Origin: Vandiemenella viatica
Taxonomy: Eukaryota > Arthropoda > Insecta > Orthoptera > Morabidae
DNA: 64,000 nt
Assembly: GCA_031002005.1 (NCBI GenBank)
Contig: CM061918.1
Location: forward strand, 64,266,531-64,330,530
Direction: 5' to 3'
The notes under the pieces were generated by a model. The model ran no database searches and was not told the DNA's origin. It saw only the letters and a list, made by a program, of their open reading frames with translations. The position numbers were made by a program, and so were the translations under genes. Shown one piece after another: positions 1 to 64,000 of this stretch; within the stretch, counting starts at the first letter, position 1, and every line of letters starts with the position of its first letter.

Positions 1-397
1 TTTCGAGGAAATGGGGTGGATGACTGAAACATGACATTACAAAATCAAACTCAAATCTATTCTGGAAACTATTTTTATCATTGATTAATATAGTAACCCA
101 ACTACTTAATCTAAGGACCTACTATGTAGTTAATTAAGATCGTAAGTCAGTTAGTTTTTTATGTAAACATTAATTGTCTCGGATTTTCAATTTCAATAAT
201 TTTGTTTGTCAATATCTCATGGTGTTCTTTCACGAAATTTCGATGCACACTCGTCAGACATAATCCTGTCAATCTTTCTCTCCCAAAGTGTTCCTGAACT
301 AGTTCTTCTCTCGTCGAAGCTTACTGAAGGCAACTTAACTTTTCTTCTAGGGGGGGGGGCAGCAGCCCCCCTCTGCCCCTCGCTGGATACGCCCATG
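1..397. mobile_element. MITE-like repeat R1, copy 1 (cut by window edge)
   Basis: Direct, well-conserved match to 26573-26977, including the G-run near 350 and the end GCTGGATACGCCCATG. The other copy shows the left terminus, missing here. The 134-residue open frame starting in it is chance. Confidence 0.75.
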
Positions 398-890
398 GCA
401 TCACAAGTGGTTTTCCAATCGTTTATTCAAACTGGTATAGCTCTAGAAGAATATAATAGTGACTGTCCATGTAGTGTTGCTTCTAAATATAAAATTAGCA
501 GCAGCAACATAGAGCAAATGTATGAGTATGTTCCAGAGGTGTTATCAACTGTTTCCCTACCTTTCAAGAATGAATTTGGTTGGGAATTATTCACTGATGT
601 TGACTGGTAGAATCTGTGTTTGTCCACGCACCCACACATTCAGTATAAAAAAAAAAAAAAAAAAAAAAAAACTATGCTTGATGCATTTTTAGACTAGGAA
701 ATGGGACTCTGCTCCATGCCTTCCAACTCAGGACCATGTTGTCGCTTGAACCGTTTATGCAATCGTTTGGTTCCAATGAAATTTATGATTCAGGTACTTG
801 CATACAACCTTGCCTGAATTAAGAGCAATTACATGGCCGAGTATTCTCAAAATAAAAACTTTTGCGGATTTTGCGCGAAAGTTGGAAACT
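398..890. other. no gene seen
   Basis: AT-rich sequence with an A-run at about 647-671. Short open frames on both strands overlap one another and show no family signature. Confidence 0.6.
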
Positions 891-1240
891 ATATTAAGCT
901 GCTTTCCCACGACGTCTTGTAACGAAGGCGGCACGGGACGGATACCCAGCAACACGCCATGGGATCAGTGCCGCCTCTGCTAGCGGGGACGAGACGCAGC
1001 TACCCACTCTGTGTCGGTAAATATAACAGGCGTGTGTAGTGGTGCGCTGTTGCCATCGGTTTGCAGCAGCGGTGCGCACCACTTCTCTTGCTTTAAAGTG
1101 CTCTTTGCCAAACGACATTAGGCAACGTGGTGAGGAGGTGGCGGTGGGGTAAGCGAGGGCTAACCTGCGGCGCGCGCTCATCCCTACACTTCAGCGTGCG
1201 GCCTCCGTTACAAGACGTCGTGGGAACGCAGTTTAAGATT
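891..1240. repeat. foldback element with nested hairpin
   Basis: Arms at 891-935 and 1195-1240 are near-perfect reverse complements around CCCACGACGTCTTGTAACG. Inside lies a second hairpin: AGTGGTGCGC near 1038 pairs with GCGCACCACT near 1074. The spacer is GC-rich. It looks like a non-autonomous foldback element; no flanking duplication was resolved. Confidence 0.65.
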
Positions 1241-1375
1241 TATGTAAAAAGTTTAGCTTCGTATTCAAACCAAAGATTGGCAGGACCCTCTTACGATGGA
1301 AGTATGCTGAAATTGAGGTGGGATGGCCAATTATTATATTCCTAAGTTATTCTAACCACTAATCCTACCAAGTAA

Positions 1376-1790
1376 AGAGGACCTACAGTTTAACGTGGAA
1401 TCTGAACCACTTTAGCTTTCTGGCATACTTCACATTAAGCTGCAAGGTGTGCCAGAAGTGAAGATAGGGTTAAGGGCTTATAAAAATCCCAGCCGAGTCA
1501 GGAATCGATTTTTTTTCCTTATTACTTTATGCCCCGTCGACGTCGAGATCATTAGAAGCAGAAAAATGAAGGAACTGGAAGGGATTTGGCCAGAGCCTTT
1601 TTAAAAGAACCTGCTTTCGCCAAAATCTAGATTGCCGTACTGGGATTCGAGCCTCCGTCCTCCCGGATGCGAGAGCAGAGCGTTACCGCTCACCACCACG
1701 CTCCGTCTAGGATTCGCACCGGAGACCTTTCAATGTCAAGTCTGACGCCTTAACCACTGAGTCACCAAGCCGCTCTAGATGGAAGTGTTT
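1376..1790 (-). mobile_element. SINE family B, interrupted by SINE A
   Basis: Minus-oriented copy of the family seen complete at 61712-61985. The tRNA-like head lies at 1710-1785 (reverse of CTCAGTGGTTAAGGCGTC and GGTTCGAATCC-like boxes), the body at 1376-1500. A SINE A inserted at 1508-1708 and split it. Confidence 0.8.
1508..1708 (-). mobile_element. SINE family A inserted in SINE B
   Basis: tRNA-headed SINE in minus orientation, T-run at the left and the degenerate head ending at about 1708. Imperfect duplication AGGAATCG (1500-1507) / AGGATTCG (1709-1716) brackets it, showing that A jumped into B. Confidence 0.8.
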
Positions 1791-2600
1791 TTAGCATTTG
1801 TTGTTCAAATACAAGATATGATTGATATCTGAGACAAATTTTGAATTCTTAGGCAATACAGTTTTTGAGATAGAAAAATCTACATCACCATCGTCCATTT
1901 ACGTCTTCATTTTCAAATACGTCAGTTATCCTTTAAGGACCCTAATAATCTATACCTAACAAGCGAGGGTAGATTTGTTTAATTCCTTATTTCTATGAAA
2001 CACCCAGAATATAATTTTTCAATATTTTAAATATGACATCCTGTCTTGAGTCAAATTTGAAGTCTCCAATATATTTCGTTTAAAGACAGATAGCTGATCC
2101 GTTGGTCATTTGTTACGGTACCAAACATAGAGCTACCAAAGAGTTTTGGGTCATTGAGGATTCGGACTGCCGGAAAACGAAGGATTGTTGAGAAAGGTAA
2201 CAGCGTCCGCTAACTGATGTAAGATATTTCAGGAAGAGAGCGAAATAATATTTGGCCAGAAACGAGACCTTCAAGCGTCGATCCTGCGATTTCAGCTACC
2301 AATAAACACCTTTCCGTGAGGCGCCATTGTTGGAATTGGGATCGAGCAAACAAACGGGGGATTTATTTTTCTGGCCGAGAGCGATGCCTCGGAGATCTGT
2401 CCGTCAGCAGCAGGCGGGAGGTGTTTGTTGACACTGAGAGCTCAGTTCTTCCGTCGTCAGGCCGGCGCGGCGACTGTTGAAAGGGCCTTCCGCTACCAGT
2501 AGTCGGTTGACGGGGAGTGTTGACATCCGCGGAACATGACCTCTGGCTAACGCAAAAACAGCTCGTTAGGCAATCACACATTCAGAGAAGGAATTAATTT
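1791..2600. other. no gene seen; GC-richer block at 2350-2560
   Basis: AT-rich to about 2100, then more balanced. 2350-2560 is GC-richer and repeat-poor but carries no recognisable protein; the 72-codon minus frame there lacks similarity to anything I know. Confidence 0.5.
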
Positions 2601-2602
2601 GG

Positions 2603-2824
2603 CACTATGGCTCGGGATTGTTGGGAGCTCGGGCCTGGAATTCGGGAGGATGCGGACTCAAATCCTCTTGCCATCCAAATTTCGGTTTTGCAGGGTATCC
2701 TGGAATCACTTCTGGTGGATGCCGGGATGGTTCCTTCAAAAGACCACGGCCAACTTCCTTACCGCTCCTTGCTCCCTGTAGTTTCTAGCCTCTAATGACC
2801 TAGATGTCGACGAGATAATAAGCA
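2603..2824 (+). mobile_element. SINE family A (diverged)
   Basis: Plus-oriented: degenerate head with GGACTCAAATCC B-box region, then the conserved body (GATGCCGGGATGGTTCCTTC, TCTAATGACCTAGATGTCGACG) and A-rich tail. A hAT-like MITE sits just after the tail. Confidence 0.8.
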
Positions 2825-2832
2825 AAAATTGT

Positions 2833-3136
2833 CAGTGGTGGATCCAACGGGGGTAGGGTAGGGGGGCTAGGGGGCTCAAGACCCCCTACCAAAAAAAAAA
2901 AAAAATATCCAGGGTCCACCCCAGAAATCGATTTTGTAGATTTGGAGACCTTTTTTTTTAGCTCTACCGAATTTTAAGGGCGGCACGACTATAAAGCCTA
3001 CCCTTACCCAACTCAAACCCCCCCAAACGAAATCCGCTCAAGCCCCCCCAAACCAAAATTCGCTCATGCCCCCCAAAACCAAAATCTCCTCAAGCCCCTC
3101 CCCCCCCCCCAAACCAAAATCCTGGATCCGCCACAG
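2833..3136. mobile_element. hAT-like MITE with 8-bp target duplication
   Basis: Termini CAGTGGTGGATCCA and, reversed, CTGTGGCGGATCCA. Flanked by AAAATTGT (2825-2832) and ATAATTGT (3137-3144), 7 of 8 matching, as expected for hAT insertion. The interior has C-runs with three to four tandem copies of a roughly 27-bp unit containing AAACCAAAAT. No coding capacity. Confidence 0.8.
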
Positions 3137-3144
3137 ATAATTGT

Positions 3145-3989
3145 TATACTCACTAACCATTCTTCGAGATTAGGAAGATTAGGCGAAACGATAATCATGA
3201 TAGTAAAAACTGTAACTGACCATATGATATACAAGGCGATATACCATTTTAATAATCTTGAAAATATGTTTGTATGAGCATATAAATTTTACTCTGGCGA
3301 ATCTGCTACTGGTACTGACAACTTAAAACACATTTAGACATGAATGGGTGATATATCAGAGCTAATATTAAAATTTAAATCTTTAAGCCGCTAAGATCAG
3401 TAGGCCAGAGCAGAAATTTGATAGTTAACTAACGTGTCGTTGTGGTCTAGTTCTTCTTTTTTTTCTCAACAGTTAGGTTGGTCGGCATTTTTTGTTGGGA
3501 TATTTAACGGGGTAGATACAGCTAACACATACAAATATTTGTAGAAATTGAAATTTCATTTTCTCCAAATCTATGTATTCTCGTGTTTTGTTTGGATAAC
3601 TGTTATGTATGTTCGTTCGGTGTAGTACCTTTTTTTTGTGTTCTCAGAGAACGAAAGATCGAAGAAGGGAGATGATTAAACCCGGTGCGGCCCCATTGAG
3701 GTCTACTCTTTCAAAGAACACCAGGGGGCCACCACCAGGCTTAACGTCACATCCAAATCACCACCAGTCGTATGCCCTCACTCCAAACCCATTGCAAAGT
3801 GATATGAGATTTAACTCAGAACGCTGATGCACAATCTGAAGATTAGAAATACTCTCCTACCCTGCAAGCCAAGTCCTGATGATGAAATTTTCTTCCAGGA
3901 TTCGAAGCAGCTAACCCGTCACACAACCAACTGAGACAATGGGTGGTCATTTTTAGTCGATGTTTAATTGCGACTGTTGCACTTAATGG

Positions 3990-3992
<3 letters not shown>
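3145..3992. other. no gene seen
   Basis: AT-rich intronic sequence. The 72-codon plus frame at 3609-3827 has no recognisable feature. Confidence 0.6.
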
Positions 3993-4029
<37 letters not shown>

Positions 4030-4253
4030 TATGGCCTTTCGCCTTGTCGACGTCGAAATCACTAGAGGCGGGATAGGACTGTGAACAAGGAACGGGAAGG
4101 GATTCGGCCATGTCCTTTTGAAGGAAGCATCCCCGAATTCGCATGGAGAGGTTTGGAGAAACCATGGAAAACCCAATTCTGTATGCGCGGACGCGGATTC
4201 AAATCGGCGTCTTCCCAAATGCGAGGCCAGAACGTTAACCACTCACCCACCAG
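3993..4253 (-). mobile_element. SINE family A
   Basis: Minus-oriented copy with a long T-run (3993-4026, its A tail) and the tRNA-like head at about 4180-4253. GGTGAT occurs at both edges as a short possible target duplication. Confidence 0.85.
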
Positions 4254-4255
4254 GT

Positions 4256-5186
4256 GCGGTCACTGGTGATGTAAGTGGCTGAAACATCGCGCAGTAAATC
4301 ACAGTAATAGTCGCTGTATGCTCGAGAATCAGTTTCCATGGATGAAAATTCTTGAACGTCTTTCGTAAGATGCATAAACTTCCACGAAAAGTATCAGATG
4401 TAAACAATTCATCCTCTCTTAAGACGCTTGCTTTGGAATTGAATATTTCTTAATTTTGTTAATGACCTTACCTTAAATACTAACCAACTCGTAGAGTCTC
4501 CAGCGGTACGAAACATAAAAGTTTTACTAGTAGATAAATTACCTGTAGTAACTATCTTCTATCCTACGGTCAAAAGTGTTGGTTGGTTGTCCGAATTTTG
4601 GTTAATTGGCATAAAATGGTGATGACATAGTTTAGCGTATTTGGACATTATCTTGGATCGCGACTGTCATATCAAGTGACAAAGCTTTACTTCGATAATG
4701 TCAAGTACGCTAGGGCGCTCCGTGTTAGGGATTCTACGTTAAACTCTAGGTTCTCTTTACCCAGTAGGATTACCAGATTAGGTTATTCGGCTACGATAAA
4801 GAGGAATAAACAGCTGGTAAATTGTGTTATTGGGTCTTGCAGACCGTATGGAGTTATTATTTTACTGCCCTAAGATTAACACATAGGTATCATCTCGCAT
4901 CTCTTTATATTCCGTAAATTAACATGATCAGTGTAGGATGCTAATCCTTAGCAAATGCGCACAACAGTTCTATCTTTGTTGACAAATAAATGTGCACACG
5001 AAAAGAAAGTTAATATTGCCCTTGATCAACTCAAATAGTGTATTTCCCTGTGAATAATTTTCACTATTCACTAGCGAATAAAGAAAACATTGTGCTCATT
5101 TCTGTTTGTAAATAATATATTAACCTAGCCCGATCTAAAGAAATAGTGGCTATGACTATGCATGCGACACTGGATCGCAATTAAAG
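4256..5186. other. no gene seen; one hairpin
   Basis: AT-rich. An 18-bp imperfect inverted repeat (GCGTATTTGGACATTATC at about 4634 against GATAATGTCAAGTACGC at about 4696) could form a hairpin. No coding signal. Confidence 0.55.
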
Positions 5187-5402
5187 GTGAAAGCACGTGT
5201 GGTCGTAACGACCTGGTCACAGTTTTATTGGCGTCAGTTTGACGTGGAATCCGATTTATGGAAAAGTTCTGGCGTACTTCACATTATACAGGTATACAGG
5301 AACCAATGCCAGATGTCAAGGTCCATTGAAAATCCCTGCCGAGACATGGGTTTCCGGGGATCTTTTGATTTCTAGTCCGATGCCATAACCATGGAACTAC
5401 CC
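5187..5402 (-). mobile_element. SINE family B (diverged)
   Basis: Minus-oriented: TGTGGTCGTAACGACCTGGT, GACGTGGAATCCG, GGCGTACTTCACATTA and AAAATCCCTGCCGAGAC match the B body; the head is degraded. It lies about 200 bp from the hh exon 2 donor. Confidence 0.7.
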
Positions 5403-5607
5403 TAACCACTGGAAACTGGAGTGCAATTGGACGCGACCAAAGCTTTCGTTTAGTTCGCAGGCACCGTATGAGAATGCCACCTAAATGCAAAATCGCCAAG
5501 TAAACGTGGATATTGTTGATGACACTGGCTGTAAACACAGAGAAACTTGTTCTTGATTCTCAAAGTATGTGATATACTTAGAAGACTATTTTGTGTGGGG
5601 TACTTAC

Positions 5608-5869
5608 CGGACTTGACGGAGCAGTGTATGTGCGCCCTGGACTCGTAGTAGACCCAGTCGAAGCCCGCCTCGACTGCCAGCCTGGCCAGCATGCCGTACT
5701 TGGAGCGGTCCCGGTCGCTGGTGGTGACGTCCACGGCGCGGCCCTCGTAGTGCAGAGAGTCTGCGGAGTGGTGGCCCTCCTCGTCCCAGCCCTCCGTCAC
5801 GCGCAGACGCACCCCCGGCCACTGGTTCATCACGGAGATCGCCAGCGTGTTCAGCCGCTCCTTGCACCG
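5608..5869 (-). CDS. hh: hedgehog exon 2 (internal coding exon, signalling domain)
   Basis: Encodes the middle of the Hedgehog N-terminal signalling domain, the secreted morphogen processed and lipid-modified from a precursor and bound by Patched. The exon starts after TTTGTTGCAG (CAG at 5872-5870) in phase 0 with codons [12 protein letters not shown], and ends in phase 1 at G|GTAAGT (donor GT at 5607-5606): 87 codons plus one base. Visible motifs in order: [11 protein letters not shown] (residues 9-19), [10 protein letters not shown] (25-34), LHYEGRAVD (39-47), [20 protein letters not shown] (51-70) and HIHC (80-83). By alignment to vertebrate Shh, zinc ligands are H40, D47 and H82 with E76 the protease-like glutamate; calcium ligands correspond to E26, D29 and E31 (Asp in Shh). 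Drosophila, as I recall it, lacks the D47 equivalent, so this is a less derived Hh. A branch-point-like CTAAC lies about 25 bases upstream of the exon (5896-5892). The exon is markedly GC-rich against AT-rich flanks. Exons 1 (to the right) and 3 (to the left) were not found. Confidence 0.97.
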
Positions 5870-7610
5870 CTGCAACAAAGCCAACAGCACAGTTAGATTA
5901 CCCCACACCTGACACCATTCCCGAACACTGCAAGACTCTGTGCGCTCACATAACATCCAAGTAACCAGCGTACCAAAGGATGCTCTTTCCACCGCGTACA
6001 AACAACGACAATCAGTTTAGACGATGGGTTATCGTACATTTGGCATCATTTTTGGAATTCTGTAATATACTTCCATCACGCCTAACATTGTCCCCAGCAG
6101 AATACCGTTGCTCTACATGGCTTGGTAGTGCTCATACTGCCAAAGTTGACACCCAGCTAAACGCTGCTATGAGAACAGTGAGTGGTGTCATTAGGTCTGC
6201 CCCAGTATCCTGGCTGCCTGTACTTTCCAACATTCCTCCACCACATCTGAGGAGAAAATCGATATTTCTTAGATAATTGGAAGGAGTGGAGGAAAACAAC
6301 ATGATTCCTCTGCATGATGCTCTTCCTCGTACACGTTTAAAATCGAGGAGACCCGCCTGCATGGAAGCAGCCAGTCGCAGACATAACAACTTTAACTTAT
6401 ATGAAGAGTGGAGTGGGAAGCCAACAGCACACACAACTGTGTGCTTATAAAAGATCCGAAAACCTGTGTTCCAGGGTTTGACTTGGCTAGGCGTTTTCGG
6501 TGTCGATTCAACAGATTTCGCACAGGTCACGGAGTGTGCAATGCAACATTGCATAAATGGGGTCTCCGTGAAGATGCATTGTGTGACTGTAGTGGTGTAC
6601 AAACTGCTGACCACATTGTGATGGACTGTCCAGCAAGAAGAATATCTGAAGGCCTTCTCACACTGCATCAAGCTGGATCAGCTGGCAGTAGATGGCTTGA
6701 ATCTAAAGATATAGTTATTTGATTCTACATGTCTTTTGTTGTACTTGGCATACGATAATAATAATCACGCCAAAGGCCAGCTTCTTCCATATTGCAACGC
6801 TGCAATAACGAACGAAGTGATGTTAGATGAAACTATTCCCCACATCTGACAACATTTAAGAGGTTTTAGTGACTCTGTGGAATTGAGCAACAAAGGTCAA
6901 ATGCACAAAGTCAGCGTTCTGAGATGCTCCTTGTGCAGCTAGCACAGCAGTAACAATGCTGTTACATGAAGATTTACACCGACCTGGCATCATTAAGATT
7001 AAGGAGCATCCCACATCTGACACCATTTTTTGGGGTTCTGTAGCACACATTTATCACTCAAATAACCAGCTCCTTTCCCCCTGAACCAATGGAATAACGA
7101 AGGGTGTTGTTAGATGAAACTATTCCTCACATCTGACTCTGTTTAACAGTTTAAAGTGATATTATAGAATCTAGTAACAATGGTTGATGAGTTTTGTATC
7201 CAGTGTAGTGAAACGCTCCTTGTACAGCTGTAACAATGAAAATCCTGTTACAGAACGCGTGCACCAGACCTGACATCACTGCAAAGTTTTTGTTACTTTG
7301 TTGGGTCCTGCAGTACTGATCCATCATACAGATAGCCAACGTATTGGACGCTCTTTCCATCACAAGACAATAATGAAATAACGAGAACGGTGTTACATGA
7401 AGCCTTAACCCACTTCTGATTCCATGACCTGTGACCCTTTAAGCGCCTGCAATACTGCTCAATTTTTCAGATAGTCAGCGTTTTTAAACGTTCCTTCCGC
7501 TGATGCAACAACAAAGACGGTAATGTTAAATTAAGCTGTTACCCACATCTTGCATCATTTTAACCTCTTCGGTGACTATTTACAATCCTGCAACATATGT
7601 AACAGATACT
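5812..7610 (-). repeat. diverged tandem array of hh exon-2 splice-acceptor units
   Basis: About eight units of roughly 120-155 bp repeat the junction between hh intron 1 and exon 2. On the minus strand each unit runs: CAG plus a variable piece, a segment like ATGATGYCAGATGTGGG, CTAAC (branch-point-like), T-rich stretch, CAG, then sequence resembling the first 15-20 codons of exon 2. Exon-like starts fall near 5869 (true), 5990, 6815, 6940, 7075, 7230, 7360 and 7499. Conceptual reading of the copies shows the homology: near 7360 MERASNTLAICMMDQYC, near 7499 RKERLKTLTI, near 7230 LYKERFTTL, against [16 protein letters not shown] in the real exon. Several copies keep a CAG acceptor (7499, 7230, 7075, 6815). 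A Jockey-like LINE splits the array at about 6066-6767. Divergence is high, so the duplications are old. Confidence 0.85.
6066..6767 (+). mobile_element. Jockey-like LINE, 3' part with frameshifts
   Basis: C-terminal end of a non-LTR retrotransposon ORF2: AEYRCSTWLGSAHT, QLNAAMRTVSG, WLPVLSNIPPP, then after a frameshift FNRFRTGHGVCNATLHKWGL and ADHIVMDCPARR, the zinc-knuckle-like tail typical of the Jockey group. The 3' end is an ATA-rich tail shared with the copy ending near 26321. It is 5'-truncated, has stops, and splits the hh acceptor array. Confidence 0.85.
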
Positions 7611-8300
7611 GAGTTTTTCGGGGACTGCACCATTTTCGGAACCTTCGCGAAACTGGTATCTCTGACGAAGGCTGGAGGATACCAGCCAAAAGCTTAGGTA
7701 ATGAAATAAACTACGCGGCAAAACCCGAAAGTCAATTAATCATGGTATTAACCTGTTGAAATTTACATCAGTCGCTTCGTCAACATGTCTTCTTCACGTT
7801 TAGCGTTCATACTTTGCGGAAAAGTTACGTTTAATTAAAAATGCCGAAATATAACATGACGCACAGGTGTTGTATGCCGCCATCGTTGAAAAATCAGTGA
7901 CAGTCTCTTAAAATGTTGATTTAATCCTTTGTTGTAATGATTTCTTGCCTTTTAAGCTCTTCTCCGTTGTAAAAAGTCGTGCAAAATTGACAAATAGACA
8001 ATATTTATCTGAGTTGTAATACGGTGATGCCCGCCATCTTACATAGCAACGAGCAACCAGAGATAATCGATTGCTTACATCGTAAACAAATACGCCATTT
8101 CCGTGGTGGATGCAGCATAGCGAAAATTTCGAAAATAATTTTTCGCTTGGTTTAGGCGGTATTTCAAGCTAACCACGATTTCTATGACAAAACGAAATTT
8201 TTTAGGTTGAAATGATACCTTTACCGATTTATGTTATTTTTGCAGTGTTGATAGCATTTCGGCATTTTTAATTAATTTTCTAGCGACTTTTAGAAATTTG
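7611..8300. mobile_element. interspersed repeat R4 with inverted internal arms
   Basis: 7740-7830 (TGAAATTTACATCAGTCGCT, CGTCAACATG, TTCACGTTT) recurs inverted at 43480-43600. Inside, TTAATTAAAAATGCCGAAAT (about 7832) pairs with ATTTCGGCATTTTTAATTAA (about 8253), suggesting a foldback. No coding capacity. Confidence 0.6.
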
Positions 8301-8582
8301 TGTTATTCCTGCTATATAAATAGTACACATTGGAGTTGCTGTTGCATTTGATAGTATACTTTAAAAAAAAAAAAAATACACAGCTTCATATCTTTTAGCG
8401 CGAACTGTCGAGTGATTACTATTCTAAATAATGTAGTTTCTGATGAAATTTTAAGCGTTTTACAGGACTGAAAAATCATCTTAGCACAAGCATTGTACAA
8501 ATTTAGTTTTCTCTCTCACATCCAAAATAAGTTGAATATTGTAAATTACTATCTAACGATTTCACACTTTGCTTTATTAAAT

Positions 8583-10047
8583 GCCGATTCATACTAGCGA
8601 TCAAGTCAGGTCAGGTAAGATAAGACCCCTCGTTCGCCAGTAGGATTCAGCTTGCGGTCAGGTCAGGTCAGAGCAGATCAAATTGTATACTATACCATTT
8701 CATTTCAGTTGCTCATAGTGAACAATGCCGTTTTATACGCTAACGCTAATTAAAATCACACTGTTTTTAAATGAAGAGGCTAACAATACGTGAAAATAAA
8801 AAGGACGACGGTTCTAGGTGCTTCCAGAGTTTCAAACAGAAACAGATCAAGAGAAAAAAAAAAAAATTAACTAGGCCTACCGGCTATGCCGTGTGAGACA
8901 AGTGGTAGGAAAACCTTTATTTATATCAAAATTGATGATAAAGAAAACAGCAACCATATAACAGTCACGGAGTTCCACTGATCCATGTATAAAACTTTAT
9001 TTATATATTTTAGCTCAAAGATTTCGAATTTATAAAAAGTAATTCTGCTCCAGGATTAACTGATAAAATAATTTTAGCAACATGTATTTTGCATAATTAT
9101 TTAAAGGAGGAGATAAAATTTCATGCCATGTAGAAAGTGCATGTCACATGAACGAGAGGAACCCTTTTTAACAGATAGTCTTTGCTTGGGTGCTAATGCT
9201 CGTAAAGAAGCTTTTGATACAAAATAAATTCACTACATTTTTTAATACCTTGACAACACGAAAACATGTAATAATATTCGAATTTATATTAACTTTTGTC
9301 AGCTTTATAAGAATCAGAAATAACATACTGTTAAAACATTTATTTTTTTATTGCTTACGAGCATAAGGTTTTAGTCGTTTATCGTCCATGTTCATCTGAC
9401 CTGACCTGGCCGTTACACGTTCACACTACCGGTCAGCTCAGCTCTGGTCTTGACCGTAGTTGATCCGTGGCGGCACAATCTTCAGGTTGACCTGCCTTGC
9501 CCTGACCTGACCGGACCGCGTAGTAAGACTGCTCCCATTGTATTCCGTGTATAGCGACTTTTTAGCTGAGCTAACCGCTAATGCGAATGGGTCGCACGAA
9601 AACAAAACAGAACAATTAATCGAATTCCCAATATTGTATGTATATTTGGGGTAATTCTACTTGTTGCGCAATATTGTGCAATTTTATAATTTTTATTTAC
9701 TTACGTTGTTGGTTTGTTGTTTAACCATCTTTGTCCATCATATAGTTTTGTGAGATGAATCGTAATATTGTTATGAGCAAAATCATACAATACAGAAAGT
9801 TCCGACACGTTCATCGTCCATGTTGACCTGATCTGACCTGACCTGACTGTTGCACGTCTGATCAGCTCTGCTCAGCTCAGGTCTTGACCGTTGTTGATCA
9901 GCGGCTGCCCGATCTTCAGGTCGACCAACCTTGCCCTGACCTGACCTGACCTGACCGAACCGAACGATGGGAATGCTCTCACTGGACTGCGAGTCCAGCG
10001 GTTTTGTTCTTTGGCCTGACCTCGCTTGATCTGTAGTGTGAACCGGC
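8583..10047. mobile_element. long non-autonomous DNA element rich in AGGTCA motifs
   Basis: Ends are imperfect inverted repeats of about 33 bp: GCCGATTCATACTAGCGATC at the left and, reversed, GCCGGTTCACACTACAGATC at the right, both followed by AGGTCAGG. Runs of overlapping AGGTC/GACCT pentamers occur at about 8605-8680, 9390-9520 and 9825-10020. The last two belong to a direct repeat of about 160 bp. The middle (8690-9380) is AT-rich. No transposase is seen and the target duplication was not resolved. Confidence 0.7.
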
Positions 10048-10074
10048 CTATGTTTTTTTAGTACGATTCATTTC

Positions 10075-10390
10075 CTGCGGTTTGGGCACATTCGGAAGGG
10101 GGTCTGTTGGAAGTGGCAGGTGTCGGAGGGTGTTCCTAATGACTCAGTCAGCGAGGACCGCGCCCGCTATGCTAATGGCTGCCGAAAGCGGCCATCTGCA
10201 TACAAGGCAGGCGCCATCGCGTCCACCCATTGTCTGCGTCGGCGCCATTGTCCACGGCACTTGTCGCGCACCGGGGGGTGGCGGGGGTGGCTCCCACGTG
10301 CAACCACACGTGGGCACCGCCACAGTACCTACCGACGCTATTGTTCTCTTCGCAATAATTGTCTAATTGATGGAAACAACAGCTTGTAAC
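10075..10390. promoter_or_regulatory. candidate cis-regulatory block
   Basis: GC-rich, repeat-free block in AT-rich intron. Motifs: AP-1 TGACTCA (10140-10146), ATGCTAAT (POU-like), a 22-bp inverted repeat with CCCACGTG (10293-10300) and CACGTGGG (10307-10314), each an E-box, and paired homeodomain-type sites in AATTGTCTAATTGATGG. The two overlapping open frames here look like by-products of GC content. A hedgehog enhancer is possible but not demonstrable from this sequence. Confidence 0.35.
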
Positions 10391-10594
10391 TTCCCTTTTT
10401 ACAATTTTTAATTATTTCTGCTACCACCTGGAGGTCTGTTTATCAATTCAACGTGTTGCCTATTAGTGTCTTTGTATTTGCAAAGTTGGTAGAGCGGAGA
10501 CATTGTTGTCTCACCGAGTAGGAGCTTTCCTGCTTTGCCTTAGGCTTACTTGCGTAGCTTGATGCTTCCAGTGTTACACTGTTTGAAATTGAAC

Positions 10595-10830
10595 GTTCAT
10601 AAATTACGTGGCTCGCTCAAAATGGGGGAGGGAGGGGGAGGTTGAAAAGCTACGCTAAGCTACGTGGGTCGGAGGGGAGGTGGGGGGAGGAATCGGAGCC
10701 AAGCTACGAAGATTCTCATTCATATTATTTGTCGCAATTAAAAAAGGATGCAGGTGGATATTTGTCTCCGTGGTTTACTTATCTGCGTATTTTGGATACC
10801 CTACATACTGACAGCGTCGTGCATGCTTGT
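10595..10830. mobile_element. fragment of Harbinger-like MITE family H2
   Basis: TTCATAAATTACGTGGCTCG at the left, G-rich stretch and CATTCATATTATTTGTC match the family seen complete at 35207-35574. The right end is lost. Confidence 0.55.
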
Positions 10831-11139
10831 GTACTGATGTCATATTGTATCAAACTCGCTTATCCGGTGGATTTGAACTGACACTCGCATTAGGTACGCG
10901 GTAACTACCCTCAAATTCGCTTACTAATGTCACACGGGATTTTCCGCGCTAGTAACAGTTCGTATTGTTTTGCTGTTTTTTTTTTAAAATATTGTATTGA
11001 TTCGGTTCACCAGCGTGTCACTACATTCTAATTTTGTTCCGTCAAGTGAATTTCAGTGCATCATTAATCATAGTGCTCACTATAGTGTTATTTCAAGTTC
11101 AAAGTGTGGTGTGAAATGCCACAGTACAAGAAACTTTAC
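10831..11139. other. no gene seen
   Basis: AT-rich, with a T-run near 10976. No repeat match or coding signature noticed. Confidence 0.5.
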
Positions 11140-11151
11140 GAGGCTGTTCGA

Positions 11152-11372
11152 CTTCTTTTTTTTTTTTATTTATGGCTTTACGCCTCGTCGACGGTTAAGG
11201 TCATTAAAGGCGGGATGGGATGGGACTGGGGACAAGGAACGGGAAGGAATTCGGCCATGACCTTCGCCTGGAGTGATTTGGGGAAACCATGGAAAACACA
11301 AATCTGGATGCCCAGACGGGGATTCGAACCAGCGTCCTCCGGAATGCGAGGCCAGAACGTTAACCGCTCAGT
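11152..11372 (-). mobile_element. SINE family A with target duplication
   Basis: Minus-oriented; flanked by GAGGCTGTTCGA (11140-11151) and GAGGTTGTTCGA (11373-11384). It lacks the segment around the GCATCC motif of the body, but both tRNA-like boxes are clear. Confidence 0.9.
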
Positions 11373-11384
11373 GAGGTTGTTCGA

Positions 11385-12585
11385 AAATGTTTTTCCAGCG
11401 AGTTTTCAATATCTAAAACGGCGTCAGTAAGCAGGATAAAGAATCATTAACCTGGTAATGCAGAAAAAAAGGTGTCCGAACTATAGCGACGAAAATAAAA
11501 AAGTGGGACTCTTCTAAGCTTTTTCCTTTCCTTTTTTCCCTTACTACGCAGTTATAGTTTCTTCTATTTGTATTAATTAATAAACAACGATAAAAGAGAT
11601 GGGGAGAATGTTTTAGTAATCCCTCAAGATGAAAATGATCCCTGATTGCACCTGGGAAAGAGGTTTTAGCAATAATTTATCATTTGCAGACCTGACTAGT
11701 GTCAATCAGACTATTTATAATTACAAAGAAATATATAAAACAGGTATCAGCCGTGTTCAAGGGAGGGGGTTCAAGCAAAAGCTAAGTTGGGCTACTTGGG
11801 GAAAGAGGGGGGGAAGGGAGGGGCGGGGAAGGGGCGGAAAGAGGCCAACATGAAGCAACGTAGTTTATGGTCTATATAAGAAACAATTCAAAGGAAAGAA
11901 ATGATTTCGAAAGTTGCTGATGTCATTGTAATGATGTGATAGACTTGTCGAATGCCATGAACTATCCTTAGAAAACCAATAACGAAATAAGCACTAATAG
12001 AAACAATTTTAGATGTTACTACCGCGATGCATAACTTGGGACGGAGAAAAGAAAGCTGATATCTGATCGAAGTGGCAACAAAGAAATGTGAAACTATCCT
12101 AAAGCCACCTAACGATTCTTTCTATAAGTAACGTATAATCAGCCTTAGGCCGCCTCCCAGACTTCACCTGCAAGGAATGAAATCTTTTTGATGACTGTAG
12201 TGTTGCATGATCATTGAGTTAGATTGGTAACAAATTTATCGATTCTCACATTAGATTTAACATGATGCAAATTTTGTCGACAGTATTTAGTCAAAATATT
12301 TTGTTTGTAAGGACAGTAGTAATGCTATTATGAGGAAGCTGCGTGTAAAAAAAATACCTCTTACGCTAATGATTTGTCATGAAATTCGTACCAAATATTA
12401 GTACATTAACAATGATAATTTATAATTTAGAAGCAGACGGAGTCACAGTCAAAACACTGACTTATGAGGCTTATACCTAGGAACTCGTAATTTGACACGT
12501 TTGCTGTGTTTGGAAGTATATTAAAACTGTAGTAGATCACAGTAGTAAGGTCATTAATGGCAAGGGATTAATCTGTGGTTTTAAT
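11385..12585. other. no gene seen; G-rich stretch at 11755-11850
   Basis: AT-rich apart from a purine-rich run (GGGAGGGGGTTC through GGGGCGGAAAG) that opens a meaningless Gly/Arg-rich frame. The stretch may be a decayed G-rich MITE. Confidence 0.5.
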
Positions 12586-12965
12586 ATCCGAATGAGTGGT
12601 ATCAGAGCTCACGAAACGGCCCAACCCACTTATTCTTTCCTACACAATATCCCATCGGAAAATATTCTTTATGCGCAGCGTTTCGGCTTGTTAAAATTCG
12701 GAACCCTCGGTTATGTGCGAGTGGTCAGCCGAGTGTGCGGTCAATTTCACGGGCGTTTTGAGGGCTCGTTTTCCGCCTGTTGGAGGTCGCCTTTCAGCGG
12801 CCTAACTGCCTCACGACGTACGTAAACAACGCGAGCTGCCCTTGTTAAGTTCCGACACAATGGGTCCTACTTCATCGCGCTCAAAGCTGACGGCCTCCCA
12901 TAAAGACGCCGGTTAACACACTCTTTACAGTCTATTTTTGGGATCTGCATGGCCGAGACTAAAAT
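12586..12965. promoter_or_regulatory. candidate cis-regulatory block
   Basis: GC-balanced, repeat-free segment between AT-rich flanks. It contains a forkhead-type site in CGTACGTAAACAACG (about 12817) and several CG-containing words. The 77-codon plus frame shows no domain. Conservation would have to be tested. Confidence 0.3.
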
Positions 12966-13071
12966 CCCGATGATGTGGAAAGTTCTTTCTCCAACCCGAA
13001 TGTAGAGAATTTTAAAAAAGTGGCTTCACTTAACGTGCATTTTTAGCAACGGTCCCCAAACAAATCTACAT

Positions 13072-13559
13072 TAGGGTTACCAGACGTCCCCGTTTACCGG
13101 GGACAGTCCCCGTAGTTAGCTATCTGTCCCTGGGCAGATTTCGTCCTCGCAATATCCCCGGATTTTTACTGTTGTACTCAATTTTTTTTTTTTTAATCAA
13201 GCGAGAGTTATTTAAAAGCCCTGATTTGCTAATGCATTCGTTTAAAGCAAGAGATATGAAGCGCACTTCTTTCCTTGCGCGTGCCTTGGAATAAAAGAAA
13301 ATTACAATGATATTGCGTCTTGGACACAACATCTTTGGAAAATCAAGTCTCCTTGCTGTGTGCAACATGGCTGTCTGTGATCCTCATTTAAAATACAAAA
13401 TATAAACAATATGTGGCTTTTAAGTTAACCTAAGCGCTTTAATCATATAACTTATAAAAGTGTAACGCGTCATTAGGACAAATGCCGGAAGCGTCCCGGA
13501 TTTTGGTTAAAAAGTTCTGAAGCGTCCCCGGATTCGGAGAAAAAATTCTGGTAACCTTA
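13072..13559. mobile_element. hAT-like MITE with perfect 8-bp target duplication
   Basis: Termini TAGGGTTACCAGA and, reversed, TAAGGTTACCAGA; perfect duplication ATCTACAT at 13064-13071 and 13560-13567. Subterminal CCCCGG-rich motifs repeat at both ends. The interior is AT-rich with an 82-codon minus frame that I do not recognise. Confidence 0.9.
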
Positions 13560-13603
13560 ATCTACATTCATCTTATGATGTTACTTCTGCAAACGGGGGT
13601 TTA

Positions 13604-13740
13604 ACCCACCCCGGCCGCGTGGGAAATAGCTAGTTGACCTTGCATTGCAGGGGCCGACGGTTCGAGTCCGGCTTCAAACATGAGTGGTTTTAATTAAGTG
13701 TTGTGCTTGTCTTGTGCTGTCTATACCAAGCTGATACTGG
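13604..13740 (+). mobile_element. SINE family D fragment
   Basis: Head GGCCGCGTGGGAAATAGCTA, GGTTCGAGTCC B box, then AAGTGTTGTGCTTGTC, the body motif also present at 52848-53090. Confidence 0.6.
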
Positions 13741-14584
13741 TGTACATTGAGTGCACCGATATATAGTTATGAATTACATACTAATTATATAGTGCTGGTT
13801 GTGTGATCTTGTAGCCAAATACATTTTTTTTTTTTTTTTAATGATGGATTACTTTTCTTTCCAGAATTCTACGGGTTACTTGCCTTTACAATGCATCGAA
13901 AGTCGAAAAATAAATTCTTAACATATCGACCACAGGTAATCGACTAATGCAAAAGAATAGCGAGTTCAGTTCAGCTTACATTTTTTTTTTTTTTTTTTTT
14001 TTTTGCTGTCTAGTACAAAGGAAAAAACTAGGAAATAGCAAGCAGTGTTTAGCTATTTGTTTTGGGGTCCATGTAATGCGACGGATTCCCAGCTTGGCCT
14101 GGAAATCGATATTCGCAGGGTGTACTGGTCTTCTTTATATTCAACAACTGTAAACTTTTCGATTCGATTCCGAGAAGTAGGTTATTTCCAGTATCGGGCA
14201 ATCTATACATAAAACAGTGACAAGGTAATCCTTGGGCATCTTTATATCCGCGATAAAAACTTGGACTGTGAGAAACAACTTACTTTTAACGCCAAGCGTC
14301 AGTCTGTTTATTTTGCTGACCACAATTAACACAAATACTATTCGACGGATATTCATGGGGTTTCAAAGGATCTAAAGCGTAAACCCAGGTAAATTTCTTC
14401 TCTCTGCAACCTCGGGAAGCTCAAAAATAAAAACGGCGTGTCTGTTTAGTCTACAACAATTCACGGGTTTCAAAATTGGCTAGAGTTTACATAAATATAT
14501 TTCATATTAATCTGACGTCGGGAATAATGAAACACTGTCCGAAAGTTTAAGTGTTTTGTATTACGGAACAGTCAAATATTCGAA
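13741..14584. other. no gene seen
   Basis: AT-rich with T-runs at about 13823 and 13981-14004. Small frames on both strands are not recognisable. Confidence 0.55.
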
Positions 14585-14589
14585 CAGTT

Positions 14590-14822
14590 TTTTCCTTACG
14601 GAGCGTGGCGGGAAGGCGGGTAACATTCTGGCCTTGCCTTCGATAGGGCGCAGGTTCGAAAGACCGTCCAATCATCGAGATTTCGGATTTGCATGGTTTT
14701 CCAAAAACTCTCCAGGCGAATGCCGTGATGGTTAAGAGTCATGACCGAATTCCGTTCCTATGCTAGCCCCCAGTTCTGTCTCCTCTCTAATGACATCAAC
14801 ATCAGCAAGACATAAAGTGATA
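14590..14822 (+). mobile_element. SINE family A (diverged)
   Basis: Plus-oriented head (GTAACATTCTGGCCTTGC, AGGTTCGAAAGACC), body (CAGGCGAATGCCGTGATGG) and tail (CTCTAATGACATCAACATC). Confidence 0.75.
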
Positions 14823-14934
14823 AAACATTTTTTCTTAATTTATCAGCTTCCTGACGTCACATAAAGATAAAACAGCTCATTTTACTCTTGTTATCGTAAG
14901 GTACATCATGTACCCGAGATATAATTTCCCCTTT

Positions 14935-15296
14935 GGGGACGTGAGATGAAATAAAGGGGGGGGGGGATGTCCGGCGAAATCTCACCAAGGGGGGGGGGGG
15001 GGTCAACGGAAATCTCACGTGAGGTTTTGGAAATTTTTGTTGGACTGCAGAGCTAAAAAAGAAAAAAAAAAGTCTACTATACACGGGAAAGTCGATTTTA
15101 GGGGGATATTTCGTCGAAAAGTGGGGGTGTAACCGGCTTTGGAAGGGTGAGATCTAAAAAAAAAGTGTCAAAAAGTGCGAGGGCGACTAATAGGGGGGGG
15201 GGGTCCTCACTGTGGATCAGATCTCACCAGGGGGGGGGGGGAAGGGGAAGATCCGGAAATCCGGAAAAACACCTCACGTAATTTATGGGTGCCCCC
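14935..15296. mobile_element. PIF/Harbinger-like MITE H1, copy 1
   Basis: Right terminus CACCTCACGTAATTTATGGG plus TGCCCCC followed by TTT; the left terminus is shortened (GGGGACGTGAGATG) and preceded by TTT. Long G-runs at both ends and a central GTCGATTTTAGGGGG core are shared with copies at 17921, 33703 and 38358. Confidence 0.75.
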
Positions 15297-15299
15297 TTT

Positions 15300-16105
15300 C
15301 GTAGACGAAACTCTTCTTCTTCGCCACGTTTTCCCAGCATTTTCGGTTCAGCTGTCTTTGTTGGGTCGGCAATGTCATATTTGGATCTTTGGTATTACGG
15401 CCGCATACCCTTGCAGACACCAGGCATGTTATAGCTACTCCACGTCGTACTAAGTACTAATGGGGGAAGTAAAGTGTTGCCACCTGCCTGTGAAATGTGT
15501 AACTATGTTCAGCGTGTGATTTTTATTTTGAAATATGTAGTTGATGAGGTGGAGATTTGGGAGCGCTACTGCATTCGCCTGGATGACTGCCGAAAGGCGA
15601 CTAAAAACCGTAATATTCAGGACGGCCGGTACGCGGGCTCGTGCCCGGTCCGTTGTACCCCCCTGACACAGTGCGTGACGCCTCAGCCACACTGGTGGGT
15701 ATATTAATTATCTACGAAAATACCGATCCAAAAATTCTTTCAGAATTTATACTGAGTGATACGTAGTCTCCTAACGATTACGGGGAAAAGCATAGCGATA
15801 TTTCAAGTGATTTACTTTAATCTTACAAAATAATTAAATGAGTAATTTTACAAACTTGTTTCTTCATTAAATAACTTTCTTCAAGAAAATGTTCTAATGA
15901 GAATAAATATGTTGGGAAAACTCATTTCAAATTTTCAAAATTTTTGTATGATGCAGTATTATTTTTACCAACCGATTTTTTTTAAATCTGATTTGTATTT
16001 ACCTATAACATTTCAAAAACGATAAACGGACGTGAAATCAGTTGTTACTGAATTAATTTTAAAGTTTTAAAAAATATTTTTTACGGAAATCAATTTAATA
16101 CATAA
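15300..16105. other. no gene seen
   Basis: A mixed-composition part at 15300-15710 (two unrecognised short frames, opposite strands) then strongly AT-rich sequence. Confidence 0.55.
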
Positions 16106-16116
16106 TTTGTGTACGA

Positions 16117-16360
16117 TTTTTTTTTATTTTACTAATTGCTTTACGTCTCGTCGACGGCTAAGGTCAGTAGAGGTGGGATGGGACTGGGTACAAGGAACGG
16201 GAAGGAATTCGGCCATGGACTTTTTGAACGAAGAATCGCGGCATTCGTCGGGAGTGATTTGGAGAAACCATGGAAAACCGAAATCTGGATGCCCGGACGG
16301 GGATTCGAACCCGCGTACTTCCGAATGCGAGGCCAGAACGTTAACGCCCATCACGCCCGG
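16117..16360 (-). mobile_element. SINE family A with perfect target duplication
   Basis: Full-length minus copy. TTTGTGTACGA is present perfectly at 16106-16116 and 16361-16371, indicating a relatively recent insertion. B box reads GGATTCGAACC on the plus strand. Confidence 0.95.
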
Positions 16361-16742
16361 TTTGTGTACGAAATCTTTATCGCCCAATAATAACTCAAAT
16401 AGACGCTTTTTTTTTGTATACCTCGTTTACTCTTCCTTTTAGTAATGCGACTTAATGCTTCGATGCCTTAACAGGTGTATAGTTTAATATGTCCCCTTAG
16501 TTCTGTTATTCTTCCAGGAAATTTTCTCATTTATTGAATTTCACCTCTACCTTCTCTATTTTTATAACCTCCACTCAGCTGATGTTTTGGACAGGTGTTC
16601 CGCGGGCAGAATATTAAAAATTTATTTCTAATTTAAATGAAGATAGTATAACAAAAAATAAGTAAAATTGTTCGCATAAAATAAATATAATACTCGTATT
16701 GTATAAGGGGGGGGAGGGGGGTTGTAAGTGTTTGGGAGAGAC

Positions 16743-17052
16743 TAATTAAGTGGACTGACTAAGTAGGAAATGAACGAGTTTTGGAAATGATGGGTGAGGA
16801 AAGAAGTTTGTGGAAGAAGCTTAGAGAAAGAAGAGACAGGCTGGTAGGTCGTATTTTGAGACTTGCTGGCTTGATTAATTTGCTGGTGGAGGGAACAGTC
16901 GAAGGTAAGAATTGTAGAGAGAGACAGAGACTATAATATATGAAGCAGAAAATTGAGGACTTGGGTTGTAGGGGGTATGTAGAGATGAAGAGGTTAGCAC
17001 AGGATTGGAAGGGATGGAGGATTGCATCAAACCAGTCGACAGCAAAACAAAC
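16743..17052 (+). mobile_element. LINE ORF2 C-terminal remnant
   Basis: Reads KWTDKVGNERVLEMMGEERS-like, then RRDRLVGRILRLAGLINLLV, GCRGYVEMKRLAQD and WRIASNQS: the C-terminus after the reverse transcriptase of a widespread insect non-LTR family. It has stops. A G-run precedes it at 16708-16730. Confidence 0.75.
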
Positions 17053-17445
17053 AAAAACAAAAAATATAATTGTATAGGGCTATAAGAAAGTATAAGCAAT
17101 AAGTCTTTAAATCAAATTGTGTAGAAACCATCAATATTTCAACGGCCAGCAGAAGTAATTTCAGGATGTGAGGCTATGTCTGCAGTGTTACTATAATAAA
17201 ATATATTTTCAGTCGGCATCAAAGAGAGCCATTGTACTAAATGGTTTGTTTATAATTTGTACAATACTTAGCTAAAAAAATTAGGTCCTTAGAGTTATTT
17301 TCAAAATTTTACTGTTCCTCGGGTTGAGAAACACTGTTTTAAATTTTCCGTGACAGTGACTTCTGAGGACTCTTCAGGTTTATTTCTTCCACTTTTATCC
17401 TAAATTCGCTTACACGTCACGTTATCAAACAGTTGAGTCATGAAA
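17053..17445. other. no gene seen
   Basis: AT-rich, no repeat recognised. Confidence 0.5.
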
Positions 17446-17835
17446 TCAGAGTTTGAGACCGGCGACAGTAGCGGGAGATACGTGTTGCATGTGGAGGGGA
17501 TTACACAGTGAGGTACCCTTTCCAGTAAGGAGCTCCCTAGGGACACAAAAGGACGTTTTGCACCGACAAAGCGCGCAGTTAGTAACTCGTGGTCGGCATT
17601 CCGCAGGCAAGCAGCGAAGAATGCGTCTTGTTGGGTCCCGCAGTCAAAAGGCCTGCAGACCCCCACGGCGACTGGGGAATTGGCTGTACAAACAGCGAAC
17701 ACCAAACACCGCCTTTGTGGGAGCCTCTCTCAGCCGCCACAATGACGCTCTGATCGACCGGAAGGCATCCGCCCCGACCACAAAGGCGTGTACGTACCCA
17801 CGAGCCGACACTCTGCTACGGAGCATCTAAGCCAC
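17446..17835. promoter_or_regulatory. candidate cis-regulatory block
   Basis: GC-rich, repeat-free, in an AT-rich setting. It contains GGGATTACA (Otx/bicoid-type core) and a GACCACAAAGGCG run. Overlapping open frames on both strands (125 and 101 codons) have no domain and are probably composition-driven. Confidence 0.3.
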
Positions 17836-17920
17836 AATCCAGTTTTACACGATCTTCCGAAATCGGTCCATGCATAACCTCCAAAGATACCTTGATCAAA
17901 ATTAAATTCCTATGGTCTTA

Positions 17921-18212
17921 CGGGGCCTCCATTCATGACGTGAGGTGAAATAGGGGGGGGGGGGGAGAGTTCCGGCAAAATCTCACGAAACTTCACCAAG
18001 GGGGAGGGGGGTGGGGTCAACGGAAATATCACGTGAGGTTTTGAAATTCTTGTAGAATTGTAGAGCTAAAAAACAGGTCTGCTAATCACGCAAAAGTCGG
18101 CTTTAGGGTTTAGGGGGCGGGGTATTTCGTCCAAAAGAGGGGATCGATTAGTAGGAGAGAGGGGGGAGGGCGTTCTAACTCAAATAATCTTACGTCATTA
18201 ATGGTTGCCCCC
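17921..18212. mobile_element. PIF/Harbinger-like MITE H1, copy 2
   Basis: Degenerate termini CGGGGCCTCCATTCATGACG and GTCATTAATGGTTGCCCCC, flanked by TTA at 17918-17920 and 18213-18215. Interior G-runs and GTCGGCTTTAGGG core as in the other copies. Confidence 0.8.
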
Positions 18213-18227
18213 TTACGACCTGTTTAC

Positions 18228-18387
18228 TTTTTTTTTTACTTATGGCTTTACGCCCCGTCGACGTCGAGGTCATTAGAGGTGGGATGGGACTGAGAACAAG
18301 GAACGGGAAGGAATTCAGCCATAGACTTTTGAAGGATGCATCCAAGCATTCACATGGAATGATTTGGGGAAACCATGGAAAAAAAAT
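18228..18387 (-). mobile_element. SINE family A, head missing
   Basis: Minus copy carrying tail and body but no tRNA head. CTTACGACCTGTTTAC (18212-18227) and CTTACGACGGGTTGAC (18388-18403) match at 13 of 16 bases, so the loss looks like 5' truncation at insertion. Confidence 0.75.
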
Positions 18388-18589
18388 CTTACGACGGGTT
18401 GACTGATATTTTGATTTACTGCAGTCTGCTCCTCTGTTGGCTGATCCTACATTTGAACGTTGAATTCGAATTATGGAGCGTCCTATGTTCACTACGAAGC
18501 ACGTAGAAGTTTCTGGCGCGATCGTGATTTGAAGACGAGGTACTGAATTCCGTAGGGAAGCACATTATCCAATAATGCACCAGCTCATT

Positions 18590-19640
18590 CTCGTTGCTTC
18601 CTTAAGGATCTTGGCGATTTCATTTTTCTGTTGTTTTTTCTGTCATCAGCCTCTCGACTGGTTTGATGCAATCTTCCATCCCTTTCTATCTTGTTCTAAC
18701 CTCTTCATCTCAATATACCTCTTACAGCCTACGTCTTCCGTTATCTGCCTCAATCTCTGTCTTCCTCTACAGTTCTTTCCTTCGACTGTTCCCTCCACTA
18801 ACAAATTAATTAGTCCCGCATGTCTTAAAATGTGACCCGCCATCCTGCTTATTTCTGTAAAACTCTTTCACCAATTAACTTCAAAGTAGGGCCATTTCGC
18901 ACTATATCTGCCCACTTAATATTGAGGATCATTCCATAGCACCATATTTCAAATGCTCCAATTTTCCTTCTTTCTTCTCTACCACTAAGCGGTGTGCTCC
19001 ACACATAGAGTTTTAATCAATTCTTTCTTAGTTCTGATTCAATAGGCCTATTTGAAACTAAAGGATCTCTCTTTTTCAAGAAGACTCTTTTCGTTGTTTT
19101 TAACATTATTCTTATTTCGTCCAGCAGTTATAATTTTTTCCCCCCAAGTAATAGAATTCACTAACTACTTCTAATGGATCTCGTCCTAATTTTATATTTA
19201 ATCTATTATTATTGCTATCATTTCTGCTACATTTCACCACTTTTGTCTTTTATATTTAGTCCAAAATCTTCCATCAGTATCTCGTTCATGCCATTCAGTA
19301 ACTTCTCAAGGTCCTCAGTTTGGTCTGCAAACAGGACAATGTCATCAGCAAATCGTAACATTCTGATTTTTTTTCTCCATGAATACTTACGCTACATTCA
19401 AATTTCCCCTTTATTTCCTTTATTGCCTCCTCTGCTTTCAACCATGTCTCACACCCTTTTTAACCGATGCATGTCTCCCATATTGTAATTCTCTACTTTT
19501 ATTATAGCCAGTTGATTCTTATAGAGATTGTAAGTTAATCTTCCATTTCGATATTTTGCACTTGACTTCTTTAAAACTTTGAACTCTTGTCCAATTTAAC
19601 ATTGTAAAAATCTTTTTCTGAATCAACACGTGGCTAAAAA
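18590..19640 (-). mobile_element. LINE ORF2 remnant (RT end and C-terminus)
   Basis: Minus-strand reading gives VSEFYYLG-like, KIEAFE/KWTDKV-like and MAGHILRHAGLINLLVEGTV, then DVGCKRYIEMKR and IASNQS. Upstream on that strand come RT motifs (GVRHG; a degraded LLMTLSCLQT where intact copies have the FADD box). Many stops and frameshifts. Confidence 0.8.
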
Positions 19641-20435
19641 ATGTATTTGTTTTTCTTTATCCGCCATGCCATAGATCTTAGTGCATGTATAATGAATCGG
19701 TTGTGAACTAAGAATGATGTACTAAGGGAAAAACTATCTTCTTCTTCGAAGGCATTTTCATCCGTTCTTTAAATTTCCTCTCATGTTTAGAGATCATCCA
19801 ACCGTTTCTTGCGTAATCGGCCTGTTTTTCCTCTTTCGTTTGTCTTTTTTTTTCTCTCTCTCACTGCCATGACTATTCGGTTTTCTTCCCTTCTTGTAAC
19901 ATGTTTATTTCCTTCCACATTAATTTTACTGTTTCATTACTGGTAGCACTTTGTATTAGTTTTTGATGCGCTGATTTCTTATTCTATCTCGTCGTGAAAG
20001 TTAATCTAAATTGAGGGTTTGTGGATGTTGGAATCAATGTATCCGATGCAAAACAAAACAACTGCTCAAAGAAGTGTTGGATTGCAACAAGTAGATTAAA
20101 ATATAGTAACAGCAAGAATTGAATGTAGAAATCCCTTTGTATCACACAAGAAAGGCGATTTTAATAACGGTAATAATAGAATAATACAATCTGGAAAATA
20201 TGGGATTCCTTTCCATACGGATTATATCCGGGACTGTTAATTTTTTGTTAATTACAAACACGTATGATAAAGGTAAAAAAAAAATATATTTAAACACTTG
20301 TTTCTTGGAGAATCTACGCCCCATCTTAACCGTTTACGCAACTATGCACCACATTTCTTCTCACTGGAAAATAATAATAATAATAGGACGTTCGGGTTAG
20401 CATTAGAAGAAGAAGAAAAAAATGAAGATGTTTTA
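19641..20435. other. no gene seen
   Basis: AT-rich. Short unrecognised frames; pyrimidine-rich run at 19740-19900. Confidence 0.55.
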
Positions 20436-20439
20436 GTTC

Positions 20440-20680
20440 TCCAATTTTTTCCCTTTTGCTTTTGACTTTATAATTCGACGTCAAGTTTAGTAGAGATGGA
20501 AAAGGATTGTGGGTAGGGAGTGGGGTGGAATTCAGCCTTTTGAGGGAACCATCCCAGTATTTGCCAGGACTGATCTCGGAAACCGTGGAAAACGAAACCT
20601 GGATGGGCAGACGGGGATATGAATCGGCGTCCTCTCAGATGTAGGCCCTAGTGTTACCGCTCACCCAGCAGGCTCTGTTA
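20440..20680 (-). mobile_element. SINE family A (diverged)
   Basis: Minus copy: AATTCGACGTCAAGTTTAG tail, GGAATTCAGCC body and GGGGATATGAATCGGCGTCC head. Confidence 0.8.
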
Positions 20681-20685
20681 TTTCT

Positions 20686-21335
20686 TCGATGAGGAGCTTC
20701 TGCAAAGTGCAGAGAATGCTTGATATTCTGCTCAGACATCAAATTCCAAAGGCGTCGATGCGATTTTCATATCTAGCCTTGAAGTTACAGGTAATCCAAA
20801 CATCGGTGAAGCTGGGAGTCACTTGGTTCTTTTGTGTTGTTCAAGATCTTGTAGGCTCCCTTCAACGGCTAAAGTTATTATTAAGTTCTTCCTCAGAACT
20901 CACCATTGGAGGAAGTGTCGATCCTAGGGGGGGGGGGGGGAAATTCTGCCACAAGTTATCGTTGGAAGAATGTAGGCTTTCTCGGTGAGTCAGTTGCATA
21001 AAATCTTCTCAGGCTTTCCACCGCGATAGCGCGTCAGTAAAAATACAAAGCGACGTTTCGGAGCCTGCATCTGGCTCCATCTTCCGGTGAAGTGTGTTAC
21101 GCTTGATAACACTCTCAAAAGATGAAAATGTTGATGGTCAATAAACTGTTTCATAGCTCTTGTGCACTGATTTGTAATCGCTCTGGTATGTATTTTCATT
21201 TTATTTACCACGTTTCCCGAGGAGCTGTGAAAATCTTAGTTTATAATTTATTTTTTGTTGCAGTTTTTATGAATGAGTTCATTCGTCATTCGTATGGAGG
21301 AAGTTACTGAAATTTCCTACCGACCACTTTGAAAG
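20686..21335. other. no gene seen
   Basis: Mixed composition; G-run at 20929-20940. Short frames lack signatures. Confidence 0.5.
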
Positions 21336-21339
21336 CGTG

Positions 21340-21640
21340 GTTCCGATGACAAACGATTATGTTGGCACACCTGGTGTCCCCAAGGACTCCGGTGGCTTGA
21401 ATGGAAACTCCAGAGGAAGAACCCGGGGACCACATCTGGATGTAAGGTCCAACCTTGCGAGACTAAATTTGACCGAGCACGGTGGTGTGAACAGAAACGT
21501 TTGCGCCGGGCTTTAGAGATTGTCAGGGTTCGAATCCCACCAAAGATTATAGATTATCATAGTTTCGCGATATCACTCTAGGTAAAATCTTTGTACCGGC
21601 CCGTGTAGTTCTCTTAGAATCCTTGCCTATGATGTTTAAA
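21340..21640 (+). mobile_element. possible SINE, tRNA-like B box
   Basis: GCCGGGCTTTAGAGATTGTC and GGTTCGAATCC resemble a Pol III promoter head. The sequence before it (GTGTCCCCAAGGACTCCGG) and after it has no second copy here. Confidence 0.35.
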
Positions 21641-21722
21641 AAGCAGGGAAGGTTTGTATGATTATTCGAAAGAGGTTTCTTAACAACTTTGGTGGTGGTG
21701 TAAATATTGCGTGTTCATTATC

Positions 21723-21972
21723 TTTTTTTTTTTTTTTGTAGCAGTTTAACGTCCCTTTTTAACAACGTGGTCTTTAGAGACGGGAAAGGATGGGGGCAAG
21801 GAATGGGAAGGAATTCGGCCATGGCCTTTTTGAAGGAAGCATCCCGGCATTCACCTGGAGTGATTTGGGGAAACCATGGAAAACCCAAATCTGGATGCCC
21901 GGACGGGGATTCGAACCGCCGTCCTCCCGAATGCGAGGTCAGAACGCTATCCGTTACACCACCACGCTCGGT
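21723..21972 (-). mobile_element. SINE family A with perfect 14-bp target duplication
   Basis: Full-length minus copy; GCGTGTTCATTATC occurs at 21709-21722 and 21973-21986. The best-preserved SINE in the window. Confidence 0.95.
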
Positions 21973-21986
21973 GCGTGTTCATTATC

Positions 21987-22804
21987 AGTTGAAGTTCTCG
22001 TTTTTCAAGGAACCAAGAAACATCACTCGTAGTAGTGAGTGAAAGACAATTGTGGTTGTTGAACCCGGACATTTTTCGTGTCAATAGCTGTTCCACTTGG
22101 CCGACTCGGTGTTTGCATATTCACAAGCATAACTCTCATTTACGCGCGCACTATGCTAATTGAATTATCCTACTTGACTACAAATATCAACTTAGCGTTC
22201 AGTTTGTCGACGGATCTAAATAAATCAAACGCTCTGTAACGCCGGAATAAATTATGTAAATTAATGACAAATTTTACAACTTTCTGTTAGAACGATTTAT
22301 ATGAAAGGAAGGACCTATGATTAGCTGCGTTATGTCAACTAAAAATCTGTGGAGGAATAAATATCGTACGGTTCGAATACTGAAATAAGAGCGTACAGTC
22401 AAATGAAGTTTAGGAAAATTTATAGTTAGTGGTTGATGCTTCTAATCAAGCCACGTATTTTATTGTTTCTTTTCTGTGTTGTAATTATCTTATCGTACAA
22501 ATACACAAGATGTTTCCGTGATACTGACATAAACCCTAAGGAATAATGGAGGTAAGGAACACGGAAGTTATAGGCCAAAGCAGTTTTTCGTAGGTCGCAC
22601 GCTACATTATGGTAGGCCACTAAACTAACATGTAGGCAGGGCTAGGCTATCTAGGCTACAGTCAAGGGGCCCAAACCACATGCAAAAAATCAAACGTGTG
22701 TAATGAAAGTATCCTATTTCCGAAAGTACTGAAGGGCTCGTAAAAACTGAAAACAATTTTCACGCATGCGCAGTTCAATCCTTTGAAGTATGGGTGTACT
22801 GTAA
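21987..22804. other. no gene seen
   Basis: AT-rich intronic sequence without recognisable repeat or coding signal. Confidence 0.55.
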
Positions 22805-23065
22805 AATAATGGCCGAAGCAAGAATGATGTGAAAAGCAGAATAGCACTAGCAAAAAGAGCCTTCATGAAAAAGAGAAATCTTTTAGTTTTAAACATTGAT
22901 CTAGAAATTAGAAAGAACTTTTTAAAACTCTATAAGTCTAGCACAGCACTTAACACAGAAAGAAAGAAAATTGAAGCATTTGAAATGTGGTGCTACAGAA
23001 GAATGCTGAAAATTAAGTGGACAGACAAAGTACAAAATGAACGAGTACCTTTGCGGCTCAACGAT
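22805..23065 (+). mobile_element. LINE ORF2 fragment
   Basis: Reads KSRIALAKRAFMKKRNLLVL, KIEAFEMWCYRRMLKIKWTD and VQNERV, the segment just before the C-terminus seen at 55200-55740. Truncated at both ends. Confidence 0.75.
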
Positions 23066-23476
23066 TAGGACTTATAACCCTTGTAACATAAAGTTGCAAT
23101 ATACTGTGTTCGGGCCGTATGAATGTAGATTCAAGTCACTGTCGCACACCTGCAATACGAACAAAGAATCTCTAGCCTTCATGTGAGGAAGGTTGGGTAG
23201 GATAAATTCATAAACAAAAGTTTGATAATCCCTATCGTTCTTTCTGCATACATTTTAGTTTTTGTATGCATAATAAGTAAATCTAATTATTTTCGAGCGT
23301 AATGATCATGTACCTTATCTATCGATAATCAGTCGAAAAATTGAACGTGCGAGCATCACTTGCTGAACTCGTTCACTTCAGTCACGGAAACTATACGGTA
23401 AGCATGTTTAGAATTATTGATTCTTCAGTAAGTTATCGTATATTTTTATTACTATTACATTTTTCAATGTTTTGCT
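23066..23476. other. no gene seen
   Basis: AT-rich, nothing recognised. Confidence 0.5.
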
Positions 23477-23572
23477 TAAACCCAAATCTGGATGCCCGGA
23501 CGGGGATTCGAACCGGCGTCCTCCCGTATGCGAGGCCAGAGCGCTAACTTCTCACCCACCACGATCGGTCCG
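23477..23572 (-). mobile_element. SINE family A, head only
   Basis: ATCTGGATGCCCGGACGGGG, GGATTCGAACC and the A-box region, with body and tail absent. This is the reverse of the usual 5' truncation, so deletion after insertion is likely. Confidence 0.8.
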
Positions 23573-24239
23573 GTGTAATCAGGGTGAAGAGACGCTTGTA
23601 TAAATACACGTTTTGTATGCAAGCGGGAAATAGATAACAAGCCACGATGAAAAAAATTGAGCAGACTTTTACAGACAAAAAATAAAAAATGCAAATTCTT
23701 TTTGAAGGTTATCTGCTTTGGGAAACTTGCTGTTCATTTTGGATAGTTTTCTAAGTCTCTCATAATAATGCTTGTCAAATAAAATAATGAATAGTATAAA
23801 TATAAACAACCAAGGAAAACGTTAAGCAGAAACTACAATCTTTCAAACTCTTCCCTAGTTCTTATTAGATAATCCTTGATAGAATTCCTACGTTGTTATC
23901 TTGCGACTTTCGTTCTATTGGATAAGCGTGCTATTATAATCATACGATAAATAAATAAATAAGCGTGCTATTCGTTGAAGAAATGGCTAGTGTCATGTAA
24001 TTCGTGATAATAATAATAAAAAATAATTGGACATCTGCGCGATTGTATGCATTCTAGCAAAACGGAGAGGAATAACCCCTGAAACATATGCAGCCAAATT
24101 TGCAGTTGTGTTAGCGGATTGCCTAGAGAAGCCTTAGTAAGGGTGCACTTAATATGTTGTTGGTGTGAGTTGCAGGTATGAAATCTCAGCTTATAAAATT
24201 TAAGCTACAATTACCATTTACACTGAGGACTGGTAGTTG
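23573..24239. other. no gene seen; short duplication
   Basis: AT-rich. AAGCGTGCTATT occurs twice around an (AAAT)n run at about 23946-23960. Confidence 0.5.
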
Positions 24240-24500
24240 CTTTTTTTTCTTTCTTTTTTTTTAACTGCTTAACGTCTCTTAACAGCGAGGTCTTTAAAGA
24301 CGGGAAAGGATGGGGGGCAAGGAATGGGAAGGAATTTGGCCATGACCCTTTGAAGGAAGCATCCCGGCATTTGCCTGGAGTGATTTGATTTGGGAAGCCA
24401 TGGAAAACCCAAATCTGGATGCCCGGACGGGGATTCGAACCGCCGTCCTCCCGAATGCGAGGCCAGAACGCTAACCGTTACACCACCACGCTTCGTGAAC
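24240..24500 (-). mobile_element. SINE family A
   Basis: Near full-length minus copy with T-run, GGAATTTGGCCATGACC body and GGATTCGAACC head. It shares the AACAGCGAGGTCTTTAAAGA tail variant with the copy at 21723, defining a subfamily. Confidence 0.9.
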
Positions 24501-25244
24501 ATTCGTTCTCTGCCGTACAGGGTTTCCTCAGCATTCTGCTCCAACCAGTGAAAACTGATATTATATACTACGGAGTTTTTTTTTTTGGTTGGACACATCT
24601 GAAATAACAAAAAAAAGAGGAAAAACAACAGTCATCAACTATACAAAACCGCTAGTTAAAAATGGTCTCTCCTGATCAAGATTCGAACTCAATACCCACC
24701 ATCCGAAACACTCCAGCACCGGCACTGTGAATATTGTGGTAGAGTATATCAGCTAACGACGTACTACGAACCAGAGGAATTGATGTACGCCGAGGAGTCA
24801 TGTTAATATCTATGATCTACTGGCTGCTGTCATAAATTGTTGCGGTCAACGACTTTTTCAGACGAGACATACCCCTGTTATAGTATGTTTGATTGCTTTC
24901 ACGAATATACCGTATGGTGCGGTTACCAACTAAATACTAACGGCACAGTCGCTTTTGTCAGCCACTAAAATTTAAATTTATTGTGGACCGGTTTGTATTC
25001 ACGCTGATGTTTCAGTGGATAGAGTATGAACTAGTTTAGTGCTTTGCCAAGCATACAATTATTAGCAATTAAAGTTAGGGTGCAGTAAGTCGCTCCAAAT
25101 AATGTCATCGTTCAAATTTTCATCTTTAAATATGTATAAACATATGTTTTTGTATAAAAATTTATTTAGATTTCAAAAGTTGTTAAGCTTTTTTCTGTAA
25201 CATACTGAATATACACAACACTGAAAAATACGTAAATTGGTTGC
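24501..25244. other. no gene seen
   Basis: AT-rich. A weak tRNA-like motif near 24670 (reverse) is not supported by other features. Confidence 0.5.
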
Positions 25245-25540
25245 TGCTGGCTCGTGTGGTCGTAATGACCTGGTGACAGGGTTGGGTCAGCATTCCGCTC
25301 CTGTCTTAACCACTTTAACCTAACCCGGTAGTCCAACCGATTACAGGGGACCTATAGTTTAACGTGAAAACCGAAACACGAAAGCGTTCTTGCGTACTTC
25401 GCACTACACAGCAAACTGTAACAGAGGTAAAGGTAGGTTTAAGGGCCGATACAGGGATTCGAACCGAGGACATTTCGATCTAAAAGTAGCGGCCACAATA
25501 CCACTCAACAGTGGAGCAGTCAACCACAAACTATACGTAC
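25245..25540 (-). mobile_element. SINE family B
   Basis: Minus copy: CTCGTGTGGTCGTAATGACC, ACCTATAGTTTAACGTG, TGCGTACTTCGCACTAC, GATACAGGGATTCGAACCG and a degraded head. Confidence 0.75.
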
Positions 25541-25544
25541 CTGA

Positions 25545-26321
25545 GCAATGGCCCTTTGTTACTCTGTTGCAGAATATGCGTGCCCAGTTCGATATTCATC
25601 ATCTCACACCAAAGAGAACGGGAAAGTGCTCATCCACTGTATGGGCATATACCAGCAGCCCAGAGACTCAAATCCAGCTTCCTGAGAACATCGCGGTACT
25701 AATTGGGTCACCTGAAAAGGCAAAAGTACAGTTGTGGGAAATGAAGGCCAAGGCCCCTAACATCTCGGGACCACTGACAGTTGCAGAGCGCTTGTCACCA
25801 GGTTACGCAGAGGACTGGAATGTCTGGCGGTCTTTAAATCGATTGCGAACAGGAGTGGGCAGGTCAGAGGAAACTGAAGTGATTTTTAAATATGTCCCTC
25901 GGTCTTTTTGACCATTTAGCCAGCTCCAATTTGTTTACGTTGCAACTGCTGTATCTGAATTTCACTATGATATTGTGGACACTACAGTGAGGACGACACA
26001 AGACGAACACAATACTTATTAAAACCACCCATGCCCGAGGTCGGACTCGAACCGGCGGCCCTTGCAATGCGAAGCCAGCGCGCCAGGACCGGCAGTGAAA
26101 CGGGGTTATACTGATGCTACCAGTATTAAGTGCGAATGTGGTGAGGACCAAGCGATGAACCATATGCTCGAGTGCCCTATGTGCCAATCATCCTGCAACA
26201 AAGATGACTTATTTCGAGCAACACCGAATGCAATTGAGGTTGCGAAATGTGTTTAAAGCTATTAATTTACAGGGTGTTTATAACTGTGTATTTGATGTGT
26301 ATGATTCGAGAATAATAATAA
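25545..26321 (+). mobile_element. Jockey-like LINE 3' remnant with insertion
   Basis: Reads DWNVWRSLNRLRTGVGR, then after an interruption KRGYTDATSIKCECGEDQAM and NHMLECPMC, the Jockey C-terminal CCHC-like region. The 3' ATA-rich tail ends near 26321, matching the copy at 6066-6767. A tRNA-like fragment lies in the interruption (25900-26095). Confidence 0.8.
25900..26095 (-). mobile_element. tRNA-headed SINE fragment inside the Jockey-like LINE
   Basis: Minus-oriented head with GGTCGGACTCGAACC B box and GAAGCCAGCGCGCCA A-box region, ending where the LINE frame resumes. Confidence 0.55.
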
Positions 26322-26501
26322 CTGGATACTGAGACACTGATTATTATGGAACTAATATTGACGAATATGCAACGAACCCGCAAGTAGAAAGCATGAAGTA
26401 ATAGCAGAAGAGACATTATAGTTATGAGGAGAAGCAGTACAAAAGTATAACGACAAAAAATAAAATATGATTCTTTATTATAAAGTATGGTTGGTAACCA
26501 A

Positions 26502-26977
26502 GTGTGTATCCAGGATCAGAACTAGAGGGGGACAAGATTTGAACTAAAGGGGGAGGGGGGAACTCATATTGGTTTCGAGGAAGTGGGTTGGGGGACTGGA
26601 ACATGACGTTTTATTACAAAATGAAACTCAAACCTATTGAGGAAACTATTTTAATTATTGATTAATATAGTAATCCAACCATTTAATCTAAGGACCTACT
26701 ATGTAGTAAATTAATATCGTAACTTAGTCATAGTTTATGTAAACATTAATCGTCTCAGATTCTCAGAAAATTTTTAAGTAACTTCGTCAATATCTCACGG
26801 AGTTCTTTCACGAAATTTCGATGCACACTCATCAGGCATAATACAGTCAATCTTTCCTCTCCCAAAGTGCTCCTGAGCCAGTTCTTCACTCGTCAAAGCG
26901 TTCTGAAGACAACTTAATTTTTCTTCTGGGGGGGGGGGGCGGCATTCACCCCCCGCCCCTCGCTGGATACGCCCATG
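26502..26977. mobile_element. MITE-like repeat R1, copy 2 (complete)
   Basis: Ends GTGTGTATCCAG and, reversed, GGGCGTATCCAG; G-runs lie at both subterminal regions. 26573-26977 repeats bases 1-397. A possible duplication TTGGTAA / TTGGCAA flanks it, which would suit hAT, but is imperfect. Confidence 0.75.
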
Positions 26978-27014
26978 TTGGCAAGTCTAACAGTACCAGG
27001 AGACCTAAAAGCCT

Positions 27015-27952
27015 GGGATCCACCAACCACGCACAATTTGCAAACGTTTTTGGCGTTTGCAAACGTTTGCCTGTTTGCAGTCGGGTGGTTTGACTTGTTG
27101 TCTCTACCAACAAAATATTCGCAAAACAACAGTTCGTGTGCAAACATTTGTCGTCGTTTCAACTGCTACCTGCAGTCTCCAAATCGCTCCGAGAGGCAAA
27201 CTTATTGCTAGTGCGGCATCTTGTGTAATTATGTCCGTTTTAAGTGAAGAAGAGAACATTACTTTTAAAAAAAGAGAAAACCTAAATTTTGCATATAGCA
27301 TTTTTTTAAACAAGAAATATCACACGACTGCTGTATGACTTAAGAACAGATGATAGGAGTGGTTTAATAAGATAAATACTACTATTTTCCTACTTACTTT
27401 GAAACAACGTAATAATAGAAAACAAAGCAAAATAATTTATACAGTTACACACCTTTTCCTGTCACCATCGAGTTCTGTTGTTTAACTTCTTCTCTTCTGA
27501 TGAGGAGAACAAAGAATTTACTTTCCCCTTATCAACATCTATAGTGGTTCCCCTATCTGTTACAATTTCGCTCCAGGCATCGTGCTTTTTAATTTTGTTG
27601 TGGTATTATTTGTGACTGCTCTACCATATCTGCGGCTCTGATTTACATGATTCAATTAACAGTAAACATTTTTCCCTATCCCAGTTCATAGTTATATTAT
27701 TTCTAGATTTTAGAATGCACTTTGAACTGAAAGTGTTCGGAACACGCACCCCTGTTGTTGAACCTATCTCGACTGAACGCGCACTGTCCGCGCACGAACT
27801 ACGAATTCCTTTGATGTACCGACATTAGCCGGAACACCTGCAAACACCCACAAACCTTTGTTCGTACGCGCTGTTCTCGTCTCCACCGGACAAATTCTGA
27901 GTTCACAAACATTTCAAACGTTTGCAAACGCTTTGCGCGCTTGGTGGATCCC
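27015..27952. mobile_element. non-autonomous DNA element with GGGATCCACCAA termini
   Basis: Left GGGATCCACCAACC and right GGTGGATCCC are inverted. Both subterminal regions carry AAACGTTTGCAAACG-type palindromic repeats (27035-27080 and 27915-27932). The family and target duplication are unresolved; CCT flanks both sides. AT-rich interior without transposase. Confidence 0.7.
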
Positions 27953-27954
27953 CC

Positions 27955-28260
27955 TTAATACCTTACGAGGCCCGTGTGTTATCCGGCTCTAGCGCTGTCC
28001 GGGCCACTTGCAAGCTTGAAGCGCCTGAGGGTAGCGTCGCGTTGTTTACTCTGGCATGGACCGGCGTGGGCGGAGAGTCCGGGCTACACGTCAGCTTATC
28101 GATATCGCGTCTGCCAGATAGCGACTCAGCGCCACTGAGCGGACAAAGGAGGTCAGCGACCAACACATCTTCACGTGTCCTGACACCGCTGCTTGAAACC
28201 ACATAAACGCCACCAGGTTGTATCACCTCCACCAAACACTAAATTACGGTTCATAGGTCA
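27955..28260. promoter_or_regulatory. candidate cis-regulatory block
   Basis: GC-rich, repeat-free. Contains GTTTAC (forkhead-type, about 28044), CTTATCGATATCG and AGATAGCG (GATA-type), and ACTCAGCGCCACTGAGCG with inverted symmetry. Two overlapping opposite-strand frames lack domains. Confidence 0.3.
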
Positions 28261-29149
28261 CAGTTTGAAGAAACTAGGAGGCCCGTGCAAGAATTTCGAT
28301 AATGATATACCATGAATAGCGAGGTTGATGGTTTCCGGCTCACTTGTATTAATTATTTATTTGCGAACTGAAACACGTACTTAACAAAACACAATGTCAT
28401 AACTCATACGAAACAATTATAAATGATGAAAGTCTTCTTAACAGAAACAAGAATAGCGGAAAAGCTTCTTATTTACTCTAGAAAACACACGCAAAGTTTA
28501 TCGATTTGTGGTGCTCCTATCTAGCGCTAATGAGATCTAGGCGTTGAAGCCTAGCAGCTAGACTCTGAACTATCGCCTAGCCGTGACCTTGATTATATCT
28601 AATTTTTCCATTCAAGGGTTGAATTAATTAATTAATAATGACACCAAAGCGGAGAATTTAACCTAACCGATACGTCATTTATCGATTTTGGTTAAGCATG
28701 AATGGAGAAAGATGGCTCCACACAAAAAACACCTTTTAGAAAATAATATACATGTTGTTTCGTGTGTCCCTGCCTGTAACTGAGATAGCCGGTTTTTATC
28801 ATCCACTGTTTTGCCTGCTGGGTAGGAGAGGAGTTGGCGCACGATTCTTGATCTCCGGATTATGAACCAACGGCCTAAATGATATCACATACCTATCCGC
28901 AATGCGAATGGAATGGGGAGTGGGGTGGGCTAACGACACTGTTGATGGTGTTTCGTCCATTGTATGACGAAGTAAAACTTGCTGGTATACGAAGATGTAT
29001 TTCGGAAGAGTAGGCCTGATTATACCAGCACTGCTGTTCACAATGTCAATACACTTAACAAGTCACCTACAAAGATTCAACTACAATTAGACACACGGAG
29101 GAAATGAACTGAGCGTCACATTTCGGTTCCCAGGCCACTACCTCTACAA
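28261..29149. other. no gene seen
   Basis: AT-rich to 28740, more balanced at 28800-29140. No signature. Confidence 0.5.
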
Positions 29150-29835
29150 TAGGTTTTTTTTTTCTTTTGTCGTTAGTCTTTCGACTGGTTTGATGTAATC
29201 CTACATCCCTTCCTATTCTATGCTAACCTCTTCATCCCTACATCCCCCTTACAACTCACGTCCTCAAATCTCATATATTCTAATGTCTTCCTCTACAGTT
29301 CTTATCTTCGACTGTTCCCTCCACCAGGAAATTTACCAATCCAGCATATCTCAAAATATGACCTACAAGCCTGTCTCTTCTTCCTGTAAGCTTCTTCCAC
29401 AAACTTCATTCCTCACCCATCATTCCTCCAAAACTCGTTCTTACTTTGTCAGTCCACTTAATTTTCAGCATTCTTCTGTAGCATCACATTTCAAAAGCTT
29501 CAATTTTATTTCTTTCCGGTATTCCTAAAGTCCATGTTTCGCTACCAAAAAGTGCTGTGCTACACACAAAGAGTTTTAAAAACTTCTTTCTAATTCCTAT
29601 ATCAAAATTTGAAACTAAAATGTTTCCCTTTTTCATGAAGGCTCTTTCTGCTAGTGCTATTCTGCTTTTAACATTATTCCTGCTTCGGCCATCGGTTGTA
29701 ATTTTGCTTCCCAAATAACAGAATTCACTTACTTCTCCTATCGCATCCGATCCTATTATTATATTTAATATACTGTAATTGGTATCATTCTGCTACATTT
29801 CAACACTTTTGTCTTGCTTTGATTTATATTCAAAA
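29150..29835 (-). mobile_element. LINE ORF2 remnant
   Basis: Minus reading: GSKITTDGRSRNNVKSRIAL, AFMKKGNILVSN, ALFGSETWTL and KIEAFEM, then shifted KLTGRRDRLVGHILR-like sequence to about 29165. Same family as 18590-19640 and 54640-55735. Confidence 0.8.
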
Positions 29836-29867
29836 AGCATCGCCGTACTAACAAAGTAAAGATAATT

Positions 29868-30080
29868 GTTTTCCTGGCTTTATATGTCTTCCAGATCAAT
29901 AGAGGCAGGACAGGATGGCGTAACAGGAACGTGAAGAAATTCTGTTATGTCCTTTTGTCCCAGCATTTGCCTGAAGTAATTATGGGAAACCGAAATCAGG
30001 AAAGTCGGACGGGGATTCGATCCGCGTTCACCCAGAGTGCAGGGTCCGATCTTTACCGCCCACCCCTCTCGCTCTGTCAC
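29868..30080 (-). mobile_element. SINE family A (diverged)
   Basis: Minus copy with AGATCAATAGAGGCAGGAC tail side, CCCAGCATTTGCCTGAAG body and GGGGATTCGATCC head. Confidence 0.75.
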
Positions 30081-30500
30081 AGGGAAGATTCGCTAGTTTA
30101 TTAACTGGTTGCCACAGATCTTAGGAAAGGATCAAAGATTTGATATGGAATCAAGGAAAAAATTGACACTTAGCTGACTAATTACCGCTTAAATTTATTG
30201 CCTAAAATGCGAGCATCTATTTTAATTTACCACTGTTGCAACGACAGGTTGTATAAGATCAGGGAAATAAGAAGCCATACTGATGTTTACAGAAATTCAT
30301 TACTGTATAATGCAGTTTGTAATTTGAATGGCACAGAGTTTGAGTAGTACTTGAAGTAACAGAGAGCAGCCGACTTATGTCGACATAACAAACATGTAAC
30401 ACAGAAAAGATGGCCCAAAGAGGTATGAGAAGGCTAACCAATGGAAACACGGAAGAGGGGAACATCTAAAGAACAACGGACAAAACAAGTGACTATTGGA
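30081..30500. other. no gene seen
   Basis: AT-rich spacer before the minisatellite. Confidence 0.5.
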
Positions 30501-30507
30501 TAGGATC

Positions 30508-31500
30508 AACCGATGTCGGTGGCTGAGCCTCGTATGTTCAGCCCGTTCGGCCTACAGATTAACCGATATCGGTGGCTGAGCCTCGTATGTTCAGCCCCGT
30601 CCGGCCTTCAGATTAACTGATGTCGGTGGCTGAGCCTCGTTGTTCAGCCCCGTCCAGCCTTCAGATTAACCGATATCGGTGGCTGAGCCTTCAGATTAAC
30701 CGATGTCGGTGGCTGAGCCTTCAGATTAACCGATGTCGGTGGCTGAGCCTTCAGATTAACCGATGTCGGTGGCTGAGCCTCGTTGTTCAGCCCCGTCCAG
30801 CCTTCAGATTAACCGATATCGGTGGCTGAGCCTTCAGATTAACCGATGTCGGTGGCTGAGCCTTCAGATTAACCGATGTCGGTGGCTGAGCCTTCAGATT
30901 AACCGATGTCGGTGGCTGAGCCTTCAGATTAACCGATGTCGGTGGCTGAGCCTTCAGATTAACCGATGTCGGTGGCTGAGCCTCGTTGTTCAGCCCCGTC
31001 CAGCCTTCAGATTAACCGATATCGGTGGCTGAGCCTTCAGATTAACAGATGTCGGTGGTTGAGCCTCGTATGTTCAGCCCCGTCCAGCCTTCAGATTAAC
31101 CGATGTCGGTGACTGAGCCTCGTATGTTCAGCCCCGTCCAGCCTTCAGATTAACCGATGTCGGTGGCTGAGCCTCGTATGTTCAGCCCCGTCCAGCCTTC
31201 AGATTAACCGATGTCGGTGGCTGAGCCTCGTATGTTCAGCCCCGTCCAGCCTTCAGATTAACCGATGTCGGTGGCTGAGCCTCGTATGTTCAGCCCCGTC
31301 CAGCCTTCAGATTAACCGATGTCGGTGGCTGAGCCTCGTATGTTCAGCCCGTCCAGCCTTCAGATTAACCGATGTCGGTGACTGAGCCTTCAGATTAACC
31401 AATGTCGGTGGCTGAGCCTCGTATGTTCAGCCCCGTCCAGCCTTCAGATTAACCGATGTCGGTGGCTGAGCCTCGCATGGTCAAGCCCCGTCCGGCCTTC
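30508..31500. repeat. minisatellite with higher-order structure
   Basis: About 23 copies of a 30-bp core (TTCAGATTAACCGATGTCGG plus TGGCTGAGCC). Some cores abut directly; others carry a 22-25-bp spacer (TCGTATGTTCAGCCCCGTCC plus AGCC), giving 52-55-bp units. Three blocks begin with a GATATC variant core followed by 3, 5 and 1 GATGTC-type cores, so multi-core blocks were themselves duplicated. The right part is regular 55-bp units. Since 30 bp is ten codons it opens a spurious repeated frame (LQINRCRWLS). Confidence 0.95.
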
Positions 31501-31502
31501 AA

Positions 31503-31645
31503 CTTTCGGTTATCCATGGTTTCGCAAAATCACTCGCGTCGAATGTTGGAATTAGTTTCTCCAAAATGCCATGTCTAAATTCCTTCCCGTTCTTTACCTC
31601 CAATCTTTTCCTCGACGTCAACGAGATTATGAGATATGAGCTGAA
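31503..31645 (+). mobile_element. SINE family A tail and body
   Basis: ATCCATGGTTTCGCAAAATC, AATTCCTTCCCGTTC and CGACGTCAACGAGAT match the family; no head. It abuts the minisatellite. Confidence 0.65.
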
Positions 31646-31910
31646 GAAAACTAGCTCAGATACGTAAATACTATATTCAACTTCTCCACGTTCTTACACC
31701 AACCCAGGAGGCACTTGCTCAACGTTCTGCCTATAAAAATAAGTCTTTCCGAGCATTGTCACTGAATTTTGTAACATTATCGCTAACCACCAAATCATTT
31801 TTTATTATCTATTTACTACTATTATTATTATTAATATTGAATTATGTTGCGTTTATTAACTACAAGTATACTGCATAATTGCATTAATACTCGTATTACT
31901 TGATTTTTCA

Positions 31911-32366
31911 GACAAAATGTAGAATGAAAGACAGCCTTCAGTAACTAGAATGTTTCTATAAAGTTTACTAGGCACGGATCTCGCTTAAGAAAAATTTAAA
32001 AATTGATCTGTTTATATAAACATGTGCACCTTAAACGACATATGTCTAGTACAGTGCTCCGTAATAAAAAATGTACATGAAACTGATTATTTAGCATCTC
32101 GTCAATTCTGATAAGTTTTCCACAATGTTTTTATATTTACTCCTTTTCTCTCATGATAATACATGTTCACTACACTTACTTCAAATCGTTTTTCAGCACA
32201 GGAATAAACTTTGCTAGGCACGAATCTCGCTTAAGGAAAAAATTTAAAACCAATGTAAACACCATAGACACCTGAAGGTGGATCCACAGGGTCCGAAATG
32301 CATTGTATAATGCAATACAATTTGTATTCTAGTGACTGAAGGCTGTCTTTGATTCTACCTTTTGTC
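31911..32366. mobile_element. MITE with about 41-bp terminal inverted repeats
   Basis: GACAAAATGTAGAATGAAAG at 31911 and its reverse ending at 32366 continue through GACAGCCTTCAGTAACTAGA. TCA flanks both ends (31908-31910, 32367-32369). Two direct copies of CTCGCTTAAGRAAAAATTTA lie inside (about 31980 and 32226). No coding capacity. Confidence 0.85.
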
Positions 32367-32369
32367 TCA

Positions 32370-33699
32370 TCAATACAGACACGTCAATACAGTGAATTAT
32401 GGATAAAATTAAGTTATATTATTTGTAATATTGTTGGGTATCCACAAATTGTTTAGTAAAAGGGGTAGCATTGTGTTCTTATATTTAAGTAACTATCTTT
32501 GACGCTCGCCAGCACAGCTGTGCGGGCAACGATTGTTGATTGGTTTCCTGCATTGTAGCACGGCAGGGCGCGGGGCAGTGTGTGTGTCGAGCCGCTTAGA
32601 GATGGTTGTACGCTGCGAGATCATGCTCTTTGCACTTCAAGATAAAATAGCCTGTAAATTGTATTTGAAACTTGTTTCAATGTAACATAAGTGTCTTTTA
32701 AGTTGTATCAGAGAATGGCATTAATTAAATTCAGTAGTATTTCGACCAGAACAGTAAGGTTTTTTTTATTCCTAGACGTTGTAATAATTTATCATTGCTT
32801 GGCGGTTATACGCCAGAAAAGCGTAATTAAAACTATGCGAGCTAACGGCTTGCATGTGTTGAGAGAGGAGAATTGGGCCATTCTCGTCTAAATAATACGT
32901 CGTCATCCACTAACATTTGGGCGAACATGGAAGGATAGTTCATACCTGATGACCCTGACCAGGATAGCTCACAACTTGCGCAAACTAATCGCATAGTTTT
33001 CTTCCCAGAGGGAGAGTTTTCGGTACCTAGGGGAATGCTGGAATCTACTGCTACCTGGGAAACTCCTGTTTCCCATATGCAAGCAAATGAGCGACGACAA
33101 GTGTGGCATTGTGGGGCGTCGGTAGCCGCCGTGGCGCGCGGACACGCGACACAATGGACCGACAGATGGAGCGATTGTCTGGTGACAACAAGGGACCTGC
33201 AGGTGGGGGGGACACGTTGACACGTGCTTTGTGCTGCAGACACCACTGGTCGAAGCCCAGCTCTGGCCAGAGTGCTGTCTACAGTATGTCTGTAGGACCA
33301 ATCATTCAGCACTTCGGTTGACGCTGCACCTCAGCAAACGAAGCACGACAGATACACGAAGACCCACGAAAGGGTACGGAATTTGTTTTTTCTCCGTACG
33401 ACAAAGTTTTGCAACACTGTAGAAGTGTTTGGAGGTCAATTACCGTATTCCTGAGCGAGTCATTTTATGCCAGACTATCTGTTACCCGCAACTTCATGAG
33501 AGTGGAATTAAAACTGTATTGCTAGAAAGCTGTAAGTTACGTAAAATCTGTCCCACAAACTGACTGCGAGAGAAACAACGTCTTAGTGACCGATATATAT
33601 TAAAGACACTTACACGCCTGTCTGTCACCGTTCGGTTAGTTTTCAAAAATTTATGAAAAAATACGTTATTTATCAAGAAAAAGTATCCTCTGTACATCC
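32370..33699. other. no gene recognised; GC-richer 32500-32640 and 33000-33340
   Basis: A 156-codon minus frame (33312-32842) is among the longest in the window but has no signal peptide, domain or recognisable motif, and overlapping frames on the other strand are just as open. It could be part of an unknown exon, a decayed repeat, or conserved non-coding DNA. Confidence 0.4.
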
Positions 33700-33702
33700 T
33701 AA

Positions 33703-34080
33703 GAGGGCGTCCATAAATTACGTGATATAAAATAGGGGGGGGGGTTCGGCGAAATCTCACCAAATCTCGCCAATAGGGAGGGGGGTGGGGGGTCAACGGA
33801 AATCTGGTGAGGTTTTGTAAATTTTTGTTGGATTGTAGAGGTAAAAAACAGGTCTACAAAACACGCGAAAGTCGATTTTAGGGGGGGTATTTCGTCGAAA
33901 ACTAGGGGTTTAACAGGTTGTGGAAGGGTGATACCAAAAAAAAAGTCTCAAAAAGTTGCGAGGGCGATTTTGGGTGGGGGGGAAAGGGGGGGCTCACGGA
34001 CCAGATCGCACCAGAGGGGGGAGGGGGAGAGGAGGGCCGGAAATCCGGAAAAACACCTCACGTAATTTATGGATGCCCGC
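33703..34080. mobile_element. PIF/Harbinger-like MITE H1, copy 3
   Basis: Termini GAGGGCGTCCATAAATTACG and, reversed, GCGGGCATCCATAAATTACG; flanked by TAA at 33700-33702 and 34081-34083. G-runs at both ends and a GTCGATTTTAGGGGG core. Confidence 0.9.
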
Positions 34081-34093
34081 TAATGATACATAT

Positions 34094-34900
34094 TATTAGG
34101 GTTCGCATTTCTACGAACAAGAATAAAAAAAAATTTGTGAAACATGTATTCAAATATGACCTTAATGATGGGTAAATATGACCAAAAAGTAAAAAAAAAT
34201 ATGACCAAACCTTTAAATTTACATCAAAACATGCTCAATTGTACATCATTTATTTTATCTAGTAGTGTTGCTTTCATGTATATATAATTTGCTTCCGTGC
34301 ACTCACTGCACCATTGGGAAATTAAATTTTAAATCGTGTTGTTGAAGTCTCTTTAATTTCACGTAATTTACAGATAAGAATGCTTTCGTTTGTACTAAAA
34401 AACTCCTCTTCAAATTCCTTTAAGTAACTACATAACTACGAACTTTCAAAAAATTTTGTTTTCGGCCTGGCGGTTCTAACAGCAGATTTAAGGATGACTG
34501 AGGATGATTTTCATAAGTATTATCGACAGTGAGACATTGCTTGATGCGGATCGACATATGCATGCTGCTGCTGTCTTGTTGAGATTAAAAGGCGGGCGGA
34601 ACATTAACATTTAGAGACTTATTTCTTGACTGGTGAATTCTGGCCAACTCAGTGACAAATAGTTTTGTTTTTTTCCTCCATTGTATAGTAGGAGTAGAGT
34701 TCTGTGAGTAATTGCCTTAATTTCTTCTCATTTATAACTTCTAATAAATTCCCGGTCTCTTAAAAAATTACTAGTAAAATGGCCTAAATATGCATTTATA
34801 TGCTGTATAAATTCATTTAAACACTATCAGAAACGTTTAACCAATCTTTAATTCAGGATTACAGCTCAAAAAAAAAAATGTGACATGCATAAATAACCCT
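34094..34900 (+). mobile_element. repeat R2, copy 1
   Basis: Direct partner of 41338-42181. Opens with AGGGTTCG and a cluster of AATATGACC words, then GACATCATTTATTTTATCTAG-like and CGTGCACTCACTGCACCATT motifs. The right end is degraded. Confidence 0.75.
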
Positions 34901-34929
34901 GCATATTATTTCCTTGTTGAATTTCTTCA

Positions 34930-35005
34930 AGATTGATTTAGCCGTTGATTCATGAAACGAACAGACATACTTTCGCATTTATAATATTGGTAGTGTAGAT
35001 GGCTA
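34930..35005 (+). mobile_element. terminal fragment of an R3-type repeat
   Basis: GACATACTTTCGCATTTATA with ATATTGGTAGTGTAGA resembles the conserved end of an insect interspersed repeat class; no body is present. Confidence 0.4.
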
Positions 35006-35206
35006 ACGAAGGATGACTAACAACGGAATATCACCTTTAACACAGTACCGGTTTTTTAATGAATGTGATCATCTAAATGTGATTATCATATTCGGTTTCA
35101 GACGCATAAATCATGTTAAGCCGATATCCTGGTCGGTTTGTATGTAAACACATCTTGTACCCGATATTAGGATGCAAACCCTTATCACTATTTTCACTAG
35201 GAATTA

Positions 35207-35574
35207 GGGCGCGTTCCTAAACTACTTGGTTCGGTTTAGGGGGTAGGGGGATTAGGTAGAAAGCTAGGCAGGGTTACGTGAGGGAGGGGGGTTTTCGGAG
35301 ACAAGACACGTAGCTTTTCATTCATATTATTTGTCACAGATAAAAAAAGGTACAGAACAACATAACGCATGTGAATATTTATTTCCGTCATTTAATTATC
35401 TTCGTAACGTAATTTACGATAGTCTGACAAGGAACAAAGTACAAAATTCTTCGAGAATCAATAAGGGAAGAAGTGGCACGCAAAAGGGAGAGGGGGGGAG
35501 GGTTATAGAGGCAAACGCCACGTCACGATACGTGGGGGAGAGGGGTTCAGAGGACGTAGTTTATGGACGCTCCC
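35207..35574. mobile_element. PIF/Harbinger-like MITE H2 (complete)
   Basis: Termini GGGCGCGTTCCTAAACTAC and, reversed, GGGAGCGTCCATAAACTAC; TTA at 35204-35206 and 35575-35577. G-rich subterminal segments, AT-rich centre. A fragment of the same family is at 10595-10830. Confidence 0.85.
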
Positions 35575-35714
35575 TTACTCGTACTTAAAGAAAAGATTTT
35601 TCCCGAAAAAAGTGAAAACAGTGATGGCACGGCGGGCACTAATCGCAGTCAAAATATAGAAGTTCAATCATTGCATCCTCGAACACTCAATGGCGTTTGT
35701 CAACTAGCGTTATC

Positions 35715-35958
35715 ACCGAGCGTAGTGGGTGAACGGTTAACGTTCTGGCCTCGCATTCGGGAGGACGCGGGTTCGAATCCCCGTCCGGGCATCCAGATTT
35801 GGGTTTTCCATGGTTTCCCCAAATCACTCCAGGCGAATGCCGCGACACTTCCTTCAAAAAGGCCATGGCCGAATTCCTTCCCGTTCCTTGTCCTTAGTCC
35901 CATCCCGCCTTTTAATGACCTTAGCCGTCGACGAGGCGTAAAGCCAAAAAAATAAAAA
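35715..35958 (+). mobile_element. SINE family A, reference copy
   Basis: Full-length and plus-oriented. A box TGGGTGAACGG and B box GGTTCGAATCC fit the Pol III internal promoter, followed by the body, GTCGACGAGGCGTAAAGCC and an A-rich tail. Duplication ACTAGCGTTATC (35703-35714) / ACTAACGTTATC (35959-35970). Confidence 0.95.
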
Positions 35959-36280
35959 ACTAACGTTATCGGTCATTGAGTGTTTCGCCGAGGTGCTGGA
36001 TATCGAAAACGCTGGAAATTTTGAAACTAGATAATTCACTAGGCGCCATCAGAGAATCATTGTTCTGCCATTATCTGCCAGGGTCTATCCTGGCCCGTTT
36101 TATGTAGGTTGCGTATTAGGAGCTTCCAACGTCGTTAGTTTCTACTTGCATGCACAATAATACTATGTAACAGATTACCTCAGATCTGCCCGAAAGAACT
36201 TGTTCTGCAATTCAGAATGGCAGGAACAGTGGGTTCGATACAGTAGGCTGTTACGAACAAGCCGTAACCATAGCTACATA

Positions 36281-36622
36281 CAGTTGAACTCCAATTATCC
36301 GAATCAATTGGGCCAGACCCCATTCGGATAATCAAAAATTCGGATAATCGGATTTTTTTCCGATAAAGGGTCTATTTTAATGAATTATTATACATATGCT
36401 GAAAATGCCTTCTTTTCCAAGAGATTTTTGGTGCTTTTCCACTTCAGGAATGAAAATTTTGCCGTACCATTCGGTAAACAAAGCTGCAGTCATCCAAACT
36501 TTGGGTTGGTTTTTATAAAAGAGGGGATGCCTTTTCGCAGTACGTTTCCTTCTTAGTTAAAAAAGCGATTCGGATAATCGGTGATTCGGATAATTGGAGT
36601 TCGGATAGTTGGAGTTCTACTG
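36281..36622 (-). mobile_element. pogo/Tigger-like element, internally deleted
   Basis: Termini CAGTTGAACTCCAATTATCC and, reversed, CAGTAGAACTCCAACTATCC, with TA on both sides (36279-36280, 36623-36624). Between the ends, the minus strand encodes part of the DDE transposase domain: PKVWMTAALFTEWYGKIFIP and EVEKHQKSLGKEGIF. Two extra TCCGAATC-type subterminal repeats occur at the right. Confidence 0.9.
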
Positions 36623-36624
36623 TA

Positions 36625-37179
36625 AATGGAAGAACTGACTGCTAAAAAAAAGTTCGTGAAGTTTGTGGACAAACTTGATTTCCTCGCACTTGTGGTTGTG
36701 CATTCGCACTGTACACTGGGAGAGCGTTAGAGATCTGCAGAAGAAGTTGTAAGAGGTAATGAGGGTCGTAACCCTACCGCTAGCTGTTAATTTAACGTAA
36801 CCTTTTACGAGGGAGAGATAATGCCGTAAGACAGTGGGTGCGCTTATGAAATGTCGGCGCAACTGTAAACAGATGATGTTACTGCTCGCAGCTGGCTACT
36901 TAAGGCTAAGGCATGCACAGTGCGTATCTCACAACTATGTCTCACATACCACACTGCCGACAAAAAGAAATACCAGTGAGTAGAATCTCTCCAATGACCT
37001 ACACACATGTCGCCCCTCACTTGGCACAAAAATCAATGCCCAACACATTTTCACGTTAGGTAACATTCTCTGCACCAGGGCTTTCTAACGCCAAAGCAGC
37101 GCTAATGCTAGCGTTCAACTATTATATCTAGCAAGAAACAGCTATTAGGATGTTGTGTAGGGTAAAACCAAGAACTTCT
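36625..37179. other. no gene seen
   Basis: Mixed composition. Two short minus frames (81 and 61 codons) are unrecognised. Confidence 0.5.
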
Positions 37180-37445
37180 TGCGGATAACTTTTTAAAAAA
37201 CTAAATATTCTTACAATGACTTCTCAGTACATATATTCTCTCATGTGCTTTGTCATAGATCATTTTAACCTGTTTACTTCCAATTCACAGGTTCACAATT
37301 TCAATACAAGAAACAGAAATAACTTGCACAAAACACAAACATCTCTGTCATTAGTACAAAGAGGAGTTAATTATCCTGGTATACATCTGCTTAATAAACT
37401 TCCCAAGAGTATAAAACAGTTTGCACATAATCTATATATTTAAAT
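37180..37445 (+). mobile_element. LINE C-terminus, left part (split)
   Basis: Reads HNFNTRNRNNLHKTQTSLSL, GVNYPGIHLLNKLPKSIKQF, the C-terminal segment of a CR1/Jockey-superfamily LINE. The frame breaks at about 37443 and resumes at 38756. Confidence 0.8.
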
Positions 37446-38354
37446 ATGAATGTATGTATGTATGTTTGTTTGTTTTTTGGTTTGTTTGATCTTCATACAA
37501 ATCCACAGTTTCATCTGATCTCGATGAAACGTTGCACACTTATCCTTTGAAACAAGGAGAAAAAAATACTGTCTACATTTGGTTGAAAAATTATCTGTAT
37601 GAATAATACATATTGTCTTATAATTTCGAAAAATTACTGAACGGCGATAGACAGACGCGTTGGATATGGAGGTCTCTGTACTGTTTTTCCGTGTAGCGGT
37701 CCGGTAGCTCAGTGGTTAAAGCGCTTGCTTACTAATGTTTGGTCATGGTCTCTGGTTCAGATCGACGTTGAGTCTAAATTTTTGAAAATTGTTTTTGATT
37801 TTAAGAGTCACGCCTGGACTGTCGGTTATTCGGATTGAATGTTAAACTGCAGATATCACAAAGCTAAGGGTGCAATGTGAGGCAAATCGTTGGTAGTCTT
37901 GTAATGCTGTAGGTGTACACTTTTCTACGTTATAATGATCCCTCAGGGGTTGTTCGAAGTCAGTGTGTGTGTGTGAACCGCAGTAATAATACTATAAATG
38001 TGGAAGTAAGTCTCTGTCTTTTTGTTACGTTTTGACGACTAAATGGCTATATCGATATTGATGGAATTTGACAAGAAAATCTGTACGAAGGGCACGGGAC
38101 ATTTTTTCCAGCATGATTAACAGTTGTAGTCACGAAATTTTGAGAACTTATCGAATGGTGACAGAAATACGTTGGAAATTGATTCTCTTCAAGAGACAGG
38201 ATCCACGGTAAAATAATATAGTGATAGCTTTCCTGTCGTATTATGCCAACTCGGTGTTGTTTGGGACCAATCCTTCGTTACCAACAACTTTCTATATTCA
38301 ATAATGGCAAAGAGATTTTTAATCCACACGTACGAAGTCGCGGGTATCAGCTAG
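37446..38354 (-). mobile_element. repeat R3 (about 0.9 kb), minus copy inserted in LINE
   Basis: Reverse complement of 62708-63602. On its own strand it begins CTAGCTGATACCCGCGACTT and ends near ATACATTCAT. It contains a tRNA-like segment (37690-37790: TAGCTCAGTGG A box, GGTTCAGATC B-like box). Both copies share that segment, so it was part of the element when it spread. ATATATTTAAA occurs before it and after the adjacent MITE (about 37434 and 38753), a likely target duplication. Confidence 0.85.
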
Positions 38355-38357
38355 TAA

Positions 38358-38747
38358 GGGGGCATCCACAAATTACGTGAGGTGTTTTTTCCGGATTTCT
38401 GGACCCCCCCCCCCCTCCCCCTTGGTGAGATTTCGTGAGATCTGGCCGGACCCCCCCCCCTCTGGTGAGATCAGGTCCGTGAGAACCCCCCCTAGAAATC
38501 GCACTCGAAACTTTTGTAGACCTTTTTTTTTAGGTCACACCCTAACTTTTTGACGAAATACCCTCCTAAAATCGACTTAGGCGCAAATTGTAGACCTTTT
38601 TTTTGGCTCTACTATCCCCAAATTTTTCGCAAAATCTCACGTGAGATTTCCGTAGACCCCCCCTCCCCCCTGGTGAGATTTGGTGAGATTTCGCCGGACC
38701 CCCCCCCCTCCCCCCTATTTCACCTCACGTAATTTATGGACGCCCCC
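38358..38747. mobile_element. PIF/Harbinger-like MITE H1, copy 4
   Basis: The best copy: termini GGGGGCATCCACAAATTACG and, reversed, GGGGGCGTCCATAAATTACG; TAA at 38355-38357 and 38748-38750. C-runs on this strand. It sits at the end of R3, inside the LINE. Confidence 0.95.
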
Positions 38748-38750
38748 TAA

Positions 38751-39042
38751 AGATATATTTAAAGAAAAACTGACAGATTATCTTATTGCCAACTCCTTCT
38801 ACTCCATTAAAGAATTTGAACAAAATAATTAATTGTATTCAATATGACTTTTACAAAATTCAGTTGTAAAATTTATGTTTATTGTTATTTCCTTTTTTTT
38901 GTCTTTGTAACATAATTGTTTTTATTATGATTATGACTCCTATATGTGTGTATTAACCATGACATGTTTCACATCGCAGAGGACCTTCCTCAGCAGAGAT
39001 CTATGAAAAGAGATTGATAAATAAATAAAATAAAAATAAATA
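38751..39042 (+). mobile_element. LINE C-terminus, right part and 3' UTR
   Basis: Frame resumes as IFKEKLTDYLIANSFYSIKE and ends FEQNN-stop near 38831. A 3' UTR with TTCACATCGCAGAGGACC and an (AAAT)n tail (39015-39040) follow. Confidence 0.8.
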
Positions 39043-39271
39043 AATAACTTTCGGCCCTGTATTCGGGAGAACGCGGGTTCGATTCACCACCCGGCCATCC
39101 AGATTTAGTTTTTTTTTTTAAAATTGTTTCCTGAAATCACTCCAACTAACTGCAGTGATGGTTCCTTCAAAAAGCTATGGCCAAATTCCAGCTCCTTGCT
39201 CTCAATCACCTCCAGCTTCTAAAGACCATGACGAGGAGGAAGCATAAGTAAAAAAAAAAAAAAAAAAAAAC
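39043..39271 (+). mobile_element. SINE family A in the LINE tail
   Basis: Plus copy with head (GCGGGTTCGATTCACC), body and A-run at 39250-39270, lying directly in the A-rich LINE tail. Confidence 0.8.
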
Positions 39272-40144
39272 TGTGTTGAAAGCTGATGTTATAGCAGTTT
39301 GCCAGTTCACCCTAAACTCCTGTTAGCACGAATCATAAACAGCAATAAAAACTTGATAAATCAAATCAACGTTTATTTTCAAGCAGCAGATTTATTAATT
39401 TTTTTCTTTCGATAATTCAGATTAAATACATCGATGATTAGGTTGTGAATGCATATTGGAATAAATCTATGTATCACATTATAAACAATTATGTTTCGGA
39501 TGAAACGATGTACAAGGTTATTAAAAATGACTGTCGGGCATTTTTTACTTCATTAGGCGCGAAATAGCAAAAATTCGTTTAGGAGTTTTCACGGGTGTAT
39601 CCTCTTTGTTTTGTTCCTTTCCCCCAGTCCAATAGTTACGTTTTTCGCTGCCTTGCGGCCAACAGTCGGATTAAGCATTTTCGAATTTTATTTCAGGCGA
39701 CGTATTGGAAAGATTCACTCCCCGGCAATTCCCTTCACAAGATGATATGCACGGTTTATGAAAATGAAAAAGCAGCGGGCGACCTTCTGTGTCAGAATCG
39801 AACGTGGTCTGGCTCAGTGAAGCTTTTCAACGCAGGCGTAGGAAATAGACTAAACAAATTAGCGGTGCACTGTGTATACCGCAAACCACAGCTTAGAAAG
39901 TGTTGAGGAGTAGTTTCACACCAACATGCTGCACTGTGTGTCGGCGGAAAAGGACTACTCTGTAAGAGATTGCAGAGTGACAAAAGGACGCAAATATCGA
40001 GCATTTGTAATAATTTATTTAAAAAAAAAAAGCCTTTGTAAAGTTTGGTACGTAAGAAATTAGGATTCTTATCTTTATATCAACTCTACTGATGCATCAA
40101 GTTTTTGAGACTCCGTTAATTTTCATATATATTATTTCTAAAAC
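39272..40144. other. no gene seen
   Basis: AT-rich. The 103-codon plus frame at 39595-39906 has no recognisable domain. Confidence 0.5.
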
Positions 40145-40795
40145 GTCTTATATTGTCACAAACCATTATCTCCCTTGATACCTAACCGAAACTTATAAAT
40201 GAGGTATCATTTTAATGATTAAGGTATCTGCTTTAGTCACATCATATTTTAAGCAAGTAGTTTTTCCAAATTCGACCCTTAAAGGACAAAAATGTCAATA
40301 TTTCAACAAAAACAATTTTTTTGTACCACGAACCATTTATCTCCCTATATTCCTAACCGAAATAGATGAATAAGTATCATTTTAAAGATTAAGATATCCA
40401 CTTTGGTGACATCATATATTAAGAAAGGAATTTTTGGGGATTCGACCCTTAAAGAACAAAAGTATAAACATTTCTACAACGCGTTTTTTGTGTCACGAGC
40501 CATTTATCCCCCTTGATATCTAAGCAATATGGTTAAATGATTTATCATTTTAAAGGTTAAGGACTCCACTGTGGCCAAACATATTTTAAGAAAAGAATTT
40601 GACCCTTAAATGATAAAAGTATCATTATTTCCATAACGTGCTTTTGCCATTTATCTCCCTTAATACCTAACCGAAATCGATGAATGAGGTATCATTTAAA
40701 ATATGAAAGGTCTCCATTAGGGCAACGTTAGAAACTAAAAACGAATTCTTTCGGAATTTGACCCTTGAAGTACAAAAGTAATAACTGTGAAAGTC
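40145..40795. repeat. four-unit diverged tandem repeat
   Basis: Units of about 145-175 bp, each with CCATTTATCTCCCTTGATAC, CTAACCGAAA, GAGGTATCATTTTAA, ATCATATTTTAAG and TTYGACCCTTAAA in the same order. Starts fall near 40155, 40330, 40500 and 40640. No coding capacity. Confidence 0.85.
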
Positions 40796-41337
40796 GCGCG
40801 TATGAGACAGTTGAGAGCCAAGCCGCTAGATAGCAGCAGAAAGTATCACAGAGATAATAATAAACTGCTTCACTGACGTTGACTTTTGTTACGTACCTAT
40901 TACACTAAACAAATAAACAGTTGATACACAAGAGGCAGTTCTTCTTTCGTCCTATTACAAACCATCAACCATTATTTATCATGTTAGCGAAAGTTTCACA
41001 CGGATCATCGAGTTATTCGTCACTAGCTTGTTTGCGTGGACTGTTAATGTATTCTACGTATACTAATTTTTTGAGGACACTTATATCTTTAATTTCTTAG
41101 CTTTCAGACTTCGCGTTAAAATGAAACATACCCTAATTCACTCCCAGGACCTGGTATGTACATTATTCAAAATATCATCAAGACAAGGGCAGTGGGTTTT
41201 GCATGAATTTCGTTCATCCAAAGAAACAGGATAGAGAGACGGACACAAATTTTAAAAAAGTTGATTCCTTATATATTTTCCAAACACGTATGGCTATATC
41301 TTAAATGTGTAAACTCTTTCGGCAGCAGTCTTATTAC
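40796..41337. other. no gene seen
   Basis: AT-rich spacer. Confidence 0.5.
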
Positions 41338-42181
41338 TAGGGTTCGGAGCTTTATAACCAAAAAAAAGAGAAATATGCATGCAAATATGACCTTAAGAAT
41401 GGGTAAATATGACCTAAAACTGAAAAAATATGATCAAATAGTTAAATTTACCGTACATCAAGACATGCTCAATTAAACATCATTTATTTTATCTAGTAGT
41501 GTCGCTTTCATGTAGACAGCATAATTTGATTCCGTGCACTCGCTGCACCATTGAGAAATCATTTTGTTAAAGTCACTGTAATTTCAGATAATTTACAGGA
41601 AAGAACTCTTTCGCCTGTACAAAAATACTCCTCTCTAAATTCCCTGACGTAACTTTGCACTTTCAGAAAATTTTAGTTTCGGCATGGCGATAGGTCTACT
41701 CACTGATCCACTGCAGATTTAACGATGACTGAGGATATTTCGTTGAGATATTGATTGACGTGGATCGCCACAGGCATGCCTCTGCAGCATTGCCGAGATT
41801 AAAAGGCGGGCGGAACATTACGTTTAGAGAGTGACAATAATGCATAACTTTTACTGGTGAATTCTGACCATAGTAAAAATTATTTTTTTTCCCCCTGTAT
41901 AGCAGAAGTACAGTTCTGCGAATAATTATCTTAATTTCTTCTCAGCTATATCTAGTGAATTCCCGGTACTATTAAAAAACTATCATATTTTTCCTCAAAA
42001 TATGACCATAAATATCATCGAAATATAACAAAAATTAGGAAAATTGACTGAATATGCATTTATATGCTATATAAAACACAGTTAAATACAGTCAGAAACG
42101 TTGAATCAGTGTTTAATTCAGCATTTCAGATCAAATAGAAGGCAGGAAAAAAATATGAATTGTCCTAAAGAACCGAACCCT
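41338..42181 (+). mobile_element. repeat R2, copy 2
   Basis: Inverted ends AGGGTTCGG and CCGAACCCT, flanked by ACT on each side. Clustered AATATGACC words near the left and AAATATGACCATAAATAT near the right. Same element as 34094-34900, direct orientation. Confidence 0.8.
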
Positions 42182-42249
42182 ACTCATTACATATATAGAT
42201 AATCCTGCATGTCGAACATTCCAATTGATGGTACTGAGGGAATGAGTAA

Positions 42250-42530
42250 GTAACGTATTTGAAGCTCGCGAACATTGGTGATAACTGTGGTGGTTTATTG
42301 CCAGCAGACGTGCGGCCGGTTCAGATTGCTCTGCCACTTGTTGGAGTCAGTCTGAGCCGCAGACGATACCTGATCCTAGACACGCAGACTCCGAAACGCC
42401 CGCCGGAAGTGGTCGCGGGGTACTGTTACCACGGGAAGTGGTAGCCTCCGTGGCCTTCCGATTGCCCGTCCCATCTGTAGCAGCCGGCTCGAGTAGCCTG
42501 GTACCGCTGCCCTGGTACAGTCTTATCGAG
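42250..42530. promoter_or_regulatory. candidate cis-regulatory block
   Basis: GC-rich, repeat-free. AACTGTGGTGG (Runx-type TGTGGT), GCCGGAAGTGG (Ets-type) and a second GGAAGTGG 37 bases further on. Overlapping frames on both strands lack domains. Confidence 0.3.
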
Positions 42531-43009
42531 AAACTTACAGAACGTACTAAAGACAGATTACCTACATTTAGAAGCAATAAAAAAAAACCAGTTGGCAGTA
42601 ATTGGGGACAGAAGTGAAAACTTAAAACTTTGAATATCATACGCACAACACGTCTTCATACTTATATACACATATACTAAATCTATACATTAATACGCTA
42701 AGCGAAAACTTCGGATCCCTTTTTAAGATATTGCACGCACGGAGAAGTGTGAGATTTGGCATAGTAAAAGTTCATATGGAGAAGAATTGCACAAAGCTAA
42801 AATCTATATGTAATATGTGTTACAAATACATTAAATTAAATAAAACATTCGTTGTTTACATGATTACATCCAATTATTTTTTGTTTAGTGGCGACACTTA
42901 GCGATTCTCCAAATGTCTGTGGTCTTTGGTCAAGAGTAAAGAAAAGAAATATAATAAGCATAGTTAATACATGGTACAAATACATTATTAAACAAAAAAT
43001 AAATTCGTC

Positions 43010-43049
<40 letters not shown>

Positions 43050-43480
43050 TGAAATTGGATCGGAGTCAACTATCTGACAATTGAGATACTCTGAAGTCTT
43101 TGGTGAAACAAAAGAGTCGCATAAAGTAGAGATTAATCTTTGAAGTCATAAAAGGAACATTTCGAAAAGGAATGTAGTGATTCTGGCAGATACTACATGG
43201 TCTTTATTATTATTTGAAAGGTTAAACTTTGGTTAAGGATCTTTTGATTTTTCAATTTCATTAATTTTATTATGGATTTTTTTTTTTCGTTCAAATATTT
43301 GCACCTACTGCCATTATGCCTCGATATAGAACATTAACAGGTTGTTCGAGTGATAGAGATAAAACAAAAGGATGGCTAGATATTTGCGTGAAATTCAAAA
43401 TGGTAATAGTGAACACACAAAATGGTGAAATTATTTCGATGGATACATTTAAATGCACACTAAAGTTTTAATTAAATTTC
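42531..43480. other. no gene seen; (TG)n microsatellite
   Basis: AT-rich. Uninterrupted TG dinucleotide repeat at about 43014-43046. Confidence 0.75.
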
Positions 43481-43600
43481 TAGTGACTTTTCCGCAATAT
43501 ATGATCGCAAAACGTGAAGAGGCCATGTTGACGAAGCGACTGATGTAAATTTCAACAGGCTAGTACCAGTTTCTGAAAGGTTACCAAAGTGGTGCCGTTC
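43481..43600. mobile_element. repeat R4 fragment (inverted copy)
   Basis: CAAAACGTGAAGAGG, CATGTTGACGAAGCGACTGA and TAAATTTCAACAGG reverse-match 7740-7830. Confidence 0.65.
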
Positions 43601-44394
43601 CCGAAGTTTCTATTAGCATCATTCAGTGCTTTCCGTCTAGCCATTACAATCCTGATGATTGAATCAAAAACTCCAACTCTTCCATTGGTTGTTTAGTCGT
43701 TTCATCTGTTCCGTGCCTCCTTCCTCTTTATGCTTTCTTGACCGTCTTCACCGTTACGCAGCGATACCGTTTTTACGACGGGTTTCCATCTCGCATGGTT
43801 ACGACGTTGCCGCAGGCTGTATGCGACCTCCGCATGACTCAATCCCTTGTCTTACGACTTCCCCGACTACGAATATTTTCTAGGGTCGTTAAGCGCTGAG
43901 TCCTGACAGTAATTTCTCCGAACAATACTAGTGTGTTAAGGAAACGAGGTACTTCGGAGATAACCATTAACGATGTTTTATGTGTTTACTGTATGTCGTA
44001 CGAGGAAAACGGTTGTCCGTAATTCTGACCTAAACGCACGTTGCAACTACCGCACACACTTTAGTTCTCAGCTGCTGCGTCCGTACTTTCAGCAATCTTA
44101 GCTTCAAGATATACTTCCAGGTTCGAATCCCGATCAGGGACAAACTTTTATAGGTTTTTAAACATTCACCCGAGACAAAATTGTGCTCTGGCCCCTATGC
44201 TACCGTGACCGGCTTTGGCATAACTAACTCAACTATAAGATTCCTTTTTACAGTTTCTTTTCTCATTTATTCTTTCTCCCTAATAAACGAAACAGAAACC
44301 ACAACATCGGATAGTTAAAAAAATTACATCAGATGTAGTAGAAGAAGCCATGACTTCTGTTATTTCTTCGGTCGAAGAAACAAGGTCATGAAAA
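43601..44394. other. no gene seen; tRNA-like motif near 44105
   Basis: Mixed then AT-rich. AGGTTCGAATCCCGATCAGG at about 44130 suggests a decayed SINE head, unsupported by a second copy. Confidence 0.4.
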
Positions 44395-44815
44395 ATGGAA
44401 ATGGTGGGAAAAAATGTGAGTTCAAAGAGAAAAATCTTTTAGTACTAGGAAATTTTTTTCTAAATGTTAGTACAACATATTCATGGAAGTTAAATTTGGG
44501 CTTTCCTGATAAACAACAATTATTCGAAATGTGGTGCTGCAAAAGGAGTTTGAAAATTAAGTGGACAGATAAAGAATGAAATGATGGATGAGAATTATAT
44601 TTTTTAATACTTACGGAAAGAATAGATAATGTGATGAGTCGCATTTTAAGGCACGCAGGATTGGTTAATTATTTAAAGCAGGGAATAGTGGAACGTAAGA
44701 ATAGCATAGAAAGATGACAATGTAGAAAATAAATACTTTAGGACATAGGTTGTACTATGTAAGATAGGTTGAGGTGGAAGGACAGTTACATCAAACCAGT
44801 CGAGAGAAAAAGTAT
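44395..44815 (+). mobile_element. LINE ORF2 remnant, heavily decayed
   Basis: FEMWCCKRSLKIKWTDKE at 44525-44579, then MSRILRHAGLVNYL-like and IKPVER-like endings. Same LINE family as 55200-55740. Confidence 0.65.
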
Positions 44816-45848
44816 CTACTGTACAATTTCGGAAGCTCACTCACTCAGCTCGATACCTATTGGCTTGAATATGATGACGTCATGTGCCAGCCTTCGCTTG
44901 CAAAACAGAGACCAGAGATACCATTATAAGAAATTCGTGGTTATGTCCACAATTTAATAGCTAATCAACTACTACCAAATTAATAGCCATAATACAGTCA
45001 TTTTGTAGCGTTCATAGTAAAAAAATAAAAAAAAATATATTGATAAATTTTGCGGCTGAAAAAAAAGTGGATCTGCTTTTCAGTAACATGTTGTTAATGA
45101 AAGAAATTTTTTTAAAAATTTACTTATGGTCTCTGCTGTAACCACGAATGCCAATTGTTATTCCGACTTGGAAAAATTTCAATCTAATTAAAATTTTCAC
45201 TAATGCTGTTGCTTGACCAAAGTTTATGCATTACGGTTGATTTGCTTTTTAGGGATTTTACTGACCACTTTAGTTAATGGCTTTTATTCATTTACGTTGT
45301 ACGTGAGTTATTAGGTTATTTTAAGTGTACATCAGACCAGATGTGTTACCGAATCGAGTATTATGGAAATTCATTTCTTCGGATTTGCTCAACTGTTTAA
45401 TAATATGGAATGTGTATTAAGTTCTCTGGCCTCTACAGATACTATGACCAATGATTACATTACGAGTGTTTGCCCAATCTCAACAAAATATTACGTGATG
45501 CTTTCGAAGCAAACAGGATTTTTTTTAAATTTTGCAGAGTGAACTTTAAGGGTCAAATACAAGTAAGTTTCTATTTAAGCAATTATACGATTGCGCTATC
45601 GTCCCTGTTCGTATTTAATACCTACCTCTATTAATGCTTCTCAGTTCTTCAAGCTCAACAGATTTTATTCACCTTGAAACACTGATCCAGTTTACATTTG
45701 GTCAAGTTTACATTTGGTCATATCAGGTCAACCTGTCATAATCTTTCATCCTAGAAACTGGAACTATCCTAGACCCGTGACGATACGCAAAAAACGGTCA
45801 CGGGCTTACACTAGTAATTAATAAAACCCGTCCGCACAATTTGTGAAC
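44816..45848. other. no gene seen
   Basis: AT-rich intronic sequence. Confidence 0.5.
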
Positions 45849-46100
45849 TTATTTTTTTTTTTTTTTTACTTGTGGCTTTACGCCTCGTCGAAGTGATTAG
45901 AGGCAGGAAAGGACTGGAGACAAGGAACGGGAAGGAGTTCCACCCTGGCCTTTTGAAAAAAAAATACCGACATTCGCCTAGAGTGATTTGGTTAAACCGT
46001 ACAAAATCCAAATCTGGATGCCCGGATGGGGATTCGAACCCACGTCCTCCCGAATGCGAGGCAAGAGCGTTACCACTCATCCACCATGCTCGGTCTTTTG
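45849..46100 (-). mobile_element. SINE family A
   Basis: Minus copy with T-run, ACTTGTGGCTTTACGCCTCG tail side, GGATTCGAACC head and A-box region to about 46100. Confidence 0.9.
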
Positions 46101-46105
46101 AATCT

Positions 46106-47140
46106 TTTGCTGTCTGCAACCGGATGAACCATTATGAGTGCATCCCACAATTTGGTGAGGGAGCATACGTGTTAGTGAAACAGATGTTTTGTATAGCGTT
46201 AGGTCGTCGTTTGAGTGAGCACCTATTGGTGCGTCTTGTGATCCTTAACCCATTCTTGAAGCCACACGAAGTAGGAAACAGCAAATAAGCTTCTTGCCAA
46301 GAAACGGTGCAAGGTATGAGAGAAGTGATAATAATCGACACTGCTCTCACTGCGTTGGATCGGTAAGGAACGCGCCGTACGAAAAAGCAGGTAATCAAAC
46401 CATGGTAACGACCCGAAATTTGGAAGTTATGCCCATATTTCGAACTCCAGCCTATGCAAAACGATCACTACTGCGTTCTCCATTTCGACCTGTGGGATTA
46501 TTTGGTAAACCGTCTTGGTTGTGTGGCGATCACTGGAATATCAGCTTGAATGATGGTTGGTGGCCATTATTAGATTTTCATTTTCTGTTGCAACCCGTAT
46601 GTTACGTGGAACTTACTGGAAATTCCATTATTTCTTTTATAATGGGAAGTAATCATTGTATCTTCCATCTGATATATGTCATGTAGTCATCACTGATTCT
46701 CACACTTTGGCAGGTCTTCTCTTCTTCTCGTGTCAATGGCAACATCAAAGTAGTTTTTTCCACAATGTCTGATTAGGATACGTATACTCCAAAGTGTGGA
46801 CATGATAACAAATGTATTATTAATTGCATATCGCCACACGAACATGTGGTGTCTGGTTGTTCTCCCGGATATTCCCATGAATCGATTGTCTTTGTAGTGA
46901 CCCAACTCCAACTTCATGTCTGTTCAGTGTCTTCCAGGTGGCGGATTCTCTTTCGGCCTGATCCAGTCGGTATGTTTGTTCCACACTGTGATAATCACTC
47001 GATCTTTCACTTGGAACTAAGAGGGATGTTCAGAGATTATGGTTACAAAGCCTGCAGTGAGACATGTACATTTTGTTTCATACAACCAATACAGCCGACT
47101 GATAAAAATAACATTAGGATATTTTTCGAGATAGTCGGTT
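46106..47140. other. no gene recognised
   Basis: Mixed-composition DNA with several overlapping frames of 75-130 codons on both strands. None shows a signal peptide, domain or codon pattern I can identify. A decayed repeat is as likely as an exon. Confidence 0.4.
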
Positions 47141-47144
47141 TTGG

Positions 47145-47560
47145 CACTTCTCGCTTCATGGGATGAGTCCTTCCTCGTAAAAATCCTGTCCTTGCGTGTT
47201 CAGCCACGTTGTCGCTAAGTGTTTCGCCTCCTCGTGTGAAGCGAATCGTCGGCCTCCTAGTGAGGAAAAAGGCGATATTCTCTCAAAGTGAGGGCCGGTC
47301 TGTAGGGAAGAGATGATGATACCTTGCTTGTTCGGCCACTGCGATCTTCGTCGGTGACGTTTTCTCTACCGGCCGCAAACTTTCGACACCATTCTATGAC
47401 ACGCTGACGAGACACTACAATCTCTCTGTAAACTCTACCAGCTGTCGGTGAATTTCAGGCGCGGTTACTAGTTTCGCCCACAGAAATCGAATAACAGAGC
47501 TGATTTCTTCGCGAGAAACGACTCGCATTTATGTTTACCTACAATTAGTGCTGTAGGTGG
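47145..47560 (-). mobile_element. mariner-type transposase remnant, centre deleted
   Basis: Minus strand encodes a helix-turn-helix N-terminus (SREEISSVIRFLWAKL, RQRVIEWCRKFAAGREN-like after a frameshift) and, close after it, a C-terminus (GRRFASHEEAKHLATTWLNT, QDFYEEGL). The catalytic middle is missing and frames are broken. Confidence 0.7.
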
Positions 47561-47789
47561 ACGGTAGCTTAAACTCCGGACACACAACCGTATGTCTTAT
47601 AAATACCGCACAGTACTAATCCTCTAAAACTGATGAAATTTCAGGAATATCGGCCCTATAATCTCAATTTATGATCACTCCCCGTATATGATCTTATTCT
47701 TAGAGGTGTATGCTGAATGACGATGACTGAATTTCCCATTTTTGTAGATATATTTGATCTTCCACTCCTGCGTGTTGATTGGGCGGAGG

Positions 47790-48200
47790 TATCAACATGT
47801 GATCGTTTGCAGACGGTCACTGTGCCGGGTGGCGGGATTGAGAGTTGAGTGTCTGTGATTGGGTGTCGTGTTGACTAATGCGCGCCGGGCCGGGGTCAGG
47901 TCGGGGAGTCCTGTCGTAATCCGCGTGTTGTGACAGCCGACACGGGGACAAGCAACCGCACCCACAAAAAAACCCGCCACCAAAGCTATCACATGACTTC
48001 CACCTCCGACACGCATTTTTTTCTCTAGCCCAGATACCTTTTGGTATTCCTGCTCAAGAAAGGGAAGACGGAACATGGACCTCCCATCAAAATAATGGTC
48101 GGAGGGGATATAAACACGACGGTCCTCACGGCTTAGCAGACCGCATCTACTTTGCAGTCATCAGCGTTTCCACAATATTTATCTCAGACCAATGTTACGT
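47790..48200 (+). promoter_or_regulatory. possible core promoter with TATA box
   Basis: A GC-rich, repeat-free block (47800-48000) precedes GGATATAAACACG with TATAAA at 48109-48114. CAGTC-type words lie about 45 bases on, farther than the usual 30. The first downstream ATG (about 48193) opens only about 20 codons. If real it would drive a plus-strand transcript, opposite to hh. Confidence 0.25.
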
Positions 48201-48334
48201 TGGGTAGTTGACATAGTTTTCGTTTTTCTTAGTTACCGAATACAGTCGTATTTATAGGAAGTGTACGGTGTCCCATCTTCGCATTCCAACAGCATCGTTT
48301 TCTGCTCAACTACCTATAGTCTACTAGTATTGTA

Positions 48335-48560
48335 AAGGTGAAAGTTACTCTATCTATCTCTTTGTTAGTCTACGTTTTCGCTACTAAACTGCTGAACCGA
48401 TCTTGATAAAATTTGACAAGGAAATACTATGTGTCATACGAAGGAAATAGGATAATTTGTTCCGCATAAATGAATTTTTTTTTATGAAGTTTTGAAAAAC
48501 TGATCGGTGACAGACAGACGGGTAGCATGTGTAAGTACATGTAATATTATATCGGTCACT
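48335..48560 (+). mobile_element. R3-related fragment
   Basis: AACTGCTGAACCGATCTTGA, AAATTTGACAAGGAAATACT and GGTGACAGACAGACGGGTAG resemble segments of R3. No termini found. Confidence 0.5.
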
Positions 48561-49345
48561 CAGGCTTCGTTTCTGTCACAGTCAGTTTGTAAGACACTTT
48601 TTAGGTAACTTATAACTTTATAGATTTAATCCCACCAATAAAATAAAATAAGTACACGCGTACGAAGCAGCAGTTAACAGATAGAACTCTACAAATTAAC
48701 TAAATTCTAAAATTCAGTGTTCTGAGACTGACTTTAGCAGTGCCTCCAACAGGATTGCTTAGTTTTAGACATCACCAGAGCATCTGTAATGAATAAATCA
48801 AGAATAGGAATTGTTATACAGTGGGAATGAAGCGTAGCTAACCTTGCCACATAGCAACCCATTACAAGAATTGTCCGTGTTTGTTTCCCACAACCTCCCC
48901 TAGTGTCGACACTGTTTTACGTTTTCTACATTTTTGGATCACTAATGGAGCGATATGTGTGGTGTCTTGCATTGTAGAGTAGACAGAGAAGGAAGGAGAG
49001 GATGATACGAGGCAGTGATTATCTCAGGCCTATTCTGCCGAAAGGTACCGAACTACTAGTAATACATTTTTATCCATGTACTCTCAGAGACATCTGGAAT
49101 ATAACGGGGGACACCGCCTGGTGATCAGGAATCGTGCATCACCATTATTCCTACCGTGTCGACCAAGCGCTGGAACATGAAAATTTCTTCACCTTTGGCG
49201 CATGAAACCATTTTACAGTGTTTCGAGGGATAGACAACTTCATAGCGCGTTAGCGACCAGTGTACAGTAGGTAATAATCTTATTGCCATTTAGATATCGT
49301 TCATGTGGTCCATATGCGAGAATAATCATAACATAAGTAGCACGC
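48561..49345. other. no gene seen
   Basis: Mixed composition, no signature. Confidence 0.5.
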
Positions 49346-49349
49346 CCTG

Positions 49350-49502
49350 TGTGTGACAGGTTAATGCTCGGGTCGAGGACGCGGGTTCAAATCCCTTTCC
49401 GGCCATCCTGATTTCAGTTTTTGATGATTTCCCGAAATCACTCCGTACGATTGCTGGAAACGTCGCTACTGAAAGTCCATGACTATAATAAATAAAAAGA
49501 AG
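49350..49502 (+). mobile_element. SINE family A, shortened
   Basis: GAGGACGCGGGTTCAAATCC head and GATTTCCCGAAATCACTCCG body. The tail motif is missing before the A-rich end. Confidence 0.7.
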
Positions 49503-49744
49503 AAATACAATTTTTTTATAGTCACTGGGTTACTAGTTTTCATTTGATCCCATAAACATTATCTAAAGGAAACGCAAGGTTATTACAAAACGTTGAAGCG
49601 ATTTAACAAATTTACTGCTATATTATTTGATATACTGTCAAAAAGTTTATAATGGCGTAGCAAATTCAAAACGTTTTCTCAAACAGGAGATTGAGAAACC
49701 GATAGATCGGTAGTCGTGGAAATGATGACAATTCCTGTCATCAA

Positions 49745-49950
49745 CTCCACTCTCACCCGACCCAGACCCATGGGGTTATGTGAAAGATCATGTGTTTAAG
49801 CCTCCTCAGCCAACAAACTTACCAGAACTGCGAGCGGGCATCAACAGTGCTTTTGAACAGTTTGGAAGGGACATAGTGCATCAAGAACGTGACTATCGAC
49901 TTGATGTCTGCAGAATCAGTAAAGGAACACGTATAAAACAAAAAACAAAA
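49745..49950 (+). mobile_element. transposase C-terminal fragment
   Basis: Reads WGYVKDHVFKPPQPTNLPEL, RAGINSAFEQFGRDI and DYRLDVCRISKGTRI, the C-terminal signature of an arthropod mariner-type transposase. The catalytic region upstream is absent, and SPDPDP just before WGYV looks like a deleted form of the usual SPDLTP stretch. Confidence 0.7.
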
Positions 49951-51128
49951 AAAAACAAAAAAACAGTTTTGAGTTTTTGTTTTATATGACTGAATTTGTG
50001 AAATCACTGCAATCATTTATAATAACAGTGTATTTTCTTTAGCCCTTCCCCTCCATTAAATGCCCGGTAAATACTTTCATCCTTCACTATTTTTATAAAT
50101 TTTATGTTACAGTTTTGTTAAAGTTAGATTGCAAATTACAAAGTTCTAAGTTATACGGTTCAAGACTGACGAACAAATGAGCGAATTATGTTTCACTCAG
50201 AAGCTATGGAACTCCAAATAAGAATTCTGGCACCCTTGATAAAATGGAGCTTTCAAAACGTTTGAGTTCCTTGGAGTGTAGATTGCAGATACTGGTGGAA
50301 TATTAAACTTGGGATCCTGAGACGAGTTGCGGTGAGTGATGTGATGCAGCGTGGGCTGACGTATTGATGCTGACTGTGCAAGCCAGACAACCTCTTAAGA
50401 GATGTACTCTGAGCTGCAGTAGCTAAAGCGTCTTGGCACCCTGCCCGATCATACACAAACGCATTAGCCAGAGTTATGTTGGTAGACATGGTATGTGAAT
50501 GCCCGTCTTCCGCCACCGCGAGTTCTTTAAGGTGTCTCCTTGACACGAGCTGTCTTTCCGCAGGGATCTTTGCAGTAGCTTTCTATTCGCCACCAGTTGC
50601 TCCAACACAATCAAGTCGCATTGATTTGAAGTATACGAATTTTTTTCCCCTGAAAATGCACTGTCTGCGGGCGTTAGAACCTCAGAAACTACACATTTCA
50701 GAAACAAAAAATACATTTGTCACATAGAACACAAGTTATACTTCTCACAGACAGATAGTGGTTTATATGGAAACAAACACAAGTTTAATAAGTCGGTAGT
50801 AAATGAAACCTAGCTCTCAAAATAAGCACAGACTCTAGAAGGGGATCCATGAAACTGGAAACGGCAAATGAAGATGCACAAAGTGGAACATGAGCGGGTA
50901 GGAATGGTAATTGTGTAATGTGTGAGTCTTGGTGATAATTTTTCTTTTTTTACAATTCTTTTACAGGTACCGAGAAAACTGACGAGCTACCTGCTTTACT
51001 GTAAAATGTTTTATTTCCGAGAAACAGTCGAACAATTTTCCATTATGGAGGCTGTCCAGGAAATAATGCTTCAGCAGATCGTCAAAACATTAGACAGTTG
51101 GCCTGTGCGTTCGACGGATCTTCCATCA
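49951..51128. other. no gene recognised
   Basis: 50250-50630 is GC-balanced and repeat-free with a 97-codon minus frame (50546-50253) lacking any known motif; the rest is AT-rich. Confidence 0.4.
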
Positions 51129-51130
51129 CT

Positions 51131-51160
<30 letters not shown>
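51129..51160. repeat. poly-T tract (about 32)
   Basis: Long T-run without an adjacent SINE or LINE body on either side. Confidence 0.9.
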
Positions 51161-51161
<1 letters not shown>

Positions 51162-52267
51162 CCTTTGGGACGCAGTCATATAATACTGCAACAACCGGAA
51201 GATACGAGAACAATGATAAGACTCTGTCAAATTAAAAGCAATTAGACACTACTTTGAGTTGTACTAATTTATAATAAAATATCTTTAGGTTGGGAAAATT
51301 ATTATAAAAGCCTCAGAGAAAAAGCATACTGTAGGAGTTATCTGAGATATTGTAAGGATATAACAATCTTTGAAAGCAGAAAAAACTGAAGAGAAAACAA
51401 TGGAGTAAGTAGTTATGGCGTAAGTTTATCATAGCATAATGTTCGTTTGCTGGTCAGAAGTAATTTATTTTATTTGTGGACAGTTCAAATAGAGGAAGTT
51501 TGGAATTAATACAAGGCTTGACGTTATTAAGTGATTTATATTAAGTGCACGAACAATGTAATGCAACGAGGCTTCAATTACTGCAGATTAGAATTACGCA
51601 TATTAAAGCAAAAACTACAATAAATGTCGTATTCTGACAACTCGCAAGTATCAGTGTTAGCCAGGGAGTATCCATAAATGTGTTTAAGTTAACAGACAGC
51701 CCTTTGAATGCGCAATAAATCAAATTTCCGTCATTAATCATTCAGGTATTAATATTTCACACGTTTCATATTTAAGATCACGGGAGTGAAAAGCTATTAA
51801 ACTTCTCCATATTCTTCATAATTTCGGCTAACATACAGCAGTTACAAACGTATGTCGCTCCATTCAAAGAAATTTCAACAACCTTGAAACCTCGGAAAAT
51901 ATAACATTAAATTTTTTTGACGTATTATGATATTTACTCCCTTCGAATCATCAAACTTTGTTCTATGAATTTTTGTTCATGCCATAAAAATTAAGCGATA
52001 TTTCATATGCACAAATTACAAATGGTGGGACACCCTGTAAAATTGACTTGTTTCGTGAATACTGTTTAAGACATCAATTCACAGTCATGATTACAAGTCG
52101 ACTGGGCGCAGGAAATCATTACACGGCATACTTTGCCCAATAGCAAGGTACAGGTGGAGTTTATTCACGGTAGCGGACAGCTGTTCATGTGGGCTATTAA
52201 ATAAACCTTGTCAACCTTGTGGCTCTCGCAGTTAGTCGCTATAAGCGACTGATGTGTTCCCATGTTT
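51161..52267. other. no gene seen
   Basis: AT-rich intronic sequence. Confidence 0.5.
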
Positions 52268-52325
52268 AAACCCGTCTCTAATGATCTCGACGTTGACGAG
52301 TCGTAAAGTCATAAGTAAAAAAATG
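52268..52325 (+). mobile_element. SINE family A tail fragment
   Basis: GTCTCTAATGATCTCGACG, GACGAGTCGTAAAGTCATAA and A-run only. Confidence 0.7.
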
Positions 52326-52494
52326 ATAACCATTTTCCGTTTTGGTGACAAGTCATCCCTCCCTTTTAAAAGCTCAGCCAACAGATATATTTACTTTTGA
52401 AATTTTTTAGACTTTTCTCCAAGTTACCAACTGAGTATTACTTACTTTGGAGAGATATTTGATCTTGGGTTTAGCGGATGAATACTGCACCGAA

Positions 52495-52720
52495 CTTATA
52501 GGATTAGAGGTAACGTTCTGGCCTTGCATTCAGAAGGAAACGCTTTCGAATCCCTTTACGGCCAGCCAGATCTGGGTTTTCCTTGGTTTCCCCAAATCAG
52601 TCCACGGAAATAAGGGAATGATTCCTTCAAAAGGCCATGGCCGAATTCCTTCCCGTTCCTTGCCTTTCCCACCGCTCAAGACCTCGACTAGGCGTAAAGC
52701 CAGAAGCAAAATAAAAAAAA
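52495..52720 (+). mobile_element. SINE family A
   Basis: Plus copy: GGTAACGTTCTGGCCTTGC head, CCATGGCCGAATTCCTTCCC body, AGGCGTAAAGCC tail. Confidence 0.85.
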
Positions 52721-52847
52721 TGAATTCTGCAGCACTCACATCATTAACCAATTATTTCCTTATTATTTATCGTAACCATATTTTCCTGGCGAAGGTGTAC
52801 TAACAATTTTTCACTCTGAGCAGTATGGATGAAAAGTAAGTTTAGGT

Positions 52848-53090
52848 ATTGCCGGCCTCGGTAGCGTAGGGGCTAGAGTGCTAGCTCCGCGTGCCGAAGG
52901 CCGCCGGTTCGAATCCAGCCGCGGGCATGGATGTTTAAGTGTTGTGTGTCTGTGTGATTGTCCTGTCTGTCCTGTGGCGTCCATACATTGGAAAAATACA
53001 ATATATATACTGGATGACGACTTATACACTGAAAGCTATAATAATAATTACATTTAGCCTCCGTTGCCAAAAAAAAAAGAAAAAAAAAAA
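52848..53090 (+). mobile_element. SINE family D with intact Pol III boxes
   Basis: tRNA-like head with A box TAGCGTAGGGG and B box GGTTCGAATCC, then GCGGGCATGGATGTTTAAGT body and an A-rich tail at 53068-53090. The GGGCATGGATG junction is reminiscent of orthopteran SINEs. Confidence 0.8.
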
Positions 53091-54639
53091 CTGTAGGTTT
53101 TGTTTATCAGGCAAACTGCGGTTCAATTCGTGATACACTTAACAAATTTTGGGTCCATTTCAGAAATTAACGCTTGGTTAATGCTGATAGTGCGAGACCA
53201 ATTCGCTTCCTGTTCGTTGATAACAACGCTTTCGTATTTCTGATGAACGCATTATTGATGAGCTGTAAATGCATGGAAAATGCGTCATATTGAATTCAGA
53301 AACCAAATGCGTTGTCAGAAATCCACTGCCTGTTGATTCGGCGATGCTGGGTACGGTTCTTCGTAATCTAGGCGAATTCTGAGGTGGTATCCACTTACCT
53401 CTACAAAAAACTCATCTCCCACAGTTAAACATCGGTACGTCGCTTAAACAGTTACTACACTCCTTGTGAGAATCTCTACCTTTTTTGGCTGTTGATGGCC
53501 TGTAATCATTGTTCACATGGCTGAGGAAATTACTATTCGTACAATTTCACGACTCGTTCATCTAATCGATGTTTACAGGAGAAGTTATTAGCTAACCTGA
53601 TTAAAATTCAATAGATGCACCGGAATACAGCCGGAATAATTTATTCTTAATGCCACTGTGACAGTAACTGTACTAACCAATATTACCAAAATCTCCGGCT
53701 CTGGTTTGAATATGTTTAGAATACGAATCGCGAAAATCATTAACACTTCCCTTTCTAGCTGTTGCCATCTTTGAAAACCCATCTTGTACTGAATAGTATG
53801 GCAATTTACAACATTCCGATGGAAGATATATGCCGATTTCACGTTAAAGTACTCAATATTATTACCTCCAAACATTTCATCCAATTCAATGTTTTCTTTT
53901 TTGGTCATTTACAAGGTTTTTACAGCAATTTTCTTTCGTTATTTGTACGTAATTCGCAATTGATGTTCTGTTTCGTTCAGGTCTATGATATTAGTAATTT
54001 TTTCATCAGTCTACAGCAGACACTCCTCTCTGCAGATCTGATGAAGTGAGAAGCCAGCTGTCGTTACGAAATACCAGCAGCCACGACAAAAATGTGAAGT
54101 CATCCAGAAAAGAAATATACGAGTCAACGATTATTGTCAAAGAGGCATTGCGTCATCGGCAATGAGGAAGACGAAGTGCCAGGGCCGTCAGCAGCAGCAT
54201 TGGCAGACGATACCGACTAGCGAGAATGCAGAGGCGATAACGGCTAACAAGCCAGCACAGGGCTTTGACTCAGTAACGGGCATTCCTCGCGTATGCGGAC
54301 ACTCAGATCACAGAAACGTGTCTGACATCATGGCGGAAACACTCCAAACATTTTCACGGGACAATTCAGTTGGTCTGTAAGATTTGGCTGGAAGGAATGT
54401 TTGGAGCTCAAGGAAAAAATAGGACAAAAATTTTATTTCAAGTCATTAACATGAATGTCAGACTACGAATTTGTACTTGAAACTAATTGAAAAATGCAGT
54501 AGACTGCGGCGTAATACAAATGTGAGATGCAGGCAGCTTTGTGAATGCAAAGAAATTGACGTGAACACAGACTGTATCAGGTATACTTGAACGCAAAATG
54601 AATTAAGATGGATTATGTAACAGTAAGCGCCTTAAGTGC
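53091..54639. other. no gene recognised
   Basis: AT-rich with a GC-balanced patch at 54160-54380. Frames at 53588-53908, 53762-54049 and 54162-54380 have no domain. Confidence 0.45.
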
Positions 54640-55735
54640 TTTAAGATTAATACTTGAGGGCCGGATCAAAAACCAAAGACATTTTTAAGGCATTTGTTGA
54701 TTTAGAAAAAGCTTTGATAACGTTAGGTGGGACTAGATGTTCAAAATTTTAAAGAAGTTTGGTCTAAAATGCCGAGATAGAAGAATATAATCTTTATAAG
54801 AATCAAGTAGCTATAATAAAAGTAGAGAATCATGAGAGACATGCATCAGTTAAAAATGGTGTGAGACAAGGTTGTAGTCTATCTGCATTAATATTCAACT
54901 TTTATGTAGAAGAAGCAATAAAGGAAATAAAAGAAAGATTTGAATGAGGCATAACTATCAAGGAGAAAAAAATAAGCATGCTACGATTTGCTGATAACAT
55001 TGTCTTGTTAGCAGAAGAGGTTGTGGATATTGAGAAGTTATTGAATATCATGAACAAAATACTGAAGAAAGATTTTGGACTAAATATAAACTAAAGCAAG
55101 AAAAAGTGATGAAATGTAGCAGAAAAGATACCAATACTAGTAGATTACATGAAAAAACAGGGTCGGATGCGACAGCAGAAGTTAGTGAATTTTGCTTCTT
55201 AGTAAGTAAAATTACAACTGATGGCCGAAGTAGGAATGACGTTAAAAGCAGAACAGCAGTAGCGAAAAGAGCGTTAGTGAAAAAGAGAAATCTTTTAGTT
55301 TCAAATATTGATCTAGGACTCAGAAATAACTTTTTAAAACTCTTATGTGTTGAGCACAGCACTTTATGGCAGCGAAGCATGGACTTTAGGAATATCTGAA
55401 AGAAGGAAAATTGAAGCATTTGAAATGTGATACTATAGAAGGATGCTGAATATTAAGTGGACGGATAAAGTACGAAACTAACGAGTTTTTGAAATGATGG
55501 GCGAGGAAAGAAGTTTGTGGAAGAGTCTAACACAAAGAAGAGACAGGCTGGTAGGTCATATTTTGAGACATGCTGGATTGGTTAATTTGTTAATGGATGA
55601 AAGAGTTGGAGGTAAGATTTGTAAAGGAAGACAGATGAAGCAGGTAATTGAGGACGTGGGTGGTAAGGGGTATGTTGAGACGAAAAGGTTAAGGAAAGGA
55701 ACTGGCCGTGCTACCATTGAACAATGGCTTAGTAT
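54640..55735 (+). mobile_element. LINE ORF2, longest remnant (RT palm to C-terminus)
   Basis: Reverse transcriptase motifs in order: FKILKKFGLKCRD, VKNGVRQGCSLSALIFNFYV, EEAIKEIKERFE, then MLRFADNIVLLAE (the FADD catalytic box with D to N at the second Asp), NKILKKDFGLNIN, DGRSRNDVKSRTAVAKRALV, KIKWTDK-like and LVGHILRHAGLVNLLMDERV. Stops and frameshifts throughout, so it is inactive. It serves as the reference for five shorter relatives. Confidence 0.9.
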
Positions 55736-56229
55736 GCCTCCTTCGGGAGGATCCAATCCAAATTCGGAATGTGAACTGTGTTAGTTTTTCAGACGAGTCA
55801 CAATTCATCACATCACTCGCAAGTTTAACTGCGATGCACAATAGACCAAGTAAACCGTCTCCTCGCTTTGTGGTGCATCGGCTATTATCACACGAGGGTA
55901 ACTTTGATGACCGCTAGTCATAAGCCACAGGATTGAAATGGACGTGGTAACATCACCGGGTGACGAGTCTTGGTGCAAGTTGGTAGGCTACATACCGTCA
56001 TAATGATGCGATGAATCCTTGTTGGCAGCAATAAAACTTCCAAGATGTTGCTAATGGGTTTTTCGTCTGGTGACTACGTCTAATGAAATGTGACATCTGG
56101 TCCAGGTGACATCGCGTAACCGAATGAATTGAATTGCGTTGGAGTGCATGTTCCGGTGGCAATTTCACTAGTAATGTAATCACACTTTTCTTACTATATT
56201 TATTACTATTATCCTATATTCTTTCTGTG
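55736..56229. other. no gene seen
   Basis: Mixed composition, no signature. Confidence 0.5.
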
Positions 56230-56695
56230 ATAAATACCTCCCCCGTCTACTTTTTTGATTTACGATTTATAATTTTAAATTCCCTCAGTGTTTTTGGTAA
56301 CTTATTCTGGTCCCGGACACCATTACCCACAAAAGAAAATTTTACCACACCCTTATGCATAAAATTGAGTGCCAGGTGGTTCCCATGGCCATATTTTCAC
56401 TTCCATACAACTCTTCTAATTCTTCAACCAATGTCCCCATCACCAATACACCTGTTGTTCACTCCGAGCACACTCTTCACCCTCTTCTTCCAATGAATCC
56501 CAATCTAGCTCCCTTATTATACCAATTACTGAGTGGGTTCTGCGGTAATTTCCACGAACAAATTCAGCTGTTCTACTTTTCACCCCTCCAAATTCTCTAT
56601 TTGATACCCAAAAATTAAGTTCCAAACTACACCACTATATTCAAGCAATGGTGTGACCAAAGTTTTTTTCAACCCGTTTCCCTATCTTCTCTGGT
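56230..56695 (-). mobile_element. CR1-like LINE C-terminal remnant
   Basis: Minus strand: KTLVTPLLEYSGVVWN, EFVRGNYRRTHSVIGIIREL, DWDSLEEEGEE and a later FVGNGVRDQNKLPKTLREFK, in the order of CR1-type ORF2 C-termini, but across shifted frames. Confidence 0.7.
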
Positions 56696-56699
56696 ACAT

Positions 56700-56775
56700 C
56701 CTTTCACTCTCTCCAGTGTCCGCCTCTAATGACCTCGATGTCGACGAGGTGTAAAGCCACAAAAAAAAATCCTTA
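56700..56775 (+). mobile_element. SINE family A tail fragment
   Basis: CTCTAATGACCTCGATGTCG, GAGGTGTAAAGCC and an A-run. Confidence 0.75.
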
Positions 56776-57360
56776 AATAAATAAAGGATTTTGTAACCTT
56801 TTCCTAATACCTGCGAAATGTGTCCAGGCCAGGTGAGTTTATAATCAAACCCAATTCATTACTCCAAAGTAGGAGGAATGTCCTTGGTAACTGTGCTGCC
56901 ATTAGTAGGCCTAGGTCTGCAACAATATAAACTCTTCTGTCTACTAGATAATGCACCTTGCCATCGTTCACGAATGGATGGATGAACACTTTTCCTTCAC
57001 CAGTCAGATCACCTCAAGCTGACCTCAGGCTCCTTCGAGCAAATCCGCCGAAGGATGACATCAAAAGAGATGTTCGAGCGACTGATCCTCCTCCATCAAA
57101 ACTGTGGGAGATTATTTAGCGTTTCGTATGGCATCTCAACATTTCGTGTCTTGTCGAATCAATACCGAGACGAATCGACACGGTAATAGGCCTGTAGGTG
57201 GTGTTACAAGATATTAGACAGATATCTGATGCAAGTGTTCTTCAGTGTATACTCACGTAGAAGTCTCCTACAACCACCTGCTGTACAAAATTGAAGTGCA
57301 ATATCTATTTTTAAGCGTTGTTCTTGACTTCACTAAATGAGAATTCAGAAGTTAATTAGA
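56776..57360. other. no gene seen
   Basis: Mixed composition. Confidence 0.45.
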
Positions 57361-57600
57361 GTCGCTACCGCAGAGGACTGGGGGTGAGTGTTTTGGGTAC
57401 AGATTTGCCACGATCCTCGGTCACACGGGCAAATTAGGCCCCAAGTGAGTCTCGACAATCCGATGGCTAATTTGGTCCCTCCTTATCTATCACACGAGCG
57501 GATGTTTGGCGCTGAGCAGCACACCGGAAACGTGGGGGCCAGACCAAACAAAAACACCTGCAAGATAACCGAGACGCAGCCCAAAAATGTAATTTAATGA
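57361..57600. promoter_or_regulatory. candidate cis-regulatory block
   Basis: GC-balanced, repeat-free segment. Apart from composition there is little to support it; the 69-codon plus frame is unrecognised. Confidence 0.2.
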
Positions 57601-58584
57601 ACATTCCTCCACGAAGGTGTATTCCGGGAGATTTCCAAAATACAGCGTACTCGTGCGAGGATGGCCTACTTGTAATATACAGACACAATCTTAAATACGC
57701 CTCGTCTGGTAGTTCATTTCCTGCTTACGTCTTCAAAAAACTGAATTTTGGTTTATCACCATACGAGCAAAGTTGGTGGCCGCACAGTTACGACTTCGTA
57801 CGCTAATGCGTTTAGCCGATATGTATGTCGTATGTCTGAAGGCGGTGGTGCAACACAAAAATCAGTGGCTGAATATCCGCGTGTAGCGGTCTCCATCCAA
57901 TACCGCACCGCGTTCAGCTCTGATCAGATGTTTACTACCTGGTGGGTATACATGGGCAGCAGGAGGAGGGTGCAAGGGGGTGCACTTTCACCCCCCTGCT
58001 ATGAAACAAAATACACAGAAAAAGGTTAAGAAACATAAAATTTATTATTAAATTCACTGTTTGAATAATAACTTAATAGTCCAGTCAAATAAGGATGAAA
58101 CCTCGGAATGAAAGATAACAAACTGAAAATTTCCATAAACCTTTGTTTTGATATTTTATAAGTTGGCTCAAAAGTCTCATAGAATCTCGTGTACGCTAAT
58201 CAAGATATTCAAGGTTAAAGGTCACAAAAAACGTGTTTTTACAATTATCTCGCCTCCTTTACTCTAAATGTTATGTTGAGTTATTAGAAAAGTAGAGCAT
58301 AAAATTCTCTACAAATTTCGTCAGAGACAATATTTCATCGATTTAACCCTTCTTGAGATAGAGCGTGGAGAGTGGGGAGCACTTAGCCTCATGGACGATA
58401 GCCCTACTTACGGTACGTTAACTGTAGAATCCAATAGACGATACGCAAATACGGTCACGCTAGTCATCAAATAATAGGGAATCCAAGACTTACCCTTTAT
58501 ACCAAACTTAATTTTGTTACTCTCCACTATTTGTTTCATTGACTGCTTCGCCTTCATGTAAACTTTTTTGTCCTGTCATGTGTC
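57601..58584. other. no gene seen
   Basis: Mixed then AT-rich (58020-58400). Confidence 0.5.
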
Positions 58585-58586
58585 TA

Positions 58587-60095
58587 CAGGGGTTGGACAA
58601 AATAATATGAACACCTGACATTTACATACTATTGATTTATTAATAGTGTGTTGGGCCACCTTTTGCTTGTAGAACAACTACAATTCTTCACTGAATAGAT
58701 TCGTACAGGCCCGCCGTCAGCAGGCGAGCAAGGCGTGCACCGCACACGGGCGGCACGTCCAGGGGGGCGGCAAATGTAAGTAGCGGCGACCTTTTTTTAG
58801 TTCAACTACTGCTTCAGGCTTCGACAATGGTTGCGGCGGGCGACACTTGTGGTGGCAAAAAATGGGGGCGGCAAAATAATGTTCGAAGGGGCGGCAAAAT
58901 AATGTCCGAAGGGGCGGCAATAATCGGTATTGTACAAGGGCGTTCAAACAGCTAACGGCGGGCCTGGATTCGTAGTATCTGGATAGTTTTCAACGTAATG
59001 TTGTCCCATTCTCGTACCAAATCATAACCTACCAATTGCTTCAATGATGTTGGTGATGGAAATCTGCTCCTTATACTCTGCTCTAAAACTCCCCACAACG
59101 GTTCAATTATATTGAGGTCTGGCGATTGTGCTGGACAGGAAAAATGTTTGATGATATTCTGATGCTCCTCGAACCAGAATAGAATCTTTTTGGGTGTGTA
59201 TGGGTGCATTATCATCTTGGAAGATGGCAGTGTTTGGCACTGGTATGCTAGTCATAGCAAAAACTTCATCAGTGAGGATGCCGAGATATTCATTCTCAGT
59301 GATGTGAATGAGAGGACCAGCTGAATACCACGATATAGCCACCCAAATCATAACGGAACCTCCCTCATGCTTGACTGTAAGACGCAGGAACCCCAATCGT
59401 AGGCTTCTTTTGGGGATCTCCACACATAAACAATGTGAACGATGATTCATTGGACCATACCATATTCTTTCAATCATCAAGTGTCCAGTTTTTATGATCG
59501 TGGCACCACTTGTTTCGCAGCTTAGCGCTGGTTGCCGTTATGATGGGTTTTAAACTTGCAGCCCTTCCATGAATGTTAGCTTTGTGGAGCTCCCGCGGTA
59601 TTGTTTTGGTCAAAACATTGTTATTCAGGTGTGTGTTGAGTTTTGCTGTCACTTTTGCTGCTGTAGTTTTGTGTTGTCTGGCCACAAGCCTTTTTTAATG
59701 TTCGTCGGTCTCTGTCGGTTAACTTTGTTTTCGTCCACTATTCCTCTTCGCCGAAGATGTTTTACCATGTTGTGTGTATACTTTCATTACCGCAGATACT
59801 GTCGCTCGTGAGACATTAAACAGTTCAGCTGATTTCGTCACAGACACTCCCGCTAACCGACCTCCAACGATTTGCGCTCTTTCGAAGTCTGAGAGATCAA
59901 ACATTACACCGATCGCTTGTTATAACCGTTACAGAACAAAGCGTATAATAAATAATCTGACCCATAACCTACAAGACCTGTCACATCAACTACGCTGTAC
60001 ATGCGCATTGCCGTATTCACACGGAGGTAGTGGTGACGACATGCAACAACCCGTACTCTATCGCATGGTGTTCATAATATTTTGTCCAACTCCTG
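58587..60095 (-). mobile_element. Tc1-like transposon, inactive transposase
   Basis: Inverted ends CAGGGGTTGGACAAAATAAT and, reversed, CAGGAGTTGGACAAAATATT, with TA at 58585-58586 and 60096-60097. The minus strand encodes a transposase in broken frames: HTH N-terminus (FERAQIVGGRLAGVSVTKSA, 59904-59719), middle (59685-59470), GGSVMIWVAISWYSAGPLIH and FQDDNAPIHT (59480-59103), SPDLNIIEPLWGVLE (59215-58952). The QDDNAP Asp and IIEPLW Glu suggest DD34E; the first Asp region is frameshifted. At least one stop and two frameshifts. A 261-bp MITE lies inside. Confidence 0.93.
58706..58966. mobile_element. hAT-like MITE nested in the Tc1 element
   Basis: Termini CAGGCCCGCCGTCAGC and, reversed, CAGGCCCGCCGTTAGC. 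Perfect 8-bp duplication GATTCGTA at 58698-58705 and 58967-58974. A GGGGCGGCAAAATAATGT unit is tandemly repeated inside. Confidence 0.95.
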
Positions 60096-60097
60096 TA

Positions 60098-60620
60098 TTT
60101 GATTTTGATGCAATCCTTCCTTCCTCTCTGTCCTGAGCTCATAACATCCTGCGTCCTCAGCTGCGTTGCACAGTGCCCATTTCTTCCTTTTGGACTGTTA
60201 CCTCCGCTGAGATGGTGATGTGAAAATGCGATGCAAAGTAGAGCCGTAGCGTAGCGCACCTGCGTAACTTCGGAGCTGTTTGTTTCCCCAACTCTGATCA
60301 AGAGAGTGTTTGTTTCGACCTAGGAGATGTTCGATAGCCGAGTGTCTGGCAAGCCTCTCGCGGCGCCAGTATTTACGTCTGTAATGAACACTAAGGTCCA
60401 AGTTTGTGTGGCCAAGCCAGGCAAATGGCACCCCAGTGGCCTATCGCGTATACAGGAGACCGGATTGATTCAGTGTGTTGAGACAACCTGCGGACTTGAT
60501 CTATGCGGCAAAACAACGGCTTCGATAGTGTCAGAATCTGGAAACAGGTCTGGGATAGCGAAGGTCAAGGAGTCCACCTGGATCAACAGTAGTTTAGCGA
60601 ACACTCACTCCACGTAGTAA
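60098..60620. promoter_or_regulatory. GC-balanced repeat-free block
   Basis: Candidate regulatory or unknown exon DNA; 60300-60610 holds a 96-codon plus frame with no recognisable motif. Weak support either way. Confidence 0.2.
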
Positions 60621-61711
60621 ATAATATCTTATGCATCGTAAATAAAGCTCTAAAAGATGTGTTGAAAGCGTCTGTTCTGAAAGTTTGCGAATAACCAAAC
60701 TTTAAATTACACGTCCTCTGACAGATGAATACGAATGCAGCTTGCATTGTTGAACTAAATAATTGGTTTTACGCATGTTAAAATTATTTTTAATTAGTTC
60801 CGCATTTCATTTTTTTTCAGCAAATTTCAAGTAAATGTAGCTCTTTCTAACGCTTATATTTTTGGAGTTCTGTATCCTATAAAATCACTCATTCGTCTTT
60901 CTGTCACAGGCTCATAACTTCTCAACCCTTCTACTCATAAATTTGTATTTTTTATAATAATAATTATTATTTACAACTCGCTGTTATATTAATCAAGCAC
61001 TTAGTGTATTTATATGATCATAATTTTATTTTAGTACATCTTCCAGTACTTTTATGCGGTTATTCAATTGTAGGATAACACACGACATATACAACACAAC
61101 AATCCTTGCCCTCGGCCGGACTCGAAAGGGCGATCTTCCGTACGCTACCGAGGCTGGCAACGTTTTGGTTCTGGTTACCTTTAACACGATTACAACAAAA
61201 AAAAATACGAAAAATAGTGACCGTAAAAATAATTATAGGGGGATTACTTGCAGATTGTAGGAATTCTCTTGTGTGTTAAGACTTACCCTTCATACCAAAA
61301 TTAATTTGGTTTCTTTCAAATGAAATCTGGAAACCTTCCGACGCAGAGAATGTTTGTGTACTTTTTATTCCACAATTTTTACAAATAATTCGTGAAAACC
61401 ATAAAAAAAAGTTTAATTCCTCCTATATATTTCCAGAGTTACTGATTCGAAAACTGTTTCAAATTTGCAATAATGCCTGCAAGAAAACTTGAACGCTGTT
61501 TCTGGAAACAATGATTTGTGCAAAGAGCCTAACTGAATAATTTTGGCAAATTATCTCATTCAACAGATTTTTTTTTTTTTTTGTCAGAGAACTTCATGAT
61601 TTGGATATCATCTTGAAAATATTTAAATAAACTTTTGAAACATTCTAAACGCACTATAATTTTTTCAATATTTTTTAATAAAATATTTACATATATACTA
61701 GTTGAGAGAAA
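60621..61711. other. no gene seen
   Basis: AT-rich. A CTCGGCCGGACTCGAAAGGG motif near 61112 hints at a decayed tRNA-like head. Confidence 0.5.
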
Positions 61712-61985
61712 TAGTGGTCTGGTTGTTCAGTGGTTAAGGCGTCTGAACAAAGATCAAAAGATCTCGGTTCGAATCCCCGTCTCGGCAGGGATTTTCATAA
61801 GCCTTTAACCCGACCTCCACCTCTGGCACAACTTGCTGTGTAACGTGAAGTACGCCAGAACACTTCCAATGTTGGGATTACACGTCTAGGGCTAACAACT
61901 CTAGCTGTAACACGGACTTGTAAACATTCAAAACAAATTCAAGCCAAAACAAGGCTCAATGTGGTCCTAGTTGACGAATATACAT
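61712..61985 (+). mobile_element. SINE family B, reference copy
   Basis: Plus-oriented: GGTTGTTCAGTGGTTAAGGC A-box region, CGGTTCGAATCCCCG B box, then GTCTCGGCAGGGATTTTCAT, AACGTGAAGTACGCCAGAAC and an end with repeated ATACAT. Confidence 0.85.
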
Positions 61986-62174
61986 ACATACATCTGAAAG
62001 CAAATTACGCAAAGCTAATAGCGAACTCGATTAAAATTCGCTTAATAATGAATTTTACAAAAAAAAGTTTTAGAAAAACTTAATACACAAACAACAGAAC
62101 CATCAGAACGCTGGATGATATCACACTTGAAGTATTATACCTCGCAGTTATTGTTTTCTCTGATGATGTAAACT

Positions 62175-62332
62175 ACATGGTTTCCCCATATCACTCCATG
62201 TGAATGTCGGGATGGTTCCACCAAAAAGTCATGTGGGAATTCCCAGTCGTTCCTTTCCCATCGCTAATGACCCTGACGTCGCAAGACGTAAAGCAATAAG
62301 CAAAAAAACAACAAAAAAAAACAAAGGTAACC
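62175..62332 (+). mobile_element. SINE family A, head missing
   Basis: ACATGGTTTCCCCATATCAC, GATGGTTCCACC, GCTAATGACCCTGACGTCGC and an A-rich tail. Confidence 0.75.
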
Positions 62333-62334
62333 TT

Positions 62335-62680
62335 CCACCTCTGGTGCTAGCTAGCGCATTTCGGTGGCTGATGGACGTTAGAGGTACTATGCTGTGTGGG
62401 CTATGAAGTGTTGTGGCGCAGACGAGTTGCGGTTCCGGCTGGAATGCCGGGCGGTAACCGTATCCGGCGTTTTCTCCGGCGAGTTGTCTCGTTATGGAGC
62501 ACACCCCGTCCTGGAGGTGACACTTCCCACGGCCGTTCGCCTTCCCACGCCGCTTATTGATTTCGAGGACACCCTCACAGTCACGTCACATAATCGGCTA
62601 GTCACGTGAAGGAAACGTTTCGCTAATTCACCACCAGAAAATACTGTACATTGGACACCATCAAATCGCCCGCAGCCAGA
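62335..62680. promoter_or_regulatory. candidate cis-regulatory block
   Basis: GC-rich, repeat-free; TCACGTGA-type E-box near 62601 and GTCACGTCAC just upstream. Opposite-strand frames of 108 and 91 codons lack domains. Confidence 0.3.
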
Positions 62681-62707
62681 CAGTGAAATGCAATATTTAT
62701 GAAACAC

Positions 62708-63602
62708 TAGCTGATACCCGCGACTTCGTAAGCGTGGATTAAGAATTTCTTTGCCAGAATTGAATATAGAAAGTTGATGGTAACGAAGGATTGGTCCCAA
62801 ATAACACGGAGTCGGCATTATATGACAGGAAACTTATCACTATATCATTCTACTGTCGAACCTCTCTCTTGAAGAGAATCAATTTCCAACATATTTCTGT
62901 CACCATAAGTTCTCAAAATTTCGTAACTACAACTGTTAATCATGCCGAAAAAAATGTCCCGTGCCCTTCGTACAGATTTTCTTGTCAAATTCCGTCAATA
63001 TCGATATAGCCATTTAGTCGTCAAAACGTAACAAAAAGACAGAGACTTACTTCCGCATTTATAGTATTATTACTACGGTTCACACACACACACTGACTGG
63101 GAACAACCCCTGAGGGATCATTATAACGTAAAAAAGTGTACACTTACAGCATTGCAAGACTACCTATGATTTGCCTGGCATTGCACTCCTAAATTTGTAA
63201 ATATCTACAGTTTAACATTCAATCCGAAAAAACCGACGGCCCAGGCGTGACTCTTACAAAAACAATTTTTAAAAATCTTAGACTCCACGTAGATCTTAAC
63301 CGGAGACCACGACCCAAACATTATTAGTAAGCAAGCGCTTTAACCACTGAGCTACCTAACCGCTACACGGAAAAATAGTACAGAGACCTCCATATCCAGC
63401 TCGTCTGTCTATCACCGTTCAGTAATTTTAAATTATAAGACAATATGTATTATTTATACAGATTTTTCAGCCAAATGTAGACAGTATTTTTCTTCTTGTT
63501 TCAAAGGATAAGTGTGCAAAGTTTCATCAAGATCGGATGAAAACTGTGGATTTGTATGAGGAACAAACAAATAAACATACATTCATCTTTATATATATAG
63601 AT
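62708..63602 (+). mobile_element. repeat R3, plus copy
   Basis: Begins CTAGCTGATACCCGCGACTT and ends CATACATTCATCTTTATATA. It mirrors 37446-38354, including the tRNA-like segment (reverse, about 63290-63370) and a (CA)n run near 63082. Confidence 0.85.
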
Positions 63603-64000
63603 TACCCAGTTGGTACAAGACTGTGAATGCAAGCGCACAGTGGCACCTATCACGCACGTTCAACCTCTGCCATAGTCATAATCTACTATTCTCTACTTAT
63701 CGGGTGCCTCCACCGTTGTCTCAGTTGATGGTGCCCGGCGCTGACACGGGGTTAGCTGGTTCCAGTCCTGGTGGTGGCGGAAGTTTTCATAATCTGTCCT
63801 TGGCGGCAGGTTGGCGGTTGTAACGTAAACCCTTGCGTTCTTATATTTTCTTTTCTTTCAATATAGTCTGCATTTGCTGAGCCATAAGCAACACCTCAAC
63901 ACATTACCGCAAAAGGAGCCCGTCTTGGATTTTTCCAAACCATTCGCCCATGGAATCACAGACGATAACTCACGTTACACATAAGGTTTTATAGGAAAAC
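63603..64000. other. no gene seen
   Basis: Mixed composition to the window end; the 66-codon plus frame is unrecognised. Confidence 0.5.

Follow-up and report, generated by a model that had tools for sequence, protein, structure and literature searches.

Upstream of exon 2 of the hedgehog (hh) gene of Vandiemenella viatica, the end of intron 1 and the beginning of the exon recur in tandem, which raises the question of how the splice junction of a core morphogen gene came to be multiplied and whether the copies still act in splicing. We addressed this question in a window of 64,000 nucleotides (contig CM061918.1, positions 64,266,531 to 64,330,530 of the forward strand), in which hh lies on the minus strand; positions refer to this window unless they carry the scaffold prefix C5. 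An earlier, sequence-only reading had described the repeats as a ladder of decoy 3' splice sites. According to our favoured explanation, to which we assign a probability of roughly 0.8, the array is the fossil of a tandem duplication across the intron-exon junction and is now near-neutral.

The functional exon 2 (5608..5869, minus strand, 262 nt; RCKERLNTL...HCSVKS) is followed by GTAAGT. In total, 86 residues match the Sonic hedgehog N-product with an E-value of 8e-53, and the best protein match among those listed comes from Timema (95%). In many proteins among the 120 listed of 800 matches, the RCK(E/D)... start follows an unrelated leader, which often ends in Q, like a read-through CAG, and we take this start as a presumably conserved intron position. 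Exon 1 (C5:64467448-64467684, minus strand) is located outside the window, ~195 kb upstream, and ends in phase 0 with ACACAG followed by gta. In the window, neither exon 1 nor Hint pieces gave a clear match (best E 0.40 and 3.1, respectively), and Rfam yielded zero matches.

The array comprises seven decayed tandem copies (U1-U7; 5941-7587, minus strand) upstream of the real exon 2 junction (U0). Each unit combines ~85 nt of the intron end, including CTAAC and a T-rich stretch, with the first 50 nt of hh exon 2. A profile of the eight units recovered all of them in a search of the window (all E <= 4.8e-23); besides these, an additional piece of U3 was matched at E 0.001, and nothing else in the window did better than E = 4. 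Leave-one-out profiles built from the other seven units likewise found 8/8, with E-values from 1.1e-5 (U1) to 1.6e-16 (U7), although these tests are partly dependent, as the units were first picked by eye and close relatives such as U2 and U4 help each other. Using the real junction as a Smith-Waterman probe, six non-overlapping array blocks scored 39-58, compared with a maximum of 34 among 6145 blocks outside 5600-8000. The tandem repeat noticed in the sequence-only reading is thus real and stands clear of the background, while its count of about eight units has to be read as seven copies plus the real junction. Pairwise identity across the eight units is 42-67%, and the array is absent from the output of Tandem Repeats Finder because the copies are too diverged.

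Proceeding upstream from the exon, U0 (5820..5947, minus strand, as are all units) is the intact member of the family and contains CTAAC (5896-5892), CAG (5872-5870) and the first 50 nt of the exon. U1 (5941..6078) has lost the acceptor AG, and its left edge is uncertain (~6040-6080) because it adjoins a retroelement fragment. This antisense fragment (6080..6740, plus strand, edges approximate) has a reverse-transcriptase-like tail by eye, gave no Pfam match over 6080-6740 and is present at the same place in a second copy of hh, which is described below. On its other side, U2 (6753..6884) keeps CAG at 6802-6800, and U3 (6888..7040) has TAG at 6941-6939 plus an extra partial intron piece (7040-6996). 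In U4 (7041..7171), which shares a gap in the exon part with U2, the homologous AG is lost and another CAG (7083-7081) is found that is absent from the second hh copy, and U5 (7175..7308) has CAG at 7230-7228, where the second copy reads GTGG. U6 (7311..7453) has lost the acceptor AG and reads ERASNTLAICMMDQ, and U7 (7450..7587), the outermost copy detected in the window, has a CAG displaced by ~3 nt (7502-7500) and reads RKERLKTLTI before a stop. These details correct the earlier description of the ladder: the retroelement fragment splits U1 from U2, and U3 carries the additional intron piece.

In each copy, the intron end is joined to the exon start. The profile match ends at 5820, i.e. at exon nt 50, and nt 52-262 of exon 2 had no match in 9000-5825 at E <= 1. 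At the same threshold, searches for copies of the exon 2 donor region, as distinct from unrelated GT sites, gave no match in 9000-5810, in 5500-1 or in L006 1-6890 from the second hh copy; a copy of the exon 1 donor region was not found within 3.2 kb of L005 either. Judged by its letters, the exon part of the units derives from the neighbouring hh coding exon. Even without the real exon, the consensus of U1-U7 contains an 11-residue hh peptide as in exon 2, and the majority consensus translates to 16 hh-like residues here and to 17 in the second hh copy. When both hh copies are pooled, the decayed-copy consensus gives 16 residues with 39/54 nt identical to the exon, U0 being omitted from this consensus and included in the underlying alignment. 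The consensus thus bears out the Hedgehog-like peptide that had been reported for the copies. For individual copies, this holds only in part: ungapped frame-aware scores here reach 32 (U7), 30 (U6) and 23 (U5), while 123902 positions in the rest of the window reach 30 at most, so that not every copy here is significant by itself. A score of 27 at 6981, inside the array and off register, is probably due to chance. In the second hh copy, the corresponding scores are 47 (U1), 41 (U7), 39 (U5) and 30 (U6).

This second copy was found in a genome search, with its exon 2 at C5:64123832-64124035 (plus strand) and also a second exon 1. Both hh copies are located on the same scaffold in inverted orientation (C5:63903317-64491430; L028, L017, L006, the window and L027), with an intron 1 of ~195 kb and ~197 kb, and facing stretches of the two arms are mostly 83-96% identical in a comparison of stretches sampled outside the centre (~64.147-64.247 Mb) and covering intron 1 in part. 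As assembled, a one-base deletion breaks the frame of exon 2 in the second copy (L006 ~7039). The same eight units are present there in the same order, the array being ~90% identical, and a tree pairs every unit one-to-one with its counterpart in the other hh copy (support 0.975-0.996). A shared array of this kind indicates that it is old and not the product of a local assembly slip. The median JC distance among the decayed units here is 0.82 (0.43-1.11), compared with 0.008-0.171 between counterparts; by this measure, the array appears to be several times as old as the separation of the hh copies, from which we infer its great age. In addition, the second copy contains a further weak unit upstream (L006 3997-4096, E 1.4e-5) and a doubtful one (L006 4156-4192, E 0.71), so that the array may once have been longer.

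The arm with the second hh copy, the left one, starts exactly at the end of a run of N at C5:63903317, which may be an assembly gap or a withheld stretch, and therefore this copy may represent the other haplotype and not a true inverted duplicate. Whichever of the two applies, the array is not explained by a local assembly error in this window. Between the arms, array blocks differ by 0-13%, mostly 5-13%, and exon 2 together with the following 2.7 kb (window 2859-5858 versus L006) by ~1%. Over 6882-6726 (U2), a single ATT is all that distinguishes the two hh copies, and the 100-nt blocks flanking this stretch differ by 7-8%. The simplest account of this near-identity is conversion between the arms or mosaic haplotypes, and constraint is also possible. 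Besides, the step in divergence between the arms (~1% versus mostly 5-13%) sits near the exon 2 acceptor.

Based on these data, it is extremely unlikely that the array reflects chance similarity or an assembly artefact. The low identity between units and the individual peptides here that stay within the background would fit such an explanation, but the E-values and background scores, together with the same eight units at ~90% identity in the second hh copy, contradict it, and chance similarity was rejected on the leave-one-out matches and background scores. A satellite or an hh-like mobile element inserted beside the exon might seem plausible in view of the retroelement pieces and other tandem arrays around the gene. 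However, a whole-genome search with 6750-7610, which skips very common words, returned the two hh loci only (2/2 candidates scored), which led us to discard the mobile element, and the exon part of the unit is hh coding sequence conserved across animals; we consider such an insertion very improbable.

Whether the copies still serve as acceptors depends on their splice sites. Although CAG was first said to persist at the homologous position in four or more units, it is found there in 2/7 copies here (U2 and U5; a count by alignment column lists U2 alone, since a gap splits the CAG of U5) and in 1/7 in the second hh copy (U2). U3 has TAG at this place in both hh copies, the CAG of U7 is ~3 nt off in both, and that of U4 is ~8 nt off, here only. 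Scored with an approximate matrix, the real site reaches 2.8, U5 3.8, the displaced site of U4 3.4, U2 2.6 and U7 1.0; for TTGCAG at the outer join of the array (7589), the score is 3.6, and every copy is surpassed by two AGs of the retroelement fragment (4.7 and 4.5). In 7700-64000, the score of the real acceptor is equalled or exceeded by 110/3117 AGs, and the copies therefore add little to the decoys already present in the intron. Compared with the intron, the array has a somewhat higher density of AGs scoring at least 2 or at least 3 (4.9 versus 3.3 and 2.9 versus 1.7 per kb), whereas those scoring at least 4 are missing from the array (0 versus 0.85 per kb), a mixed picture that rests on ~1 kb of array. 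Between the hh copies, differences amount to 2/49 at the branch point and 1/20 at YAG, which is low but too few to be separated from the overall 85/860. Acceptors that are strongly enriched or maintained were discarded on the basis of these scores, inter-copy differences and CAG counts.

A functional role as decoys, in which the copies would bind U2AF/U2 snRNP and thereby slow or regulate the splicing of the ~195-kb intron 1, is nevertheless suggested by the sites that match or approach the real one, by the retained core of the branch point and by precedent in OGT intron 4 and in further long introns that are retained. Decoy exons are described in retained introns of OGT, SF3B1 and ARGLU1 and resemble the hh copies as non-productive, splice-site-like sequence in a long intron (PMC12017769). 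According to the same source, the OGT decoy has both kinds of splice site (PMC12017769), unlike the hh copies, in which no paired 5' splice site has been copied from the exon and the homologous CAG is mostly lost. With most homologous AGs degraded, the U5 acceptor gone in the second copy and equally good AGs common in the intron, the proposed ladder of decoy 3' splice sites is not supported, and we regard a decoy function as unlikely; the inert state that the sequence-only reading had listed as an option fits best. Even less can be said for the copies as real alternative acceptors that would yield variant hh mRNAs. The CAG of U2 and U5 is well formed, but stops in phase 0 follow the copy acceptors here after 8-24 codons (five sites: U7 10, U5 18, U4 8, U3 13, counted from behind its TAG, and U2 24) and in the second hh copy after 27-58 codons (three sites: U7 58, U3 27, U2 44). 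Therefore, such mRNAs would either be degraded or yield a protein cut short within the signalling domain, which makes this use very unlikely. Coding constraint on the copies was dismissed as well, since the differences between the hh copies are spread evenly over the codon positions (14/120, 14/118 and 16/116).

Two features sit poorly with mere decay, namely the near-identity of U2 between the arms noted above and the branch-point core TAA. This core is kept in 7/7 decayed units of each hh copy, and in neither alignment does any other run of three columns stay invariant. Permutation gave p = 0.003 for the 7-mer, and for the TAA core among A/T columns 0.005 here and 0.002 in the second copy; CTAAC had been named beforehand, but the TAA core was chosen with the alignment already in view, and the two hh copies do not count as independent cases. 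Conceivably, though improbably, the array could be an old branch-point series, whose members lost their AG and their coding sense but, through the retained TAA core and flanking T/A, would bind SF1/U2 snRNP ahead of the real acceptor. In this case, the array would set the pace or fidelity of splicing of the ~195-kb hh intron, and the same retention in relatives would hint at a role in splicing.

Returning to the fossil duplication, the profile, the leave-one-out searches, the decayed-copy consensus and the second hh copy all support the amplification of an exon-intron junction in hh that had been proposed from the first inspection. A segment of ~135 bp that joins the 3' end of hh intron 1 to the initial 50 nt of exon 2 would have been duplicated head to tail. 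Unequal exchange or slippage would have multiplied the duplicates further, with a dimer as the probable unit in one or more of these rounds. The grouping of U2 with U4 (0.849) and of U3 with U5 (0.869) on the tree is in line with such a dimer step, as is a 196-nt match (70%) between stretches that lie two units apart. As every copy is placed on the intronic side of the junction, the true exon kept its reading frame; the copies, released from coding constraint, would have decayed as intron sequence, and the retroelement would have inserted between U1 and U2. Both the mode of exchange and the present near-neutrality are what we infer from this pattern. Further tandem repeats inside hh intron 1 (30504-31501 and 40134-40780) indicate that tandem growth is ordinary there. 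Read in this way, the array documents how a core morphogen gene can have one of its constitutive splice junctions multiplied and remain unbroken, and it offers a natural series of decayed junctions for comparing how acceptor, branch-point and exon signals are lost.

With its head-to-tail units of ~135 bp, its probable dimer step and its decay by point changes and indels, the array resembles intronic minisatellites and internal tandem duplications. Unlike intronic minisatellites, the repeated unit in hh straddles a constitutive intron-exon junction in a developmental gene and thus includes a branch point, an acceptor and coding sequence. In tandem exon duplication, exon sequence is duplicated in tandem, complete with both splice sites; exon sequence is also repeated in tandem in hh, but only the first 50 of the 262 nt of exon 2 were copied, without the donor. 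The seed of the antifreeze glycoprotein repeats reportedly spanned an intron-exon boundary as well, as Chen et al. are said to have described in 1997. The antifreeze glycoprotein genes of notothenioid fish arose from a trypsinogen-like pseudogene, of which a Thr-Ala-Ala motif was expanded in tandem (PMC12776774). On this account, the likeness lies in the tandem expansion, there inside a former protease gene, and the difference in its fate, as those repeats became coding, whereas the hh copies remained intronic and decayed. In the literature, searched mostly outside subscription papers, no described counterpart in hh was found.

Upstream of exon 1, one arm contains a 77-bp tandem repeat with 12.3 copies and 97% matches (L005 1845-2797), whose counterpart in the other arm measures ~186 nt. 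Among loci related by pattern, 0/16 matches on viral contigs and 1/41 on genome contigs were confirmed, the latter on a contig of a bacterial MAG. This contig, filed under a Proteobacteria MAG, contains a hedgehog-like exon (L001 1756-2010, 64% identical), which probably represents animal contamination.
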